Source: Urechidicola croceus | GTDB lineage: Bacteria > Bacteroidota > Bacteroidia > Flavobacteriales > Flavobacteriaceae | Assembly (NCBI GenBank): GCA_905181865.1 | Contig: CAJIZG010000001.1 | Coordinates: 62,001-126,000 of the forward strand | Length of the DNA: 64,000 bases | Direction of reading: 5' to 3' | Shown here: piece by piece, positions 1-64,000 of the stretch | Layout: every line of letters begins with the position of its first letter | Numbering within the stretch: position 1 is the first letter of the stretch | Made by a program: the position numbers and the translations under genes | The notes under the pieces: model-generated | Databases searched by the model: none | What the model was told of the DNA's origin: nothing | The model's input: only the letters and a program-made list of their open reading frames with translations

Positions 1-281
1 AACTTAAAAAGTTGTTTTTTTATTTGGAGCACTAACTCTCTTGTAGGAGACAATATCAATCCTTGAATAACGGGTTTAGAAGGGTCTATTTGCTGTAATA
101 AAGGAATTCCGTAAGCGGCCGTTTTACCAGTACCTGTTTGGGCTAATCCAATAAAATCAGTTTTATTTTCAATTAATTGAGGAATAGCCTTCTCTTGAAT
201 TTCTGTAGGATTTTTTATTCCTAATTCCTTTAATCCTTGGATATAATCGTTGTGAACACCAAGATCTTTAAACGTAGCCAT
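1..281 (-). CDS. DEAD-box RNA helicase, N-terminal part (runs off the window)
   Basis: The reverse strand is open from an ATG at 281 to the window edge, about 93 codons. It reads as the start of a DEAD-box RNA helicase: an F-x-x-L-G-(I/V) start, a Q motif (NPTEIQEKAIP), Walker A in the AQTGTGKTAA form, then the SPTRELVLQI motif Ia region. Such proteins remodel RNA duplexes in ribosome assembly and mRNA decay in the cytoplasm. The DEAD box and the C-terminal RecA lobe lie outside the window, so the subfamily (RhlE, CsdA or other) cannot be set. The family call is firm. Confidence 0.9.
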   Translation of the reverse strand, partial: MATFKDLGVHNDYIQGLKELGIKNPTEIQEKAIPQLIENKTDFIGLAQTGTGKTAAYGIPLLQQIDPSKPVIQGLILSPTRELVLQIKKQLFK

Positions 282-366
282 AAGTATATTTTAATAGATG
301 TAAGGCGTTTTAAACAAACCTTCTAATTTATTGTGATTTCAACCTTGTTTATCGAATGAATTATTA

Positions 367-1923
367 TTAATCCTCTGGAGGAAATCCATGAATTTCTTCA
401 AAGCGTCTATCGAAGTTTTCTCTTAAATAAATCCTTAATTTTTTTCGATAATCATCACGCAACCAATCCACAAAATTATGTGTACTTCTACAAATACATT
501 TTGTATAACGATCTATCCTGTAGTCAATATCATCACCCAATGACTTGGCCAACTCATAAGCGTCATAAACGTCCTCACTATTCTCAATACAAATATCGGC
601 GTGTTGTCCTATAGACTTTTCTAGTACTACCTTCGAAGATTCTCCTCTTTGAACGGAATCAAGATACGTTTTCTTAATATTAAAATAAACCTCCTCTGTT
701 TTTGCGAAATTCTTTCTTAAGTCGGTAGGCATTTCATATCTAAAATTGTTTTCAATTTCCTCATCATCCAAAATTTTATCTAAATAGTAATTTGGTGATG
801 CGAATATTTTTTGCCAATCTAAGTCTGCACCCCAAGGTCCAAAGCGGTGAAAGTTATTTCCTAAATCAATAATAGAAAACCTCCTTTTGTCCTTTAAAAT
901 ACGAGAACCACGACCAATCATTTGATAATACAATGTTAAGGATTTTGTAGCTCTGTTTAATATAACGGCATCTACGGTAGGCTCATCAAAACCAGTAGTA
1001 AGGATACTTACAGAAGTTAATATTGCATTGGGTGTCTTCTTAAACCATTGTAATATCAATTTACGCTGACTTTTAGAACAGGTATTATCTAAATGAGCAA
1101 CAGGATATCCTGCCGCCTTAAAAGTTTCATAAACATGTATTGACGTGTTAATCCCATTATTAAAAATCAATACTTTCTTTCCCTTAGCACGCTCTTCATA
1201 TGACTGTACTAATTTAGCAAGCATGTCGTTGTTCGTATATAAATCTTCTGAAGATTTAACAGTATAATCACCATTTGCTCCAATCTCTAAAGAAGTTAAT
1301 CCAACATTGTATGAAAATGTATCTGGGGCTGCTAAAAATCTATTTTCAATCAAAGAACCAATTGTTTCTCCTACAATTAACTCATCGTAGTTGTCCTTCA
1401 TTGGTAATGTCATATTCGAACTTAAGGGCGTTGCAGTAACTCCCAATATGAAAGACTTCTCAAAGAATTTAAATAATTTTGTAAAGGAATTGTAATGCGC
1501 CTCATCAATAATTACTAAACCGATATCAGAAATATCCAATTTATCATCATTCAAACGGTTGTTTAATGTCTCAACCATGGCAACAAAACAACTATAATCG
1601 TTTTGATCGTCTAATTTTGCCTTGCTATCGATAACCTTATTGACAACTTTAAACTCGGTAAGCATCTTTGAAGTTTGCCTACTCAATTCAATTCTATGAG
1701 TTAATACTAAAACTTTTTTATCGTGATGCTTTAAATATTGTCTTACAATTTCTGAAAAAATAACTGTTTTTCCACCTCCTGTTGGCAGTTGATACAATAA
1801 ATGATAATCATCTTTAGCTTCTTCAAAGCATTTAAATATCCTATTTATAGCCCCTTTTTGATAACTATATAAATCCTTACTTTGATTTCTTTCTTCGATT
1901 AGCATAGCGGTTGCGTCTGACAT
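367..1923 (-). CDS. DEAD/DEAH-box superfamily II helicase, RadD-like
   Basis: 518-residue SF2 helicase. Visible motifs in order: a Q-like YQKGAI segment (about residue 21), Walker A LPTGGGKT (about 46-53), motif Ia VLTHRIEL, Walker B/DEAH IIDEAH (about 137-142), motif III GVTATP, motif V TTGFDEP and motif VI QMIGRGSR. The last 110 residues match no domain I recognise. The layout resembles RadD/YejH and other ResIII-type helicases thought to act in DNA repair, but substrate and partner cannot be read from sequence. It stands alone, upstream of the partial DEAD-box gene on the same strand. A -7-like box (TACCTTCG on the reverse strand, 1944-1951) lies just upstream of the ATG. Confidence 0.8.
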   Translation of the reverse strand: MSDATAMLIEERNQSKDLYSYQKGAINRIFKCFEEAKDDYHLLYQLPTGGGKTVIFSEIVRQYLKHHDKKVLVLTHRIELSRQTSKMLTEFKVVNKVIDSKAKLDDQNDYSCFVAMVETLNNRLNDDKLDISDIGLVIIDEAHYNSFTKLFKFFEKSFILGVTATPLSSNMTLPMKDNYDELIVGETIGSLIENRFLAAPDTFSYNVGLTSLEIGANGDYTVKSSEDLYTNNDMLAKLVQSYEERAKGKKVLIFNNGINTSIHVYETFKAAGYPVAHLDNTCSKSQRKLILQWFKKTPNAILTSVSILTTGFDEPTVDAVILNRATKSLTLYYQMIGRGSRILKDKRRFSIIDLGNNFHRFGPWGADLDWQKIFASPNYYLDKILDDEEIENNFRYEMPTDLRKNFAKTEEVYFNIKKTYLDSVQRGESSKVVLEKSIGQHADICIENSEDVYDAYELAKSLGDDIDYRIDRYTKCICRSTHNFVDWLRDDYRKKLRIYLRENFDRRFEEIHGFPPED

Positions 1924-1943
1924 TATCTAAATTTTTAACCTTG

Positions 1944-1951
1944 CGAAGGTA
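1944..1951 (-). promoter_or_regulatory. Putative -7 box TACCTTCG for the SF2 helicase gene
   Basis: The reverse strand reads TACCTTCG, one mismatch from the Bacteroidota TAnnTTTG -7 consensus, about 20 bases upstream of the ATG at 1923. No clear -33 TTG was seen. Confidence 0.4.
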
Positions 1952-2014
1952 CATTCTTTAATCAGTTTATGACTTATTATTTGTCGAAAAGTAATTAACA
2001 TTGTACTATTTTTT

Positions 2015-2602
2015 ATGAATCAACATTTACATCAACATTATATCATTTGTAAACCCGACGGTTATTTGAGTCAATTTATTAATAATCAATCTAAAAGAAA
2101 CAACAAGAAATTACTTGGTGATTTAGGTGATTTCCCCGCAAAGACTATGGCTATCGGACGGCTAGATGAACTTTCGGAAGGGCTTCTTTTACTAACTACA
2201 GACGGAATAGTGAGTGAATATATTAGGAGTTCGAAAATTGAAAAAGAATATTATGCACAAGTCGATGGAATTATAACTGAGCAAGCTATTCTTCAATTAA
2301 AAAAAGGTGTTGATATCGGAATTAATGGAACCATTTACCTTACCAAAGAGTCTGAAGTCCATCGTGTTTTAAAGCTACCTCATTTACCCATTAGAAAGAA
2401 AAAAATCAGAGATGACCGTCATGGACCCACCAGTTGGGTATCTGTTACCTTGAGAGAAGGAAAGTTTAGACAAGTTAGAAAAATGACTGCGGCAGTTGGA
2501 TTTCCAACTTTGCGTTTGGTTCGAGTAAGAATCGGAAATATTCATCTGGGCTCTATGAATGCTGGAGATATTAGTGAAGTTTCGAGTTTTGAAGGTGCTT
2601 AG
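2015..2602 (+). CDS. rluE: 23S rRNA pseudouridine synthase, RluE/RsuA family
   Basis: 195-residue single-domain pseudouridine synthase without an S4 domain, as in RluE. The catalytic Asp lies in IGRLDELSEGLLLLT (about residues 47-61), the RsuA/RluE motif II. A late VRKMTAAVGFPTLRLVR segment matches the family C-terminal motif. It should isomerise one uridine in 23S rRNA; RluE of E. coli targets U2457, which I infer but cannot see. Start chosen at the first ATG, where homology begins. It is convergent with pxpC, and the two stop codons overlap by four bases. Confidence 0.8.
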   Translation: MNQHLHQHYIICKPDGYLSQFINNQSKRNNKKLLGDLGDFPAKTMAIGRLDELSEGLLLLTTDGIVSEYIRSSKIEKEYYAQVDGIITEQAILQLKKGVDIGINGTIYLTKESEVHRVLKLPHLPIRKKKIRDDRHGPTSWVSVTLREGKFRQVRKMTAAVGFPTLRLVRVRIGNIHLGSMNAGDISEVSSFEGA

Positions 2603-3447
2603 TCTGTTAATTTTAATTGAAGTTGATCCCCTACTTTTTTTTGAGCCAAAATTGAAATGGCTAATTCTGAAAGTTGAAAAATTCTAGGGTAACCGCCGGT
2701 TGTCTGCGCATCCTTCATTAAAATTACAATTCTTCCTGATGGTAATAATTGTATGGTTCCAGGCAATACTGGACTTGTAATCAAAGAGTAATCATGAGGA
2801 GCGAGTATTTCTTCCAAACGGTATCCCATCCTATTATTATCTTTAGAAACTGTAAAATTTTGATTCAAAAAAAATGAGATCTGCTCTTCAGAGAACATAT
2901 CATATTCAGGCCCCTTCATCACTTTTAATACTTTGGTATCATAAAATTGTTTTCTGTTTTTCACAAAAGTTCTAGAAGTTTCGATATTAATTTCGAAGTC
3001 ATTGATTATGAGCTGCTCTCCCTGTTCTAATCTAACGTTTTTTGTAATATTTTTAAATTGTGATCTACTGTGTAATTTAAATTCAGATTTAAACCCACCT
3101 TTTACAGCTAAATAACTGCGAGCTCCATCCAACAAATTACCAAATGACAGGACGTCTCCTTTCTTAATAGCAATCAACTTTCCATTATTAATAGTTTCAC
3201 CATTTATTTTTGGGGATCTATATCCCCCGGTTATCGCAATTAGAGTATTCATATTAAACGACAATTTTGGTCCCATCAAAGAAATTTCCAATACTGCATC
3301 AGACAACTGATTGTCTAAAAGTAAATTGGCCATATTAGCCGAAATAATATCCATTACTCCACCTACAGGAACTCCCTGGTTTCTGTATCCAAATCGGCCT
3401 AAATCCTGTATGGTCGAATACAATCCTGACTGCAATACTTCAATCAT
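2599..3447 (-). CDS. pxpC: 5-oxoprolinase subunit C (biotin-dependent carboxyltransferase fold)
   Basis: 282 residues, KipA/AHS2 family. The opening IEVLQSGLYSTIQDLGRFGY and the VPVGGVMD segment are family hallmarks, and the C-terminal half carries SPVLPGTIQLLPSG and TTGGYPRI. With PxpB and PxpA it forms the ATP-dependent enzyme that opens 5-oxoproline (pyroglutamate) to glutamate in the cytoplasm. Its start overlaps the pxpB stop by four bases, so translation is likely coupled. It is the last gene of the pxpA-pxpB-pxpC set. Confidence 0.9.
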   Translation of the reverse strand: MIEVLQSGLYSTIQDLGRFGYRNQGVPVGGVMDIISANMANLLLDNQLSDAVLEISLMGPKLSFNMNTLIAITGGYRSPKINGETINNGKLIAIKKGDVLSFGNLLDGARSYLAVKGGFKSEFKLHSRSQFKNITKNVRLEQGEQLIINDFEINIETSRTFVKNRKQFYDTKVLKVMKGPEYDMFSEEQISFFLNQNFTVSKDNNRMGYRLEEILAPHDYSLITSPVLPGTIQLLPSGRIVILMKDAQTTGGYPRIFQLSELAISILAQKKVGDQLQLKLTD

Positions 3448-4166
3448 ATTTCTTCAAATTTATACACGTCCGACTCTAATTCTAATGTTATTAACTCAAA
3501 TTTTGCTTTTGAAACAGCATAAAACGCTATTTCATCTCCAACTGAAACTAAGGAAGAATTTTCTCTATTTGAATCGAATATTAAGATTGGAGTTCTTCCG
3601 ATTACATGCCAACCTCCAGGAGAATTTTGAGGATAAATACCTGTTTGATGACCTCCTATCGCTACAGAGCCCTCTGTTATATTAAGACTTGGAGTTTCTT
3701 TTCTTGGCATAAATAATTTATCTGGAAGTCCTCCTAAGTAAGTAAATCCGGGTAAAAAACCCATACCATAAATAGTGTAGATTGGCTTGGTGTGTAATTG
3801 AATCAACTCAACTTCTGATATTCCTTTGCGCTCTGCAAACGCTAATAAATCCGTCGCGAATTCTATTTCATAACATACCGGAATTCTCCACCTTTTTCTT
3901 TTATTATCCTGAATTTGGACTTCCTCATTATAGACATTCTTTAATCTTGCTTTTAGGGTATTAAAAGTAATCGCAGTCGGATTATATATCACGAGCATTG
4001 AACAATAGACAAAATTTATATCTACGATTCCTTCAAATTCTAAAAGACTAATTTTCTGAAATAAAATTTGAATATCTTTTAGAACCCGTTTATTAATTTG
4101 TTCCGGCCATTCTATTAAAACAGCTGAAGTGCCATACTTCTTATATGTTAATTGAAAATCTCCCAA
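3444..4166 (-). CDS. pxpB: 5-oxoprolinase subunit B (KipI family)
   Basis: 240 residues, AHS1/KipI family. Diagnostic segments are YGMGFLPGFTYLGGLP (about residues 133-148), PRKETPSL, GSVAIGGHQTGIYPQNSPGGW and GRTP. It works with PxpC and PxpA in 5-oxoproline cleavage. The gene lies two bases downstream of pxpA and overlaps pxpC, an operon arrangement. KipI was first described in Bacillus as an inhibitor of kinase KinA, but the complete pxpABC set here argues for the enzyme role. Confidence 0.9.
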   Translation of the reverse strand: MGDFQLTYKKYGTSAVLIEWPEQINKRVLKDIQILFQKISLLEFEGIVDINFVYCSMLVIYNPTAITFNTLKARLKNVYNEEVQIQDNKRKRWRIPVCYEIEFATDLLAFAERKGISEVELIQLHTKPIYTIYGMGFLPGFTYLGGLPDKLFMPRKETPSLNITEGSVAIGGHQTGIYPQNSPGGWHVIGRTPILIFDSNRENSSLVSVGDEIAFYAVSKAKFELITLELESDVYKFEEI

Positions 4167-4168
4167 TA

Positions 4169-4885
4169 TTAAGAAATAGCTAATTTATTCAATGCTTTAA
4201 CAATTTCAATAGCGTTTGAAGTATCGGAATGCACGCAAAAAGTGTCTGCTGTAATTTTTATTTTACGATGATTAACAGTAACTACCGAACCTGATACTTT
4301 CATACTTTTAACATGTTTTAAAATTGCTGAAATATCCGTAAGTATCGCATTCTCTTTACCTCTAGATACCAAACTTAAATCATCGTTGTAATTACGGTCG
4401 GCAAACGCCTCATAAACCGCAGTAAAACCCTGCTCAATCGCTAATTTCGCTATTATTGAATTGTAAGGAACAACTAACTTTACATTAATCTTATATCTCC
4501 GAACTGCATTTAAATACGCTCGCGCAAGCACCTCATTTTTAGCAATATCATTATATAAAGCTCCATGCGCCTTGATATGCGTTACTATAGCTTTTTGACA
4601 TCTAGTAATTTTCAGTAAACTTTCTATTTGCTTACTAATAGAATGAATTAAATCCTTTGATTTAATATCGAAAGGTTTTCGCCCAAAATTAACCGGATCT
4701 GGATAGGAAGGATGTGCACCAATACCCACTTTATGTTTTTGAGCCAATTCCACCATTTCATTCATAGAAATAGCATCGCCTGCATGACCTCCACAAGCTA
4801 TATTGCAGTGATGAATAAAAGGCATTAATTCCACCTCGTTTCCTACTCCTTCCCCAACATCACAATTTATTTGAATCCCCCTCAT
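4169..4885 (-). CDS. pxpA: 5-oxoprolinase subunit A (LamB/YcsF family)
   Basis: 238 residues, LamB/YcsF family. Family signatures seen: INCDVGEG near the N-terminus, HCNIACGGHAGD, GAHPSYPDP, NFGRKPF, VKAHGALYND-like (IKAHGALYND) and EAFADRNY. It is the third subunit of the ATP-dependent 5-oxoprolinase. The size is slightly below the usual 245-255 residues, without an obvious gap. The gene follows ppgK by 45 bases on the same strand and may share its transcript. Confidence 0.92.
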   Translation of the reverse strand: MRGIQINCDVGEGVGNEVELMPFIHHCNIACGGHAGDAISMNEMVELAQKHKVGIGAHPSYPDPVNFGRKPFDIKSKDLIHSISKQIESLLKITRCQKAIVTHIKAHGALYNDIAKNEVLARAYLNAVRRYKINVKLVVPYNSIIAKLAIEQGFTAVYEAFADRNYNDDLSLVSRGKENAILTDISAILKHVKSMKVSGSVVTVNHRKIKITADTFCVHSDTSNAIEIVKALNKLAIS

Positions 4886-4930
4886 TTAAAGAATCTTAAA
4901 CTTCAAAATATAAAACGTAATGAGCAACCA

Positions 4931-5683
4931 TTACTCATTTTCAATATTCTCCATAGCGAACATAGCAGCACCAATGATACCAGCGTTATTTTTAAAACAA
5001 GCAATTTCTACGGGAACATCTACCGTGAGATCATCTTTGAATTCTTTAAATTTTTTACTCAAACCTCCCCCAATGATAAAATAATTTGGTGATAAAATTC
5101 TATCGACATGATTCAAGAAGAAATCAAATCTTTTAGCCCATTCTTTTAAACTCAGCCTTTCTCTCTTTCTTGCTGAATCCGATGCAAAAAACTCTATTGG
5201 CCTTCCGTCTGTATGAAATATCCGTCCCAATTCTACATTAGATACTAATTTCTGATTATTAAAAACGCCTGATCCTAAACCAGTGCCAATGGTAATTAAA
5301 ACGACCTTACCCTTTTTGTTTTTTCCTGCACCTAGTTTCATTTCTGCAATTCCAGCTAAATCTGCGTCGTTCCCAACATAAAATTGTAACCCGCCACACT
5401 GTTCTGATAAAAAGTCATCTAGCTTTACTCCTACCCAACCTGGACTTAAATTTCCTTCCGTGCGGCATTTACCGTCTACTATAACTGTTGGAAAACTACA
5501 ACCCACCGGTCCTTTCCAATCAAAATGCTTTACCAATGAAGATACCACGGCACCCATTAATGCTGGATTTGATGGTTTTGGCGTTGGTATTCTGTGTCTT
5601 TTAGAAATTAATGCCCCCGTAATTGTATTAACAATAGCTCCTTTAATTCCAGAACCACCTATGTCTAAACCTAATATCTCCAT
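4931..5683 (-). CDS. ppgK: Polyphosphate-dependent glucokinase, ROK family
   Basis: 250-residue ROK kinase. The nucleotide-binding start is LGLDIGGSGIKGAIV (residues 4-18); further motifs are GCSFPTVIVDG, a VGNDADLAG glucose-site segment (catalytic Asp) and TIGTGLGSGVF. The short length and the GxGIKG start fit the PPGK subgroup, which phosphorylates glucose with inorganic polyphosphate or ATP. The zinc-site CxCGxxGC of many ROK proteins is absent, as expected for this subgroup. It is likely first in a unit with pxpABC. Donor preference is inferred from family only. Confidence 0.82.
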   Translation of the reverse strand: MEILGLDIGGSGIKGAIVNTITGALISKRHRIPTPKPSNPALMGAVVSSLVKHFDWKGPVGCSFPTVIVDGKCRTEGNLSPGWVGVKLDDFLSEQCGGLQFYVGNDADLAGIAEMKLGAGKNKKGKVVLITIGTGLGSGVFNNQKLVSNVELGRIFHTDGRPIEFFASDSARKRERLSLKEWAKRFDFFLNHVDRILSPNYFIIGGGLSKKFKEFKDDLTVDVPVEIACFKNNAGIIGAAMFAMENIENE

Positions 5684-5831
5684 CCTATTTACCTTTGGGG
5701 TTAATAAATTATAAAACTAATTGTTATTCTGTAAATATAAAAAATTAGACACTCCTATAAATCAATTGAAGAAACTAATTCATCTTTTAGGTATTCACGC
5801 ACCTTCATTTAATTAAAATATTTTTTTTTAA

Positions 5832-6953
5832 TCAATCTATGATATATTTGGACGTTGGAATAAATGATACTAGTTTAACAAGTCCATAAGACAATCTGAA
5901 GGTAATCATAGCAAATAAAAATTATTCAAGTCCTACATTTATTTCCAATACATTTTTAAATGTAGTTCCAATCCAAAGACAAATTATATAATGAACTAAG
6001 AATATACTACAACTAAAAATGGATAACTTGGTTACAATCCTTTTGCGTAAAATTTCAAACTTTAATTTCCTGAACTATTAGAAATATGCCTGTTGTCATT
6101 ATGACAATATTCGGAGATAAAAAATTCATGTTAAATTCTATCAATTTCCAATCTTCTTCATTTGATGTTGCTATTTTATTTAAAAATACATCTTGATCAT
6201 CTATAAAACCCCAATAAGTTAGCGCAGCACCAACTAAAAACAAGAAGGTCCCTAATAATAAAGACTTATTTGCCGAAAGCAGGGTATAATGGTGTAAAAA
6301 TAACCTAAGATAACATAGCCAAAATAGCCTCCAAAATAATACATCATACCAAAGTCATTCCAATCCGACTCACCATGAATTCGAGGAAAAAACATTCTTA
6401 TATATGGAAAAAACAAGGTTATTATCCAAATCCCTAAAAAGAAAACGAATGCCTTTTTCGATGCATTTTTAATCCAAGGAGAAAAAATAGGCATGAACAA
6501 ATACAAACCTAGAATGATCTATATAAACCAAAAATGAACATTACTAGCCGTAAAATTGAATGGAATCATGATTAAATTATATAAAAATATATTCATATCA
6601 GAACCGGCAAGTACGTTATCAGTCCCTCCAAAAACAACTATATTTGGAAGGGGTGAAAAAATATAAATAATAGACCAAACTAAAAAGGGTATAACCACCC
6701 ACGAAAAACGACGTTTAAAAAACACTATACTTCCTGTTTTTATTGGAAGCAGTAAAATTAAAGACATTATAATAAAAAGTGGTGCCGAAGAACGCAATAA
6801 AACAGCAAAAAATGTCGCCTCTTTGCCAAAGGTCATCGTTTCGATATTTAATATATATGCATCTCCTACATGAACCATTATAACCATAAAAGTGGCTAAA
6901 ACGAGTAAGACATCTAGATACGCAATTCTCTTATTTGTCAAATTTTCTATCAT
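5832..6953 (-). pseudogene. Degraded acyltransferase-3 family membrane protein
   Basis: Three reverse-strand ORFs (6519-6953, 6252-6506, 6055-6243) plus a tail form one broken gene of about 370 codons. The start is typical of the family (RIAYLDVLLVLATFMVIMVHV, with the conserved His). An in-frame TAG at 6519-6521 falls directly after HFWFI, where the family has HxWFLY. One base is missing in an A5 tract at 6296-6300; restoring it joins YVILGYF to LHHYTLLSANKSLLLG. A further shift near 6058-6075 restores FEILRKR and the late FLVHYII motif. A TAA at 5922-5924 interrupts the last helix, and the frame ends at 5832. These enzymes acylate sugars or envelope polymers. It cannot be functional as read. 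Confidence 0.85.
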
Positions 6954-7041
6954 TCCTTCATATATATTTAAAAAGTTATTAAAATGAAACTATAAGAATA
7001 AAAATACTCCTCCAAAATAAGAACGTATACTATCCTAACTC

Positions 7042-7380
7042 CTACTTTGCCTTCGAGTACTTTTTAATAACCAAATATTTTAAAACAGAAGACCCTCCAT
7101 TACTAATTCCATGCTCACTATTGGAAGGAAAATACAAACTCTTATTAGGCCCCCACTTTAATTATTTTTCTATCTAAGTAAAATTTTGATCTGCACACCA
7201 ATATACAGCACCCAATATTGTCTTTTTTGCTTTTTCAATATCAAATTGATTCACACTTTCTTCAAAAGTATACTCTCTTGAATTATGAACCGTATCTTTT
7301 TCCTGACTATAAATAGCCCCAGGAACCATATAAATTATAATCGCCATTACTATTATTTTCAGGAGACTACATTCACTCAT
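7042..7380 (-). pseudogene. Remnant of a secreted cupin-domain protein
   Basis: The reverse frame starts with an apparent signal peptide (LLKIIVMAIIIYMVPGAIYSQ) and 40 further residues ending in AVYWCADQNFT. It then meets TAG at 7174-7176 and TAA four codons later. The same frame continues WGPNKSLYFPSNSEHGIS and LKYLVIKKY to a TAG at 7042-7044. The second part reads like the last strands of a cupin barrel (SxYFPxNxxHGIxN, LKYLVI). The central cupin strands, including the HxH...E metal motif, are absent, so I infer an internal deletion plus stops. Cupin identity is by pattern, not by search. Confidence 0.6.
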
Positions 7381-7494
7381 TACTTTGAAATTTAAATATT
7401 TTTATATTGTTCTTTTTGCGATTATCAAACCTTCTCAAGAATTACAAAGATTACAATATACTGTAATTGAATCAAAGCATTAAAAGTTCTTTTC

Positions 7495-7502
7495 TAATTT
7501 TG
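7495..7502 (+). promoter_or_regulatory. -7 box TAATTTTG upstream of the beta-propeller gene
   Basis: A perfect TAnnTTTG box. If used, transcription starts near 7505-7509. That makes the upstream ATG at 7510 almost leaderless and favours the ATG at 7621, which begins a clean signal peptide. Confidence 0.4.
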
Positions 7503-7620
7503 AGTTTTTATGAAAACGAATATACTTCTCCTTCTTTCACTTGAAGCTAATTTTATTTTCTTACATGTTTTGTTTATAAAGAAATGTTTAACTTTCGAAA
7601 AAATTAATCAATTTCAAACC

Positions 7621-8754
7621 ATGGTAAAAAAATCAACACTTACAGCACTCTTAATTTCATCCCTTCTAGGATTTTCTTATACCGCGAAAGCTCAAGAAAC
7701 TCACAAGCATGATGACCACACACATCATAAGCATGATTATGCTGATACTTCGAATAGTTACAAAACTGTCTCCGACCATCACAAAAAAGCGAAACTAGTA
7801 ACTGGTCAAGGTGAATTCATTTTTTCTTGGGACAAAGAACTAACAGCTGCTTTACCTAAAGAGGCGCATGAATTTGAACCTGGAATGCACGGTGGATTTA
7901 ATGAAGATCCTGAAACTGGCATTGTATATACAGGTATTCCCGGATATGGATTATGTGCTATAAGTTCTGATCTTACAGAATGGTCTATTATAGGAACTGA
8001 CGCGCGCTTAAAAGACAATATTCATGGTGTCGTATTCTTTGTGCATAAAGGCATAAAACATTTAGCGGTAGCACAAGAAGGAAAAAGAGTACTTGTACTT
8101 AATTTAGATGGAACCATAGTAAGTGAAATTTTAAAACCTACTGGGACTGAATTTAAATTTGATTTAGCTAACGAATATTTTGCGTCTGAAAAAAGTAATT
8201 TTGGGGTAACGGATGTTACTTATTTAAAAGGAACCATCTATGTTGCTCATGGCTATTCTGCGGGTGATTTTGTTATGACTATTAAAGAGAAACGTGGTGT
8301 TTGGAGTTGGAGTAAACTTGCTTGGGGAGGAAAAGGAGACAACCCTGGTCAATTTAAAACCGCTCATGGTATATATGCTCATGAAAACCATATTTTAGTT
8401 GCTAATCGTGCGGCTGGACAGGCTGTAAAATTCACAAAGAAAGGAAAGTTTGTAGAAAATTTTAATGACATACCAGAAGGCAGTCTTGTGTGCAATATCT
8501 CTTATAAATCGGAGCATTATTTCATGAATGCATTAAGTGCTATAGGAGAGCAAAAATCTGCTCCAATATATGTACACTCTGGAGAAAAACTTTTATCAAC
8601 AGTAATTCCTGGGGATTTAAATATTCCTATTTTAACCAATATTCATCAGGTATGGCCACATTTGATAGAAACTGAAAATGGATCGAAACAATTGTATTTA
8701 TTAGTTCACGGATGGAACAAAGGTAAATTTGCAGTTTTGAAAATGGAAAAATAA
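7621..8754 (+). CDS. Exported His-rich beta-propeller (NHL/SMP30-like) protein
   Basis: 377 residues with the start placed at 7621. An ATG at 7510 would add 37 residues ahead of an otherwise ideal signal peptide (VKKSTLTALLISSLLGFSYTA, cleavage near AKA-QE). After the cut, residues 28-54 hold eight His and several Asp, which looks like a metal-binding leader. The rest repeats propeller-type blades: YTGIPGYGLCAIS, HGVVFFVHKGIKHLAVAQEG, VTDVTYLKGTIYVAHGYSAG, THGIYAHENHILVANR-like segments. This suggests a six-bladed propeller in the periplasm or at the surface. No substrate can be named. A strong hairpin terminator follows. Confidence 0.6.
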   Translation: MVKKSTLTALLISSLLGFSYTAKAQETHKHDDHTHHKHDYADTSNSYKTVSDHHKKAKLVTGQGEFIFSWDKELTAALPKEAHEFEPGMHGGFNEDPETGIVYTGIPGYGLCAISSDLTEWSIIGTDARLKDNIHGVVFFVHKGIKHLAVAQEGKRVLVLNLDGTIVSEILKPTGTEFKFDLANEYFASEKSNFGVTDVTYLKGTIYVAHGYSAGDFVMTIKEKRGVWSWSKLAWGGKGDNPGQFKTAHGIYAHENHILVANRAAGQAVKFTKKGKFVENFNDIPEGSLVCNISYKSEHYFMNALSAIGEQKSAPIYVHSGEKLLSTVIPGDLNIPILTNIHQVWPHLIETENGSKQLYLLVHGWNKGKFAVLKMEK

Positions 8755-8766
8755 GAACGGTATACT

Positions 8767-8817
8767 TAAAAAAATATCCTTATTCTTTTTAAACGAAGAC
8801 TAAGGATATTTTTTTTA
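8767..8817. terminator. Bidirectional hairpin terminator
   Basis: AAAATATCCTTA (8771-8782) pairs with TAAGGATATTTT (8801-8812). A-runs precede and T-runs follow, so it can serve the beta-propeller gene and the convergent methyltransferase gene. Confidence 0.8.
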
Positions 8818-8862
8818 ACTAATTTGAAACTTCACTCCTATTGAAATTTATTTAGTACCCTT

Positions 8863-9582
8863 TTATTCTTTTACAAAAACCATACAATGTTGCCATGGAA
8901 GGTTATCTATATTTCTTTCTAGCCTCATTCCTGACGCTTTCATTTCTTCAATCGCTTGTTTCTCTGACATTTTATGAATCTTTTTAATAGGCACACTTAC
9001 ATCTTCGCCCCTATACTCTATTAAATATATTTTTCCGTTTTTTCTAAGCGCCTCTTTAATTGAAAGTATCATTTCTTTAGGGAAATTAAATTCATGATAG
9101 ACATCAACCATAAGTACTTTGTCAATAGTATTTTTAGGTAAATTTACGCCTAGTTCGCTCCCTTTTACAATTTTGACATTTTTAGCATTTCGCTTTTCTC
9201 TGTTCTGACGAAGTTCTGCTAACATCTCATCTTGAATATCCACGGCGTAAATAAGTCCCGATGTACTTATTTCTGCCATTTTAAACACATGATATCCCGA
9301 TCCTGCACCAATGTCAGCGACTATATCATTATTTCCAATATTCATATTTTTTAATAATTTAGAAGTGCTTTCCTCTTGCTCACGCTCTGGACGATCTAAC
9401 CATTCTATTCCTTGGAATCCCATAACACGAGCAATTTCTCGTTCCATATACCATTTCCCAATACCATTTGGATCATCCTTTCTAAAAGTATACTCGTTTT
9501 TATTTGAAGTTTCTTGGGCTATACAAGAATTGATCGTTAAAAAATAACTTAAACAGAATACTACGTGAATATATTTTTTCAT
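8863..9582 (-). CDS. Exported class I SAM-dependent methyltransferase
   Basis: 239 residues from the ATG at 9582; the frame is open 15 codons further upstream, but a signal peptide starts here (KKYIHVVFCLSYFLTINSC). The Cys followed by IAQ could be a lipobox, or IAQ a signal peptidase I site. The SAM fold is clear: motif I VADIGAGSGYHVFKMAE, motif II AVDIQDEM, VDKVLMVDVYHEF-like (TIDKVLMVDVYHEF), and motif post-III LIEYRGED. The best match is UbiE-like enzymes of the type found secreted in Bacteroidota and Planctomycetes. An exported SAM enzyme is odd because SAM is cytoplasmic. Substrate unknown. Confidence 0.75.
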   Translation of the reverse strand: MKKYIHVVFCLSYFLTINSCIAQETSNKNEYTFRKDDPNGIGKWYMEREIARVMGFQGIEWLDRPEREQEESTSKLLKNMNIGNNDIVADIGAGSGYHVFKMAEISTSGLIYAVDIQDEMLAELRQNREKRNAKNVKIVKGSELGVNLPKNTIDKVLMVDVYHEFNFPKEMILSIKEALRKNGKIYLIEYRGEDVSVPIKKIHKMSEKQAIEEMKASGMRLERNIDNLPWQHCMVFVKE

Positions 9583-9678
9583 TTTTACTTTAAATTTAAT
9601 GTTACTAATATGTAGGGTTTCAATCAATCGTTAATTTCAAAAAAGTCCAACAAAAGCCTTATTACAACAATCATATTA

Positions 9679-10446
9679 TTATGCTCTTAACAACATAATA
9701 ATGCCTCCTATTGCCGTAACTGCTAGAACAAATTTTCTATAATTGGTATTCGAAATTTTCTTTACTATATAAATCCCTATGCAAAATCCCACCAAAATTA
9801 TGGGGAATAAAACAGAGTTCAACACTAATATTTTCAGAGTTACAGTATTCCATACAAAAATATGAAACGGTACTTTAAATACATTCACTATAAAAAACAA
9901 CATAGCTCCCGTGCCAATGAATTCTTTTTTCGGAAAACGAATTGCTAGAAAATAAATATTTGCAATAGGACCTGCTAAATTTCCAATCATAGTAGTAAAG
10001 CCGGCTAAAAATCCCATAGAACTAGAAAACACTTTATTTGATGATACAACTAGGTTATTCTTCTTTTCAAAGAATAACATTATTAAAACAGTGACAACTA
10101 TAATAACGGCCATTATTCGTTTAAAAACCACCGCAGAAATATCATTCCCTACTAATACTCCAATAAGGACACCAACGACCATCCAAGGTAACAGTTTAAA
10201 AACATATTCCCATTTCACATGCCTCCTATAATAAAATACAGCCAATATATCAGCAAAGACCAACATAGATATCAATACACCAGTAGATGGTTTTTCTCCA
10301 AAAAGTAGCGCTAATGTTATCACAATGATTACACTTAACCCTTTAATACCCGCTTTTCCCATACCTAGCAATACCATAGTAAATCCAAGTAATAACCATT
10401 CGGTTAGGTTTAAATTAAAAGAATTTAAAGTTTCTATATACCCCAT
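9679..10446 (-). CDS. TauE/SafE family sulfite/sulfonate exporter-like membrane protein
   Basis: 255 residues with about eight hydrophobic segments. The TauE/SafE pattern is visible as two half-repeats: LGMGKAGIKGLSVI in the first half and FLAGFTTMIGNLAGPIANIYF in the second. Family members carry sulfite, sulfoacetate or related anions across the inner membrane. The gene overlaps the CPXCG gene by one base and sits in an operon behind the fused E1 dehydrogenase. Nothing here indicates sulfur metabolism, so the substrate is open. Confidence 0.82.
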   Translation of the reverse strand: MGYIETLNSFNLNLTEWLLLGFTMVLLGMGKAGIKGLSVIIVITLALLFGEKPSTGVLISMLVFADILAVFYYRRHVKWEYVFKLLPWMVVGVLIGVLVGNDISAVVFKRIMAVIIVVTVLIMLFFEKKNNLVVSSNKVFSSSMGFLAGFTTMIGNLAGPIANIYFLAIRFPKKEFIGTGAMLFFIVNVFKVPFHIFVWNTVTLKILVLNSVLFPIILVGFCIGIYIVKKISNTNYRKFVLAVTAIGGIIMLLRA

Positions 10447-10628
10447 TATTGTTCTATACTTTTAAAATTAAACGATTCTAATGAGCCGTTTCGAATTACT
10501 GCCTCTATTTCAATTGGATTACAACAAACCTCACAATCTTCGATATAATTAAGTTGATCTACTGAGGTGTCCAAAAGTAAAGAAATTTCCTCCCAACAAT
10601 AGGGGCATTGAAAGTAATGTAATATCAT
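10446..10628 (-). CDS. CPXCG-motif cysteine-rich small protein
   Basis: 60 residues. CPYC (about residues 9-12) and CEVCC (about 33-37) form a four-cysteine zinc-ribbon-like knuckle, as in the CPXCG motif family (Cys_rich_CPXG). The function of the family is unknown. The gene lies one base after the E1 fusion gene and overlaps tauE, so the three are likely cotranscribed. A zinc-binding role is inferred from the cysteine spacing. Confidence 0.8.
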   Translation of the reverse strand: MILHYFQCPYCWEEISLLLDTSVDQLNYIEDCEVCCNPIEIEAVIRNGSLESFNFKSIEQ

Positions 10629-10629
10629 T

Positions 10630-12606
10630 TTAATAATTTATTAAATCTTGTAAATCCGCTGCAAATTTATTTTTAGATAAAAAATTATATTCCAACGCAC
10701 TCGCAAAGGGAATTGGAGTTTCTATACTAGCGCACCTTTTTATAGGAGCGTCTAAATACTCAAAACAATTTTCTGTAATTAACGCTGCTAAATCTGAAGC
10801 TATCCCTCCAAACAACGTATCTTCTTGTAAAATAAGTGCCTTTCCGTTCTTTTTTACAGAATGGTAAATAGTTTCAGTATCCAATGGCTGTAAAGTTCTT
10901 AAATCGATTAAATCCACTGATAACTTCATTTCTTTTAACACTTCCAATGCCCAATGAATACCTGCTCCATATGATATTATGGTTACCTCATCCCCTCTCT
11001 TTATCACTGTTGCTTTCCCAAATGGAATGGTAAAATACGCTTCAGACACTTCTTGTTCTATACTTCTATATAACCCCTTATGTTCAAAAAAAAGCACTGG
11101 GTTTGGATCTTCTATAGCCATTGCTAATAATCCTTTTGCATCTTCTGGAAACGCCGGATACACCACTTTTAAACCAGGAACCTTCGTAAACCACGCTTCA
11201 TTCGTTTGACTATGAAACGGTCCCGCACCAACATCTCCTCCACACGGCATCCTCAAAACAATAGCTGCATTCTGTCCCCATCTATAATGAGATTTAGCTA
11301 ATAAGTTTACGACTGGATTAAATCCAGATGAAATGAAATCTGAAAATTGTAATTCTACAACTGCTTTATATCCGTTAATTGACAAGCCATATGCCGTTTC
11401 AATAATGCCCGATTCACATATTGGGGTATTACGTATTCTCTCTTTGCCAAACTGCTCCAAAAATCCATTGGTAACCTTAAATACTCCTCCAAAGGCTGCA
11501 ATATCTTGCCCTAGAAGCACTAAATTATCATACCGTTCCATACATTGATACAATCCCTTGGAGATAGCGTCTACAAAACGATACTTTACTTTATTTTCTG
11601 AAGGTTCAATAACTTTTGGAAAAAAAGACTTAAATACATCGTCAAGTTCATTTTGAACTGTTGATTTATGAGATAATTCTTCTTCCGCAATTTTCCAATC
11701 TTTATTAATTCTCTTTAAAATTTCAATTTTTAACAACTCATTCTCTTCTGAGTTTATCAACTTATGCTCCAAAAGAAAGGTGTAATACGTAGTTACAGGA
11801 TCTTTTTTTGACCATAAATCTAACAACTCTTCTGGAACGTATTTTGTGCCACTAGCCTCTTCGTGCCCCCTCATTCTAAAAGTCTTAAACTCTAACAGTA
11901 TAGGTCTTGGATCCTCACGCATCTCTTTAGCCAATTTTTTCACCTTAGAATAGACCTCCAACACATTGTTTCCATCAATAGTATGACTTTCCATTCCATA
12001 CCCTATTCCTTTATCTGAAATATCCTGATTCAAAAATTGTTCGGTGCTTGGTGTTGACAATCCATAGCCATTATGTTCAATACAAAAAATAACTGGCAAT
12101 CCCCATACAGAAGCGATATTAAGCGCTTCATGAAAGTCCCCCTCACTCGTTCCTCCCTCTCCAGAAAAAACCGCTGTAACTTTCTTATTATTACTCAAAA
12201 GATTTGCTAATGCAATGCCATCTGCCACCCCTAACTGAGGCCCAAGGTGAGAAATCATTCCAATTATATGATGTTTTTGACTACCAAAATGAAAAGAGCG
12301 ATCTCTACCTTTGGTAAAACCACTCATCTTCCCTTGCCATTGTGCAAACAATCTATGAAGAGGAATATTCCTTGAAGTAAATACACCTAAATTTCGATGC
12401 ATCGGTAAAATGTATTCTTCTTCATTTAGAGCCATTGTTACTCCTACTGCAATCGCTTCTTGACCAATCCCCGAAAACCACTTAGAAACCTTCCCTTGAC
12501 GCAATAAAATAAGCATTTTTTCCTCTATCATTCTAGGGAGTAGTAAACTCTTATATAAACCAATTAATAGTTTATTAGAATAAATATTTCTATTAAAATT
12601 GGCCAA
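10630..12606 (-). CDS. Fused 2-oxoacid dehydrogenase E1 alpha/beta subunit (branched-chain type)
   Basis: 658 residues. The first half is an E1 alpha: RMIEEKMLILLRQGKVSKWF, GIGQEAIAVG, and a thiamine-diphosphate motif with GEGGTSEGDFHEALNIAS. The second half from about residue 335 is an E1 beta: LLGQDIAAFGGVFKVT, NTPICESGIIETAYG, MPCGGDVGAGPFHSQTNEAW, LIDLRTLQPLD. The fusion decarboxylates a branched-chain 2-oxoacid or pyruvate and passes the acyl group to an E2 lipoyl protein encoded elsewhere. Start is TTG at 12606, since the first ATG lies inside the conserved RMIEE helix. The linker is short and both active sites look complete. Confidence 0.88.
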   Translation of the reverse strand: MANFNRNIYSNKLLIGLYKSLLLPRMIEEKMLILLRQGKVSKWFSGIGQEAIAVGVTMALNEEEYILPMHRNLGVFTSRNIPLHRLFAQWQGKMSGFTKGRDRSFHFGSQKHHIIGMISHLGPQLGVADGIALANLLSNNKKVTAVFSGEGGTSEGDFHEALNIASVWGLPVIFCIEHNGYGLSTPSTEQFLNQDISDKGIGYGMESHTIDGNNVLEVYSKVKKLAKEMREDPRPILLEFKTFRMRGHEEASGTKYVPEELLDLWSKKDPVTTYYTFLLEHKLINSEENELLKIEILKRINKDWKIAEEELSHKSTVQNELDDVFKSFFPKVIEPSENKVKYRFVDAISKGLYQCMERYDNLVLLGQDIAAFGGVFKVTNGFLEQFGKERIRNTPICESGIIETAYGLSINGYKAVVELQFSDFISSGFNPVVNLLAKSHYRWGQNAAIVLRMPCGGDVGAGPFHSQTNEAWFTKVPGLKVVYPAFPEDAKGLLAMAIEDPNPVLFFEHKGLYRSIEQEVSEAYFTIPFGKATVIKRGDEVTIISYGAGIHWALEVLKEMKLSVDLIDLRTLQPLDTETIYHSVKKNGKALILQEDTLFGGIASDLAALITENCFEYLDAPIKRCASIETPIPFASALEYNFLSKNKFAADLQDLINY

Positions 12607-12645
12607 GGACTTGTTTATTAAGTTCTAAAAATAAATAATATACGA

Positions 12646-12695
12646 AAATAAAAATCCTCATCATTTAAAATGATGAGGATTTCATATTTTTTTTA
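12646..12695 (-). terminator. Hairpin terminator downstream of the Lrp-family gene
   Basis: AATCCTCATCATT (from 12654) pairs with AATGATGAGGATT over a four-base loop, flanked by A and T runs. It lies just past the Lrp gene stop and ahead of the E1 gene, separating the two transcripts. Confidence 0.8.
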
Positions 12696-12706
12696 CTGTT
12701 AAACGT

Positions 12707-13186
12707 TTAAAATTCTCTAAATACAGAGTGCATTAATCTTTTTTTATCATTAATACTCTCCTCTAAAGAAATCATAGTTTCTGTTCTTGCTACTCCGTCT
12801 ATATCATCTACCATAAATATTATTTCTTTAGCATGATTCGTATCTTTAGCCCTAATCTTACAAAATATATTGTATTTTCCAGCAGTGATGTAAGCAACGG
12901 TAATATTCGGAATATTGCGTAAATCTTCAATTACTTTCTTAGACTTAGAAGTTTTCTCTAGAAAAATTCCAGTATGAGCAATAAATGAATAATTCATTTT
13001 TTCATAGTCAATCGTTAACGTAGATCCTTTAATTATACCCTCTTCTTCCATCTTCTTTACACGCACATGAATGGTCCCTGCAGAAACAACTAATTGTTTT
13101 GCTATATCAGTGAATGGAGTACGAGCATTTTCAATTAAAACATCTAAAATCTGATGATCAATTTCATCTAAAACAAATTTTTTCAT
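12707..13186 (-). CDS. Lrp/AsnC family transcriptional regulator
   Basis: 159 residues. An N-terminal winged helix (LDEIDHQILDVLIENARTPF, VSAGTIHVRVKKMEEEGII) is followed by the RAM effector-binding domain (YITAGKYNIFCKIRA, VDDIDGVARTETMISLEE). Lrp-family proteins bind amino acids and tune amino-acid metabolism, often their own gene too. It lies next to the branched-chain-type E1 gene on the same strand, separated by a terminator, so regulation of that operon is plausible but unproven. A perfect -7 box (TAATTTTG) lies at 13221-13228. Confidence 0.9.
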   Translation of the reverse strand: MKKFVLDEIDHQILDVLIENARTPFTDIAKQLVVSAGTIHVRVKKMEEEGIIKGSTLTIDYEKMNYSFIAHTGIFLEKTSKSKKVIEDLRNIPNITVAYITAGKYNIFCKIRAKDTNHAKEIIFMVDDIDGVARTETMISLEESINDKKRLMHSVFREF

Positions 13187-13220
13187 AATTGATAATTAAT
13201 TGTAAATAATAAATTTAAGG

Positions 13221-13228
13221 CAAAATTA
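13221..13228 (-). promoter_or_regulatory. -7 box TAATTTTG of the Lrp-family gene
   Basis: A perfect TAnnTTTG on the reverse strand, 35 bases upstream of the start, giving a short leader of about 28 bases. Confidence 0.45.
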
Positions 13229-13278
13229 CTAAAAATTTTCTAATAAAAGAGTAATTAAATTACTATATACATAATAAA

Positions 13279-14370
13279 TTATTGTTTAAACGGCTTATTT
13301 TCTAAATCGATTTCTACATATCCAATGTTCATTTTAAGATCACCAAGTTTCTCTACTTCACTAAATTTAAACAACTCATTATCAACAACTTTATACTTGA
13401 ATAATACACCAACGTCTGTCGTTTTATTTACCTCTTCTTCAACCACTAGCGCATTCCTATATATAATATCAAAGAATAATTTATCGTTATTCGGGATATC
13501 AAAATACGATTTATAGTCGCTATAATCATTAGAAATAGCTAAAAAATGAAGCCCCTGCAACAGTGAAAATAAATTATATTTTCGTGTTTTTTCACGATTA
13601 TAATCCTCAGGATAATGACCCGCCTCAATAAGAATCGTATTATAGCCCAATTTTTGAAAGTTATCTCCTGTAGCCGTTGGATAATACTCATCCGTATACC
13701 TTCCAACATGATTAGGAATACATTCTTGAAGCAATGTATTCATAGATGCAATTACACTCATAGTCTCTGCTCTACCCTTTGTAATTGCTCTAGAAGCCTC
13801 TTCCGATGGCGCCAAAAAAGATATTGTAGCAGGATTTGTGGTGCCTTTTACATTAAAAATTGTCCGTTGATCATGTAGATTAAAACAAAAATGCGGTTTA
13901 AACATATCTAATACATTTCTGAGCAGTCTACTCTCCCCTGCTTTCAAGTTTACAGCATCTCTATTCAAATCAATATTCTCAGCATTTTCACGTGTATAAA
14001 GAATTGCTCCATCAGGATTAAGCATTGGAATAAAAATTAAAGTGCAGTTTTGAAGTATACGCGTCTTGATTTCTTCCATCTCATGAGATCCAGATAAAAA
14101 ATTGAATAAATCAAAAATAGCTTTCGTCCCAGTGCTTTCATTTCCATGCATTTGAGACCATATCAATATTCGTTTCTCGCCTGTACCTATTGAAATTTTG
14201 TAAATAGGAATGTCATTCTTAGATTCCCCTAGGACTTGTACTCCAAAATCTGTTGTAAGTTTATGAATAAGCGGATCAATATCATCGAATAAAATTCGTA
14301 ATCCTTTTAATTCTTTCTCGTTATGATGAGCGTACCAATGCTCTAATTTTTCTAAATTAATTGTTTGCAT
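13279..14370 (-). CDS. M14 family zinc carboxypeptidase
   Basis: 363 residues without a signal peptide. Zinc ligands are visible as MHGNE (HxxE, about residues 75-79) and the later His in FNLHDQR. The catalytic Glu fits LIEAGHYPED (about residue 243). MLNPDGAILYTRENAENIDLN matches the M14 NPDG...NxDLNR region. The cytoplasmic location suggests peptide turnover or a succinylglutamate-desuccinylase-like role rather than secretion. A TATTTTTG box at 14375-14382 ends six bases from the ATG, so the mRNA may be nearly leaderless. Confidence 0.8.
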   Translation of the reverse strand: MQTINLEKLEHWYAHHNEKELKGLRILFDDIDPLIHKLTTDFGVQVLGESKNDIPIYKISIGTGEKRILIWSQMHGNESTGTKAIFDLFNFLSGSHEMEEIKTRILQNCTLIFIPMLNPDGAILYTRENAENIDLNRDAVNLKAGESRLLRNVLDMFKPHFCFNLHDQRTIFNVKGTTNPATISFLAPSEEASRAITKGRAETMSVIASMNTLLQECIPNHVGRYTDEYYPTATGDNFQKLGYNTILIEAGHYPEDYNREKTRKYNLFSLLQGLHFLAISNDYSDYKSYFDIPNNDKLFFDIIYRNALVVEEEVNKTTDVGVLFKYKVVDNELFKFSEVEKLGDLKMNIGYVEIDLENKPFKQ

Positions 14371-14652
14371 GCAACAAAAATAATCAATAGATAGTTTACA
14401 ATTGTAACGATTTATAAAAAGTTTATATCGCCCGTATTGTAACGCTGTTTACAATTATATATGCATATCACAGACAATCAAAATTTATATAGTACTTAAC
14501 TATAGCTGAACTACAATTTTATTAAAATCAATAATTTAGGTACGTTTATATAAAGTTATCGTACACTCTTATATTGGCTTTATAAAAAATTGTTTAAATA
14601 GCATAAATACACTAACTTTACAATCATAACAATAATGTTACATATGTAAACA
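14371..14652. other. Divergent promoter region between the M14 peptidase and XRE genes
   Basis: 282 bases, very AT-rich, with no credible gene. It holds a TATTTTTG box for the M14 gene (reverse strand, 14375-14382) and TTG-N20-TAACTTTA (14590-14620) ahead of the XRE gene. The repeated words GTAAAC/GTTTAC and ACAATTGTA near 14394-14460 may be regulator sites, but I could not build a consistent dyad. Confidence 0.4.
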
Positions 14653-15042
14653 ATGATAAGTAATTTAGAATTTGTAGAAAGGCTTAAAATACTAATGTCT
14701 CATTTTGGATTGACAGCCACCGCCCTCGCGGACTCAATTGAAGTGCAACGCTCGAGTATATCACATTTACTCTCTGGGCGGAATAAGCCTTCCTTAGATT
14801 TTGTTTTAAAAATTTTACATAAATATCCAGAAGTAGAATTATACTGGTTGTTAAATGGAAAAGGATCTTTTCCAGATAAAAATGAAACCAAGACCCCTTC
14901 TCTATTTTCGCATAAAACGACTCCTCAAAAATTCGAAAAAGTAATTGCCGAAAAAAAGGAAACAATAGTTGAAGAAAAAAAAGAAATTGAAAAAATTGTC
15001 ATTTTCTATAAAAATGGAACTTTTAAAAGTTACACTCCTTAA
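14653..15042 (+). CDS. XRE-family helix-turn-helix regulator with a charged tail
   Basis: 129 residues. Residues 5-70 form a Cro/CI-type HTH: FVERLKILMSHFGLTATALA, then VQRSSISHLLSGRNKPSLDF (recognition helix). The LYWLLNGKGSF segment is typical of flavobacterial XRE proteins. The last 55 residues are Lys/Glu-rich (EKVIAEKKETIVEEKKEIEK) and likely a solvent-exposed helix, ending in a short IVIFYKNGTFKSY strand. No partner gene is evident. The stop overlaps that of the convergent aminopeptidase gene by four bases. Confidence 0.82.
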   Translation: MISNLEFVERLKILMSHFGLTATALADSIEVQRSSISHLLSGRNKPSLDFVLKILHKYPEVELYWLLNGKGSFPDKNETKTPSLFSHKTTPQKFEKVIAEKKETIVEEKKEIEKIVIFYKNGTFKSYTP

Positions 15043-17498
15043 CTAATTAATTTTGCCATCCCCACTCTTATAAGCCCCTCTAATTCTCTTTTATTTGAAT
15101 GCGTCGAGCCTTTTTGTAAATATTGCATTTGTCTCAAAAAATTCACTGCTGCTTCCTTTCCTCCCTGTTTTTTGAATTTAACACCAATTTTAACCAAACT
15201 TGAAACTAAATTCCCAATTGCTTCCTGGCTATCACTTCGCGCGATCCATTCAAACGCTCCCATATACGCATTAGCTACTTTCTTCTCCTGAACAAAAAAT
15301 AATCCTCGTGTTAAGTGCTTTCCAATATATGCCATATCTTTTTCATCGTGACGCTCGATATAATACCCTGTCAAAATTGGCGACATATTATCCTTTATCA
15401 TTTCTGGTAAGGCGTCAACTTTTGTCAACGTATTTTCCTTATCTAATTCGTACAACCCAATCACTGCGCTTTCAACCACACTAAATGATTCACTCTCCAG
15501 TGCTCCAATGAAATGATTGATATATTTTGGATCTACTAATTTTGCCAATGTTGTATTCGCAGCGGCTCTCACCAAAGTATTTGAATCGCTCTTGGCTAAA
15601 ATTTCTACTTTCTTGATAGCATCTTCTTTGGCGTGTTTATTTATTAAGTTTAATTTATTCAAGGCCAAGATTCTTATATGAAAAGAAGGATCATTCATCG
15701 CAATTGTTACCGAACCGAATACATCTTTTTGATCCTGACTTGTACTGATTTCTTCTAAAGCCAATTTTCTAGAAATATATTCCTCCGCATGATTGTATTG
15801 ATACATATTCTCCTCAATAGATTTATTATGAATTATTTCTGTAAGAAGAGACCCTGAAGGATCAATATTTACCAATTTCGGTTTTGAACTTACTGAAAAG
15901 GTAAAGGAATGATCTCTGTTATTAATCCATACTTGATGAGACGATTTTCTTCCGTCTTTTTCATATATATCTATTTCTAACGGAAACTGATATACTTTTT
16001 CAGTTTGACGGATTTTTACAGTAACAATGTCATTGAACTCTCCAACTATATGTGTTGCTATTAATTTAGGATGACCGCTATCAAAAAACCATTGATTAAA
16101 AAACCAATTTAAATCGCGACCACTCACCGCTTCAAATGCCAAACGTAATTGATGCGCCTCGCCTGTTCCAAATTTATTATCCAGTAAGTATCTTTGTAAG
16201 CCTGCAAAAAATTGCGCATCTCCCAAGATCTTTCGTAGCATGTGTAAAATCATGCCTCCTTTATCATAACTTACACTATCAAATAGATCGTCATCCGTTT
16301 CATATTTGAATCGGATTAAATTCTTTTCTTCATTTAGACCTTCCTTATCAAAATATTTTTTCTTAGAGTTCAATAAAGTTTCATCTGCATAATCTTTACC
16401 ATAGGCATGCTCAAACCACAAATACTCTCCATAATTTGCAAATGCTTCATTCAATGCTAAATTACTCCAACTTTCTGCAGTAACAATATTACCAAACCAA
16501 TGATGAAATATTTCATGAGCAATGGTAGCCTCCCATTTGTTCTCATCAATCAGCTCTCCTTTTTCTTGGTATGCATTTTCACCATGAACTACAGCAGTCG
16601 TATTTTCCATAGCACCACTTATATAATCTCGCGCAACCATTTGACTGTATTTATCCCATGGATACTCAACACCTAATAAATTTTCATAGAAACTTAAAAT
16701 TTCTGGAGTTTTCCCAAAAATATCTCGTGCTAAAGATTCATACTTTTCTTCTACATAATACTCTATTGGTATTCCTTTCCAAGAATCCTTTACAATTTTA
16801 AATTCTCCGGCACCCATAAAAAACAAATAAGGAGCGTGCTTTTGATCTTGCTTCCAATAATCTGTGCGGGTTCCATCGGTGTTTTCTTTCTGACTTATCA
16901 AGGTTCCGTTTGAAAGTGTTACAAATTTATTAGGAACCGTCATTAAAATCTCTTGTGTCGTTTTTTGATTTGGAGCATCTATCGTGGGGAACCAAACACT
17001 ATTATTTTCTGTTTCACCCTCTGTCCAAATTTGTGTCGGTTTATCAGGGTCTTGATCTAGAGGATCTATAAAATACAACCCCTTTTTATCTATACTTTTA
17101 AATCCTTTTTCATTTTTTACGCGATTAGGACGAGAGGTATAATTTACATAAACAGTAAACTCCTCTCCCCTTTTATATGCGCGATCTAAATCAACAATCA
17201 ATTCCCTATTCTCGAAATAATTGTACGGCATTTTTTTATTATTCACAGTTACATCATGAATAATCATTTCTTTAGCATCAAAAATTATTTTACTTGTAGG
17301 GCTAAAATTTGGGGTAGCCGTAATCCAAGCCTCTCCTTCTAACTCACTCTCTGGAATATTGAATTTTACATCTAGTTTGGTGTGGACAAGATTATTTATT
17401 TTATCTCTTGAAGTCTTGTAAACATATCGGTTAGACTGAGCATATCCGAAAAAAGAGATACTTATATATAATACTAATAATAAATTTTTTATTTTCAT
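15039..17498 (-). CDS. Exported M1 family metallo-aminopeptidase
   Basis: 819 residues from the ATG at 17498, which opens a signal peptide (KIKNLLLVLYISISFFGYAQ); nine further upstream codons are open but unlikely to be translated. The M1 signature is complete: the GAMEN exopeptidase motif (SGAMENTTAVV) and the zinc site HEIFHHWFGN with the distant Glu in NEAFANYGEY. The C-terminal 250 residues look like HEAT-type helices. It trims N-terminal residues from peptides in the periplasm or at the outer membrane. It stands alone, convergent with the XRE gene. Confidence 0.92.
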   Translation of the reverse strand: MKIKNLLLVLYISISFFGYAQSNRYVYKTSRDKINNLVHTKLDVKFNIPESELEGEAWITATPNFSPTSKIIFDAKEMIIHDVTVNNKKMPYNYFENRELIVDLDRAYKRGEEFTVYVNYTSRPNRVKNEKGFKSIDKKGLYFIDPLDQDPDKPTQIWTEGETENNSVWFPTIDAPNQKTTQEILMTVPNKFVTLSNGTLISQKENTDGTRTDYWKQDQKHAPYLFFMGAGEFKIVKDSWKGIPIEYYVEEKYESLARDIFGKTPEILSFYENLLGVEYPWDKYSQMVARDYISGAMENTTAVVHGENAYQEKGELIDENKWEATIAHEIFHHWFGNIVTAESWSNLALNEAFANYGEYLWFEHAYGKDYADETLLNSKKKYFDKEGLNEEKNLIRFKYETDDDLFDSVSYDKGGMILHMLRKILGDAQFFAGLQRYLLDNKFGTGEAHQLRLAFEAVSGRDLNWFFNQWFFDSGHPKLIATHIVGEFNDIVTVKIRQTEKVYQFPLEIDIYEKDGRKSSHQVWINNRDHSFTFSVSSKPKLVNIDPSGSLLTEIIHNKSIEENMYQYNHAEEYISRKLALEEISTSQDQKDVFGSVTIAMNDPSFHIRILALNKLNLINKHAKEDAIKKVEILAKSDSNTLVRAAANTTLAKLVDPKYINHFIGALESESFSVVESAVIGLYELDKENTLTKVDALPEMIKDNMSPILTGYYIERHDEKDMAYIGKHLTRGLFFVQEKKVANAYMGAFEWIARSDSQEAIGNLVSSLVKIGVKFKKQGGKEAAVNFLRQMQYLQKGSTHSNKRELEGLIRVGMAKLIS

Positions 17499-17571
17499 AA
17501 ATGCTCTATAATTAAAACATAGCATACAAATATAAATGAATGTAGTAAAACACCAGTTAATATATAGTTAA

Positions 17572-17605
17572 AAGCCGCTTAGAAAATCTAAGCGGCTTAA
17601 AAATT
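17572..17605 (-). terminator. Hairpin terminator of the ECF sigma operon
   Basis: AAGCCGCTTAGA (17572-17583) pairs perfectly with TCTAAGCGGCTT (17587-17598) over three bases. It lies just downstream of the second DUF4252 gene. Confidence 0.85.
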
Positions 17606-17622
17606 AAAGAGTACGTTCCAAA

Positions 17623-18171
17623 TTATTTAATTGAACCAAGAAATGAGGTTATCTGCTCTATAGCTACATTTTTATCATTTACATTGATTTCAGCGGCCAG
17701 CGCCATCATTTTAGAAGGATTCATTTTATTTCCCAAAACTCTAATAAGAGCAAAACCGAGATCTGTATCAGATCCAAAAAATAGTACCTCATCAATGGCA
17801 TTATCTTCACCTAAATATGTCACTTGCATTGATTTATTCTCATTATCAAACCGTATCAATTCTTTATATTTAGAATTCTTCAAGATCTTCTTTACCTTTA
17901 GTTGTTCTTCGGCATATTCAACTTTATTCTCTTCTGATTTTTGAAATCCTAAGAAATTAATTTTCTTAACAGAGTTCAATGTTGCTTTCACTTCTTTCGT
18001 CGCATCGTCGTTTTTTAAACTCAAAAAACTAGAAGGAATATCAATGGCTATAAAATTTGAACTAGATTGACTATCTACATAATATTCTTGTAATGATTGG
18101 GATTTCTTACAAGATACCAGTATCAAACTAATTATAAAAGCGAACCCTATATATTTGATTTTAACGATCAT
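17623..18171 (-). CDS. DUF4252 lipoprotein (second copy)
   Basis: 182 residues from the ATG at 18171. It opens with a lipoprotein signal (VKIKYIGFAFIISLILVSC), the Cys being the lipidation site. An ATG 24 bases upstream would overlap the previous gene and put eight charged residues in front. The body resembles the neighbouring DUF4252 protein: a KKINFLGFQKS segment, LIRFDNENKSMQVTYLGEDN and a C-terminal LALAAEINVNDKN-like helix. Function unknown. It is the last gene of a four-gene ECF sigma operon and ends at a strong terminator. The two DUF4252 genes look like an old tandem duplication. Confidence 0.78.
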   Translation of the reverse strand: MIVKIKYIGFAFIISLILVSCKKSQSLQEYYVDSQSSSNFIAIDIPSSFLSLKNDDATKEVKATLNSVKKINFLGFQKSEENKVEYAEEQLKVKKILKNSKYKELIRFDNENKSMQVTYLGEDNAIDEVLFFGSDTDLGFALIRVLGNKMNPSKMMALAAEINVNDKNVAIEQITSFLGSIK

Positions 18172-18178
18172 ACTAAAT

Positions 18179-18721
18179 TTATTTCTTTTTTGCATTCTTT
18201 AAATGTTCCGATCCAGAGATATTCATTTCTTCTGTTAACTCCGCTATTCTATTCAAATCTATATCTCCTGTCAAAGAAATTATTACCGCTTCTGCACTGT
18301 GTCCTTCAACGGCATTAACACGGTTTTTAATTCCGTTTACAAACATCAATAATTCCTTTACATGATCCTCATCCTTTCCTTCTACAATATAAATTTTAAC
18401 TTGAGCATCATCGTCATTTATCCTCATCAATTCAGTTAATTTAGAAGATTTCAAATACGAATTTACCGTTTTTTCCATATCAGATGCGAGGGCTAAATTT
18501 TCAGTAGTAAAAACCTTTAAACTACTTAACCCGCCTACCATTTCTGCATACTCCTTGGCTTCTGAACTTGAACCTCCAAATTTTGCCATTAATTCAAACA
18601 TTTTCTGATTCACAACAATGGTTGTCACCTCATCCTTCCCATCGTACTTATCAAAAACAGATGTCTGTGCCATACTGCTAAATGACCCCATTAGAATTGC
18701 TATTACTATTATTTTATTCAT
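18179..18721 (-). CDS. DUF4252 secreted protein (first copy)
   Basis: 180 residues with a cleavable signal peptide (NKIIVIAILMGSFSSMAQ). The DUF4252 body includes LSSLKVFTTENLALASDM, ELMRINDDDAQVKIYIVEGK and IISLTGDIDLNRIAELTEEM. Its distinct features from the downstream copy are a signal peptidase I rather than lipobox ending and a C-terminal Lys-rich tail. It lies 13 bases after the putative anti-sigma gene. Role unknown; the setting suggests an envelope-stress output or sensor. Confidence 0.8.
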   Translation of the reverse strand: MNKIIVIAILMGSFSSMAQTSVFDKYDGKDEVTTIVVNQKMFELMAKFGGSSSEAKEYAEMVGGLSSLKVFTTENLALASDMEKTVNSYLKSSKLTELMRINDDDAQVKIYIVEGKDEDHVKELLMFVNGIKNRVNAVEGHSAEAVIISLTGDIDLNRIAELTEEMNISGSEHLKNAKKK

Positions 18722-18734
18722 GATTCTCTTTTTT

Positions 18735-19157
18735 TTAATTCAATTCTTTAAAAACTTTACCTGTTGCTGTTTTGTAGTTCTCTAGATACATGACTGCATT
18801 TGTCCCTCTATTTAAGTTTTTTGACAATAATTGAAATGCATCTTGCGTGTGCTCAAAAGCATACTCGGCCTGTTTATTCTGGTCATATAAATAACCAGCA
18901 TAAACGCTTATTAGTAAAACAAAAGAAGCTACGGCCGATATCCATTTCCAATGCTGCTTTTTAGTCTTTAATTGAATAGATTGGGTCGAATACTCTGTTT
19001 TACTCTGCGCATAATATAAAAATAACGCTCTATATTCTTCTAAATGCGGGGCTATTTCAAGTCCCGTAAAATACTTGCTTAAAATAGTCTCTTCTTGAAT
19101 TGTTGTTTCAGCATTTAAATATTTATTTAACAATTGCTCAATTCTCTTTGATTCCAT
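18735..19157 (-). CDS. Membrane protein, likely anti-sigma factor of the ECF operon
   Basis: 140 residues with one central transmembrane segment (WKWISAVASFVLLISVYAGYL, about residues 70-90). A cytoplasmic N-terminal part (RIEQLLNKYLNAETTIQEE, HLEEYRALFLYYA) is of the kind found in small flavobacterial anti-sigma-like proteins. The short exported tail has no known domain. Its start overlaps the ECF sigma gene by 20 bases, so the two are coupled. The anti-sigma role is inferred from position and topology; no zinc-binding ASD motif is visible. Confidence 0.6.
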   Translation of the reverse strand: MESKRIEQLLNKYLNAETTIQEETILSKYFTGLEIAPHLEEYRALFLYYAQSKTEYSTQSIQLKTKKQHWKWISAVASFVLLISVYAGYLYDQNKQAEYAFEHTQDAFQLLSKNLNRGTNAVMYLENYKTATGKVFKELN

Positions 19158-19653
19158 AATTGTGTTGTTTTATCAATTGTTCCCTCACTGTTTTTCTTGC
19201 TCTTGACAAAGCCACCCTAACCGCTGTTGGTTTTATCTCAAGAATTTCACTTATTTCTTCATATTCATATTGTTCTATATCTCTCATTTGAATTATTAAT
19301 TGCTGCTGTTCAGGCAATTTAGTAATTAATTCATGCACAATGGAAACACTATCACTTATTTCTGTTTTACTATCTAATGAAAGACCTTTCTCTCTATAAT
19401 TATTGTGTACAAGAGATAAATTACTTGCCTGCTTAGACTTTAATCTGTCAAAACAATAATTTTTTGTCATTGTCATGGCAAAAGCCTCTATACTTTTATA
19501 CGAATTAATTTTTTTTCTGTTCTTCCATAATTTTAAATACAACTCTTGTGTTGCATCTTCAGCTTCTTCAATAGAAACAAGCAATCTCTTTGCCATACGA
19601 AAAACCTTATCTTTAAAAGGCATTACAACACTTAAGAATTCCGCTTGATTCAT
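19138..19653 (-). CDS. ECF-type RNA polymerase sigma factor
   Basis: 171 residues. Region 2 contains ATQELYLKLWKNRKKI and region 4 contains LPEQQQLIIQMRDIEQYEYEEISEIL followed by a recognition helix (TAVRVALSRARKTVRE). This is a standard group 4 sigma factor. It is first in a four-gene operon with a putative anti-sigma membrane protein and two DUF4252 envelope proteins. Upstream lies GTAAC-N16-CGTC, the classical ECF promoter shape, suggesting autoregulation. The stress it answers cannot be read from sequence. Confidence 0.92.
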   Translation of the reverse strand: MNQAEFLSVVMPFKDKVFRMAKRLLVSIEEAEDATQELYLKLWKNRKKINSYKSIEAFAMTMTKNYCFDRLKSKQASNLSLVHNNYREKGLSLDSKTEISDSVSIVHELITKLPEQQQLIIQMRDIEQYEYEEISEILEIKPTAVRVALSRARKTVREQLIKQHNYGIKEN

Positions 19654-19700
19654 TTGTTTGCTTTCGTTGAATTATTTTTTTTTCTGATCGTTACAAGTAT

Positions 19701-19725
19701 GACGAGTTATTTTCGTTTTTGTTAC
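19701..19725 (-). promoter_or_regulatory. Putative autoregulated ECF promoter, GTAAC-N16-CGTC
   Basis: The reverse strand has GTAAC at 19725-19721, then 16 bases, then CGTC at 19704-19701, and the sigma gene ATG 48 bases further on. The AAC/CGTC pair with this spacing is the usual ECF sigma promoter pattern and differs from the TAnnTTTG boxes elsewhere in the window. Confidence 0.55.
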
Positions 19726-19791
19726 AAGTTAATTAAATTTTGTAAAGTTTTTATTTAACTTGCGACTTCTATCTACATAAACTCCTTATTT

Positions 19792-21240
19792 ATGAAACGT
19801 TTCCTATTTATTTTATTTATTAGTTTTTCCTTATTATTTTATACGAGTTGTGACGATGACGACTCTATTGAAGAAATACCAAAAGAAGTACTTAATCAAG
19901 ATATTGAAAATTTTATTTGGGCAGGTTTAAACTTCTTTTACCTCTGGCAAGATGACGTTCCAGATTTATCGGATCAACGATTCACAAGTCAAGAAGAACT
20001 AAATAACTACCTAAAAGATTACAGCGACCCTGAAAGTTTGTTTGATAATTTATTATATAGTGGAGATAAGTACTCTTGGATTGTAGATGATTATATTGCC
20101 TTGGAAAAGGAATTAGGTCAAGGAATCTCTGGTTCCAATGGAGTTGAATTTAATTTGGTTTATGAGAGTGGAAGCGATACAGATGTATTCGGATCCGTAA
20201 GATATATTATTGCTGGCTCAGATGCATCTACAAAAAATATTAAAAGAGGTGATATTTTTCACGCTGTGAATGGAACGCCTTTAACAGCTAACAATTCTGG
20301 TGATTTGCTATTTGGATCGAATGATAGTTACACTTTAAATTTAGCCGACTATAATAACGGAAATCTGATAGACAATGGTGTATCTGTTTTATTAACAAAA
20401 AGTGAATTACAAGAAAATCCAATCCATGTTGTAACAACCGTTGATGAAATTGGAAAGAAAATTGGATACATAATGTATAATAGTTTTACCAATGCATTTG
20501 ATTCTGAATTAAATGATGCCTTTGCGACATTAAAAGTAGCAGGAGTTACAGATTTGGTTTTAGACTTACGATATAATTCAGGAGGTTCTGTGAATACTGC
20601 TATTTATTTATCGGGAATGATTACGGGACAATTTACTGGTGAGTTATTTACCAAAGAGCGATGGAATAGTAAATGGCTAGATTATTTGACCGAAAATAAT
20701 CCAGATTACTTAGAATCCTTTTTCGTGGAAAAAATGGATAATGGCGAAATTTTAAACAGTCTTAATTTAGATAATGTTGTTGTATTAACCACTGGAAGAT
20801 CTGCTTCTGCTAGTGAATTAATCATAAACGGATTAAATCCATATATCAATGTAACAACTATTGGTACTACAACAGAGGGGAAATCAGTGGGTTCCATTAC
20901 TATTTACGACTCTGAATCTTACGGCAAAGAAGGTGTAAACCCAGATCATACCTATGCTATGCAACCAATTGTGCTAGAAATTGTAAATAAATTAGGTGAA
21001 AACGACAATGATGGTTTTGATCCAACTATTGTTAATCCTGAAAATTATGGGAATATGGGAATACTTGGAGATCCATCCGAACCTCTATTTGCAAGAGCCA
21101 TTCAATTTATAAGTACAGGTTCGAAATCTAGCTTGAGTAAATCTAAAGTTATTCAACATATTTATTTGTCCGATTCTAAAAAAGAATCATTGACTGGATC
21201 GAATATGTACATTGATAAGCCATTACCTTTCTTAAAATAA
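19792..21240 (+). CDS. S41 family peptidase, lipoprotein (CTP-like)
   Basis: 482 residues. A lipoprotein signal (KRFLFILFISFSLLFYTSC) is followed by an acidic DDDD stretch. A PDZ-like part is around IKRGDIFHAVNGTPL, then the S41 catalytic core: LVLDLRYNSGGSVNTAIYLS, the nucleophile Ser in TTGRSASASELIING and the general-base Lys in TEGKSVGSITI. It belongs to the C-terminal processing peptidase clan found as outer-membrane lipoproteins in Bacteroidota. It is transcribed away from the ECF operon; a shared regulation is possible but not shown. Confidence 0.88.
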   Translation: MKRFLFILFISFSLLFYTSCDDDDSIEEIPKEVLNQDIENFIWAGLNFFYLWQDDVPDLSDQRFTSQEELNNYLKDYSDPESLFDNLLYSGDKYSWIVDDYIALEKELGQGISGSNGVEFNLVYESGSDTDVFGSVRYIIAGSDASTKNIKRGDIFHAVNGTPLTANNSGDLLFGSNDSYTLNLADYNNGNLIDNGVSVLLTKSELQENPIHVVTTVDEIGKKIGYIMYNSFTNAFDSELNDAFATLKVAGVTDLVLDLRYNSGGSVNTAIYLSGMITGQFTGELFTKERWNSKWLDYLTENNPDYLESFFVEKMDNGEILNSLNLDNVVVLTTGRSASASELIINGLNPYINVTTIGTTTEGKSVGSITIYDSESYGKEGVNPDHTYAMQPIVLEIVNKLGENDNDGFDPTIVNPENYGNMGILGDPSEPLFARAIQFISTGSKSSLSKSKVIQHIYLSDSKKESLTGSNMYIDKPLPFLK

Positions 21241-21244
21241 AAGT

Positions 21245-22159
21245 TTAATTCAAATCATATTTTAACTTGTTCATTTTATCAGTGTGCTGTTCCGCAGCAT
21301 ATTTAAATCCTGACTCCCACCATTTAATCATTAATTTTTTATCAAAAATTAGAGAATTTGTAGTTAATACAGTTGGTGTGTAATATAAATTCAATTTTAC
21401 ATTATGCTGGTTGGCATATAATTTCCCAATGGTAATATTATGTTTTTCAACATGATCCATCATAAATTCTTGTATATTCATTAATGCTGAAAATGGATTT
21501 TTAGCTGGAATTCTATTAATTTGAGTGAGTTCCGTTTCTAAAATGATAGCATCAACTTCTGTTGCCCCTCTTTTAATAGCCTCTTGAATAGGAACCAAAC
21601 ATCCAAACCCTCCGTCTGCATAATGACATCCATTTTTACGCAGCAAACTCATAAAAGGTACGTAATTACAAGAAGCCCAAATCCAATCACAAAAATCTTC
21701 ATAACTATAATCTTTTATTGATTTATACTCAACTTCATTAGTCGTTATGTTAGATACTGTGACGATTACTTTAAGTTCAGAATCCCTAACTCTTTCAAAA
21801 TATTTCTTAGGAATACGATTTGCTATTAATTTCCGCAAGTTTTTACTTTCCCCAAAAGTCTTTCTACCCTTAATAAAATTCCAGATAACATTAAGGTGAT
21901 TTATTGCTACAACTTCATACCCATTCACCTTTTTAATTGTTAATGGATTGTTACTAAATATAGAACGTTGAGAAACAGAAGTATAAACATCCTTCAAATC
22001 CTCTAAATATCCTAATGCTAAATGAGTTACCATTAAACTCCCTGTTGAAGTTCCAACAAATATATCGTACTTATTTTCTTTCTCTTGAATTAAAAACTGG
22101 GCAACTCCTCCTGCAAATGCTCCTTTACTTCCTCCACCTGAAATCACTAATGCTTTCAT
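21245..22159 (-). CDS. Patatin-like phospholipase
   Basis: 304 residues from the ATG at 22159, where the oxyanion loop begins almost at once (ALVISGGGSKGAFAGGVAQF). The nucleophile Ser lies in VGTSTGSLM (GxSxG) and the catalytic Asp in YADGGFGCLVP (DGG). An upstream ATG would add 16 residues with no homology. It is a cytoplasmic or membrane-attached lipid acyl hydrolase by family. The gene is divergent from a small lipoprotein gene 50 bases away and convergent with the S41 gene. Confidence 0.88.
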   Translation of the reverse strand: MKALVISGGGSKGAFAGGVAQFLIQEKENKYDIFVGTSTGSLMVTHLALGYLEDLKDVYTSVSQRSIFSNNPLTIKKVNGYEVVAINHLNVIWNFIKGRKTFGESKNLRKLIANRIPKKYFERVRDSELKVIVTVSNITTNEVEYKSIKDYSYEDFCDWIWASCNYVPFMSLLRKNGCHYADGGFGCLVPIQEAIKRGATEVDAIILETELTQINRIPAKNPFSALMNIQEFMMDHVEKHNITIGKLYANQHNVKLNLYYTPTVLTTNSLIFDKKLMIKWWESGFKYAAEQHTDKMNKLKYDLN

Positions 22160-22208
22160 AACTTTTATTTTGATTATTTTTGAAAAATTACTCCTATAAA
22201 GATACAAT

Positions 22209-22763
22209 ATGAATTTTAAATTATTTTACTTTTTTATCCTTTTAACAAGTGTTTTTAGTTGTTCAAAAAAAATAACTTTAGAAAATGAGATGGACTGCTC
22301 AAATTTCATATCTATAACTCAAAACAATAAAAAAACGGATATAAATAAAAATTTCACCATTGAAGTTCCCAAAAAATGGAAACACCGTTTATACTATGAC
22401 GATACTCAATCGACTATTTTTATGGCAGACACCATAAAAGAATTAGTAGACACCTATATTATAGACGTTTCTAAAAAAAATGGAGAACTTAGGCTAAATC
22501 AAGAATTCGAAGATACATTGAATAACCATACTGATTTAAATATATTGAAATCAAGTTTTGAAAATTTCAAAGAATTACCCGCCTATTGGAAATTATCAAG
22601 AGGCACCAAAAAACAATTTATATATCACGTATTCAATCTCTTCGTTAAAATTTCTGATGTGACCTATATCGAAATTAAAACAGAAATATATGGAGATAAG
22701 AATGTGGATGAGCGACTTTGTGAATCTTTTAAACTTATAAGTAGTTTAGAAATATTAAAATAA
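22209..22763 (+). CDS. Hypothetical lipoprotein
   Basis: 184 residues with a clear lipobox (FFILLTSVFSC, Cys 18). The mature part contains NFTIEVPKKWKHRLYYDD and WKLSRGTKKQFIYHVFNLFV, a pattern seen in small flavobacterial proteins that begin with an EVPKxW strand. No named family recognised. Two other Cys (about residues 29 and 171) could pair. It stands alone, divergent from the patatin gene. Confidence 0.65.
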   Translation: MNFKLFYFFILLTSVFSCSKKITLENEMDCSNFISITQNNKKTDINKNFTIEVPKKWKHRLYYDDTQSTIFMADTIKELVDTYIIDVSKKNGELRLNQEFEDTLNNHTDLNILKSSFENFKELPAYWKLSRGTKKQFIYHVFNLFVKISDVTYIEIKTEIYGDKNVDERLCESFKLISSLEILK

Positions 22764-22797
22764 AGTCTGGTTACTAAAATTCTCATTTCATTTTATT

Positions 22798-22805
22798 TAT
22801 TTTTG
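22798..22805 (+). promoter_or_regulatory. -7 box TATTTTTG of pepT
   Basis: A perfect TAnnTTTG box 24 bases upstream of the pepT ATG. Confidence 0.4.
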
Positions 22806-22829
22806 TTTTAAAATTTAAAAGTTACATTC

Positions 22830-24065
22830 ATGCAAAAAATTATTGATCGTTTTATTTCCTACATCAGCATAGATACTCAATCTGATCCTAACAATCCTGA
22901 ATTCCCAAGTACGGATAAACAATGGGAATTGGCCCGTCTTTTAGCAAAAGAATTAAAAGATATAGGAATGCATGAAGTTGAACTTGATGAAAATTGTTAT
23001 ATCATGGCTACTTTACCTAGCAATGTAAAGTATTCGGTTCCAACGATTGGTTTTGTTGCGCATATTGATACCAGTCCAGATTACACTGGGACCAATATAA
23101 ATCCGCAAATTATTAAAGATTACGGCGGTACTGACATTCTTTTGAACAAGAAAAAAAATATCGTATTGTCCCCAGATTATTTTGAAGACTTACTCTTATA
23201 CAAAGGGCAAACACTTATAACTACCGACGGAACTACCCTACTCGGCGCAGATGATAAAGCGGGAGTTACTGAAATCGTTTCGGCAATGGAATACTTAATT
23301 AATCATCCAGAAATCAAGCATGGTGAAATTCGTATTTGCTTTACACCAGATGAAGAAGTTGGCAAAGGCGCTCATTTATTTGATGTGAAAAAATTTGGCG
23401 CTCAATGGGCTTATACTGTGGATGGCAGTCAAATAGGAGAATTAGAATATGAAAATTTTAACGCAGCAAGCGCGGTTGTTACCATTGAAGGCAAAATTGT
23501 TCACCCAGGATACGCAAAAAACAAAATGATTAATTCGGTGTTAATTGGTCAAGAATTCATTGCTGCACTTCCTAAAAATGAAATTCCGCAAGAAACTAGT
23601 GGTTATGAAGGTTTTTTTCATTTACATACCATACAAGGTGAAGTAGAAAAAACAACTTTAGAGTATATTATAAGAGATCATGACATGGAATTATTTCAAC
23701 AAAGAAAAAAACATTTTGAAAAAGTTGCAACTGACTTAAATAGAAAATGGGAACAAAACTTAGTTCAAGTTGAAATTAAAGATCAGTACTTTAACATGAA
23801 AGAAAAATTAGAACCCGTAATGCATATTGTAGCTTTAGCTGAACAAGCAATGATAGAAGTAGGTGTAACTCCATTAATAAAGGCTATACGTGGCGGTACT
23901 GATGGTTCTCAACTATCTTACAAGGGTTTACCTTGTCCTAATATATTTGCTGGTGGACATAATTTTCACGGTAAATATGAATATATACCAGTCGAATCTA
24001 TGATCAAAGCGATTGAAGTTATTGTAAAAATTTCAGAGTTAACGGCGCAAAAATATTCAGGCTAA
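22830..24065 (+). CDS. pepT: Peptidase T (tripeptidase)
   Basis: 411 residues, M20 family. Zinc-site motifs: GFVAHIDTSPDYTG (His and Asp), TTLLGADDKAGVTEIV, CFTPDEEVGKGAH (catalytic EE), YTVDGSQIGELEYENF, and IRGGTDGSQLSYKGLPCPNI with the final His in FAGGHNFHGKYE. It releases the N-terminal residue from tripeptides in the cytoplasm. Full family length, with the SIDTQSDPNN start intact. A strong 15-bp hairpin terminator follows at 24123-24156. Confidence 0.95.
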   Translation: MQKIIDRFISYISIDTQSDPNNPEFPSTDKQWELARLLAKELKDIGMHEVELDENCYIMATLPSNVKYSVPTIGFVAHIDTSPDYTGTNINPQIIKDYGGTDILLNKKKNIVLSPDYFEDLLLYKGQTLITTDGTTLLGADDKAGVTEIVSAMEYLINHPEIKHGEIRICFTPDEEVGKGAHLFDVKKFGAQWAYTVDGSQIGELEYENFNAASAVVTIEGKIVHPGYAKNKMINSVLIGQEFIAALPKNEIPQETSGYEGFFHLHTIQGEVEKTTLEYIIRDHDMELFQQRKKHFEKVATDLNRKWEQNLVQVEIKDQYFNMKEKLEPVMHIVALAEQAMIEVGVTPLIKAIRGGTDGSQLSYKGLPCPNIFAGGHNFHGKYEYIPVESMIKAIEVIVKISELTAQKYSG

Positions 24066-24122
24066 TAATAATTATAGCGATCATTACTTTTTAGTAAAAC
24101 ACGTCGAATTTAAAAATTTCTA

Positions 24123-24156
24123 ATTTCAGATTGTTAATTATTTAACAATCTGAAAT
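24123..24156. terminator. Hairpin terminator after pepT
   Basis: ATTTCAGATTGTTAA (24123-24137) pairs perfectly with TTAACAATCTGAAAT (24142-24156) over a TTAT loop. The T-run is weak, but the 15-bp stem is one of the strongest in the window. Confidence 0.75.
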
Positions 24157-24240
24157 ATTTTGATAAAATTTAAATATAACGGGGATATCTAATCAATAAT
24201 TATAATATTTGCCTACGCAAAATTAAAGACTTAAATCAAC

Positions 24241-25449
24241 ATGGAAAGAGAACATCTTTTATCGTTAACAGAAGAATACGGAAGTCCGCTATATATCTAT
24301 GATGCCAATAAAATTGAATCGCAATTCAATAGAATGGTAAACGCTTTTTCGTCTGTAAATAAATTAAAGATTAATTACGCCGTTAAAGCGAATACCAATA
24401 TCAGTATTTTAAAGGTTTTGAATAATTTAAATTCAGGAGCAGATGCCGTTTCCATTCAAGAAGTAAAATTATGCTTAAAAGCAGGATTTGACGTTTCAGA
24501 TATTTTCTTTACGCCTAGTGGAATTTCATTTAAAGAAATAGAAGAGGCCGTAACTTTGGGTGTTCAAGTTACTCTAGACAACCTTACTGTATTGAAAAAA
24601 TATGGTGAAAAATTTCCAACGATACCGGCATGTATAAGAATTAATCCACATGTAATGGCAGGTGGGCATTCAAAAATATCTGTAGGACATGTCGATTCAA
24701 AATTTGGAATATCTATTTCACAATTAGATAATATTAAAGAAATTGTTGCTCATACAAAAATGGTTGTCAACGGATTGCATATGCATACTGGTTCTGATAT
24801 TTCTAATATAGATGCTTTTGTAGAAGCTACAGAAGTATTATTAAACGCTGTAAAACAATTTGACACTATTGAATTTGTAGATTTCGGAAGTGGCTTTAAA
24901 GTACCCTATAAAAAAGGAGATAACGAAACTAATATCGAAGCAATGGGCGAAATTATTGGTAAACGTTTTAACGAATTTTGTAAAGAATATGGTAGAGATT
25001 TAACATTGCTTTTTGAACCAGGAAAATTCTTAGTAAGTGAGTCAGGAAATTTAATGGTAAAAGTAAACGTAGTGAAGCCTACTCCAAACATCACATTTAT
25101 TGGAGTAAACAGTGGTTTAAACCATTTAATCAGACCTATGATGTATGATGCCTATCATCACATTACTAATGTTTCAAATAACAATGAAACACAACAAGCT
25201 ATTTATTCAGTAGTTGGGTATATCTGTGAAAACGACACTTTTGGCTCTAATAGAACATTAAATAAAGTATCACAAGGAAATATTCTTAGGATTCACAATT
25301 CTGGAGCATATAGTTTTTCTATGGCTTCTAATTATAATTCGCGCTATAGACCTGCAGAAGTTATGACGTATAAAGGAAAAGACTATTTGATTAGAGAAAG
25401 AGAAACTTTTGAGGATCTTACTAGAAATCAAATAGACATTGAACTATAA
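24241..25449 (+). CDS. lysA: Diaminopimelate decarboxylase
   Basis: 402 residues, fold III PLP decarboxylase. The PLP Lys is in INYAVKANTN (K49). GLHMHTGSD, DFGSGFKVPY and EPGKFLVSESG are the expected PLP and substrate motifs; the C-terminal half has GYICENDTFGSNR, which supplies the active-site Cys, and GAYSFSMASNYNS. It makes lysine from meso-diaminopimelate, the last step of lysine synthesis. It precedes the thr operon, separated by a terminator; both belong to the aspartate pathway. Confidence 0.95.
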   Translation: MEREHLLSLTEEYGSPLYIYDANKIESQFNRMVNAFSSVNKLKINYAVKANTNISILKVLNNLNSGADAVSIQEVKLCLKAGFDVSDIFFTPSGISFKEIEEAVTLGVQVTLDNLTVLKKYGEKFPTIPACIRINPHVMAGGHSKISVGHVDSKFGISISQLDNIKEIVAHTKMVVNGLHMHTGSDISNIDAFVEATEVLLNAVKQFDTIEFVDFGSGFKVPYKKGDNETNIEAMGEIIGKRFNEFCKEYGRDLTLLFEPGKFLVSESGNLMVKVNVVKPTPNITFIGVNSGLNHLIRPMMYDAYHHITNVSNNNETQQAIYSVVGYICENDTFGSNRTLNKVSQGNILRIHNSGAYSFSMASNYNSRYRPAEVMTYKGKDYLIRERETFEDLTRNQIDIEL

Positions 25450-25454
25450 TATTA

Positions 25455-25483
25455 AAATCCTGCTTTTAGCAGGATTTTTTTTC
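25455..25483 (+). terminator. Rho-independent terminator of lysA
   Basis: AATCCTGC (25456-25463) pairs with GCAGGATT and is followed by a T8 run. A textbook shape. Confidence 0.9.
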
Positions 25484-25591
25484 CTAATTTAAAAATATTA
25501 AGCCTAAAGTACTCTTCACTTATATTTTAAAAGTAATAATATAAAAGCCTATAAAACTCTAAATTATTTAGTTAAATTTTAAAAATAGTCC

Positions 25592-25599
25592 TACATTTG
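25592..25599 (+). promoter_or_regulatory. -7 box TACATTTG of the thr operon
   Basis: A perfect TAnnTTTG box seven bases before the leader-peptide ATG. Transcription would start near 25602-25606, so the leader ORF would be nearly leaderless if its first ATG is used. No convincing -33 TTG seen. Confidence 0.55.
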
Positions 25600-25605
25600 C
25601 CAATA

Positions 25606-25692
25606 ATGATTAGCAATGCAAAAAATATTATTACTTCTACTACCCAAACTATGGGCACAATTGCTATGACTACTGCAACGATGACCCTTTAG
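25606..25692 (+). CDS. thrL: Threonine-rich leader peptide of the thr operon
   Basis: A 28-codon ORF lies between the promoter box and thrA. Nine codons are Thr, four Ile and four Met, including runs such as NIITSTTQT and AMTTATMTL. Thr, Ile and Met all derive from the aspartate branch that thrA opens, so this is the codon bias expected of a ribosome-stalling leader peptide, as in E. coli thrL. An internal ATG at 25651 gives a 13-residue alternative that keeps five Thr. Mutually exclusive hairpins follow. The ORF was found by reading the sequence; translation is inferred. Confidence 0.7.
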   Translation: MISNAKNIITSTTQTMGTIAMTTATMTL

Positions 25693-25760
25693 GGTTATAT
25701 TCTATTACATATCGTCGCATGCTGATTCCCTATTTACAGGGTAAATAAAATAGAATCTAC
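25693..25760 (+). promoter_or_regulatory. Putative attenuator of the thr operon
   Basis: Two alternative pairings share one strand. ATTCTATT (25699-25706) is perfectly complementary to AATAGAAT (25749-25756). Alternatively, GATTC (25724-25728) pairs with GAATC (25753-25757), enclosing a 7-bp stem TATTTAC/GTAAATA (25731-25737 with 25741-25747). Ribosome stalling on the leader's Thr codons could choose between them. The second structure lacks a long T-run, so whether it terminates is uncertain. Confidence 0.5.
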
Positions 25761-25792
25761 TCAAAAATTACAGTATAGTTAAAAATTAAATC

Positions 25793-28243
25793 ATGAAAAT
25801 ATTAAAATTTGGAGGAACATCTGTAGCAACAGCAGAAAGTATAAAACAAGTTATTGCTATTTCCAATAAAAGCGCACAACAAGATAAAGTTGTAGTCGTG
25901 GTTTCAGCCTTAAGCGATGTTACAGATATATTATTACAGTCAGGTTTTAAAGCCGAAGCTAAGGATCAATCATATTTAGAAAATATTTCTGCTCTTGAGG
26001 AGCGCCATATAAAAACTGTGAAAGAATTAATTTCTGACAGTCACCAAGATGAAGTTATTGCTGAAATTAGTTCTCTATTTCAACAATTGGCTAGTATTTT
26101 GGAAGGAATTTATTTAATTAATGAATTCTCAAATAAGACGAAAGATAAAATTGCTTCTTTCGGTGAATTATTGTCATCTTATATTATTGCTGAAGCCATG
26201 AAAAGCCAAGGGATTAATGCAACAAGAAAAAATTCACAAGAGTTGATTATTACAGATAATTCCTTTACAAATGCAAAGGTTAATTATAAGATTACGGAAA
26301 AAAATATTTCTGTTTATTTCAATCAGAATGATTTTGATATTAATGTTTTACCAGGTTTTGTTGCTTCAACAATAAATGGTGAAACGACTACCATAGGTCG
26401 CGGTGGTTCTGATTTTACGGCGTCAATTTTAGCGAAAGCCTTAGGAGCAAAAGACCTAGAAATCTGGACAGATGTAAGTGGTATGTATACGGCCAATCCG
26501 AAATTGGTAAAACAAGCAAAACCTATTGAGCATATTTCATACCATGAAGCAATGGAATTGTCACACTTTGGTGCAAAAGTTCTCTTCTCTCCTACCATTC
26601 AACCTGTGTTAGAAAAGAAAATTCCAATTCGAATTAAAAATACGTTTGACCCAGATGCGCCAGGAACTTATATCACACAAAATACTGATAGCGTTTCTTC
26701 TCCGGCAAAAGGAATAAGTCATGTCGAAAATGTAGCGTTAATTACCATCGAAGGTTCTGGAATGATCGGAATTCCAGGTTTTACCAAAAGAATTTTAGAA
26801 GTACTCTCTGATGCTAATATTAATGTTTCTTTAGTTACACAAGCCTCATCAGAGCACTTCCTGTGTATGGGTATTGATAGTAAAGATGTGCTACAAGCAA
26901 AAGAGTTGTTTGTAAAAGCTTTTGCGTATGATCTCGCTCAAGGAATAATAGATCCTTTGATTATCGAAGGCGGATTGGCGATTATTGCATTGGTTGGAGA
27001 CAACATGAAATCTCATCAAGGAATTAGTGGTAAAATGTTCTCTACATTAGGAAGAAATAATGTAAATATTCGCGCTATTGCACAAGGAGCGTCTGAAAAA
27101 AATATTACTGCGGTAATTGAACAAAAAGATGTCAAGAAAGCTTTAAATACACTTCATAATGCCTTTTTTGAAGGAGATACGAAACAATTGAATTTATTTG
27201 TAGTGGGTGTTGGAAATGTAGGGAGTAAATTATTGGAACAAATTCACCAACAACAAAAATTCTTGATAGAAGAGCAACATTTAGATGTTCGTGTAATTGC
27301 AGTTGCTAATTCAAAGAAAATGCATTTCAATCCAGAAGGAGTTGATTTAAACTCTTGGAAAACTTTATTGACTGAAAAAGGTGACGATTTAAATATGAAT
27401 CGTTTTTTAGAAAAAGTAAATGAACTAAATTATCGCAATAGTATATTTGTAGATAATACCGCAAATGAGTCCATTTCTTTGCGTTATGCCGATTATCTAA
27501 AAAACAGTATTGCGGTAGTTGCATGTAACAAAATTGCTTGTTCATCAAATTATGACAATTATAAAAACTTAAAGTACTTATCTAAGAAATATGAAGCGCC
27601 ATTCCTATTTGAAACCAATGTTGGTGCAGGGTTACCGGTAATTGATACCTTAAAAAACTTGGTCATGTCTGGAGATAAAGTCAACAGAATTCAAGCCGTA
27701 TTATCTGGTAGTTTAAATTTTATATTCAATAATTTTGTGGGAGAGACTCCCTTTGCCGAAGTAGTTACAGAGGCAGGAGTTCAAGGATTTACGGAACCAG
27801 ACCCACGAATAGATTTAAGTGGCGTTGATGTAATGCGTAAAATTTTAATATTAGCCCGTGAAAGTGGTAATATCTTAGAATTAGACGATATTAAAAATGA
27901 TTCATTTTTACCAGAGTCTAGTCTAGAAGCAACTTCTGTTGCAGATTTCTTGGAAACTTTACCAAAGGAATCCGCACATTTTAATGCTATCAGAGATGCA
28001 GCAGCCAATGAAAATTGTCGTTTAAAGTATGTGGCTGAATTTGATAATGGCAAAGCCAAGGTAGGTTTACAACACATCCCATCAGATCATCCTTTCTATA
28101 ATTTAGATGGTTCAGATAATATTGTGCTGTTCTTTACAGAAAGATATAGTGAGCAACCACTAATTATAAAAGGTGCTGGCGCTGGAGCAGCAGTTACGGC
28201 CTCAGGACTCTTTGCAGATATCATTCGCATAGGAAATAAATAA
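25793..28243 (+). CDS. thrA: Bifunctional aspartokinase / homoserine dehydrogenase
   Basis: 816 residues. Aspartokinase domain at the N-terminus (LKFGGTSVATAESIKQV; later TTIGRGGSDFTASILAKALG), two ACT regulatory repeats in the middle (VALITIEGSGMIGIPG; GLAIIALVGDNM), and a homoserine dehydrogenase from about residue 463 (LFVVGVGNVGSKLLEQI, GAGLPVIDTLKNL, GFTEPDPRIDLSGVDV). It catalyses the first and third steps of the aspartate pathway and is normally feedback-inhibited by threonine. Full length for ThrA/MetL; placed first in thrABC behind a Thr/Ile/Met-rich leader. Confidence 0.96.
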   Translation: MKILKFGGTSVATAESIKQVIAISNKSAQQDKVVVVVSALSDVTDILLQSGFKAEAKDQSYLENISALEERHIKTVKELISDSHQDEVIAEISSLFQQLASILEGIYLINEFSNKTKDKIASFGELLSSYIIAEAMKSQGINATRKNSQELIITDNSFTNAKVNYKITEKNISVYFNQNDFDINVLPGFVASTINGETTTIGRGGSDFTASILAKALGAKDLEIWTDVSGMYTANPKLVKQAKPIEHISYHEAMELSHFGAKVLFSPTIQPVLEKKIPIRIKNTFDPDAPGTYITQNTDSVSSPAKGISHVENVALITIEGSGMIGIPGFTKRILEVLSDANINVSLVTQASSEHFLCMGIDSKDVLQAKELFVKAFAYDLAQGIIDPLIIEGGLAIIALVGDNMKSHQGISGKMFSTLGRNNVNIRAIAQGASEKNITAVIEQKDVKKALNTLHNAFFEGDTKQLNLFVVGVGNVGSKLLEQIHQQQKFLIEEQHLDVRVIAVANSKKMHFNPEGVDLNSWKTLLTEKGDDLNMNRFLEKVNELNYRNSIFVDNTANESISLRYADYLKNSIAVVACNKIACSSNYDNYKNLKYLSKKYEAPFLFETNVGAGLPVIDTLKNLVMSGDKVNRIQAVLSGSLNFIFNNFVGETPFAEVVTEAGVQGFTEPDPRIDLSGVDVMRKILILARESGNILELDDIKNDSFLPESSLEATSVADFLETLPKESAHFNAIRDAAANENCRLKYVAEFDNGKAKVGLQHIPSDHPFYNLDGSDNIVLFFTERYSEQPLIIKGAGAGAAVTASGLFADIIRIGNK

Positions 28244-28247
28244 GAAA

Positions 28248-29177
28248 ATGAAAGAACTTAAAATTTTTTCACCCGCAACAGTGGCCAATGTTTCGTGCGG
28301 TTTCGATGTCCTCGGTTTTTGTTTGGATACTATCGGAGATGAGATGATCATTAGGAAAACAGTAGAAAAGGGCGTAAGAATCACTAAGATAGTTGGTGCC
28401 GATTTACCCTTTGAAACAAAAAAAAACGTGGCAGGCGTCGCTGCTTTGGCAATTATGAATGCTGCTAACCCAGATTTTGGAGTAGAAATTGAAATTTATA
28501 AAAACATCAAACCTGGCAGTGGTGTTGGAAGTTCATCGGCAAGTGCCTCTGGCGCTGTTTGGGCTATTAATGAATTGTTAGGTAAACCGTATAACAAACA
28601 AGAATTAACGGCTTTCGGAATGAAAGGAGAAGCGATTGCTAGTGGAGCTGAGCACGCTGACAATGTCGCTCCTGGAATATTTGGAGGCTTTACGTTGGTT
28701 AAACAATTGAATCCATTGAAAGTTGTTCAACTTCCAACCCCGTCAAAAATGTATGCTACTATCTTACATCCACAAATTGAAGTTAAAACATCAGAAGCAA
28801 GAGCCATCTTACCCAAAGAAGTTTCTCTACAAAAAGCCATTAAACAATGGGCCAATGTTGGGAGTTTTGTGAGTGGCTTATATGATGAAGACTACGAATT
28901 AATCTCAGATTCTTTGGTAGATAATATCGTAGAACCACATCGATCAAAACTTATTCCTCATTTTGATGCTGTTAAGGAGGCAATGCTAAAAGCAGGTGCA
29001 TTAGGTGCCGGTATATCTGGATCAGGCCCTTCTATTTTTTCACTTTGCAAAGGAGAAGAAAATGCTAAAAAAGTAGCAGAAGCTGTGATCGAAGTGTATA
29101 AAGATAAAAGTATAAACTATGACGTTTACGTTTCTAAAATTAATACCAAAGGAATTAAAATTATCAATTTAAAGTAA
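28248..29177 (+). CDS. thrB: Homoserine kinase
   Basis: 309 residues, GHMP kinase. ATP motif PGSGVGSSSASASGAVWA (about residues 88-105), N-terminal SPATVANVSCGFDVLGF and the C-terminal GAGISGSGPSIFSL loop. It phosphorylates homoserine to O-phosphohomoserine in the cytoplasm. It starts four bases after thrA, so the two are cotranscribed. Confidence 0.96.
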   Translation: MKELKIFSPATVANVSCGFDVLGFCLDTIGDEMIIRKTVEKGVRITKIVGADLPFETKKNVAGVAALAIMNAANPDFGVEIEIYKNIKPGSGVGSSSASASGAVWAINELLGKPYNKQELTAFGMKGEAIASGAEHADNVAPGIFGGFTLVKQLNPLKVVQLPTPSKMYATILHPQIEVKTSEARAILPKEVSLQKAIKQWANVGSFVSGLYDEDYELISDSLVDNIVEPHRSKLIPHFDAVKEAMLKAGALGAGISGSGPSIFSLCKGEENAKKVAEAVIEVYKDKSINYDVYVSKINTKGIKIINLK

Positions 29178-29289
29178 AAGTTATAATTCCTGTTTGGTCA
29201 ATGAGCGAAGTAGAAGTGAACACAGGAATCTTATAAACTTTACTATAAAAAAAAACAGATTCCTGTATTCGCTGGAATATCAAGTTACT
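29178..29289 (+). repeat. ATTCCTG-type inverted repeats between thrB and thrC
   Basis: ATTCCTGT (29186-29193) is matched by ACAGGAAT (29222-29229), and a second imperfect hairpin GATTCCTGT...GGAATATC follows (about 29258-29281). The same core word ATTCCTG recurs in the hairpin after thrC. It looks like a small intergenic repeat of the REP kind. The open frame running through it into thrC is accidental, because homology starts at 29290. Confidence 0.5.
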
Positions 29290-30585
29290 ATGAATTACTA
29301 CAGTTTAAACAACAAGGCTCCACAAACATCTTTTAGAGATGCTGTTATCAAAGGATTAGCTCCAGATAAAGGATTGTATTTCCCAGAATCAATCATCCCT
29401 TTAGGAGAAGATTTTTTTAAAAATATAGATTCTTATTCAAATCATGAAATTGGGTATGAATTGATCAAGCAATTTGTAGGTGATGAAATTCCTGTGAAAA
29501 ATTTAAAAGCAATTGTCGCCGATACATTACAATTCGACTTTCCAACTATTGAAGTTGAAAAAGATATTTATTCTTTAGAATTATTTCATGGTCCTACAAT
29601 GGCATTTAAAGACGTTGGAGCTCGATTTATGGCACGTTGTCTTTCTTATTTCAATCAAGAAAACCCTAATGAAGTAACTGTTTTAGTAGCAACTTCTGGC
29701 GATACTGGTGGTGCTGTTGCAAGTGGATTTCTAGGTATAAAAGGTGTGAATGTTGTTATTTTATATCCAAGTGGAAAAGTAAGTAATATTCAAGAAAAAC
29801 AATTGACTACATTAGGTCAGAATATTCGTGCTTTAGAAGTTCATGGTGTTTTTGATGATTGCCAAGCAATGGTAAAAAAAGCCTTCTTAGATACAAGTAT
29901 TACAGATTCCATGCAATTGACATCTGCCAATTCTATTAACATTGCACGCTGGTTACCACAAATGTTCTATTTTGTTTTTGCCTATAAGCAATTGAAAGAT
30001 CGATCTAAAAAAGTTGTGTTTTCAGTTCCTTCTGGAAATTATGGAAATATTTGTGCTGGTATGATGGCGCAAAAATTAGGCTTACCAGTAGCATTTTTCG
30101 TTGCCTCAACAAACGCCAATAAAGTAGTTACGGATTATTTAGATTCTGGATCCTACGAACCAAAACCTTCAGTCCAAACAATCTCAAATGCGATGGATGT
30201 AGGTGACCCTAGTAATTTTATTCGTATCGAAAAATTACACGACAACGATTTTACCAAATTAAAAGCGAACCTTCACTCCTATTCTTATTCAGACGACGAT
30301 ACCAGAAAAGCCATGTTGCATTTATATAATAATTGTGGGTATACTGCAGATCCGCATGGAGCAATTGGATATCTAGGACTGAAAAGAGAATTATCTCAAT
30401 TAGAAAATGCACAAGGGTTCTTTTTAGAAACCGCGCATCCAGTAAAATTCTTACCTGTAATGGATAAGAATATTGCCGCTAAAATTGAAATTCCAAAGCA
30501 AATAGAAGCCGTGATTCATAAAGAAAAAGTGGCTACTGAAATAAGCACTTATGAGGAGTTGAAAGAATACTTACTGGATTCATAA
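29290..30585 (+). CDS. thrC: Threonine synthase
   Basis: 431 residues from the ATG at 29290. The frame is open 32 codons further upstream, but those codons come from a repeat and have no homology. The PLP Lys is in GPTMAFKDVGARF (K107), with VATSGDTGGAVASGF and FSVPSGNYGNICAG as the cofactor phosphate and ring loops. The NYYSLNN start is the usual one for this family. It converts O-phosphohomoserine to threonine, the end of the pathway served by thrA and thrB. Confidence 0.96.
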   Translation: MNYYSLNNKAPQTSFRDAVIKGLAPDKGLYFPESIIPLGEDFFKNIDSYSNHEIGYELIKQFVGDEIPVKNLKAIVADTLQFDFPTIEVEKDIYSLELFHGPTMAFKDVGARFMARCLSYFNQENPNEVTVLVATSGDTGGAVASGFLGIKGVNVVILYPSGKVSNIQEKQLTTLGQNIRALEVHGVFDDCQAMVKKAFLDTSITDSMQLTSANSINIARWLPQMFYFVFAYKQLKDRSKKVVFSVPSGNYGNICAGMMAQKLGLPVAFFVASTNANKVVTDYLDSGSYEPKPSVQTISNAMDVGDPSNFIRIEKLHDNDFTKLKANLHSYSYSDDDTRKAMLHLYNNCGYTADPHGAIGYLGLKRELSQLENAQGFFLETAHPVKFLPVMDKNIAAKIEIPKQIEAVIHKEKVATEISTYEELKEYLLDS

Positions 30586-30602
30586 ATCAAATTTAAAACT
30601 AA

Positions 30603-30632
30603 TTATCATTCCTGCGAAGGCAGAAATGATAA
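30603..30632. terminator. Bidirectional hairpin between thrC and mvaB
   Basis: A 13-bp stem with one mismatch: TTATCATTCCTGC, loop GAAG, then GCAGAAATGATAA. It lies between convergent genes and shares the ATTCCTG core of the thrB-thrC repeats. Confidence 0.75.
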
Positions 30633-30633
30633 C

Positions 30634-31488
30634 TTAAAATACGCGCAAAGCCTTATTATAAGCACTTTCAAAAGCCAAAGGATTCATGTTTGGATCCACC
30701 TTTTGATGGGTGAAATAAGATAATAATTTTTCTGTAGGCATGTTACCCGTAAGTTCATCCTTGGCCATTGGACAACCTCCAAATCCTTTTATAGCACCGT
30801 CGAATCTTTTACAACCTGCTTTGTAGGCCGCGTCTATTTTTTCAAACCAAGTTGTTGGTGTTGTGTGTAAATGAGCTCCAAATTCAATGTGAGGATATAA
30901 CGGTATTAAATGTGAAAATAAGTATGAAATAGATTTACCACTAGCAACACCAACTGTATCTGATAAGGATAAAATTTTTATACCCATATCAACCAATTTA
31001 TGGGTCCACTCGCCTACAATATCAACGCTCCATGGGTCACCATAAGGATTCCCAAATCCCATAGATAAATAAGCAACCACTTCTTTGTCTGTTTTAGCGA
31101 CTATATTTAATAGTTCATCCAAAATAAAGATAGACTGATCAATTGTCTTACCAGTATTACGCATTTGAAAATTTTCAGAAATAGAAAATGGATACCCTAA
31201 ATAATCAATTTCTTCAAATTGCACAGCATCTTTAGCACCTCTAACGTTTGCCACAATCGCTAATAATTTACTTTGAGTAGAAGTTATATCTAATTGTTTT
31301 AATACGGCTGCCGTATCACGCATTTGAGGAATCGCTTTAGGAGAAACAAAACTTCCAAAATCTATAGTATCAAATCCAACTTTGAGCAACATATTAATAT
31401 ATTGTGCCTTTAATTCGGTCGGAATAAAATGAGATTTTATACCTTGCATAGCATCTCTTGGACATTCTATAATTTTTACTCGATCCAT
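30634..31488 (-). CDS. mvaB: Hydroxymethylglutaryl-CoA lyase
   Basis: 284 residues, HMGL-like TIM barrel. The N-terminal ECPRDAMQGIKSHFIPTELK carries the Arg-Asp metal/substrate motif. Other motifs: GFDTIDFGSFVSP, LSLSDTVGVASG, EFGAHLHTTP (metal His pair) and the catalytic Cys loop IKGFGGCPMAKDELTGNMPTE. It splits HMG-CoA into acetoacetate and acetyl-CoA at the end of leucine degradation. Alone on its strand, convergent with thrC. Confidence 0.92.
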   Translation of the reverse strand: MDRVKIIECPRDAMQGIKSHFIPTELKAQYINMLLKVGFDTIDFGSFVSPKAIPQMRDTAAVLKQLDITSTQSKLLAIVANVRGAKDAVQFEEIDYLGYPFSISENFQMRNTGKTIDQSIFILDELLNIVAKTDKEVVAYLSMGFGNPYGDPWSVDIVGEWTHKLVDMGIKILSLSDTVGVASGKSISYLFSHLIPLYPHIEFGAHLHTTPTTWFEKIDAAYKAGCKRFDGAIKGFGGCPMAKDELTGNMPTEKLLSYFTHQKVDPNMNPLAFESAYNKALRVF

Positions 31489-31573
31489 ACGTTCAAATAT
31501 ACAAAACTAATAAGTGATACATAACAAGATATTGCAAAGTATGTTTGTATATTTAAACCTATAAATTTGATCC

Positions 31574-31918
31574 ATGAAAAATAAATTTTACGCCATCGCC
31601 CTAATAATTACAGTAGTATTGATTAGTTGTAAGAAGGAAAAAGTTGCTGATAATTGTGAATATAAAACAATCAATAAAGAAATGATAGTGACCTTTGTTG
31701 ATGGCGAATTTAACGGAGAATTTATAATTTCTTTACAACCCAAAAATTCAAATGGAGACGAAGTTTATCGTCTAGACAAAAAGCAACTAAAATCGATTTC
31801 TAGAAATTTTGATTTAAAGGAGTTTCGCAACAAAAAAAATAAATATATAATGTCTATACGTGAAGTTTATAAAGATACTTGTGCACCCTTTAAAATAATG
31901 AAGTTAACCTTGCGCTAA
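31574..31918 (+). CDS. Small hypothetical lipoprotein
   Basis: 114 residues with a lipobox (YAIALIITVVLISC, Cys 19) followed by Lys/Glu. The mature part, about 95 residues, has two Cys (in ADNCEY and KDTCAP) and no recognised domain. It abuts pyrD stop-to-stop without a gap, so both termini are fixed by the neighbours. Function unknown. Confidence 0.65.
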   Translation: MKNKFYAIALIITVVLISCKKEKVADNCEYKTINKEMIVTFVDGEFNGEFIISLQPKNSNGDEVYRLDKKQLKSISRNFDLKEFRNKKNKYIMSIREVYKDTCAPFKIMKLTLR

Positions 31919-32947
31919 TTATTGAATTAATGCTTTGTTAATATTTTTCACCAAACTTGGCCCTTCGTAAATAAAACCCGTATATATCTGAATCAAATCA
32001 GCGCCAGCAGCGATTTTATCTAAAGCATCTTCTGCCGAATGAATTCCTCCTATTCCAATAATTGGAAATGCTTTGTTCGATTTTTCTGAAAGAAAACGGA
32101 TTACTGATGTGCTTCTATCCTTAACAGGTTGTCCGCTTAACCCTCCATTACCAATTTCTGATAGATATTGTTCGCTCGCTTTCAACCCTTCTCTATTGGT
32201 AGAAGTATTAGCCGCAATCACGCCGTCAATTTTAGATTCAGCCACAATATCAATAATTTCTTGCAATTGAATTTCATTTAAATCTGGCCCAATTTTCAAT
32301 AAAATTGGTTTTTGTTTTTCAAATTTATTGTTCGCATTTTGAACAGCACCAATTAATTCTAACAAATATCCTTTATCTTGAAGTTTAACCATACTACCTA
32401 CGTTTGGACAACTCACATTCAAAACAAAATAATCTACATTTGGATGTAGTTCATTAAAACAAGCCAAATAATCAGCTGTATATTGATCAGTACGACTATT
32501 CGTCATTTTCCCTATATTACCTCCTATTATCAATGAAGAATTACGATTTCTTAATCTTTTGGTAATAATGGCAACACCCTCATTATTAAAACCCATTCGG
32601 TTGATGATTCCGCTATCATCTTTCAATCTAAACAATCGCTTTTTAAGATTTCCTTCTTGAGGTTTCGGGGTAACTGTACCTATTTCTATAAATCCAAATC
32701 CGAAAAATTCTAATTCTTTATATAGCAAAGCATTCTTATCAAAACCCGCTCCTAGCCCTACTGGGTTTTTAAAATTCAGACCAAAAATAGTACGCTCCAG
32801 ACTGGAGTGTTCTATTTTGTACAAACTTTTTACGATTGATTTTACCAAAGGGATTTGGAAACTAAACTTTAAAAAGGAAAAAGTAAAGTGATGCACCTTT
32901 TCAGGGTCAAATAGAAATAAAATAGGTCTTAAAAGTGCTTTATACAT
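31919..32947 (-). CDS. pyrD: Dihydroorotate dehydrogenase (quinone), class 2
   Basis: 342 residues. The N-terminal helix ([20 protein letters not shown]) is the membrane/quinone-binding extension of class 2 enzymes. FMN motifs: [75 protein letters not shown]. The catalytic position reads [11 protein letters not shown], with Cys 180 where E. coli PyrD has Ser. It oxidises dihydroorotate to orotate in pyrimidine synthesis, feeding electrons to the quinone pool. Confidence 0.93.
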
Positions 32948-32960
32948 TTTCTAATTTTTT

Positions 32961-33030
32961 GTCATTTTGAGTAAAACCAAGAATCTCTTTTATACATAGC
33001 AAAAGATTCGTATTCTCATTTGGACCCCTC
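32961..33030. repeat. Imperfect palindromic intergenic repeat
   Basis: GTCATTTTGAG...GAATCTcTTTT is answered by AAAAGATTC...CTCATTT. This resembles the CATTCTGAG/GAATCTC intergenic repeats common in flavobacterial genomes. It lies between pheT and pyrD on the same strand. The repeat-family link is from memory, not a search. Confidence 0.4.
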
Positions 33031-33061
33031 GATGAAAACCACAGAAATAATATACATTTTC

Positions 33062-35488
33062 TTAGCGTAATATTGCGTTCAAGTTCTTTTCTAAAGCGTC
33101 TTGCATTTTCTGCATTACTTTTTCAATCTGCTTATCATTCAATGTCTTTTGTTCGTCTTGTAGCACAAAACTTACAGCATATGATTTTTTATCTTTAGGT
33201 AATTTATCTCCTTCGTAAACATCAAATAAATCAACTTCTTTTAACAAGTTCTTTTCTGTTTGAAAAGCCGTATTATATATTTCATTGAATGTCACTTTCC
33301 AATCTAACAATAAGGCCAAATCTCTTTTTACTGAAGGGTATTTAGGTAAATCAGTTACTTTAAATCCTTTTCTACTGGCAACCTTTAAGATATTCTCCCA
33401 GTTAAAGTCAGCAAATAGCACTTCTTGTTTGATTCCGAAATCCTTTAGAATAATGCGTTTTACAACTCCAAATTCTACGAGTTTTATTTTCCCCAATCCA
33501 AGCGTGATCCCTTCAGAAAACATATCGTTTTCAATAGGTGTCGTTTTTATTTTTGAAATTCCTAATCTGACTAACAAAGCAGTTACAATTCCTTTTAAAT
33601 AGAAGTAATCAGATTTTTGATTATCGGCAGTCCAACTATCTTTTGTTTTATTACCACTTACAAATAGCGTTAAGTGCTTTTGCTCATTATATCCGCTATC
33701 ATACTTGTGATATGTCTTCCCAAATTCAAAAAATTTTAGAGAACTATTTTTTCTGTTGATGTTGTATGATACTGACTCCAAACCACTAAATAATAATGAT
33801 TGACGCATTACTCCTAAATCACTACTTAAAGGATTTAACATGGTTACGTCGTTCTCAGATTTCAAATTTTCCGTATGACTCAAATAAGAAGCCTTTGTTA
33901 ATGAATTTGCCATGGTTTCATTAAAACCTTGATTCGCTAATTGATTTGCTATAATATTCTCCAATTTAATACCATCATACTCATCTAAAGAAATTGATGT
34001 ATTCAACTTGTGAGAATACTCTATATTATTATATCCATATACTCTTAATATCTCTTCAATAACATCTGCTTCACGCTGAACATCAACACGGTACGAAGGA
34101 ATAGTTAATCCTAATCCTCCATCCGTTTCGCTATTCAATTTTATATCTAGAGAGGCTAAAATATTTTTCACAGCATCCTTTGGAATACTATCTCCGATCA
34201 AACGATTCATGCGCTCAAAAGAAATAAATACTTGAAAATCTTCTATTTTCTCTGGATAAAAATCTGATGGATCTGATGATTTTTTACCTCCTGTAATCTC
34301 AACAATCAACAAGGCTGCACGTTTCATTGCGTACAAAACAAAATTCGGATCAATTCCGCGTTCAAACCTAAAAGAAGCATCTGTATTTAAGGCATGACGC
34401 TTCGCTGTTTTTCGTACTGATACTGAATTAAAATAGGCGCTTTCTAAAAAAATACTTGTAGTACTGTCAGTCACACCAGAATCTATGCCACCAAAAACTC
34501 CTGCAATACACAACGGGTTAGAATCTCCATCACATATCATAATATCATCTTCATGCAATGTTCTTTCAACTTCATCCAACGTTGTAAATTTTGTACCACT
34601 TGGAAGTGTCTTTACAAGGATCTTATTTCCTTTTAATTTAGAAGCATCAAAGGCATGCAACGGTTGTCCTAATTCGTGCAATACATAATTCGTTGCATCC
34701 ACCACATTATTAATTGGACTAAGTCCGATAGATTTTAATCTATTTTGTAACCATTTTGGAGAATTTCCAACTTTTATATCAGAAATTGTAATTCCACAAT
34801 AACGAGGAGCCAATTCTTTATTTTCAACTTCAACATCAATCCGCAACTTACGCTCATCCACATGAAAATCCATTACAGAGGGTGAAATCAATTCTAATTG
34901 AATATTTTTTTGAATCATTCCAGCACGTAAATCACGCGCCACACCATAATGGCTCATCGCATCTGCTCTGTTAGGTGTTAAACCTATTTCAAAAACTTGA
35001 TCACTTTCAATTTCAAAAACTTTAGCACAAGGAGTTCCTGGTTCTAAATCAGCATCCAACACCATAATTCCCTCATGCCCTTTACCCAAACCTAATTCAT
35101 CTTCTGCGCAAATCATCCCGTAACTCTCTTCACCACGAATCTTCCCTTTCTTTATCTTAAAAGAACCACCTTTATCATCATACAATTCAGTTCCAATAGT
35201 TGCTACAGCAACTTTTTGTCCAGCTGCAACATTAAGTGCACCACAGACAATCTGTACTGGAGATTCTCCACCAATATTTACGGTAGTTACTCTTAAGCGA
35301 TCTGCATTTGGGTGCTGCACGCAAGTTAAAACCTCACCAACAATAATTCCTTTCAAACTACCTTTAATAGACTCAACCGTTTCAATTCCTTCTACTTCAA
35401 GGCCTAAATCAGTCAACAATTCACCAGTTTTTATAGCTTCCCAATCAACTTTTAAAAACTGCTTTAACCAATTATATGATATTTTCAT
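33062..35488 (-). CDS. pheT: Phenylalanine--tRNA ligase beta subunit
   Basis: 808 residues. Domain order is as expected: N-terminal B1, the inserted EMAP-II tRNA-binding domain (GIIVGEVLTCVQHPNADRLR), B3/B4 editing domain, B5 (VQREADVIEEILRVYGYNNI), the catalytic-like core, and a C-terminal FDX-ACB fold (LPKYPSVKRDLALLLDWKVT). It pairs with PheS, encoded elsewhere. The beta subunit holds the editing site and binds tRNA-Phe. A TATCTTTG box lies 25 bases upstream. Confidence 0.97.
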   Translation of the reverse strand: MKISYNWLKQFLKVDWEAIKTGELLTDLGLEVEGIETVESIKGSLKGIIVGEVLTCVQHPNADRLRVTTVNIGGESPVQIVCGALNVAAGQKVAVATIGTELYDDKGGSFKIKKGKIRGEESYGMICAEDELGLGKGHEGIMVLDADLEPGTPCAKVFEIESDQVFEIGLTPNRADAMSHYGVARDLRAGMIQKNIQLELISPSVMDFHVDERKLRIDVEVENKELAPRYCGITISDIKVGNSPKWLQNRLKSIGLSPINNVVDATNYVLHELGQPLHAFDASKLKGNKILVKTLPSGTKFTTLDEVERTLHEDDIMICDGDSNPLCIAGVFGGIDSGVTDSTTSIFLESAYFNSVSVRKTAKRHALNTDASFRFERGIDPNFVLYAMKRAALLIVEITGGKKSSDPSDFYPEKIEDFQVFISFERMNRLIGDSIPKDAVKNILASLDIKLNSETDGGLGLTIPSYRVDVQREADVIEEILRVYGYNNIEYSHKLNTSISLDEYDGIKLENIIANQLANQGFNETMANSLTKASYLSHTENLKSENDVTMLNPLSSDLGVMRQSLLFSGLESVSYNINRKNSSLKFFEFGKTYHKYDSGYNEQKHLTLFVSGNKTKDSWTADNQKSDYFYLKGIVTALLVRLGISKIKTTPIENDMFSEGITLGLGKIKLVEFGVVKRIILKDFGIKQEVLFADFNWENILKVASRKGFKVTDLPKYPSVKRDLALLLDWKVTFNEIYNTAFQTEKNLLKEVDLFDVYEGDKLPKDKKSYAVSFVLQDEQKTLNDKQIEKVMQKMQDALEKNLNAILR

Positions 35489-35512
35489 TTTTCAGTATTA
35501 TTTTTCAAAGTG

Positions 35513-35520
35513 CAAAGATA
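35513..35520 (-). promoter_or_regulatory. -7 box TATCTTTG of pheT
   Basis: A perfect TAnnTTTG on the reverse strand, 25 bases from the pheT ATG. Confidence 0.5.
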
Positions 35521-35758
35521 CTTTAAATAGAGAGATTTAAAAAATAGCTAGGAATTTAAAATAGTATTGATAGAATTACGGAATCAAGTCATTTTAAAGT
35601 ATCGGAATTAAATTACTTACTTCACACGTCTCATCTGTAAAAATTAGTCCTTAGCAAGTTTCCTAATGAGGTTATTGCGACACTACTAATACGACTATGG
35701 CAGTTAATTCATGTTTTGATTTTCTTTTAGCTGTATGGATATATTATAAAATAAGTCA

Positions 35759-36067
35759 TTATTGAAAAGATACAGGCAAATCCCTACTACCATGTAAGAC
35801 ACGAACAATACGAATAGTCTCATCCTCTATACGATAAAAAATGATGTATTATTGTTCAGGAATACTGAAAAAGTGTTTTCTAATTTCATTCCGAGTTCTA
35901 AAAGGATTTGGGTATTCAATTAAACAATTAAAAACGGATTCTAAATCTGTTAAATAATACACCCTCGTTATTGAACCCAAATTCTCTTTCTTGTATTCAA
36001 AAATAATTCCCAAGTTTTTATCAGCGTCTTCTGATAATGCATATCACTTTAATTTACGAGGGATTAC
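35759..36067 (-). pseudogene. Degraded ParE-family toxin gene
   Basis: Directly after the dead parD frame, the reverse strand reads a ParE/RelE-like protein: LSEDADKNLGIIFEYKKENL, YYLTDLESVFNCLIEYPNPF, RNEIRKHFFSIPEQ, then TAA (35849-35851), then YIIFYRIEDETIRIVRVLHG and SRDLPVSFQ. No start codon remains, and a TGA at 36044-36046 sits just before the first homologous residue. The ochre falls where ParE proteins usually have Glu. The toxin is therefore dead unless read through. Confidence 0.75.
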
Positions 36068-36286
36068 TTACTTCTTAGCATTGATTATATCTTCAACCGA
36101 GCGATTACTAATCGGCCCAGACCAGCTTTTCGCAATTTCTAATTTCAATTCATCAATAATTCTGTGTCGATACGTCTCATGCAAGCGCAACACTGCGTGA
36201 ACTGCATCACTTGCATTTTGAAAACTACCTGATTTTACTTGATTGGAAATATACTTTTGCTACTTATCGGTAAAAATTATATTCAT
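36068..36286 (-). pseudogene. Degraded ParD-family antitoxin gene
   Basis: From the ATG at 36286: NIIFTDK, then an in-frame TAG at 36260-36262 (codon 9), then QKYISNQVKSGSFQNASDAV, HAVLRLHETYRHRIIDEL and a C-terminal SNRSVEDIINAKK. This is the ParD pattern: an N-terminal ribbon-helix-helix and a toxin-binding tail. Translation might restart further in, but no good start is present. It lies immediately upstream of the ParE remnant, as in live parDE pairs. Confidence 0.75.
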
Positions 36287-36402
36287 CTCCTTCTTATTTC
36301 ATTTAGAATAGTAAAAGCATGAATTATATCTATGTTTAGTAGATATAGACAAATATCTATTTATTGAAAAATCACAAAATTGATAGTGCCAACAATTAAA
36401 CC

Positions 36403-38508
36403 CTAACTAATATTACTCCAAACGCCAGAGTTTTTATGAATTAACTGGTAGGTGCTTTTTAACGGTAGATTTTCCTCCTTCTGCAATGAAGGATCTTCTT
36501 GCAACGTTTCAAAAGCAATAGAGCGCACTAATTTTAGAATCCCAGCGTCTTTTACAATATCTGCGATTTTAAGGTTTAACACCCCACTTTGCTGCTTACC
36601 CATAATATTTCCAGGTCCTCGTAATTTCAAATCTACATCTGCAACTTCAAATCCATCGGTAGTTTTCACCATGGTTTCTAATCGTATTTTGGAATCCGCA
36701 GATAATTTAAAACTCGTCATTAAAATACAATAACTTTGATCTGCTCCACGTCCTACTCTACCTCGTAATTGGTGTAATTGAGATAAACCAAAGCGCTCGG
36801 CACTTTCTATAACCATTACACTTGCATTGGGAATATTAACACCAACTTCAATAACAGTAGTTGCTACCATTATTTGAGTTTCCTTTTTTATAAATCGTTG
36901 CATTTCAAATTCCTTATCTGCTGGTTTCATCTTGCCATGTAAAATGGAAATCTGATAATTAGGAATCGGGAATTCACGCGAAATACTCTCATAACCATCC
37001 ATTAAATCCTTATAATCCATTTTCTCAGATTCTTGAATTAAAGGATAAACGACATAAACCTGTCTACCTTTGGCAATCTCGTCTTTCATAAATTTAAATA
37101 CGCTCAAGCGGTTACTATCATATCGATGTGCTGTTGCTACTTCTTTTCTTCCTGGAGGTAACTCATCTATTACAGAAATATCTAAATCACCATAAACACT
37201 CATTGCCAAGGTTCTGGGAATAGGAGTTGCTGTCATGACCAAAACATGAGGTGGCAACTCATTCTTAAGCCACATTTTCGATCTTTGCTCTACTCCAAAT
37301 CGATGCTGTTCGTCGATAATAGCCAAGCCCAAGTTCTTAAATTTCACTTTGTCTTCTATCAAGGCATGTGTGCCTATTAAAATATGTAATTCACCATTTT
37401 CCAAACGCTCATGTAACATTCTTCTTGCTTTCGCTTTTGTAGAGCCTGTAAGTAAGGCAACATTTACCTCCATCCCACTGAGCATTTCAACTATAGAATT
37501 AAAATGCTGTATCGCCAAAATCTCTGTAGGTGCCATAATACACGCTTGAAATCCGTTATCTAAAGCCAACAACATACAAAGTAATCCAACAATAGTTTTC
37601 CCAGAACCTACATCTCCTTGCAACAACCGATTCATCTGAGCATTAGAACCTACATCTTTTCGTATTTCTTTAAGAACACGTTTTTGAGCATTCGTTAAAT
37701 CGAACGGTAAATTATTGGTGTAAAAAGTATTAAAAAAAGCGCCTACTTTGTCAAAAGTAAATCCTTTAATTTTAGATTTACGAATCATCTTTTTACGTAT
37801 TAATTGCAATTGGATAAAAAACAATTCTTCAAACTTTAATCGGAATTGTGCTCTTGTCAATAACTCTTGACTTTTCGGAAAATGAACATTTAACAAAGCC
37901 TCGTACTTTGCTATCAATTTGTGACTCTCTATAATTGGTTTCGACAAGGTTTCTCTAACACGCCCAGGCAATTCTTCAAAGAGGCTCTGAATCATTTTTT
38001 GAACCACACGATTAGAAACACCTTTGTTGGTCAACATTTCAGTTGACGGATACACAGGCTGCATCGCTGTTCTTAAGTTTTTCTTATACTCAGCAACCAA
38101 TTCCATTTCCGGATGTGGCATACTAAAACTACGATTGAAATAATTAGTCTTTCCGAAAATCACATACGGCACATTGACTTTCAAATTCTCTTTAATCCAT
38201 TTCGCTCCTCGAAACCATACCAATTCAATTGTTCCTGTATCATCGACAAAGGTTGCGACCAATCGACTTCCATGTTTTTGCTGTACGGTTTTTATAGAAG
38301 TGATCTTTCCAAGAATTTGAATTTCAGCAGAATTTTGTTCCAGCTGATTTATTTTAAAAAACTGTGTGCGATCAATATATCGATTCGGAAAAAAATTTAA
38401 TAAATCTCCAAAAGTACGAATGCCCAATTCCTTTTTAAGAAGATCTGCTCGAGACGGCCCGACTCCTTTTAAATAGGATAAAGAGGTATTAGAATTGTAT
38501 TGAGGCAT
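36403..38508 (-). CDS. recG: ATP-dependent DNA helicase RecG
   Basis: 701 residues. An N-terminal wedge/OB domain (LSYLKGVGPSRADLLKKELG; QILGKITSIK) is followed by the SF2 motor: LLQGDVGSGKTIVGL, DEQH box in IIDEQHRFG, MTATPIPRTLAM, VATTVIEVGVNIPNAS, HQLRGRVGRGADQSYC, and the TRG-like FEVADVDLKLRGPGNIMGK. It regresses stalled replication forks and drives branch migration. Complete. A dead parDE pair lies directly downstream on the same strand... upstream order is parD-parE to the left of recG's stop. Confidence 0.96.
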   Translation of the reverse strand: MPQYNSNTSLSYLKGVGPSRADLLKKELGIRTFGDLLNFFPNRYIDRTQFFKINQLEQNSAEIQILGKITSIKTVQQKHGSRLVATFVDDTGTIELVWFRGAKWIKENLKVNVPYVIFGKTNYFNRSFSMPHPEMELVAEYKKNLRTAMQPVYPSTEMLTNKGVSNRVVQKMIQSLFEELPGRVRETLSKPIIESHKLIAKYEALLNVHFPKSQELLTRAQFRLKFEELFFIQLQLIRKKMIRKSKIKGFTFDKVGAFFNTFYTNNLPFDLTNAQKRVLKEIRKDVGSNAQMNRLLQGDVGSGKTIVGLLCMLLALDNGFQACIMAPTEILAIQHFNSIVEMLSGMEVNVALLTGSTKAKARRMLHERLENGELHILIGTHALIEDKVKFKNLGLAIIDEQHRFGVEQRSKMWLKNELPPHVLVMTATPIPRTLAMSVYGDLDISVIDELPPGRKEVATAHRYDSNRLSVFKFMKDEIAKGRQVYVVYPLIQESEKMDYKDLMDGYESISREFPIPNYQISILHGKMKPADKEFEMQRFIKKETQIMVATTVIEVGVNIPNASVMVIESAERFGLSQLHQLRGRVGRGADQSYCILMTSFKLSADSKIRLETMVKTTDGFEVADVDLKLRGPGNIMGKQQSGVLNLKIADIVKDAGILKLVRSIAFETLQEDPSLQKEENLPLKSTYQLIHKNSGVWSNIS

Positions 38509-38554
38509 TCAGCAAATTTAACCGTGCTAAGATAGTAAACTCATTATTCTTTAG

Positions 38555-38562
38555 TATCTTTG
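38555..38562 (+). promoter_or_regulatory. -7 box TATCTTTG of the rsmB-like gene
   Basis: A perfect TAnnTTTG box ending 21 bases before the ATG at 38584. It overlaps an upstream in-frame TTG at 38560, which rules that codon out as a start. Confidence 0.5.
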
Positions 38563-38583
38563 CAGACTAAATTTTTCAACGAT

Positions 38584-39792
38584 ATGAGGTTACATAGAAA
38601 CTTATGTTTTACAGTAATAGATTCATTAAATATGATATTTAATGATGGCGAATATGCAGGAAAAGTCGTTGAAAAGGCTTTAAAAAGAGATGCCCGTTGG
38701 GGAGCTCGTGACCGTAAATTTGTTGCTGAGACTATTTATGATGTAGTACGATGGAAACGTTTGTATAATGAAATTGCAGGTACAAAAGATCATTACTCAA
38801 GAGATAATATTTGGAAACTTTTTGCAGTTTGGGCTGTATTAAGGGGAATTGAATTACCAGATTGGAAGTATTTTGAAGGGACACCTGTAAGACGTATCAA
38901 AGGGAAATTTGATGAATGTCAAAATATACGTGCTATCAAAGAGTCGATTCCAAACTGGATGGACGAAGTTGGCGTTGAAGAATTGGGTGAAGCCGTTTGG
39001 ACGAGAGAACTAAATGCGCTAAACGAAAAAGCCGAAGTAATACTTCGGGTAAACACCTTAAAGATTGATATTTCTACACTTCAGAAATTCTTACTTAAAG
39101 AAGAAGTTGAAACAGAGAAAATTAGAGATAATCTTTCTGCATTGCGCTTGGTAGAGCGTAAAAATGTTTTTATAACAGAAGCTTTTAAAAGAGGTTATTT
39201 TGAAGTTCAAGATGCGTCTTCTCAGTTGGTTGCTCCCTATTTAGAAGTAAAACCAGGAATGCGTGTTATTGATACATGCGCAGGTGCTGGTGGAAAAACA
39301 TTGCATTTAGCCGCTTTAATGGAGAACAAAGGGCAAATCATTGCCATGGATATTTACGCAGGTAAATTGGCTCAATTAAAAAAACGTGGGAAACGTGCTG
39401 GTGTGCACAATGTTGATATGCGTGTGATCGAAAACACGAAAGTCATTAAAAAATTAAAAGATTCTGCAGATGCCGTATTGATTGATGCACCCTGTAGTGG
39501 AATAGGCGTTTTAAAACGCAATCCAGATTCTAAATGGAAATTACAACCAGAATTTTTAGATACGATTCGTAATACACAGGCAGAGATTTTAGATTCTTAT
39601 AGCCGTATGGTAAAACCCGGAGGTAAGTTGGTCTATGCTACGTGCTCTATTTTACCTTCTGAAAATCAACATCAGATTGAGAAATTTTTAGAAACACATA
39701 CAGACTTCTCTTTTGTTTCAGATAAAAAAGTACTTCCATCAAAATCTGGATTCGACGGATTTTATATGGCGTTGGTAGAAAGGAATAAATAG
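38584..39792 (+). CDS. RsmB/NOP-family rRNA (cytosine-C5) methyltransferase
   Basis: 402 residues from the ATG at 38584. An N-terminal NusB-like helical domain (KRDARWGARDRKFVAETIYD) precedes a class I SAM core: motif I DTCAGAGGKTLHLAALM, AMDIYAGKLAQLKKR, the motif IV Cys in LIDAPCSGIGVLKRNPD, and the motif VI Cys in YATCSILPSENQHQIEKF. The two Cys are the pair used by m5C RNA methyltransferases. The target is probably 16S rRNA. A decayed second copy of its last 155 bases lies 1.7 kb downstream. Confidence 0.88.
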   Translation: MRLHRNLCFTVIDSLNMIFNDGEYAGKVVEKALKRDARWGARDRKFVAETIYDVVRWKRLYNEIAGTKDHYSRDNIWKLFAVWAVLRGIELPDWKYFEGTPVRRIKGKFDECQNIRAIKESIPNWMDEVGVEELGEAVWTRELNALNEKAEVILRVNTLKIDISTLQKFLLKEEVETEKIRDNLSALRLVERKNVFITEAFKRGYFEVQDASSQLVAPYLEVKPGMRVIDTCAGAGGKTLHLAALMENKGQIIAMDIYAGKLAQLKKRGKRAGVHNVDMRVIENTKVIKKLKDSADAVLIDAPCSGIGVLKRNPDSKWKLQPEFLDTIRNTQAEILDSYSRMVKPGGKLVYATCSILPSENQHQIEKFLETHTDFSFVSDKKVLPSKSGFDGFYMALVERNK

Positions 39793-39816
39793 TATAGTTT
39801 AGTGGCGTTCTGAACG

Positions 39817-39836
39817 CTCCCGATACTTATAGGGAG
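39817..39836 (+). terminator. Weak hairpin after the rsmB-like gene
   Basis: CTCCC (39817-39821) pairs with GGGAG (39832-39836), preceded by a GCGTTC/GAACGC inverted repeat. There is no adjacent T-run, so it may be a repeat element rather than a terminator. Confidence 0.35.
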
Positions 39837-39872
39837 AAGAATCTATTGGAACTCTTTTTTTCTTTTAGACAC

Positions 39873-40340
39873 TTATAATTGTTTGATCAAATATTGATAT
39901 ACCGGTCCTATAAAAATTGCCAAACCAAAACTTATCAAAGTTCCAATTAATATATATTCTGTTAGCTTTCGGTCTTTAGCTCTAGAGAGATCCCCAAACC
40001 TAAAAACAGATTTTGCGGCTATTAACAATCCTATGGCACTCCATTGATTCAATAGAATAAATCCAAATACAAAGAGGCGCTCTAGTATTCCTATATATTT
40101 CCCCGCGCTTTCTAATGAATCTTCAGAATTATCCTCTTCTAAACTCCATTTACTCATTATTATTTCCATTATAATAAATGACGCGAAGGAGATTATCAGC
40201 ACAGCAAGTAGTAGTAATAAGGATGCTGTTGTATATATTTTTTCGAGTTCTATTTGGTTTGAAAAATTGAGATAGACAACCAACCCTATTAAAAGCAGAT
40301 GCACTATTTGATCAATCGCAAATAGAACCCTAAGATTCAT
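39873..40340 (-). CDS. DUF3307 protein, C-terminal membrane part (separate frame)
   Basis: 155 residues, with about four hydrophobic segments (IVHLLLIGLVVYLNF, TASLLLLLAVLIISFASFII, LFVFGFILLNQWSAIGLLIA, LIGTLISFGLAIFIGPVYQYL). Its opening NLRVLFAIDQIVHLL matches the place where a single-chain DUF3307 protein of about 240 residues would continue from the upstream frame. The ATG lies at the end of an A7 tract inside the upstream gene, and the two frames overlap by 11 bases. It may be a coupled second ORF, a frameshifted half, or a product of slippage at the tract. Confidence 0.65.
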   Translation of the reverse strand: MNLRVLFAIDQIVHLLLIGLVVYLNFSNQIELEKIYTTASLLLLLAVLIISFASFIIMEIIMSKWSLEEDNSEDSLESAGKYIGILERLFVFGFILLNQWSAIGLLIAAKSVFRFGDLSRAKDRKLTEYILIGTLISFGLAIFIGPVYQYLIKQL

Positions 40341-40590
40341 TTTTTTCTTCGAAGCTTCCTTTTATTAAATCAATTATTAAGTGACTAACGACAATGATCC
40401 CTATAGATAGCCAATAGGACTTATCATTTCTTAACAATACCATAAGTGCTATTAGATGCACCAATCCATGTAGGTAAAAATATTTTGATTTATACATTTT
40501 GCTTTTTTTAGCTACTACCCAACTATTTGGCTGTAATACAAAATCGCCTATAACATGTGCAATTAATAATTTTATTACAAAGGCTATCAT
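40330..40590 (-). CDS. DUF3307 domain protein, N-terminal part
   Basis: 86 residues with three hydrophobic segments. Polar residues within or near them are H12, D16 and Q20 (AHVIGDFVLQ), H41 and H45 (LHGLVH), and H70, D74, K77 (SHLIIDLIK). This spacing recalls membrane-bound metal-dependent hydrolases, though that is inference. It starts two bases after satD, so the two are coupled. The frame ends at TAG right after an A7 tract, while the next frame carries the rest of the expected protein. Removing one A from the tract would give one continuous protein of about 240 residues. Confidence 0.7.
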   Translation of the reverse strand: MIAFVIKLLIAHVIGDFVLQPNSWVVAKKSKMYKSKYFYLHGLVHLIALMVLLRNDKSYWLSIGIIVVSHLIIDLIKGSFEEKNES

Positions 40591-40592
40591 AA

Positions 40593-41186
40593 TTAGGAAA
40601 TATTTATTTTATAAAATTCATTCATACTCATAATTTCTTCAAACCCACCTCTCTTAAGGGCTTCGCTTACACCACTTTGCAATTTATTGAGAAGTTTGGC
40701 CAAACTTTTTTGATTTTTTTTAGGGTTTTCTATAGCAGTCTTTATTACTTCAGAAACCGTACTGCTCCAGTTATTTGCAGTTAATAATGAAAGGTTAAAC
40801 ATGGTGTTTAATGATTGATCCAAATTTTTATTACCTGATTTTATTGCGAGTGTTTGTTTTTTCATTGCTTCAAAACACATGCCTGAATTCGCATATGCAG
40901 AACCATTGGCTTCGGTTATTTTTGGTGAACGGTACTTCTCTTCGCCGATACCAATTGCCATTCTAATATCCTGTAATTTTGTTTGTTTAATTGTGGCCTT
41001 AATATGAAGGGCGGCTATTACAGCCTTTTCAGGGGCTAATGATAATTGAAAACTATCTCCTCTATATATTTCCCAATTTTTAGGCTCGACTCCATATCGA
41101 TTCAAAGTCTCCTTAAGAGGACCTATCCAACGCTCAACTTCTCCTTTCCTAGAATTAATTATATCTCCAGTTATAACGGCTATCAT
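40593..41186 (-). CDS. SatD family protein with C-terminal helix-turn-helix
   Basis: 197 residues. The N-terminal 110 residues follow the SatD pattern: VITGDIINSR (D8), EIYRGDSFQLSL (D44), IRMAIGIGE (75-82) and GSAYANSG (95-102). The order of these motifs resembles class III nucleotide cyclases (metal Asp, GDxF, RIGI, GxxxNxA), which I infer rather than know for SatD. The C-terminus (about 159-185; QKSLAKLLNKLQSGVSEALK) is a convincing helix-turn-helix. It is probably a DNA-binding sensor that controls its own operon with DUF3307, since three evenly spaced dyads lie just upstream. Enzyme activity is unproven. Confidence 0.75.
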   Translation of the reverse strand: MIAVITGDIINSRKGEVERWIGPLKETLNRYGVEPKNWEIYRGDSFQLSLAPEKAVIAALHIKATIKQTKLQDIRMAIGIGEEKYRSPKITEANGSAYANSGMCFEAMKKQTLAIKSGNKNLDQSLNTMFNLSLLTANNWSSTVSEVIKTAIENPKKNQKSLAKLLNKLQSGVSEALKRGGFEEIMSMNEFYKINIS

Positions 41187-41204
41187 TTTTTATGTTTTTT
41201 TAAA

Positions 41205-41283
41205 TATATCGGTTTTATAGCCGATATACAAGTTTATCTGCAAATAAGCAGATAATTTAATATATCGGCTTATTTACCGATAT
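41205..41283 (-). promoter_or_regulatory. Three evenly spaced palindromic operator-like sites upstream of satD
   Basis: Dyad 1 is TATATCGG-N8-CCGATATA (41205-41228). Dyad 2 is TTATCTGC-N6-GCAGATAA (41234-41255). Dyad 3 is TATATCGG-N8-CCGATAT (41261-41283). Their centres at 41216.5, 41244.5 and 41272.5 are exactly 28 bp apart. The outer two share a sequence; the middle one differs at the core. They fill the region directly upstream of satD, whose product has an HTH. Confidence 0.7.
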
Positions 41284-41329
41284 GTATACAGTTGATGAAA
41301 TTCAATTTTTAAATAGCATTCGTAGTTTA

Positions 41330-41505
41330 CTACTTGCGCTATTCTCACTTCTGAAAATCAACATCAGATGGAGAAATTTCTATAAACACATACAGATTTC
41401 TATTTTGGGTCAGATAAAAAGGTCCTGCCTTCAAAATCTGGATTCGACAGATTTTATATGGTATTATTGAAGAAAAGCAAATGGACCTATTTGAAGCTTA
41501 AATAG
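41330..41505 (+). pseudogene. Decayed duplicate of the rsmB-like 3' end
   Basis: From 41330 the sequence aligns without gaps to 39638-39792, the end of the rsmB-like gene. Identity is about 80% by eye, and higher in the first 130 bases. In the gene's frame it reads TSENQHQMEKFL, a stop, then THTDFYFGSDKKVLP, SKSGFDRFYMVLLKK and a new ending to TAG at 41503-41505. It has no start and one internal stop. The block between the two copies holds only the satD/DUF3307 module. The short ORF 41282-41470 in another frame is not a gene. Confidence 0.8.
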
Positions 41506-41643
41506 GCTAAAGCGGTTAGTCTATAATTTCGTGTGATTTTCGAACTTCAAACATCTCAATTTTTCTACCAAATTTGATCTAGGAGATAACATTCAAAAAC
41601 CTCTGTAACCCTCATTATTATGAGTATTATTATCACTAGCACT

Positions 41644-42257
41644 TTACGAAATCCATATTGAAATCACTTCCTTAATAGTCCAATTACCCTCAGTTTTTTA
41701 AGATAAACTATGCTTCTATCTCCACCTAAACCTGCATATGTATTTCCCATCTCAAAAATTGCTTGTGTATTGTTCCCATTAAAAGCAATCCTTGAAAATG
41801 TAATAATACCATTAGCGTTCTCATATTCATTATAAAATTATTCCCAGTCATCATTTAAATCTTGGTTATCAAAAATATAGACTAATTCATCAGAAGATAT
41901 TACAATAATTTCATTTGTATCACTTTGGAATTGTTCTCTAAAATTCACTAATTTCTTATTTGAACCTCCATGAATTTAAACCAAAATTGTATCAAAATCT
42001 TGATTCTTTTCAATTAAATAATCACAATATTGATTCTCACAGTTTAAATCTATACTCGTGTTTGAAGTTTGGGATATTACGATTTCTTCAGAAGAATATC
42101 GTTCATTAATTACTAAAGAGTAGATATCATCTGAAATTTGGCCTGACTCCTTCAGCGAAAATTCAGGTTTAGTTTCTTTATCGTCATTATCACAACCTAA
42201 TAGTGAGAATCCTAACAACAATAAAACTGATACGTAAAAGAATAATCTGATTTTCAT
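41644..42257 (-). pseudogene. Degraded lipoprotein gene
   Basis: The start is a clear lipoprotein (KIRLFFYVSVLLLLGFSLLGC, then DNDDKE). The frame stops at TAA 41976-41978 but continues IHGGSNKKLVNFREQFQSD and VYIFDNQDLNDDWE to a second TAA (41838-41840), then NANGIITFSRIAFNGNNTQ and GGDRSIVYLKK. A missing base in an A-run near 41700 then shifts it; restoring one A gives TEGNWTIKEVISIWIS and a TAA at 41644-41646. Three lesions in about 204 codons. The family is unknown. Confidence 0.75.
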
Positions 42258-42667
42258 ATTTTTATGTTTAGATTTATTAGCTAATGCTTCATCTACTTAT
42301 TTGGTTATTTCGTATTAGCCATAATGTTGGCTAAACAGCCATGAGGTTTATTTTTTATTTAAAATTTAAGAAAAGCACTGTTGATAGTAATTTTCATAGC
42401 CTTATAAAATTAGAGAAATAATTGTTAAAATCAGAAGAAATTCCATATAAAAACTATATAACTCTTATTATGTCAACAGAGTACAGAATGAGGGACGAGA
42501 CAACGCATCATTATGCGATTCCTCTTCATGCCTCGTTCGGAATGAAAACATTTAACTTTCATGATTAATATCTTCCAGTTTTTATTCATTATTATCAACA
42601 TACACTTTAATATTGCTTAGGGAATAGTTATCTTTGCATTTTGTTAAACAACACAAACAATACGTAC
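42258..42667. other. Intergenic region upstream of purL with a nested hairpin
   Basis: About 410 bases without a gene. CGCAT (42504-42508) pairs with ATGCG (42513-42517), nested inside ACGAG (42495-42499) with CTCGT (42532-42536). It looks like a repeat element. A perfect -7 box TATCTTTG lies at 42629-42636, 32 bases before the purL ATG. Nothing else is recognisable. Confidence 0.45.
42629..42636 (+). promoter_or_regulatory. -7 box TATCTTTG of purL
   Basis: A perfect TAnnTTTG. The implied start of transcription, near 42640-42643, falls after the TTG at 42641 could be read, which supports the ATG at 42668. Confidence 0.5.
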
Positions 42668-45600
42668 ATGATTCTTTTCTTTGGAAATACTTCAAAAACA
42701 GTTTTTGCTGTTCAAGTAGCAACAGAAATTTCGGCTGAAAATAGTTCAAAATTAAACTGGTTATTTGGAAACCAACCTCAAATTGAGCAAGTGTCTATCG
42801 ACGCTTTTTTTGTGGGTCCACGTGCTGCAATGATTACCCCTTGGAGCACCAATGCCGTTGAAATTACGCAAAACATGGCCATTGAAGGAATTGTTCGTAT
42901 TGAAGAGTTTCATGCTGTATATGAAAACACCACTTCTTTTGATCCAATGATTTCTCAAAAATACAATGGTTTAAATCAGACGATTTTTACGATTGATATT
43001 ACCCCAGAAGCGGTTCTAGAAATTGATGATATTACCGCTTACAATGACCAAGAAGGATTGGCATTGAACACTGAAGAAATTGAATACTTAGATACCTTAT
43101 CTAGAAAATTAAATAGAAAATTAACCGACTCAGAAGTATTCGGATTCTCGCAAGTGAATTCTGAACACTGTCGTCATAAAATATTTAACGGGACTTTTGT
43201 TATTGATGGTGAAGAGAAACCTTCTTCATTATTTAAAATGATTAAAGAAACTGCAAAAGCATTTCCAAACGGAATCGTATCTGCATATAAAGATAATGTT
43301 GCTTTTGTAAAAGGGCCTAAAGTAGAACAGCTTGCTCCTAAAAGTGGTGACAAACCAGATTTCTACGAAAAGAAAGACTTTAATTCAGTAATATCAATAA
43401 AAGCAGAAACGCATAACTTCCCTACGACTGTTGAGCCATTTAATGGCGCTGCAACAGGCTCTGGTGGTGAAATTAGAGATCGTTTAGCTGGAGGAGTTGG
43501 GTCTATTCCATTATCGGGTACTGCGGTTTATATGACTTCTTATTCGAGATTAAAAAAGAACAGACCTTGGGAACAAGCAATGCTCGAAAGATCTTGGTTG
43601 TACCAAACTCCGATGGATATTTTAATTAAAGCCTCTAATGGAGCCTCTGATTTTGGAAATAAATTCGGACAACCATTAATTACAGGTTCTGTACTTACAT
43701 TCGAACACGAAGAAGAGTCTCGTAAACTTGGATTTGACAAGGTAATTATGCAAGCTGGAGGAATCGGGTTTGGGAAAGCAGAACAAGCCATTAAAAAAGA
43801 ACCAACACCAGGAGACAAAATTGTAATCTTAGGTGGTGATAATTATAGAATTGGAATGGGTGGTGCGGCTGTATCTTCAGCAGATACAGGAGCATTTAGT
43901 TCTGGAATTGAATTAAACGCCGTTCAACGTTCTAATCCTGAAATGCAAAAACGTGCTGCCAACGCTATTAGAGCCATGGTGGAATGTGATGAAAATCCAA
44001 TTGTTTCTATTCATGATCACGGTGCAGGTGGACACTTGAACTGTTTATCTGAATTGGTTGAAGAAACCGGTGGAAAAATAAACTTAGATGATTTACCAAT
44101 TGGTGACCCAACTCTGTCTGCAAAAGAGATTTGTGGTAACGAATCTCAAGAAAGAATGGGATTGGTTATCAATAAAAAAGATCTTGCTTTCTTGAATAGA
44201 GTTGCAGAACGTGAGCGCTCTCCAATGTATACTGTTGGTGAAGTTACTGGTGACAATCGTTTCACTTTTCAATCTAAATCAACTGGCGAAAAACCAATGG
44301 ATTTGGCTTTGGAAGATATGTTTGGAAGTTCTCCTAAAACTATTATGGCAGACAAAACCATTCAGCGGAATTATGCTGACATTGAATATACAGAAGACAA
44401 TATTCATGATTATTTAGCACAAGTATTACAGTTAGAAGCTGTTGCTTGTAAAGATTGGTTAACGAACAAAGTAGATCGATGTGTTAGCGGTCGTGTTGCC
44501 AAACAACAAACTTGTGGGACTTTACAATTACCCTTAAATAATGTTGGTGTAATGGCATTGGATTATAACGGTAAAGAAGGGATTGCAAATTCTATAGGTC
44601 ATGCCCCTTTGAGTTCATTGATCGACGAAGTTGCAGGTTCTAGAAATGCGATTGCAGAGTCATTAACCAATATCATTTGGGCGCCATTTGAAGATAATTT
44701 AACTTCGATTTCATTATCTGCAAACTGGATGTGGCCTTGTAAAAATGAAGGCGAAGATGCTAGATTGTATAACGCAGTTGAAGCCGTTTCTAAATTCGTA
44801 ATTGAATTGGGAATTAATATTCCTACAGGAAAGGATTCTCTTTCAATGAAGCAAAAATACCCTAACGAAGAAGTTATTTCTCCGGGTACTGTTATTATTA
44901 CTGCCGCAGGGCATTGTAGTGATATTAATAAAGTTGTAGAGCCCGTATTGCAAAAAAATGCTGGATCTCTTTATTATATCAACCTTTCTGGTGACAACTA
45001 TAAATTAGGTGGAAGTTCATTTGCTCAAATTAAAAATAGAATTGGTGTGTCGACACCAACTATTAAAGATTCTGAAAATTTCAAAACTGCTTTTAACGCA
45101 ATTCAAGAATTGATTAAAAAAGATGCTATTGTTGCTGGACACGATATATCTGCAGGTGGAATGATTACTGCCTTGCTAGAAATGTGTTTTGCTGATGTAA
45201 ATTTAGGGGCAAATATTGATTTGTCTGCAATAAATGAACAAGACCTTGTAAAATTATTATTTGCTGAAAACAGCGGGATTCTAATTCAAGCGAAAGACAA
45301 TGCTATCTTAGAAAGCGCATTAAACGAAAAAAATGTTGAATTTTTCAATATCGGAAACGCTATTGAAGGTGCTGAATTAACAATCTTACATGATGAAAGA
45401 ATATTATCATTCGATGTTGCTAAACACCGAGATATCTGGTATAAAACTTCTTACCTATTAGATCAAAAACAATCTGGTAAAAGATTGGCAAAAGAGCGTT
45501 TTAACAATTATAAGGAACAACCTTTAAACTTTGTATTCCCTCAAAACTTTACAGGAGAACTTCCAAAATTGGACGCAAATGTTCCAAGAATAAAAGCAGC

Positions 45601-46333
45601 GGTGATTCGTGAAAAAGGATCAAATTCTGAAAGAGAAATGGCAAACGCTATGTATTTGGCAGGATTTGATGTAAAAGATGTTCACATGACTGATTTAATT
45701 AGCGGACGTGAAACTTTAGAAGATATCCAATTTATAGGAGCCGTTGGAGGATTCTCTAATTCAGATGTTTTAGGTTCTGCAAAAGGTTGGGCTGGTGCAT
45801 TTTTATACAATGAGAAAGCAAATCGTGCGCTTAAAAATTTCTTTAAAAGAGAAGATACATTGTCTGTTGGTATCTGTAATGGATGTCAATTATTTATGGA
45901 ATTAGAAGTCATAAATCCAGAGCATGAAGTACACGGGAAAATGTTATATAACGATTCTAACAAACACGAAAGTTCATTTACATCCGTTACCGTTCAAGAG
46001 AACAATTCTATAATGCTTTCTTCACTAGCAGGTAGTACTTTAGGAGTTTGGATTTCGCATGGCGAAGGAAAATTTAATTTGCCACTAACTGAAGATCAGT
46101 ATCATATTGTAGCCAAATACGGATACGAAGCTTACCCTTCCAATCCGAATGGATCAGATTATAATACTGCAATGCTCTGTGATAAAACGGGCCGTCATTT
46201 AGTGATGATGCCTCATATTGAACGTTCTATTTTCCAATGGAATTGGGCGCAATATCCAAATGAAAGAAACGATAAGGTTTCTCCATGGGTTAAAGCGTTT
46301 GAGAATGCTAAAAACTGGATAAAAAATAATTAA
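42668..46333 (+). CDS. purL: Phosphoribosylformylglycinamidine synthase, single-chain
   Basis: 1221 residues from the ATG at 42668. Large-type PurL: an N-terminal PurS-like part, two AIRS-type ATP domains (FGFSQVNSEHCRHKIFNG; VSIKAETHNFPTTVEPFNGA; GHDISAGGMITALLEMCF), and a class I glutaminase at the C-terminus with the nucleophile Cys in VGICNGCQLFMELE and the late His/Glu in VMMPHIERSIFQW. It converts FGAR to FGAM with glutamine and ATP in purine synthesis. Complete, with its own promoter. Confidence 0.97.
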   Translation: MILFFGNTSKTVFAVQVATEISAENSSKLNWLFGNQPQIEQVSIDAFFVGPRAAMITPWSTNAVEITQNMAIEGIVRIEEFHAVYENTTSFDPMISQKYNGLNQTIFTIDITPEAVLEIDDITAYNDQEGLALNTEEIEYLDTLSRKLNRKLTDSEVFGFSQVNSEHCRHKIFNGTFVIDGEEKPSSLFKMIKETAKAFPNGIVSAYKDNVAFVKGPKVEQLAPKSGDKPDFYEKKDFNSVISIKAETHNFPTTVEPFNGAATGSGGEIRDRLAGGVGSIPLSGTAVYMTSYSRLKKNRPWEQAMLERSWLYQTPMDILIKASNGASDFGNKFGQPLITGSVLTFEHEEESRKLGFDKVIMQAGGIGFGKAEQAIKKEPTPGDKIVILGGDNYRIGMGGAAVSSADTGAFSSGIELNAVQRSNPEMQKRAANAIRAMVECDENPIVSIHDHGAGGHLNCLSELVEETGGKINLDDLPIGDPTLSAKEICGNESQERMGLVINKKDLAFLNRVAERERSPMYTVGEVTGDNRFTFQSKSTGEKPMDLALEDMFGSSPKTIMADKTIQRNYADIEYTEDNIHDYLAQVLQLEAVACKDWLTNKVDRCVSGRVAKQQTCGTLQLPLNNVGVMALDYNGKEGIANSIGHAPLSSLIDEVAGSRNAIAESLTNIIWAPFEDNLTSISLSANWMWPCKNEGEDARLYNAVEAVSKFVIELGINIPTGKDSLSMKQKYPNEEVISPGTVIITAAGHCSDINKVVEPVLQKNAGSLYYINLSGDNYKLGGSSFAQIKNRIGVSTPTIKDSENFKTAFNAIQELIKKDAIVAGHDISAGGMITALLEMCFADVNLGANIDLSAINEQDLVKLLFAENSGILIQAKDNAILESALNEKNVEFFNIGNAIEGAELTILHDERILSFDVAKHRDIWYKTSYLLDQKQSGKRLAKERFNNYKEQPLNFVFPQNFTGELPKLDANVPRIKAAVIREKGSNSEREMANAMYLAGFDVKDVHMTDLISGRETLEDIQFIGAVGGFSNSDVLGSAKGWAGAFLYNEKANRALKNFFKREDTLSVGICNGCQLFMELEVINPEHEVHGKMLYNDSNKHESSFTSVTVQENNSIMLSSLAGSTLGVWISHGEGKFNLPLTEDQYHIVAKYGYEAYPSNPNGSDYNTAMLCDKTGRHLVMMPHIERSIFQWNWAQYPNERNDKVSPWVKAFENAKNWIKNN

Positions 46334-46839
46334 TTTAATTTTCTAGCTTCAACGCCTTATGAGTATTTAACTTTCTCAAAAGATATTCGATAAGAAAGCA
46401 TCTCTTATTTTTACAAGTAGTAAAGATTGATTTCCCTAAAACAATTATAAATCAACCTATCACTTCTACTGGAGATAGTTATTTGGTGTTTTCTTTCGGA
46501 AATTGTACTATTAACCATAAAGAAGTAAAAAATATTACCCCACTAAAGCATTATATTACACCTATTGATAATCTTTATTTATTATACTCTGAAAAAGGGG
46601 GTTCAAGATTTAATAGGCAAAGCATTAGGTATAATATAATACTTGGTTTTTTTTACTTTCTATTATTTCTATAAAGATGCGTTGCATAGAGTCTAACCTG
46701 TTTCTTTTATTGTGAAGTATCGGAATATGACAATACAATTTTTTTAATATCGTTTGATATTTTATCTCTTAAAATCATAATCTCCTTTTTCTTATTCTTT
46801 TTTACATGAAAGTAGAAATGAATTATATTAAAAATACGT
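46334..46839 (+). other. Intergenic region with a possible decayed ORF
   Basis: About 500 bases without an intact gene. From about 46430 to 46674 one plus-strand frame reads protein-like text (KIDFPKTIINQPITSTGDSY, VFSFGNCTINHKEV, NLYLLYSEKGG). Its ATG at 46483 lies in the middle, and upstream coding-like text (LSQKIFDKKASLIFTSS, about 46370) is in another frame. I read it as a possible remnant of a small gene; no family is recognised. Confidence 0.35.
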
Positions 46840-47835
46840 TTAAATTCTTCTCAATAATACAAGGAGATATAACCACTTATGAAAAAAATAAAAGGCAGAA
46901 GCAATGTTAACCATAATTGGCCACTTATGAATCTTTGACATAGTGCTATTTCTATCCAATAAAACAAAGGAAAAAGAATAAATCCAGAAATCATTTGAAC
47001 CGAACTTATACTCTATATCTAATTTTAATGATTTATAGATTTTATAAGGAGCGATGTATAGGATATAATTTATAGTTAAACCAAAAATATAGATAGGGAA
47101 TAAAACAATCAATTTTAATAAATACCATAAAATCAGGAGATGCTTACTTTTTAAAAAAAAAGAATCTTTAAAAAAGCCCACAGTTAACTTCTCTTTTTTT
47201 ATCAATTCAAAATAGTGAAGTATCTCATGTTGTATTTCGTAATAATAATTTCTATTTTCGTTATAAATATCATGCATCACTTTTGACACCATATTTTTTA
47301 ACTACAAGGATTTACCTATTTCTTATTTTGTTACCGTATCCATATACTCCATGTAAAATCTATAGATTTTAACAAGAAAACCTTCCTCTTTTTTAGAATT
47401 TGCATGTGGTATGTGCTGCGCAATATCGTTCCTAATTCCCTCTGTAAGTTCTGTCACCGCTTTAATCATATCTAAAGCGTACTGCTTTTTATAATTTTCA
47501 ACTATAATTGGTTCATTAATAATTACAACAATTGAACTTCTAAAGTCTACAGCGTCTGAATAATCTAATGCTATTGGGAGTATTTTTAGAGCTCCTTTAA
47601 AATTATTTAAGTCTTCAAAACTTAAGGCTATTCTCGCTATTCCGGTTTTTATTTCACGTAATTTTAATTCATAATAACTTGTACCTTCAGGAAAAATAAG
47701 AAAGGTTCTACCCTCACTAAGGTATTCATGACATTTAGCGAAGGTATCCTTATTATTAATTATTTCTCCTTTTTTGATATCACTTTTACGAATTATAGGG
47801 ATTATGTGAAAAAACCGAAAAATAGCATAAATCAT
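46840..47835 (-). pseudogene. Truncated and split PlsC-type acyltransferase gene
   Basis: Two ORFs in the same reverse frame (47323-47835 and 46840-47292) are separated by TAA (47323-47325) and TAG (47302-47304). The first reads RFFHIIPIIRK, FLIFPEGTSYYELKLREIK (PlsC motif III) and KILPIALDYSD, and the second a hydrophobic C-terminal part (LLKLIVLFPIYIFGLTINYI). The N-terminal acyltransferase motif HxxxxD is missing: the frame begins only where the transporter gene ends, at an ATGA overlap. Loss of the catalytic motif and two stops make it nonfunctional as a glycerolipid acyltransferase. Confidence 0.65.
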
Positions 47836-49124
47836 GACATGTTTTTCGTAAGGTTTGCCAATTGTAAAAAGATATAACCCCCAATAAAAAATAGTACCAT
47901 AAAAATCATACTGTAGCGCATACTGTCTGTAACTTGATCTATATATCCATAAGCGAGAGTTCCTATTACAGTAGCTAGTTTTTCCGTAATATCATAAAAA
48001 CTAAAATAAGATGCCGTATCTCTGGTTTTATTGGGAATTAATTTAGCATAGGTAGATCTTGAAATTGATTGAATTCCTCCCATTACAAAACCAAGACAAG
48101 CGGCTAATGCATAAAACAATATTTTTCCTTCCACGACAAAACCAGAAATACAAATTACTATCCATATTATAAGAGTCGTACTTATTGAAAATCCATTTCC
48201 TTTCTTTTTAGATAACCAAGCAAAAAAGTAGGCCCCTCCGATCGCTAATATTTGTAAGATTAATATAATAATAATCATTTCATCTCCATCCATACCAATC
48301 TCTTTATCTGCAAATAACGGCGCCAATAACATCACTGTTTGAACCCCCATACTAAAAAGAAAAAACGAACTTAAATATCTCTTCATAACCATTTTTGACT
48401 TCACAGCAGTGAAAACCTTTTTCAATTCAACAATCCCATAGCCTAAAATTTCAAGAGAAAACTTCTCTTTACTCCCTTGATCCTTTAAATAATAGAATGC
48501 TATTTGAGCGAAACTCACCCACCAAACACCAACTAAGATAAAACCGAATCGGGTAGCCTCTCCTCCATTTTCAAAACCAAACACCTCGAATTTTTGATAT
48601 AAAACTAAATTTAAGATTAAAAGAATCACACTTCCTATATAGCCAAGGGAAAAACCCTTTGCACTAACCTTATCCATTCTATCCACAGTAGCAACTTCTG
48701 GAAGGAATCCGTTATAAAAGACTAAAGAACCCGTATATCCAATACTAGCCAAGACAGAACAAATAATTCCGTATTCGATATTTTCGCCAGTAAAAAAATA
48801 CAATCCTATACATGCAAAAGAACCTAAATAGGTAAAAATCTGCATAAAACGTTTTTTCATTCCACTATAATCTGCAATTCCAGACAGAAAAGGAGAAATT
48901 AAAACGATGATCAAAAATGAGCATGATATGGCATAGGTAAATAGTACCGAATTTTTAATAGTTATACCAAAAAACTGAACCATCTCACTTCCAAATGCGG
49001 CTTCTGTGGTGTTCATATAATAAATTGGAAATATTGCCGCAGTCACAATTAAATTATAAACTGAATTAGACCAATCAAAAGAAGCCCATGCATTAATTAA
49101 TTTGGAATTATTCTTTTCTAACAT
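47832..49124 (-). CDS. MFS transporter, UMF1 (Atg22-like) family
   Basis: 430 residues with about twelve hydrophobic segments. The opening INAWASFDWSNSVYNLIVTAAIFP is the hallmark of this subfamily (WxxYDWANSxY), and MGGIQSISRSTYAKLIPN near the C-terminus is the second. Related proteins export amino acids from fungal vacuoles; bacterial substrates are unknown. The stop overlaps the start of the broken plsC-like gene by four bases. Confidence 0.85.
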   Translation of the reverse strand: MLEKNNSKLINAWASFDWSNSVYNLIVTAAIFPIYYMNTTEAAFGSEMVQFFGITIKNSVLFTYAISCSFLIIVLISPFLSGIADYSGMKKRFMQIFTYLGSFACIGLYFFTGENIEYGIICSVLASIGYTGSLVFYNGFLPEVATVDRMDKVSAKGFSLGYIGSVILLILNLVLYQKFEVFGFENGGEATRFGFILVGVWWVSFAQIAFYYLKDQGSKEKFSLEILGYGIVELKKVFTAVKSKMVMKRYLSSFFLFSMGVQTVMLLAPLFADKEIGMDGDEMIIIILILQILAIGGAYFFAWLSKKKGNGFSISTTLIIWIVICISGFVVEGKILFYALAACLGFVMGGIQSISRSTYAKLIPNKTRDTASYFSFYDITEKLATVIGTLAYGYIDQVTDSMRYSMIFMVLFFIGGYIFLQLANLTKNMS

Positions 49125-49688
49125 TTGAATAAAATTTGGTTTTGGTTACTTTTCTCTTCGAATACAATATGCTTTCATTTCTATAAGGATGAAAAAATAC
49201 TGCAAATAATATTAACATTACTACAATAGAGGGTTTAATTATATCGTCGAAACCTCTTTATTCTCAACAAAACTTTTATCTCTTGTGTTTTTTTGTACGA
49301 CAATTCAAGCAAATAAACTTAACACATAAGACATTGTATAAAAACCCTTTTGGCTTAAAAGTAATGCTGTATTACATAAATCAAAAATCAACAATAAAAT
49401 AGTATGCTTCACTGAAAATCAACTCAATAAGTACTAAATATTTGTGATAAGTAGTTCCTCTAATCTATCTATTACACGCTTCTGTAAAGGAATCAAGACA
49501 AATAATCCAAAAGTAAGATTGTAAAATAATACCTTCGACCGCCCATTTGTTTTTTTTAATAAAAACACATGAATGTTAAATTTAATTTTAGCCTTTTTGA
49601 AATCAAAAAATTATGTACATTTAAAAATTGGAAAAAATAACGGTCAATAACGTGTTATAATGAACAAACGAATTAAACTTAAACAACA
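49125..49688. other. Intergenic region, no intact gene
   Basis: About 560 bases, AT-rich. A reverse frame (49434-49610) is open for 58 codons without an ATG. It reads protein-like text such as TNGRSKVLFYNLTFGLFVLI followed by PLQKRVIDRLEELL, perhaps the end of a lost gene. TACATTTA near 49615 is a poor -7 box for the downstream gene. Nothing else seen. Confidence 0.3.
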
Positions 49689-50447
49689 ATGAAACAAATT
49701 ATTAGTGTCCTATTAATTGCCATGACAATACTATCATGTATAACAACTTCAAAAAATTCAGATAGTGATTGGGTTTATCTATTTGATGGTAAGAGTACAG
49801 AAGGATGGAGAGCCTATAACGGAGATACGTTACCTCCTGGATGGGTTGCTAAAAATGGAGCATTAACTTTTGACACAGAACTAGGATTAGAACAAGACTA
49901 TAAAGGTGGAAAAGATATCATATATGCAGCCGAAGAATTTGAAAATTTCGAATTTTACGTAGAATGGAAGATTCCTGAAGGAGGAAATAGTGGTATTTTT
50001 TATCATTTAAAGGAAGGCTATAAGACACCCCCTGAAGTTTCTCCAGAATATCAATTAATTGATGACAACAACTATGCTAAAATTCATGATTTAACTGAAT
50101 ACAATACAAGTTTAGGATATACCGATAAACCTGAAGAATTAAAACCGCTGCAACAAACAGCTTCAGATTATGCCATGCATGCCTCTAATCCAGCTGACAA
50201 AATTTTACATCCTGTAGGTCAATGGAATACTACTAGAATTATATTCACTCCGGAAAAAGTAGAGTATTGGTTAAACGGTAAAATGACGGTTTCTTTTGTT
50301 CCTTGGTCTGAGGATTGGTATGAAAGAAAAAATTCGGATAAGTGGAAAAACAGTAAAGATTATGGTAAATATAAAACTGGGTTCATCGGTTTTCAAGATC
50401 ATTCTAGCCCAATCTGGTTCAGAAACATAAAAATTAAAAAATTATAA
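49689..50447 (+). CDS. DUF1080 (3-keto-disaccharide hydrolase-like) lipoprotein
   Basis: 252 residues. Lipobox ISVLLIAMTILSC (Cys 17), then the DUF1080 concanavalin-like fold: WVYLFDGKSTEGWRAYNG, GDTLPPGWVAKNGALTF, YVEWKIPEGGNSGIFYHLKE, PEYQLIDDNNYA, WNTTRIIFTPEKVEYWLNG and GFIGFQDHSSPIWFRNIKI. Members of this family have been linked to hydrolysis of 3-keto glucosides. It lies 51 bases before an exported Gfo/Idh/MocA oxidoreductase, a frequent pairing in Bacteroidota that suits a 3-keto-sugar pathway. Confidence 0.87.
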   Translation: MKQIISVLLIAMTILSCITTSKNSDSDWVYLFDGKSTEGWRAYNGDTLPPGWVAKNGALTFDTELGLEQDYKGGKDIIYAAEEFENFEFYVEWKIPEGGNSGIFYHLKEGYKTPPEVSPEYQLIDDNNYAKIHDLTEYNTSLGYTDKPEELKPLQQTASDYAMHASNPADKILHPVGQWNTTRIIFTPEKVEYWLNGKMTVSFVPWSEDWYERKNSDKWKNSKDYGKYKTGFIGFQDHSSPIWFRNIKIKKL

Positions 50448-50498
50448 AAAAACTAATTGAGTTTCTAAAACTGAATTCTTAAAATTTAAACTTAACAA

Positions 50499-51836
50499 AT
50501 GAAAAAAAGAGATTTTCTTAAAAGTACGGGAGCCATTGCATTGGGCGCTATGCTTCCATCTTCATTATGGGCAATGGTAAAAGGCAAAAAATTGAGAACA
50601 GCACATATTGGTGTTAATAATATGGGATATGCTGATTTAGCATCTATTTCTTCACATCCAAATGTAGAAGTAGTAGCATTATGCGATGTGGATAAAAATG
50701 CACTTGCAAAAGCTCTTGGAGATCATCCAAAAGCAAAAATATACTCAGATTATAGAGTGATGATGAAAGAGCTGAGTAAAGATATTGATGCTGTAATTGT
50801 TTCTACTCCAGACCATACACATGCTCCTGCTTCAATGTTAGCCATGGAAATGGATAAACCTGTGTATTGCCAAAAACCTTTAACACACCACGTTAAAGAG
50901 GCTAGAGCAATGAATAAATTAGCGAAGGATAAAAACTTGGTAACTCAAATGGGTATTCAAGTGCATTCTTTTTATGATTATAAATTAGCAACCGTTTTAA
51001 TTCAAGCTGGAATTATTGGAAAAGTACACACAGTGCGCGCTTGGTCTCCCAAGAATTGGGGATATGATGATCCTGTACCAACGGGGTCAGATCCAATTCC
51101 TACTAATTTAGATTGGAATTTATGGTTAGGAACCTCTGCCGAAAGACCTTATAAGGAGGGAGTATATCACCCTGGAAACTGGCGTAAATTAATGGATTAC
51201 GGTTGTGGAACTCTAGGCGATATGGGTGTCCATATTTTTGATACTCCTTACAATGCACTTGCACTAGACGTACCAAAAACTATTAAAAATGTTTGTAGAG
51301 AAACCAATGGTTTTGGATATCCAGAACACAATGAAGTCACTTATGAATTCCCAGAAACACCTTATACTACTGATAAACTAACTTGGATTTGGACTGACGG
51401 AAGTGGAGCACCTGCTGCACATAAAGACTTAGAATTACCGAATGGCGAAGAACTTCCAGGACAAGGAGCTATGTTTATTGGTGAAAAAGGTCGTTTACTA
51501 TTACCTCACTTTATGCAATTACCAAAGCATATTATTGATGGCGAGTATGTCGACTTAGACATGTCTTTAGTAAAAGAGTCAGACAATATAGGTTTGCCAA
51601 CAGTGAGTTATGAAGCCGAAGGAAATAAGCACTATCACGAATTTGTTGATGCTTGTTTAGGAAATGCTGAAAGTAGCGCTCCCTTCTCTTACGCATCTCG
51701 ATTAACAGAAACAATTCTTCTAGGTGTGATTGCAGGACGTTTCCCTAATAAAACATTACATTGGGACAGTGAGAAAGCCAAATTTGCAGAAAAAGAAGCC
51801 AATAAGTTTTTAGATGCTCCATACAGAGAGTTTTAA
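50499..51836 (+). CDS. Gfo/Idh/MocA family oxidoreductase, exported type
   Basis: 445 residues. The start KKRDFLKSTGAIALGAMLPS resembles a Tat signal but has KR rather than RR. The nucleotide-binding fold follows (LRTAHIGVNNMGYADLASIS, ALCDVDKNALAK). The catalytic region reads VYCQKPLTHHVKEARAM, the subgroup variant of the usual EKP motif. The C-terminal domain includes YGCGTLGDMGVHIFDTPYNA. It probably oxidises or reduces a sugar with bound NAD(P) in the periplasm. Paired with the DUF1080 gene, and followed by a clear terminator. Confidence 0.87.
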   Translation: MKKRDFLKSTGAIALGAMLPSSLWAMVKGKKLRTAHIGVNNMGYADLASISSHPNVEVVALCDVDKNALAKALGDHPKAKIYSDYRVMMKELSKDIDAVIVSTPDHTHAPASMLAMEMDKPVYCQKPLTHHVKEARAMNKLAKDKNLVTQMGIQVHSFYDYKLATVLIQAGIIGKVHTVRAWSPKNWGYDDPVPTGSDPIPTNLDWNLWLGTSAERPYKEGVYHPGNWRKLMDYGCGTLGDMGVHIFDTPYNALALDVPKTIKNVCRETNGFGYPEHNEVTYEFPETPYTTDKLTWIWTDGSGAPAAHKDLELPNGEELPGQGAMFIGEKGRLLLPHFMQLPKHIIDGEYVDLDMSLVKESDNIGLPTVSYEAEGNKHYHEFVDACLGNAESSAPFSYASRLTETILLGVIAGRFPNKTLHWDSEKAKFAEKEANKFLDAPYREF

Positions 51837-51855
51837 TAAAAAAATGTTACTATAT

Positions 51856-51886
51856 AAAAAATCATCTCGTTTGAGATGATTTTTTA
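51856..51886 (+). terminator. Hairpin terminator after the oxidoreductase gene
   Basis: AAAAAATCATCTC (51856-51868) pairs with GAGATGATTTTTT (51873-51885) over GTTT. Strong and likely bidirectional. Confidence 0.85.
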
Positions 51887-51933
51887 TATTTTTAATAAGA
51901 CTGCTTAATAGAAAATAAATAAATTCAATTTTA

Positions 51934-51966
51934 TCTTAATCCTCTTAATCCTCTTAATCCTCTTAA
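51934..51966. repeat. Short tandem repeat, unit CTTAATCCT
   Basis: Three full copies and a partial fourth of a 9-base unit lie between the terminator and the M16 peptidase stop codon. It does not overlap a gene. Confidence 0.85.
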
Positions 51967-51976
51967 TTCAATTAGT

Positions 51977-54934
51977 CTATTGTTTGACTTCAGTGGTTTG
52001 ATAATTAAATAAATAGTCAACATCCAATTCATGAATTTTACCTAATTTTTCCAGAGCTTTCATATCTAAATCATTTTTGTTTCCTATTACAGATACAGAA
52101 TAATTCTTCCCTTTTACATTCTCATCAAAAAAGTTAGAAACATCATCCATAGTCATATTTTGAATCTGATGGTACATTTCTTCTCTATTGTCATAATCAA
52201 TTCCTCTTTTCTTTAAACGCTCAAATGTCCAAAATATATTCGATTTTGTAATTCTTTGCGAAGCAATTTTCTTTAGAGCCGCTTCTTTAGCCGATTCAAA
52301 TTGTTTCTCAATCCTAGGCATATTATTCATTAATTCTAACACCGCATCTACTGCTTGAGGAACCTTATTTGCTTGAGTGCCTATATAGGCTAATACCAAA
52401 TCATCCTTTCCTTTTTCAGAAGCAGATTTATATGCCGCACCTGCAGCGTACGCTAATGATTTTGATTCTCTAATCTCTTGAAATACTATTGAAGATAAGC
52501 CGCTACCAAAATAAGAGTTGAATACATTTGCCAAAGCCATTTTCTTAGAATCGAACTCTTGTCCTTTTGCAATAAAATACATCTCCGATTGAACCATATC
52601 AAAATCTACAAAATAAACGTTATCTCCTGTTCCTAGTTGCTTATAAGCAACCGGGTCCGGATAATCTTTCAATTTACTTGGAACTTTATGCAAATTATTC
52701 AAAGATGCAATCGCAGTATCTTCATTTTTCCCATAATAGAATACGCGATGCTTAAAACCATTTAAATTTTTTATAATTGCAACCAATTCTGATGGATCCA
52801 TTTTCATCAGTTCTTCTGCCGTATAAATATTTCTTAAACGAGAATTTTCCCCATATTGAGCAAAACTGTTTAAACCACCTCTTAGAATATTTCCTTTTTG
52901 TGTTTTACCATCTTGGCGGTCTTTTAAAATACCAGCTACATAATTATTATATGCGTCTTGATCTACTAAAGCGTTACCCATTAAATGTTCTATTAAACCT
53001 AAACCTGCATCTAAATTTTCTTGTAATCCAGATACAGTTATATAAGATGTATCACTACCAGCACTAACACTATAACTCGCTCCTATTTTATAAAACTCTT
53101 TTGCCAATTCTTCGGCCGTATATTTATTTGTCCCTAGGTATTCTAAATACCCAACGGCAAGAGACAATTTCTTATCATGATCTTTCCCCATATCGAAAAT
53201 AATATTCAACTCAAACAAGTCATTTCTTTCATTTTTAATGAAAGAAACCTCAATGCCGTTTTCCGTTTTTTTCGACTGAATCTCATTTTTATAATCAACA
53301 AAAATAGGTTTTAATTCACCCGACTCCATTTTATTAAATTCTTTTACAAAATCAGATTGAGAGTCTCTATTTAAGGCTATTGGCGTTATTCCTGGATTCT
53401 TAACTTTCGAAATATTCTTGTCTTCACCTTTTCTTTTATAAACAACAACATAATTTTCTTTAAAAAAATCATTTGAAAAAGCCACTAGTTCTTCTTTGGT
53501 AATGATCCTTAACTCATCATAGAACTTTACCTTATCACTCCAATTTTCGTTATGAATAAATGCATTATAATAGATTGATGCCAATCCTGTAGATGATTCT
53601 TCTTGTTTTGTGTTTCTTAATTTCAAATCGTTTATCACGGCATCCATAAGCCATTCATCAAATTCCCCAGTCTTGATTTTATTTATTTGTTCTAACAGTA
53701 AACCTTTAACCTCATCTAAAGTTTGACCATCCTTTGGAGTTCCATTCATAGATAAAAAACCATAGTCATTTAAAAACATAGGACTAGAAGAAGCGTTTTG
53801 AACCAATTGTTTCTGATTTAAATTTAAATCAATAAGACCGGCATTTCCATTCATTAAAACCATTTCTAACAATGTAATATACCTTTCATCCTTAGATCCT
53901 ATTCCATCTGTTCTAAAAGAAACAGACACCGATTCATTATTAGGTCCATAAACTTCTTTTGAAATAACACCAGTAATAGGTTTTTCGATTGGTAATGTAG
54001 GATGCACCAATTCTTTAGTTTCAAAATTACCGAAGGCAGCATCAACTTTTTTAATTGTTTCATCAAAATTAAAATCACCTACCAAAACGACAGCCATATT
54101 ATTAGGCACGTAATACGAATTAAAGTAGTTGTTAATATCAACCATAGACGGATTCTTTAAATGCTCTGAAGTCCCTATTGTACTTTGCTGTCCGTACGGG
54201 TGCGTTGGAAATAAACCTTCTAACATTGCCGCATATGACTTTCTAAAATCATTGTCCTGTCCTCGATTGAATTCTTCAAAAACTGCTTCCAATTCTGTAT
54301 GAAATAATCTTAGCACCAATTTACTAAAGCGTTCACTTTCTACAACTAACCATTTGTCTAATTCATTTGCAGGGATTTTATTTTTATATACCGTTTCTTC
54401 GAACCATGTATGAGCATTTGTTCCTGTTGCCCCAATAGAACTAATCATCTTATCGTATTCATTAGCTATAGCAAATTTTGAAGCAATAAATGAAACGCTA
54501 TCAATTTTTCTATAGATTTTTTCCTTTTTAGCAACATCCTTTTCCGCTCGATATAATTCATATAAATCTGAAATCTGAGCAATTAACACCTTTTCCTTTT
54601 CCCAATCTAATGTTCCTAAAATATCGGTACCTTTAAATACCATGTGCTCTAAATAGTGAGCCAAACCTGTACTTTCTTTGGGATCATAATTAGAACCCGC
54701 TCTAACTGGAATAAATGTTTGAATTGTTGGTTCGTCATTGTTCTGACTCAAATACACCTTTAAACCATTTTCTAAGGTGTACAAACGCAATCCTGTAGGA
54801 TCGTTTTCAACGGTCTCGTAACTATACCCGTTTGCGTCGGTATTGGATTTTGTTTCATAGTTTGAGCCCTTGGTAGCACAACTTAAAATGAACAAGGAAA
54901 TGGCAAAAACCATTAATAGATTTATTTTTTTCAT
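51977..54934 (-). CDS. M16 family (insulinase/pitrilysin-type) exported zinc peptidase
   Basis: 985 residues from the ATG at 54934, which starts a lipoprotein-type signal (KKINLLMVFAISLFILSC); 22 codons upstream are open but precede it pointlessly. The N-terminal half has the inverted zinc motif HxxEH (LAHYLEHMVFKGT) with the distal Glu region (ELEAVFEEFNRGQD). The second half repeats the M16 fold without a zinc site (VSFIKNERNDLFELNIIFDM; YFGSGLSSIVFQEIRESKSL). Tandem M16 domains of this size act as peptide-degrading clamshells, here in the periplasm or at the outer membrane. Confidence 0.9.
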   Translation of the reverse strand: MKKINLLMVFAISLFILSCATKGSNYETKSNTDANGYSYETVENDPTGLRLYTLENGLKVYLSQNNDEPTIQTFIPVRAGSNYDPKESTGLAHYLEHMVFKGTDILGTLDWEKEKVLIAQISDLYELYRAEKDVAKKEKIYRKIDSVSFIASKFAIANEYDKMISSIGATGTNAHTWFEETVYKNKIPANELDKWLVVESERFSKLVLRLFHTELEAVFEEFNRGQDNDFRKSYAAMLEGLFPTHPYGQQSTIGTSEHLKNPSMVDINNYFNSYYVPNNMAVVLVGDFNFDETIKKVDAAFGNFETKELVHPTLPIEKPITGVISKEVYGPNNESVSVSFRTDGIGSKDERYITLLEMVLMNGNAGLIDLNLNQKQLVQNASSSPMFLNDYGFLSMNGTPKDGQTLDEVKGLLLEQINKIKTGEFDEWLMDAVINDLKLRNTKQEESSTGLASIYYNAFIHNENWSDKVKFYDELRIITKEELVAFSNDFFKENYVVVYKRKGEDKNISKVKNPGITPIALNRDSQSDFVKEFNKMESGELKPIFVDYKNEIQSKKTENGIEVSFIKNERNDLFELNIIFDMGKDHDKKLSLAVGYLEYLGTNKYTAEELAKEFYKIGASYSVSAGSDTSYITVSGLQENLDAGLGLIEHLMGNALVDQDAYNNYVAGILKDRQDGKTQKGNILRGGLNSFAQYGENSRLRNIYTAEELMKMDPSELVAIIKNLNGFKHRVFYYGKNEDTAIASLNNLHKVPSKLKDYPDPVAYKQLGTGDNVYFVDFDMVQSEMYFIAKGQEFDSKKMALANVFNSYFGSGLSSIVFQEIRESKSLAYAAGAAYKSASEKGKDDLVLAYIGTQANKVPQAVDAVLELMNNMPRIEKQFESAKEAALKKIASQRITKSNIFWTFERLKKRGIDYDNREEMYHQIQNMTMDDVSNFFDENVKGKNYSVSVIGNKNDLDMKALEKLGKIHELDVDYLFNYQTTEVKQ

Positions 54935-54964
54935 AGTATTATAGTTAGGTTCATAAAAAAAAGC

Positions 54965-54989
54965 CTGTACCAAATATACTATGGTACAG
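54965..54989 (-). terminator. sucD terminator overlapping the M16 promoter
   Basis: On the reverse strand CTGTACC-N11-GGTACAG is followed by GC and T8, a terminator shape after sucD. The loop contains TATATTTG (54978-54971), a perfect -7 box for the M16 gene. Both readings fit the same bases. Confidence 0.6.
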
Positions 54990-55029
54990 ACTACTATCAA
55001 AATAAAATAATTTTTTATGACAAGATTAC

Positions 55030-55905
55030 TTAATTATTTAAAACCTCAGCAACTTTTTTTCCAATTTCTGCTGGAGAGTTTACAACGTGAATTCCATTTT
55101 CTCTCAGAATAGCCATTTTAGCCTGAGCAGTATCATCACTTCCACCAACAATAGCCCCTGCATGACCCATAGTTCTCCCTACTGGGGCGGTTTGACCTGC
55201 TATAAATCCAACTACTGGTTTTTTATTTCCAGTTGCTCTAATCCACTGTGCAGCATCTGCTTCTAATTGACCTCCAATTTCACCAATCATTACGATTGCC
55301 TTAGTTTCGTCGTCATTCATTAATAATTCAACAGCCTCTTTTGTAGTTGTACCAATAATCGGATCACCACCAATACCAATTGCTGTACTAATACCAAATC
55401 CTTGTTTTACTACTTGATCTGCCGCCTCATAAGTTAATGTCCCAGATTTAGAAACAATACCTATATTTCCTTTTTTGAAAATGAAACCTGGCATAATTCC
55501 AACTTTTGCTTCATCCGGTGTAATTACACCTGGACAGTTCGGTCCGATCAAACGACAATCTTTATTATCAATATAACTTTTAACTTTTACCATATCTGCA
55601 ACAGGAATTCCTTCTGTAATACAAATAATTACTTTAATTCCAGCTTCAGCAGCTTCCATAATTGCATCTGCAGCAAATGCTGGCGGTACGAAAATAATAG
55701 AAACATCTGCATTTGCTTTTTTAACGGCTTCTGCAACAGAATTAAAAACTGGCTTATCTAAATGAGTTTGACCACCTTTTCCCGGGGTAACCCCACCTAT
55801 GAGATTGGTACCATATTCAATCATTTGTGTGGCATGAAAAGTACCTTCACTACCTGTAAAACCTTGAACTATAATCTTTGAATCCTTATTTACTAAAACA
55901 CTCAT
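55030..55905 (-). CDS. sucD: Succinyl-CoA ligase alpha subunit
   Basis: 291 residues. CoA-binding N-terminal fold ([33 protein letters not shown]), [20 protein letters not shown], and the phospho-His in [13 protein letters not shown] (about residue 245). With SucC, encoded elsewhere, it makes ATP or GTP from succinyl-CoA in the TCA cycle. A TATTTTTG box lies at 55948-55955, so it has its own promoter although it follows the lipid A genes on the same strand. Confidence 0.96.
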
Positions 55906-55947
55906 TGTAACTATATATTTTGAATTATAAAAATCTAATTTTGTTTA

Positions 55948-55955
55948 CAAAAATA
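55948..55955 (-). promoter_or_regulatory. -7 box TATTTTTG of sucD
   Basis: A perfect TAnnTTTG on the reverse strand, 43 bases upstream of the sucD ATG. Confidence 0.45.
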
Positions 55956-55997
55956 ACGGTTTATTCCGATTTAAATAGAATAAAAGAAAGCCAATTT

Positions 55998-56912
55998 TTA
56001 CGATTTTAATTGTTTCCTTAAAAAGGCTATTTCTTTTAATTGTTGGCGCGCCTCTTGAATTGGGTTTCCTGCATATACCTTTCCTCCTTCTATTGATTTT
56101 GTAACTCCTGTTTGTCCTAATACAACCGCTTTCTTTCCAATAGAAACGTCACTTCTAATTCCCACTTGCCCCCATAAGGTAACTTCATCTTCAATACGTA
56201 CACAGCCGGCAATACCAACTTGCGAGGCTATAAGACATTTTTTACCAATAACCGTATCATGCCCTACTTGAACCAAGTTATCGATCTTAGTTCCTTTTCC
56301 TATAGTTGTTTCTCCACTAATACCTCTATCAATGGTGCAATTAGCACCGATTTCTACATCGTCTTCAACTACTACTATACCCACAGACAATAATTTATCA
56401 AAACCTTCAGGTCTATTTTTATAATAGAAAGCATCACTACCCAAAACTGTTCCCGAATGAATAGTTACAAAATCTCCAATAATACAATTATCATTTATAG
56501 TAACATTTGCGTGAATCAAAGAGTTATTACCAATTTTCACATTGTTTCCAATAAACACATTGGGTTGAATAATTGTATTTAATCCTATTACAGCACTTTC
56601 TGAAATTGAATTACTAGAAGAGATAAAAGGATTAAAATGTTTCGAAAGTTTGTTGAAATCAGTAAATGGATCTTCTGAAATCAATAAGGCCTTCCCTTCT
56701 GGACATTCAACTTCTTTATTAATTAAAATTATTGTAGCGGCAGATTCTAGCGCTTTCTTATAATATTTTGGATGATCGACAAAAACAATGTCTCCCTTGC
56801 TAACAACATGAATTTCATTCATTCCAAAAATAGGAAAATCATCAGTGCCAATATAATTGACATTGATGATTTCTGCGATTTGTTTTAAAGTTTGACTACT
56901 CGAAAATTTCAT
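55998..56912 (-). CDS. LpxD-like left-handed beta-helix acyltransferase (second copy)
   Basis: 304 residues. An N-terminal uridine-binding-like part (KQIAEIINVNYIGTDDFPIF, IVFVDHPKYYKKAL) is followed by hexapeptide repeats (IGLNTIIQPNVFIGNNVKI onwards) with LVQVGHDTVIGKKCLIASQ, the His region of LpxD. It is shorter than the true LpxD at 59681-60715 and ends in a short helix. Bacteroidota often carry this paralog beside efp. It may acylate another UDP-sugar or nothing. Its ATG overlaps the efp stop by one base. Confidence 0.78.
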   Translation of the reverse strand: MKFSSSQTLKQIAEIINVNYIGTDDFPIFGMNEIHVVSKGDIVFVDHPKYYKKALESAATIILINKEVECPEGKALLISEDPFTDFNKLSKHFNPFISSSNSISESAVIGLNTIIQPNVFIGNNVKIGNNSLIHANVTINDNCIIGDFVTIHSGTVLGSDAFYYKNRPEGFDKLLSVGIVVVEDDVEIGANCTIDRGISGETTIGKGTKIDNLVQVGHDTVIGKKCLIASQVGIAGCVRIEDEVTLWGQVGIRSDVSIGKKAVVLGQTGVTKSIEGGKVYAGNPIQEARQQLKEIAFLRKQLKS

Positions 56913-57478
56913 TATTCTTTCACTCGTTCTTGATAAGTGCCTTTCTCTGTTGTAATTTTTATTTTATCTCCCTCGTTAATAAATAGAGGGACATTTACCC
57001 TCGCCCCTGTCTCCACAGTAGCCGGTTTTGTTGCATTTGTAGCCGTATTACCTTTAACTCCAGGTTCGGTATGTGTAACTTCCAAAACAACACTTAGCGG
57101 CATTTCAACAGCTAATGGAAGCTCATCCTCTGCACGAACAACTACAGTTACTAATTCACCTTCTTTTAAAAGATCTGCCGCATCCAGCACTTCTTTTTGA
57201 AGCGTAATCTGATCGTAATCTAATGTATTCATGAAATGATACGTATCACCGTCAGCATATAAATACTGATATTTTCTAGTTTCGACACGAACTTCTTCAA
57301 TTTTATGCCCTGCAGAAAACGTATTATCTACTACTTTTCCAGAAGTCAAACTTTTTAATTTAGTTCTAACAAATGCAGGACCTTTTCCAGGTTTTACATG
57401 TTGAAACTCAATTACTTTATACGTATCGTGATTAAATACCATACATAATCCATTTCTTATATCTGATGTATTCGCCAT
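56912..57478 (-). CDS. efp: Elongation factor P
   Basis: 188 residues, three OB-like domains. The loop PGKGPAF carries K32, the position lysylated in other EF-Ps, though the Pro-Gly-Lys-Gly context alone does not tell which modification is used here. YLYADGDTYHFMN and a C-terminal VNVPLFINEGDKIKITTEKG are family motifs. It relieves ribosome stalling at polyproline. It lies within a lipid A gene run, between lpxA and the LpxD paralog. Confidence 0.96.
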   Translation of the reverse strand: MANTSDIRNGLCMVFNHDTYKVIEFQHVKPGKGPAFVRTKLKSLTSGKVVDNTFSAGHKIEEVRVETRKYQYLYADGDTYHFMNTLDYDQITLQKEVLDAADLLKEGELVTVVVRAEDELPLAVEMPLSVVLEVTHTEPGVKGNTATNATKPATVETGARVNVPLFINEGDKIKITTEKGTYQERVKE

Positions 57479-57495
57479 TTCTTTTTGTTTTTATT

Positions 57496-58278
57496 TTAAC
57501 TTGTGGAATACCCTTTCATGATACCACGTTGTGATTTTTTAATAAATAATATTATTTCATCTCTTTCAGTAGTCGCTTCCATTTCAGCTTCTATTATTCC
57601 TAAAGCCTGAGAGTTATTGTAATTTTTTTGATACAATATTCTATAAATATCTTGTATTTCTCTAATTTTTTCTTTACCAAAACCTCTTCTCCTTAATCCT
57701 ATAGAATTAATCCCAACATATGATAAAGGTTCCTTTGCCGCTTTTGTATATGGAGGCACATCTTTTCTTACCAAAGATCCACCTGAAACCATGGCGTGAT
57801 CACCAATATGAATAAATTGATGTATAGCCGATAACCCCCCAATAATTGCATTTTGCCCAATAATTACGTGTCCTGCCAATGCAACGCCATTTACAATGAT
57901 AGCACTATCTCCTAAAACACAGTCATGTGCTATATGAGCAGTTGCCATTACTAAACAATTATTTCCAATTACGGTTTTACCCGAAGCGTTCGTTCCTCGA
58001 TTAATCGTAACACACTCTCTGATGGTAACATCATTTCCAATGACTGTCAAAGAGTCTTCGCCTTCAAATTTCAAATCCTGCGGAATCGCTGAAATAACTG
58101 CACCTGGAAAAATTCTACAATTTTTTCCAATTCGTGCTCCTTCCATAATCGTAACATTCGAACCAATCCATGTGCCTGAACCGATTATTACATTATTATG
58201 AATAGTAGTGAAGGGCTCTACGACTACATTTCTTGCAATTTTTGCTCCTGGATGTATATAGGCTAAAGGTTGATTCAT
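57496..58278 (-). CDS. lpxA: UDP-N-acetylglucosamine acyltransferase
   Basis: 260 residues, close to the 262 of E. coli. A left-handed beta-helix of hexapeptide repeats from HPGAKIARNVVVEPFTTI on, with the catalytic His in the ATAHIAHDC motif (about residue 118) and GNDVTIRECVTINRGT. The helical C-terminus (NNSQALGIIEAEM) is intact. It performs the first lipid A step, adding a 3-hydroxyacyl chain to UDP-GlcNAc. Seventeen bases separate it from efp. Confidence 0.96.
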   Translation of the reverse strand: MNQPLAYIHPGAKIARNVVVEPFTTIHNNVIIGSGTWIGSNVTIMEGARIGKNCRIFPGAVISAIPQDLKFEGEDSLTVIGNDVTIRECVTINRGTNASGKTVIGNNCLVMATAHIAHDCVLGDSAIIVNGVALAGHVIIGQNAIIGGLSAIHQFIHIGDHAMVSGGSLVRKDVPPYTKAAKEPLSYVGINSIGLRRRGFGKEKIREIQDIYRILYQKNYNNSQALGIIEAEMEATTERDEIILFIKKSQRGIMKGYSTS

Positions 58279-58288
58279 ATTCTAAAAT

Positions 58289-59677
58289 TTATTTTTTTAC
58301 AATTTGAGCCATTAATTGTGCCTCAGCTACCAATTTATCATTTGCATATGCATAAGCCTGCATATTACAAATCCCTCTTCTTATGGGAGTAATTAATTCA
58401 CAGCTAAACAATAGCGTATCCCCTGGTAAAACTTTTCGCTTAAATTTTACATTGTCCATTTTCATAAATAATGTCAAATAGTTTTCAGGGTCTGGAACCG
58501 TACTTAAAACTAAAATTCCTCCGGTCTGAGCCATTGCTTCTACAATTAAAACTCCTGGCATTACAGGAGCACCAGGAAAATGACCTACAAAAAAGCCCTC
58601 ATTCATAGTTACATTTTTCATCCCTACTACACTACTAGAAGTCAATTCTAAAATTCTATCGATTAATAAGAAAGGAGGTCTATGCGGAAGTATACTCATA
58701 ATTTTATGAATATCCATAAACGGTGGCTGACTCAAATCAAATTGTGGTACTTTATTTCTTTTTTCAGTCTTAATTATTTTAGCCAATTTTTTAGCAAAAT
58801 TGGTATTTACCAAGTGACCCGGTTTATTAGCAATTATTTTACCTCTAATTCGCGTTCCTACCAAGGCTAAATCACCAACTACGTCTAACAACTTATGACG
58901 CGCTGCTTCATTGGCCCATCTCAAAGTAAGATTATCTAAAATACCATTTGGTTTAACAGCAATACTTTCTCTATTAAATATTATCTTTAATTTTTCTGTT
59001 GTTTCCTGAGATATTTCTTTATCAACATAAACAATAGCATTGTTTAAATCTCCGCCCTTAATCAAATCATTGTCTAACAACATTTCAATCTCATGCAAAA
59101 AACTAAATGTTCTCGCGGCAGCGATTTCATCTTTAAATTCCAACAAAGAACTAATCGATGCATTTTGAGTTCCTAGTACTTTGGTTCCAAAATCAACTAT
59201 TGTTGTTATTTGATACTCATCCGCAGGCATTAAAATTATTTCACTCCCCGTTTCAGAATCCTTATACGACACAACTTCTTTAACTATATATTCTTCTCTT
59301 GGAAAATCCTGTTCTACAATCCCTGCATTTTCCAATGCTTCAATAAAGTATTGAGATGACCCGTCCATAATTGGAGGTTCTGGAGCATCTATTTCTATCA
59401 AAATATTGTCTATTCCAAGAGCATAAACAGCTGCCAATACATGCTCAGATGTATTCACCGTTACTCCATTCTTTTCTAAGTTTGTCCCACGTTGTGTAGT
59501 AACCACATTATTTGCTGTTGCTTCAATTATTGGTTTTCCTTCTAAATCTATACGCACAAAGGCATACCCTCGGTTTACTGGGGCTGGCTTAAAAGTCATG
59601 GTAACTTTGTTACCCGTATGTAATCCAACGCCTGATAAAGAAACTTTTTCTTGGATGGTTTGTTGATTTTGACTCAT
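58289..59677 (-). CDS. Fused LpxC deacetylase / FabZ dehydratase
   Basis: 462 residues. Residues 1 to about 310 are LpxC: SLSGVGLHTGNKVTMTF, the first zinc His in TSEHVLAAVYALG, and HxxxD in AARHKLLDVVGD. From about 320 it is FabZ: ILPHRPPFLLIDRILEL and the active-site His/Glu in GHFPGAPVMPGVLIVEAMAQ. LpxC commits UDP-acyl-GlcNAc to lipid A; FabZ dehydrates 3-hydroxyacyl-ACP, competing for the same acyl pool. The fusion is usual in Bacteroidota. It lies between lpxD and lpxA. Confidence 0.96.
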   Translation of the reverse strand: MSQNQQTIQEKVSLSGVGLHTGNKVTMTFKPAPVNRGYAFVRIDLEGKPIIEATANNVVTTQRGTNLEKNGVTVNTSEHVLAAVYALGIDNILIEIDAPEPPIMDGSSQYFIEALENAGIVEQDFPREEYIVKEVVSYKDSETGSEIILMPADEYQITTIVDFGTKVLGTQNASISSLLEFKDEIAAARTFSFLHEIEMLLDNDLIKGGDLNNAIVYVDKEISQETTEKLKIIFNRESIAVKPNGILDNLTLRWANEAARHKLLDVVGDLALVGTRIRGKIIANKPGHLVNTNFAKKLAKIIKTEKRNKVPQFDLSQPPFMDIHKIMSILPHRPPFLLIDRILELTSSSVVGMKNVTMNEGFFVGHFPGAPVMPGVLIVEAMAQTGGILVLSTVPDPENYLTLFMKMDNVKFKRKVLPGDTLLFSCELITPIRRGICNMQAYAYANDKLVAEAQLMAQIVKK

Positions 59678-59680
59678 TAT

Positions 59681-60715
59681 TTATTCTTCTTTTAATTTTT
59701 TTATATCTTTCTCTAGTTGATCAATTGTTGCTGCCAATTTTGGTAATTTTTTAAAATAAACATAAGACTTAACATATTCGGAATACGTAAATGCTGGAGA
59801 ACCATAAACTACTTCAGTATCCTTCAAATTTTTACCAACACCAGACTGAGCTTGAATCTTCACATTGTTCCCAATAGTCAAATGTCCTTTCATTCCAACT
59901 TGCCCGCCGATTTGACATCCTTCTCCTATTTTCGTCGAGCCTGCTATTCCTGTTTGCGAGGCAACTACTGTATTCTTTCCTATTTCAACATTATGCGCTA
60001 TTTGAATTTGATTGTCTAACTTCACCCCTTGTCTAATAAATGTTGAACCCAAAGTGGCACGATCAATAGTTGTACACGAACCTATATCAACATTATCCTC
60101 GATAATAACATTACCAATATGTGGTATTTTGCTATATTCCCGCTTTTCATCTGGCACAAATCCAAAGCCATCAGCTCCAATGACTGACCCTGAATTAATG
60201 ATACAATTCATTCCTATCTTAGTCTCATGGTATATCTGTACACCACTAAAAATGGTGGAATTATCTCCTACAACAACATCATCTCCAATATAAGCATTTG
60301 GATAAATTTTACAATTATTACCAATCACAGCATTTTCTCCGATATATGCAAAAGCCCCAATATAAACGTCTTCTCCTATTTTAGCTGATTTACTTATAAA
60401 ATGAGGTTCTTCTCTCCCTGATTTCGAACGCTTATACTCATTATAGAATTCTAATAACTTAGAAAATGATTTATATGCATCGTCCACCTTTAAAAGCGTT
60501 GCCTCTATTTTTTTCTCAGGAACAAAAGATTTATTTACAATAACAACACTTGCTTCTGTAGTATAAATAAATGAAGTGTATTTTGGATTAGATAAAAAAG
60601 TAAGAGATCCTTTCTGACCTTCTTCAATTTTAGAGAGTACAGAAACCTCAGTATCGGGGTTTCCAACAATTTCTCCTTCTAAAATTTCTGCGATTTGATT
60701 TGCTGTAAATTTCAT
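59681..60715 (-). CDS. lpxD: UDP-3-O-(3-hydroxyacyl)glucosamine N-acyltransferase
   Basis: 344 residues from the ATG at 60715; codons upstream are open but fall within the promoter. N-terminal UDP-binding domain (QIAEILEGEIVGNPDTEVSV, GSLTFLSNPKYTSFIY), a long hexapeptide beta-helix, the catalytic His in QIQIAHNVEIGKNT and a C-terminal helix (KLPKLAATIDQLEKDIKKL). It adds the second acyl chain in lipid A synthesis. TACTTTTG at 60722-60729 lies seven bases upstream, so its mRNA would be nearly leaderless. Confidence 0.95.
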   Translation of the reverse strand: MKFTANQIAEILEGEIVGNPDTEVSVLSKIEEGQKGSLTFLSNPKYTSFIYTTEASVVIVNKSFVPEKKIEATLLKVDDAYKSFSKLLEFYNEYKRSKSGREEPHFISKSAKIGEDVYIGAFAYIGENAVIGNNCKIYPNAYIGDDVVVGDNSTIFSGVQIYHETKIGMNCIINSGSVIGADGFGFVPDEKREYSKIPHIGNVIIEDNVDIGSCTTIDRATLGSTFIRQGVKLDNQIQIAHNVEIGKNTVVASQTGIAGSTKIGEGCQIGGQVGMKGHLTIGNNVKIQAQSGVGKNLKDTEVVYGSPAFTYSEYVKSYVYFKKLPKLAATIDQLEKDIKKLKEE

Positions 60716-60721
60716 TGATTG

Positions 60722-60729
60722 CAAAAGTA
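60722..60729 (-). promoter_or_regulatory. -7 box TACTTTTG of lpxD
   Basis: A perfect TAnnTTTG on the reverse strand, six bases from the chosen lpxD start. Confidence 0.4.
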
Positions 60730-60747
60730 TGAAAAATCTTGTCCTTA

Positions 60748-61983
60748 TTAAAACCAAGTTTTAGGATAACATATAAAATGTTTTACCACTGTGGTTGAAA
60801 GAGCTTTTAAGTTTAATTGATCAGAGGCTTCTGCCGTTTCTTTTAACGAGCCATCCTTATATAATATATGAATTTGATTTCGAATTGAATTATATGCTTG
60901 GTTAGATACTTTATCATAAATAAAGAAATAATCGATTTCATCATTTGAGATATTAAACTTCTTTTGAACACTTTCTTTCATATCTATAATATACTGTTTG
61001 TCAAAAGGTTCTTTTTGTAATTGAATCTTCATCAATTTTCTATCAACAATCATTTTACATAAAAAAGACAATATTTTATCACTATGATTTGCCCAATCTT
61101 TAATACCAGATAAGACATCATAATCATCCAATTGAGCAAAAATATTTAATGTTACAAAATCAAAATTAGAGTTATCAATCTTATTTATTAAAAAATAATT
61201 TAATGCCAAACTTGTATTTAATTTTTCACCATTCAGCACCAACTCCTTGGCTCTTTTTAAAATTTTCATTAAAATAGCTTCAGCGGCAAGACCCGTTTTA
61301 TGCAGATAGACTTGCCAATACATCAATCTTCGGGCAAATAGAAACTTCTCAACGGAATAAATTCCTTTTTCTTCCACTACCAACTTATCTTGCTTCACAT
61401 TAAGCATGGCAATCAAACGTTCAGAATTTACATTTCCTTCTGAAACACCCGTGTAAAAACTATCCCTCTTCAAATAATCTAATCTATCCATATCTAATTG
61501 ACTACTAATTAATTGATGTAAAAATCCTTTGTGGTATTCGTTTTTAAAAATCTGTATAGCTAATTTCAATTCTCCATCAAACTCCTCATTTAAAGCCTCC
61601 ATAAAACGTAATGAAATCTCTTCGTGGCTTATTCCTGCTACGATACTATGCTCTAACGCATGAGAAAATGCCCCATGCCCTATATCATGTAATAAGATTG
61701 CAACATATATCGCAGTCTCTTCGTCTTCAGATATTTCCACTTCTTTGAATCGCAGCACTCTTACGGCATTCTGCATCAAATACATTGCTCCAATCGCATG
61801 ATGAAATCTTGTATGATGAGCACCAGGATAAACCATATTAGATAAACCCATTTGCGAAACACGTCTTAATCGTTGAAAATAAGGGTGTTCTATTAAATCA
61901 AAAATTAAAGCATTAGGAATTGTAATAAAACCGTAAATTGGGTCGTTTAAAATCTTGAGTTTGTTCGTCTTTTTTGTAGTCAA
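60748..61983 (-). CDS. HD-domain phosphohydrolase (dGTPase-like)
   Basis: 411 residues with the start placed at TTG 61983. The HD site reads HHTRFHHAIGAMYL and LLHDIGHGAFSHALEH, with a later SSQLDMDRLDYLKRDSFYTG segment, as in the YwfO/SAMHD1-like family of dNTP or nucleotide phosphohydrolases. The only in-frame ATG (62040) lies upstream of a perfect -7 box (62009-62016) and inside the divergent porX gene, so it is unlikely. Homologs that I remember begin near TNKLKILNDPIYGFI, which fits. Substrate unknown. Confidence 0.83.
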   Translation of the reverse strand: MTTKKTNKLKILNDPIYGFITIPNALIFDLIEHPYFQRLRRVSQMGLSNMVYPGAHHTRFHHAIGAMYLMQNAVRVLRFKEVEISEDEETAIYVAILLHDIGHGAFSHALEHSIVAGISHEEISLRFMEALNEEFDGELKLAIQIFKNEYHKGFLHQLISSQLDMDRLDYLKRDSFYTGVSEGNVNSERLIAMLNVKQDKLVVEEKGIYSVEKFLFARRLMYWQVYLHKTGLAAEAILMKILKRAKELVLNGEKLNTSLALNYFLINKIDNSNFDFVTLNIFAQLDDYDVLSGIKDWANHSDKILSFLCKMIVDRKLMKIQLQKEPFDKQYIIDMKESVQKKFNISNDEIDYFFIYDKVSNQAYNSIRNQIHILYKDGSLKETAEASDQLNLKALSTTVVKHFICYPKTWF

Positions 61984-62008
61984 ATTGAATTCATTAAAAA
62001 TAGTTAAA

Positions 62009-62016
62009 CAAAGATA
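62009..62016 (-). promoter_or_regulatory. -7 box TATCTTTG of the HD gene
   Basis: A perfect TAnnTTTG on the reverse strand, 26 bases from the TTG start at 61983. It decides that start over the ATG at 62040. Confidence 0.5.
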
Positions 62017-62025
62017 AGAATTAGT

Positions 62026-63573
62026 ATGAGCAATATACATATTTTATGGGTGGATGATGAAATCGATTTGTTAAAGCCTCACGTCATTTTCCTTGAAAAG
62101 AAAAATTATAAAGTAACTACTTGTACCAACGGCGCAGATGCTATTGACCTTATCCAAGTCGAAAATTTTGATATCCTTTTTTTAGATGAAAATATGCCTG
62201 GTATATCTGGTTTAGAAACACTTACAGAAATAAAATCTACCAATGCAAATCTTCCAATAATAATGATTACTAAAAGTGAGGAAGAGTATATTATGGAAGA
62301 TGCTATTGGGAATAAAATTGCAGACTATCTGATAAAGCCAGTAAACCCAAATCAAATCCTTTTAAGTTTAAAAAAGAATTTAGATCACTCCAGATTAGTT
62401 TCAGAAAAAACTACCTCAAACTATCAACAGGAATTTAGAAAAATAGCCGTGGATTTATCCATGGTAAATTCTTTTGAAGAATGGACTGAATTGTATCAAA
62501 AGTTAGTTTATTGGGAAATTGAACTTGAAAATATTAATGACCAAGGAATGGTCGAAATTCTTGAAAGTCAGAAACAAGAAGCCAATACTCAATTTTTTAA
62601 GTTTATAAAAAAGAATTATCAAGATTGGTTGGAAGGAGATCATAAACCTATACTATCACATACCTTATTCAAGGATTGCGTGCTCCCTCATATTAATAAA
62701 AATAAAGGAACTTTATTAGTTGTCATTGATAATTTACGATACGATCAATGGAGAATGATGGAGCCTTTAATTTCAGACTATTATAAAAAGGTACAAGAAA
62801 TTCCTTTTTACAGTATTTTACCAACCGCAACTCAGTATTCTAGAAATGCTATTTTTTCAGGTTTAATGCCTGCTGAAATGGAGAAGATGTATCCGAAATA
62901 TTGGAAAAATGATACTGACGAAGGCGGTAAAAATTTATTTGAAAAAGATTTCCTTAAGGAGCAAATTAAAAGACTGGGGCTAGACATTAAACATGAATAT
63001 TATAAAATAACAAATTTAAGATCTGGTAAACAATTGGCACATTCTTATAAGTCTACAAAAGATAATGATCTTACTGTTATTGTTTATAATTTTGTCGATA
63101 TGTTGTCACATGCAAAAACTGAAATGGATGTTATTAAAGAATTGGCAGATGATGATAAAGCTTATAGATCACTAACTAAAAGTTGGTTTCAAAACTCCCC
63201 TTTATTAGAAATTATTCAAAAGGCACAGGAGTTAGGGCAAAAACTAATAATTACAACCGATCACGGTACTATTAACGCAAAAATACCATCAAAAATAATT
63301 GGAGATAAAAACATAAGTGCAAACTTAAGATACAAAACTGGTAAAAGCCTTACGTTCAATAAAAAGGAAGTGTATTTCGTAAAGAACCCTAAAGATATTC
63401 ACTTGCCCACCATTAGTATGAATAGTTCATTTGTATTTGCCAAAGAAGATTTATTCTTTGCCTACCCAAATAACTTTAACCATTTTGTAAATTACTATAA
63501 AAATACCTATCAACATGGTGGAATCTCGTTGGAGGAAATGATTATTCCTTGTGCTATTCTAGAACCAAAATAA
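62026..63573 (+). CDS. porX: PorX-type response regulator with a PglZ domain
   Basis: 515 residues. Receiver domain first: acidic pocket (HILWVDDEIDLLKP), phospho-acceptor D54 in ILFLDENMPGISG, then IMITKSEEEYIMEDAI and the DYLIKPVNP Lys. A helical linker (about 130-215) leads to a PglZ alkaline-phosphatase-like domain (LLVVIDNLRYDQWRMMEPLI, LPTATQYSRNAIFSGLMP, LIITTDHGTINAKIPSKII, QHGGISLEEMIIPCAIL) with conserved metal Asp/His residues. PorX works with PorY and SigP to control type IX secretion genes; newer work assigns the PglZ part a phosphodiesterase role. Confidence 0.93.
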   Translation: MSNIHILWVDDEIDLLKPHVIFLEKKNYKVTTCTNGADAIDLIQVENFDILFLDENMPGISGLETLTEIKSTNANLPIIMITKSEEEYIMEDAIGNKIADYLIKPVNPNQILLSLKKNLDHSRLVSEKTTSNYQQEFRKIAVDLSMVNSFEEWTELYQKLVYWEIELENINDQGMVEILESQKQEANTQFFKFIKKNYQDWLEGDHKPILSHTLFKDCVLPHINKNKGTLLVVIDNLRYDQWRMMEPLISDYYKKVQEIPFYSILPTATQYSRNAIFSGLMPAEMEKMYPKYWKNDTDEGGKNLFEKDFLKEQIKRLGLDIKHEYYKITNLRSGKQLAHSYKSTKDNDLTVIVYNFVDMLSHAKTEMDVIKELADDDKAYRSLTKSWFQNSPLLEIIQKAQELGQKLIITTDHGTINAKIPSKIIGDKNISANLRYKTGKSLTFNKKEVYFVKNPKDIHLPTISMNSSFVFAKEDLFFAYPNNFNHFVNYYKNTYQHGGISLEEMIIPCAILEPK

Positions 63574-63592
63574 TTCTAAATTATATTTTTAT

Positions 63593-64000
63593 ATGATAAA
63601 GAAAAAATACACGCTAGAATTAATTCCAAAAATAGCCAAAGAAATAATCAAAAATGCCAAAGGAAAAATCTTGCTCTTCAATGGAGAAATGGGAGCAGGA
63701 AAAACGACATTAATTAAAGAAATATCAAAACAACTTGGCGTTAAAGACATTACAAGTTCCCCGACTTTTTCTCTGGTAAATGAATATCAAACCAACCGCG
63801 GTGAAACTATCTATCATTTTGACTTTTATAGGGTAAATGATGAGGAAGAGGCGTATGACATGGGTATTGAAGATTACCTGTATAATGATGCATGGTGTTT
63901 TATAGAATGGGGTGAAAATGTTCAAAATTTATTACCTTTAGAAATTACAAATATCAATATTGATATTGTTAATACAAATCAACGAACCATAGAAATTAAA
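63593..64000 (+). CDS. tsaE: tRNA threonylcarbamoyladenosine protein TsaE (runs off the window)
   Basis: The frame opens 20 bases after porX and reaches the window edge, 136 codons. Walker A is LFNGEMGAGKTTLIKEI, followed by ITSSPTFSLVNEY and the HFDFYRVNDEEEAYDMGIED segment of the YjeE/TsaE P-loop family. It is the ATPase partner in t6A37 tRNA modification. The length already approaches the family's usual 130-155, so little is missing. It is likely cotranscribed with porX. Confidence 0.93.
   Translation, partial: MIKKKYTLELIPKIAKEIIKNAKGKILLFNGEMGAGKTTLIKEISKQLGVKDITSSPTFSLVNEYQTNRGETIYHFDFYRVNDEEEAYDMGIEDYLYNDAWCFIEWGENVQNLLPLEITNINIDIVNTNQRTIEIK

Follow-up and report, generated by a model that had tools for sequence, protein, structure and literature searches.

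SatD of Urechidicola croceus: a predicted nucleotide-cyclase-fold regulator with a 14-bp-pitch operator array and a membrane partner

Results

Layout and origin of the satD cassette

The window, a 64,000-nucleotide stretch of the Urechidicola croceus genome, carries a cassette of three minus-strand ORFs that run from 41186 to 39873 and encode SatD, a DUF3307 protein and a further membrane protein. As the first-pass annotation had stated, the DUF3307 ORF begins two bases after the SatD ORF and contains the His/Asp motifs named there (H-x3-D-x3-Q, H-x3-H and H-x3-D-x2-K); the start of the third ORF, of 155 aa, overlaps the DUF3307 stop. The features are as follows.

40593..41186, minus strand: satD coding sequence, 197 aa, intact; predicted N-terminal cyclase/palm-fold domain and C-terminal helix-turn-helix (HTH) (ORF, PF16264, AF2)
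40833..41186, minus strand: SatD residues 1-118, predicted nucleotide-cyclase/palm domain (AF2, Foldseek, profile comparison, conservation)
41163-41165, minus strand: SatD D8 codon
41055-41057, minus strand: SatD D44 codon
40644..40763, minus strand: SatD residues 142-181, HTH; recognition helix about 168-181; putative specificity residue 175
41207..41282, no strand: putative operator array, six alternately inverted half-sites TATCGG/TATCTG, 14-bp pitch
40330..40590, minus strand: partner ORF 1, DUF3307 part, 86 aa, conserved His/Asp
39873..40340, minus strand: partner ORF 2, 155 aa, constant C-terminal membrane module (GKYIGILER...AAKSVFRF...TEYILIGTL)
41330..41461, plus strand: decayed duplicate of the 3' end of a methyltransferase-like gene, 87% over 132 nt
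41976-42257, minus strand: small lipoprotein-like ORF, 93 aa (judged by eye), between the cassette and purL

The cassette is bracketed by an intact gene at 38560-39792, which reads by eye as an RNA methyltransferase, and by the copy at 41330-41461, which resembles the window's own tail of that gene (87%) more closely than it does the tails in sister genomes (no more than 77%). Among 11 sister genomes with the methyltransferase-like gene, two (G005 and G010) have purL immediately behind it, and the other nine gave no purL match within the stretch examined; in the window the cassette, the decayed copy and the small ORF precede purL, whose start is at 42641. From the sequence, this arrangement is best read as the SatD cassette having inserted where the methyltransferase-like gene ends, with duplication of the gene's tail. 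The presence of SatD within the genus is patchy: it was found in 6 of 14 genomes, all six with a partner gene, which is intact in four.

SatD and its predicted nucleotide-cyclase fold

SatD matched PF16264 over residues 2-181 at 33 bits against a cut-off of 29 (Pfam). The motifs from which a class III cyclase-like N-terminus had first been proposed are all present in the intact ORF, namely D8 in ITGDI, GDSF (D44), RMAIGIG (75-81) and GSAYANSG (95-102), as is the C-terminal HTH. The AF2 model (pLDDT 96.5, pTM 0.93) predicts the topology b1-a1-b2-b3-a2-b4-a3-b5 followed by a helical HTH domain. When this model was compared with the PDB by Foldseek (top 50 matches), Cas10 (Csm1/Cmr2) ranked first (E 6e-4), the class III adenylyl cyclase Ma1120 matched at E 2e-3 (prob 1.00; TM 0.43 by query and 0.52 by target), and UMP cyclases (8jsz, 7r65) and GGDEF domains were also returned. 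Only three matches reached E <= 0.001 and the long Cas10 alignments had an rmsd above 13, so the likeness is one at superfamily level. A sequence search of PDB chains with SatD returned no match, and the best profile match was at E 0.072 (helical designs and HTH proteins).

Profile comparison with hhalign gave a probability of 91.7 for 122 SatDs against 25 class III cyclases, 90.6 for 187 SatDs, 67.8 for the Pfam-type subset and a weak 8.5 for the flavobacterial SatDs alone; as a yardstick, class III cyclases against GGDEF domains scored 19.5. The controls were low, with column-shuffled (ten) and reversed cyclase profiles at no more than 0.5 and GGDEF controls at 1.1. In the profile alignment D8 and D44 are in register with the two cyclase metal aspartates, FxDI and IGDA. 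The N-terminal domain is thus almost certainly a nucleotide-cyclase/Cas10-palm fold as judged from the model and the profiles, in agreement with the initial proposal, and no non-cyclase fold was predicted. GGDEF domains, which had been named beside the cyclases as a possible fold family, did not hold up as the family of SatD: its motif is RGDSF, no GGDEF profile matched, and hhalign probabilities ranged from 0.9 to 47.2 over five SatD sets against a profile built from 23 of 25 GGDEF loci (one was omitted and one had an apparent stop).

Both aspartates are conserved across SatD homologs. All 98 SatDs that were collected independently of those motifs have D8 and D44, and among the same 98, S12 is found in 96 and Q47 in 93; in the pooled set the two aspartates are present in 187 of 187, a count that is partly circular because 80 of these loci were found with patterns containing D8/D44 and some ORFs were picked by motif. 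The 98 motif-free loci, together with the shuffled and reversed profiles, rule out chance motifs. The two exceptions at S12, L266 and L267, are divergent SatDs of the same genus with F at position 12 and KGDYLE in place of RGDSFQ, and each has an intact partner.

The class III transition-state Asn and Arg are not retained in this SatD: at the Asn position (aligned residue 99) N occurs in 0 of 187 SatDs and the residue here is A99, and at the Arg position (aligned residue 103) R occurs in 36 of 187 and the residue here is M103. SatD is likely to bind a nucleotide; that it synthesizes one is put at slightly below even odds. The missing residues speak for a pure sensor, in which a catalytically dead cyclase fold would bind nucleotide and switch DNA binding, and the partner would be a transporter or a stress protein and not a toxin. 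Several chromosomal pairs adjoin housekeeping-like genes (by eye), and satD is linked to acid tolerance in the available portions of PMC11323703 and PMC10326533, both of which fit such a sensor. This explanation is nevertheless somewhat unlikely, given that Asp6/Asp57 are named for the putative active site of mCpol in the accessible part of PMC12657218 and that D8/D44 are invariant in the motif-free SatDs. It is also opposed by Streptococcus pyogenes, in which satD is reported to be essential in emm1, emm28 and emm49 strains, yet is carried by 178 of 249 genomes (PMC11323703); an essential but accessory gene is what would be expected if satD restrains something harmful.

Operator array and recognition helix

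The half-sites upstream of satD start at 41207, 41221, 41235, 41249, 41263 and 41277, each inverted relative to its neighbor and 14 bp apart; six sites of 14 bp would amount to 84 bp, or about eight helical turns. In the assembly (3.42 Mb, 6 contigs, 97% complete), TATCGG-N8-CCGATA occurs exactly at two places, both in this array, and with one mismatch at four more, compared with 3 for a reversed control pattern. Three half-sites in register occur exactly only at this array, with two other places at 2 mismatches.

The arrangement was followed in 94 loci (L001-L094) chosen by SatD, comprising 13 loci gathered first, 80 loci from a pattern search of genome contigs and one viral contig. With a score for the best four half-sites within 200 bp upstream (maximum 24), 80 of 93 loci reached at least 22 at a pitch of 14, compared with no more than 1% for each of the other pitches between 9 and 20; the one remaining locus was left out because its leader was too short. 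By a cruder measure of palindromy, 68 of 88 loci stood apart from every one of 40 dinucleotide shuffles. The 80 arrays contain six half-sites in 50 cases and range from 4 to 11 (extension at >=4 of 6 matches), and they end a median of 22 bp before the start codon. The -7-box-like sequence TAnnTTTG was found in 47 of the 80 leaders, compared with 11.4 by mononucleotide shuffling, and lies within the array span in 39. Outside these loci, pitch-14 arrays scoring at least 22 were seen at 4 of 13 plasmid loci and at 15 of another 38 DUF3307 loci (or 16 of 39 rows when L147 and L230, which are the same place, are counted separately). No such array was found in the 30 Pfam-type SatD loci (L105-L134) or in the 12 loci read from one family group (f31/L242-L257 type).

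The half-site varies by clade while the 14-bp pitch recurs. Half-site distance correlated with recognition-helix distance over 77 loci (Mantel r 0.54), three of the 80 arrays having been left out of the covariation for want of an assignable orientation. The correlation persisted given the N-domain (partial 0.49, 0 of 500 permutations), and half-site against N-domain given the helix was -0.06. SatD column 175, which was picked post hoc, carries the most information on the half-site: E175 occurs with C at half-site position 4 in 44 of 44 loci, Q175 with TAT(T/A)A(G/T) in 13 of 13, and K175 with TATT(C/A)C in 5 of 5. C at position 4 is also found with A175 in 6 of 9 loci and with N175 in 1 of 1. 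Furthermore, Q and K are each found with an unchanged half-site in two dissimilar HTH backgrounds (L009 versus the L010 group, and L006 versus L007/L074). The residue-175 code was compared with ten additional loci that have E, Q or K at this position and score at least 22: it fits five (L138, L141, L163, L232 and L236) and is contradicted by L147, and L239, L221, L224 and L165 (K175 with other half-sites) do not fit or are unassignable. The code therefore holds close to the window and weakens with distance from it.

The first-pass annotation had noted an operator array, and its half-sites are now found to covary with the HTH of the adjacent gene. This covariation is the main reason to think that SatD itself binds the array; from the sequence comparisons, SatD very probably binds at its own promoter, and negative autoregulation of the operon is probable.

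Distribution of the gene pair

In all 94 of the loci L001-L094, SatD (89 of the ORFs found by motif and five variant-motif ones by reading) is followed by a gene that reads as DUF3307, mostly with an overlap of 4 or 7 nt. A count less biased toward SatD was made in 296 Bacteroidota genomes, of which 66 have SatD and 78 have DUF3307; a second, sub-cut-off DUF3307 match in the U. croceus genome itself was excluded from the 78. By Pfam thresholds alone, SatD lies directly upstream of 36 of the 78 DUF3307 places. Reading the 42 other places showed that this low co-occurrence is an artefact of sensitivity, as SatD was upstream on the same strand in 11 of 11 and 28 of 32 of the below-threshold places inspected (G200 is in both sets). 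In total, 74 of 78 DUF3307 genes in the Bacteroidota sample follow a SatD, so that the coupling first noticed at this one locus proved near-obligate; the gap between the genes reaches about 150 bp in some loci of family f31. DUF3307 genes without an upstream SatD are L243, L247 and L250, all full length, and L258, a partial gene; these four are not predicted by a strict antitoxin reading.

On plasmids, the pair is also recorded from Alpha- and Gammaproteobacteria, a Fusobacterium and haloarchaea. Thirteen of 19 plasmid records from one search were examined: two haloarchaeal records are annotated with SatD and DUF3307, and in the other 11 (L219-L229) the upstream gene reads as SatD and, where annotated, is called 'hypothetical protein'. 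L225/L229 and L219/L222 are close pairs, and the annotated SatD start in L222 looks too late. The pair makes up the main cargo of pEC34A (L219, 3770 bp), which also carries rop, mobA and a 51-aa ORF; six Klebsiella plasmids match pEC34A, five of them of 3770 bp, and a megablast search of the E. coli genome collection did not find the pEC34A pair. In Sphingomonas insulae, a plasmid (L226, 2024-4128) has the pair beside an annotated Pycsar effector and an adenylate/guanylate cyclase, and in P. fragi it lies near Xre/ParS and RelE genes. A phage origin was rejected, as neither SatD (query L105) nor the DUF3307 pair had a match among 50,697 phage records. IMG/VR contains one distant SatD-DUF3307 pair (contig L094) and no relative of the window's third ORF, and a BFVD search returned no match at E <= 0.001.

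These contexts bear on an anti-phage or toxin-antitoxin guard, in which a nucleotide from SatD would silence the membrane module, loss of the signal would lead to membrane damage as in Panoptes, and SatD would in addition autoregulate. The 3.77-kb E. coli/Klebsiella plasmids, the Pycsar genes in S. insulae and the Xre/ParS and RelE genes in P. fragi all point in this direction, as do the essential but accessory satD of S. pyogenes (PMC11323703, in part) and the two-gene layout of palm and membrane protein, which is that of OptSE in the available sections of PMC12657218 and PMC12657230. However, the plasmid contexts are few and come without a control, PADLOC matched 0 of 8 proteins, chromosomal copies adjoin housekeeping-like genes (by eye), three full-length DUF3307 genes have no SatD, and the predicted structure of the partner lacks a beta-barrel. 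On balance, a guard of this type is unlikely.

The membrane partner

The ORF at 40330-40590 is DUF3307 (PF11750; 80 bits against a cut-off of 23), and within the profile only positions 2-83 of 127 are matched. The 155-aa ORF at 39873-40340, which the first-pass annotation had overlooked in describing a two-gene unit, encodes the other half of the membrane partner; in the window the partner gene is split into 86 and 155 aa. It is a single ORF in 12 of the 12 relatives first compared, with 231-244 aa in ten, 269 aa in L013, where the start lies far upstream, and 177 aa in L008 (G007), where the partner is shortened. The split is a frame change near a run of A's (40330-40345, minus strand), and the second ORF has its own ATG; a sequencing error may lie behind it. 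The partner in G295 (L249) is also split at about the same loop, by an in-frame stop, into 83 and 131 aa.

Across 49 DUF3307 partners, D16, H41, H70 and H97 are invariant, and H12, Q20, H45, D74, K77 and D93 are conserved at 90% or more. Conservation of this kind would suit a membrane metal-dependent hydrolase with SatD as a regulator sensing its substrate or product, in line with the likeness to membrane metal hydrolases proposed initially. The motifs behind that proposal stand, but the hydrolase identity is not supported: the partner model has no likeness among solved structures (best Foldseek E 1.5), and the residues matching D93/H97 in the window sit on the second partner ORF. For the L014 partner the model shows ten helices and no more than isolated bridge residues, and a beta-barrel was looked for in it and not seen.

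The loci without DUF3307 weigh further against a hydrolase. A following DUF3307 match is absent from 38 of 74 SatD places, of which 30 (L105-L134) were inspected. In 29 of the 30, ten of which belonged to the training set of the module, a same-strand membrane module lies downstream, and the thirtieth locus, L109, ends with its contig. This module shares homology with the C-terminal third of the pair protein that contains DUF3307 and has the signature G-x-x-x-G-x-(L/I/V)-E-R-like start, A-x-K-x-x-x-R and (T/A/N)-(E/D)-Y-x-L-x-G-(T/N). It stands directly behind SatD in L116-L134, judging from its position a short protein (105-137 aa in the loci read), and farther on in L105-L108 and L110-L115, where it ends a longer membrane protein without a DUF3307 match (247 aa in L105, 239 aa in L112). 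None of the module relatives tested reached the cut-off of a Pfam or NCBIfam family, and below E 0.05 PHROG gave no match spanning the module. DUF3307 was accordingly replaced by the C-terminal module as the constant partner; because the module recurs where DUF3307 is unmatched, the unit cannot have the metal-site half as its core, and a hydrolase function regulated by SatD has little chance of being the explanation. The module itself may be toxic or growth-arresting when released, at odds a little short of even.

Discussion

The best overall explanation, to which we assign a probability of roughly 0.55, is that SatD is a cyclase/palm-fold autoregulator that governs the membrane module through a metal-bound nucleotide. 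One HTH would occupy each half-site, and the even, alternately inverted sites would arrange a row of protomers, typically six, with two kinds of two-fold contact; across the satD promoter this row would repress the satD-partner operon. The N-terminal domain would bind a metal-nucleotide through D8/D44, or make a cyclic nucleotide from it, and the nucleotide state would set repression, the activity of the co-translated membrane module, or both. The module would be the output, probably harmful when released. The interpretation offered in the first-pass annotation, a cyclase-fold DNA binder controlling its own membrane partner, is partly supported, and none of the three outcomes named there as refuting it was seen.

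A bolder version is that SatD and the module form a widespread and previously undescribed two-gene nucleotide-signalling switch found from Bacteria to haloarchaea, in which SatD would be synthase, effector inhibitor and polymeric autorepressor in one, its operator drifting with the recognition helix at a fixed 14-bp pitch, as a self-calibrating Panoptes-like guard; this is speculative and unlikely. If a Panoptes-like reading were true, the pair would be a widespread, transcriptionally self-controlled branch of nucleotide-based immunity or growth control, and it would explain a satD that is reported to be essential yet accessory in a Streptococcus. Even otherwise, the array offers a data set made by nature for studying a protein-DNA recognition code.

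Many genomes carry SatD and DUF3307 as annotated genes to which no function is assigned. No published mechanism for either was found in the open-licence PMC literature, among the matches listed; DUF3307 appears there in one paper, as annotation only, SATD has other senses in papers listed for that name, and SatD, in the portions available, is only named as a gene beyond the mentions of acid tolerance and essentiality. Both families were known before; the SatD fold, the operator array with its code and the constant C-terminal membrane module are new here, and together with the aspartates they turn the pair into a testable system.

Comparison with known systems

Panoptes (OptS mCpol with OptE/2TM-beta) is the nearest mechanistic analogue of the SatD pair, by analogy and not as its family. 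As described in the accessible parts of PMC12657218 and PMC12657230, the cyclic dinucleotide of mCpol keeps a membrane effector from killing, so that the first protein restrains the second. Like the SatD pair, Panoptes is a two-gene operon with a membrane partner, and its first protein has a minimal Cas10-type palm with two active-site aspartates (from the same partial sources). SatD has Cas10 palm-type Foldseek matches and two aspartates of its own; it differs in its HTH and operator array, and in a partner predicted to be helical with no beta-barrel. The name SatD does not occur in either paper (PMC12657218, PMC12657230).

Pycsar, in which the uridylate cyclase PycC is paired with a transmembrane effector, likewise sets a class III cyclase-like fold next to a membrane protein. 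SatD lacks the class III Asn/Arg and has a DNA-binding domain, and none of the 8 proteins matched Pycsar or another catalogued defence system in PADLOC; Pycsar is therefore also treated as an analogue and not as the family of SatD. With the class III nucleotidyl cyclases SatD appears to have the fold in common, and both metal aspartates are in register, but the transition-state Asn/Arg are missing and the domain is fused to an HTH. Cyclase-HTH fusions occur in mycobacteria.

In AbiE-type toxin-antitoxin operons, as far as the available part of PMC7319586 describes them, a regulator stands beside its partner, the promoter has inverted repeats and the partner is possibly harmful, as in the SatD pair. 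SatD differs from AbiE (PMC7319586, same part) in its predicted nucleotide-cyclase fold, in the 14-bp alternating array and in a partner whose toxicity is putative. What the SatD operon has in common with such toxin-antitoxin systems is a set of repeats at its own promoter matched to the HTH of the regulator, seen here in the array and its covariation, through which SatD would repress its own operon.
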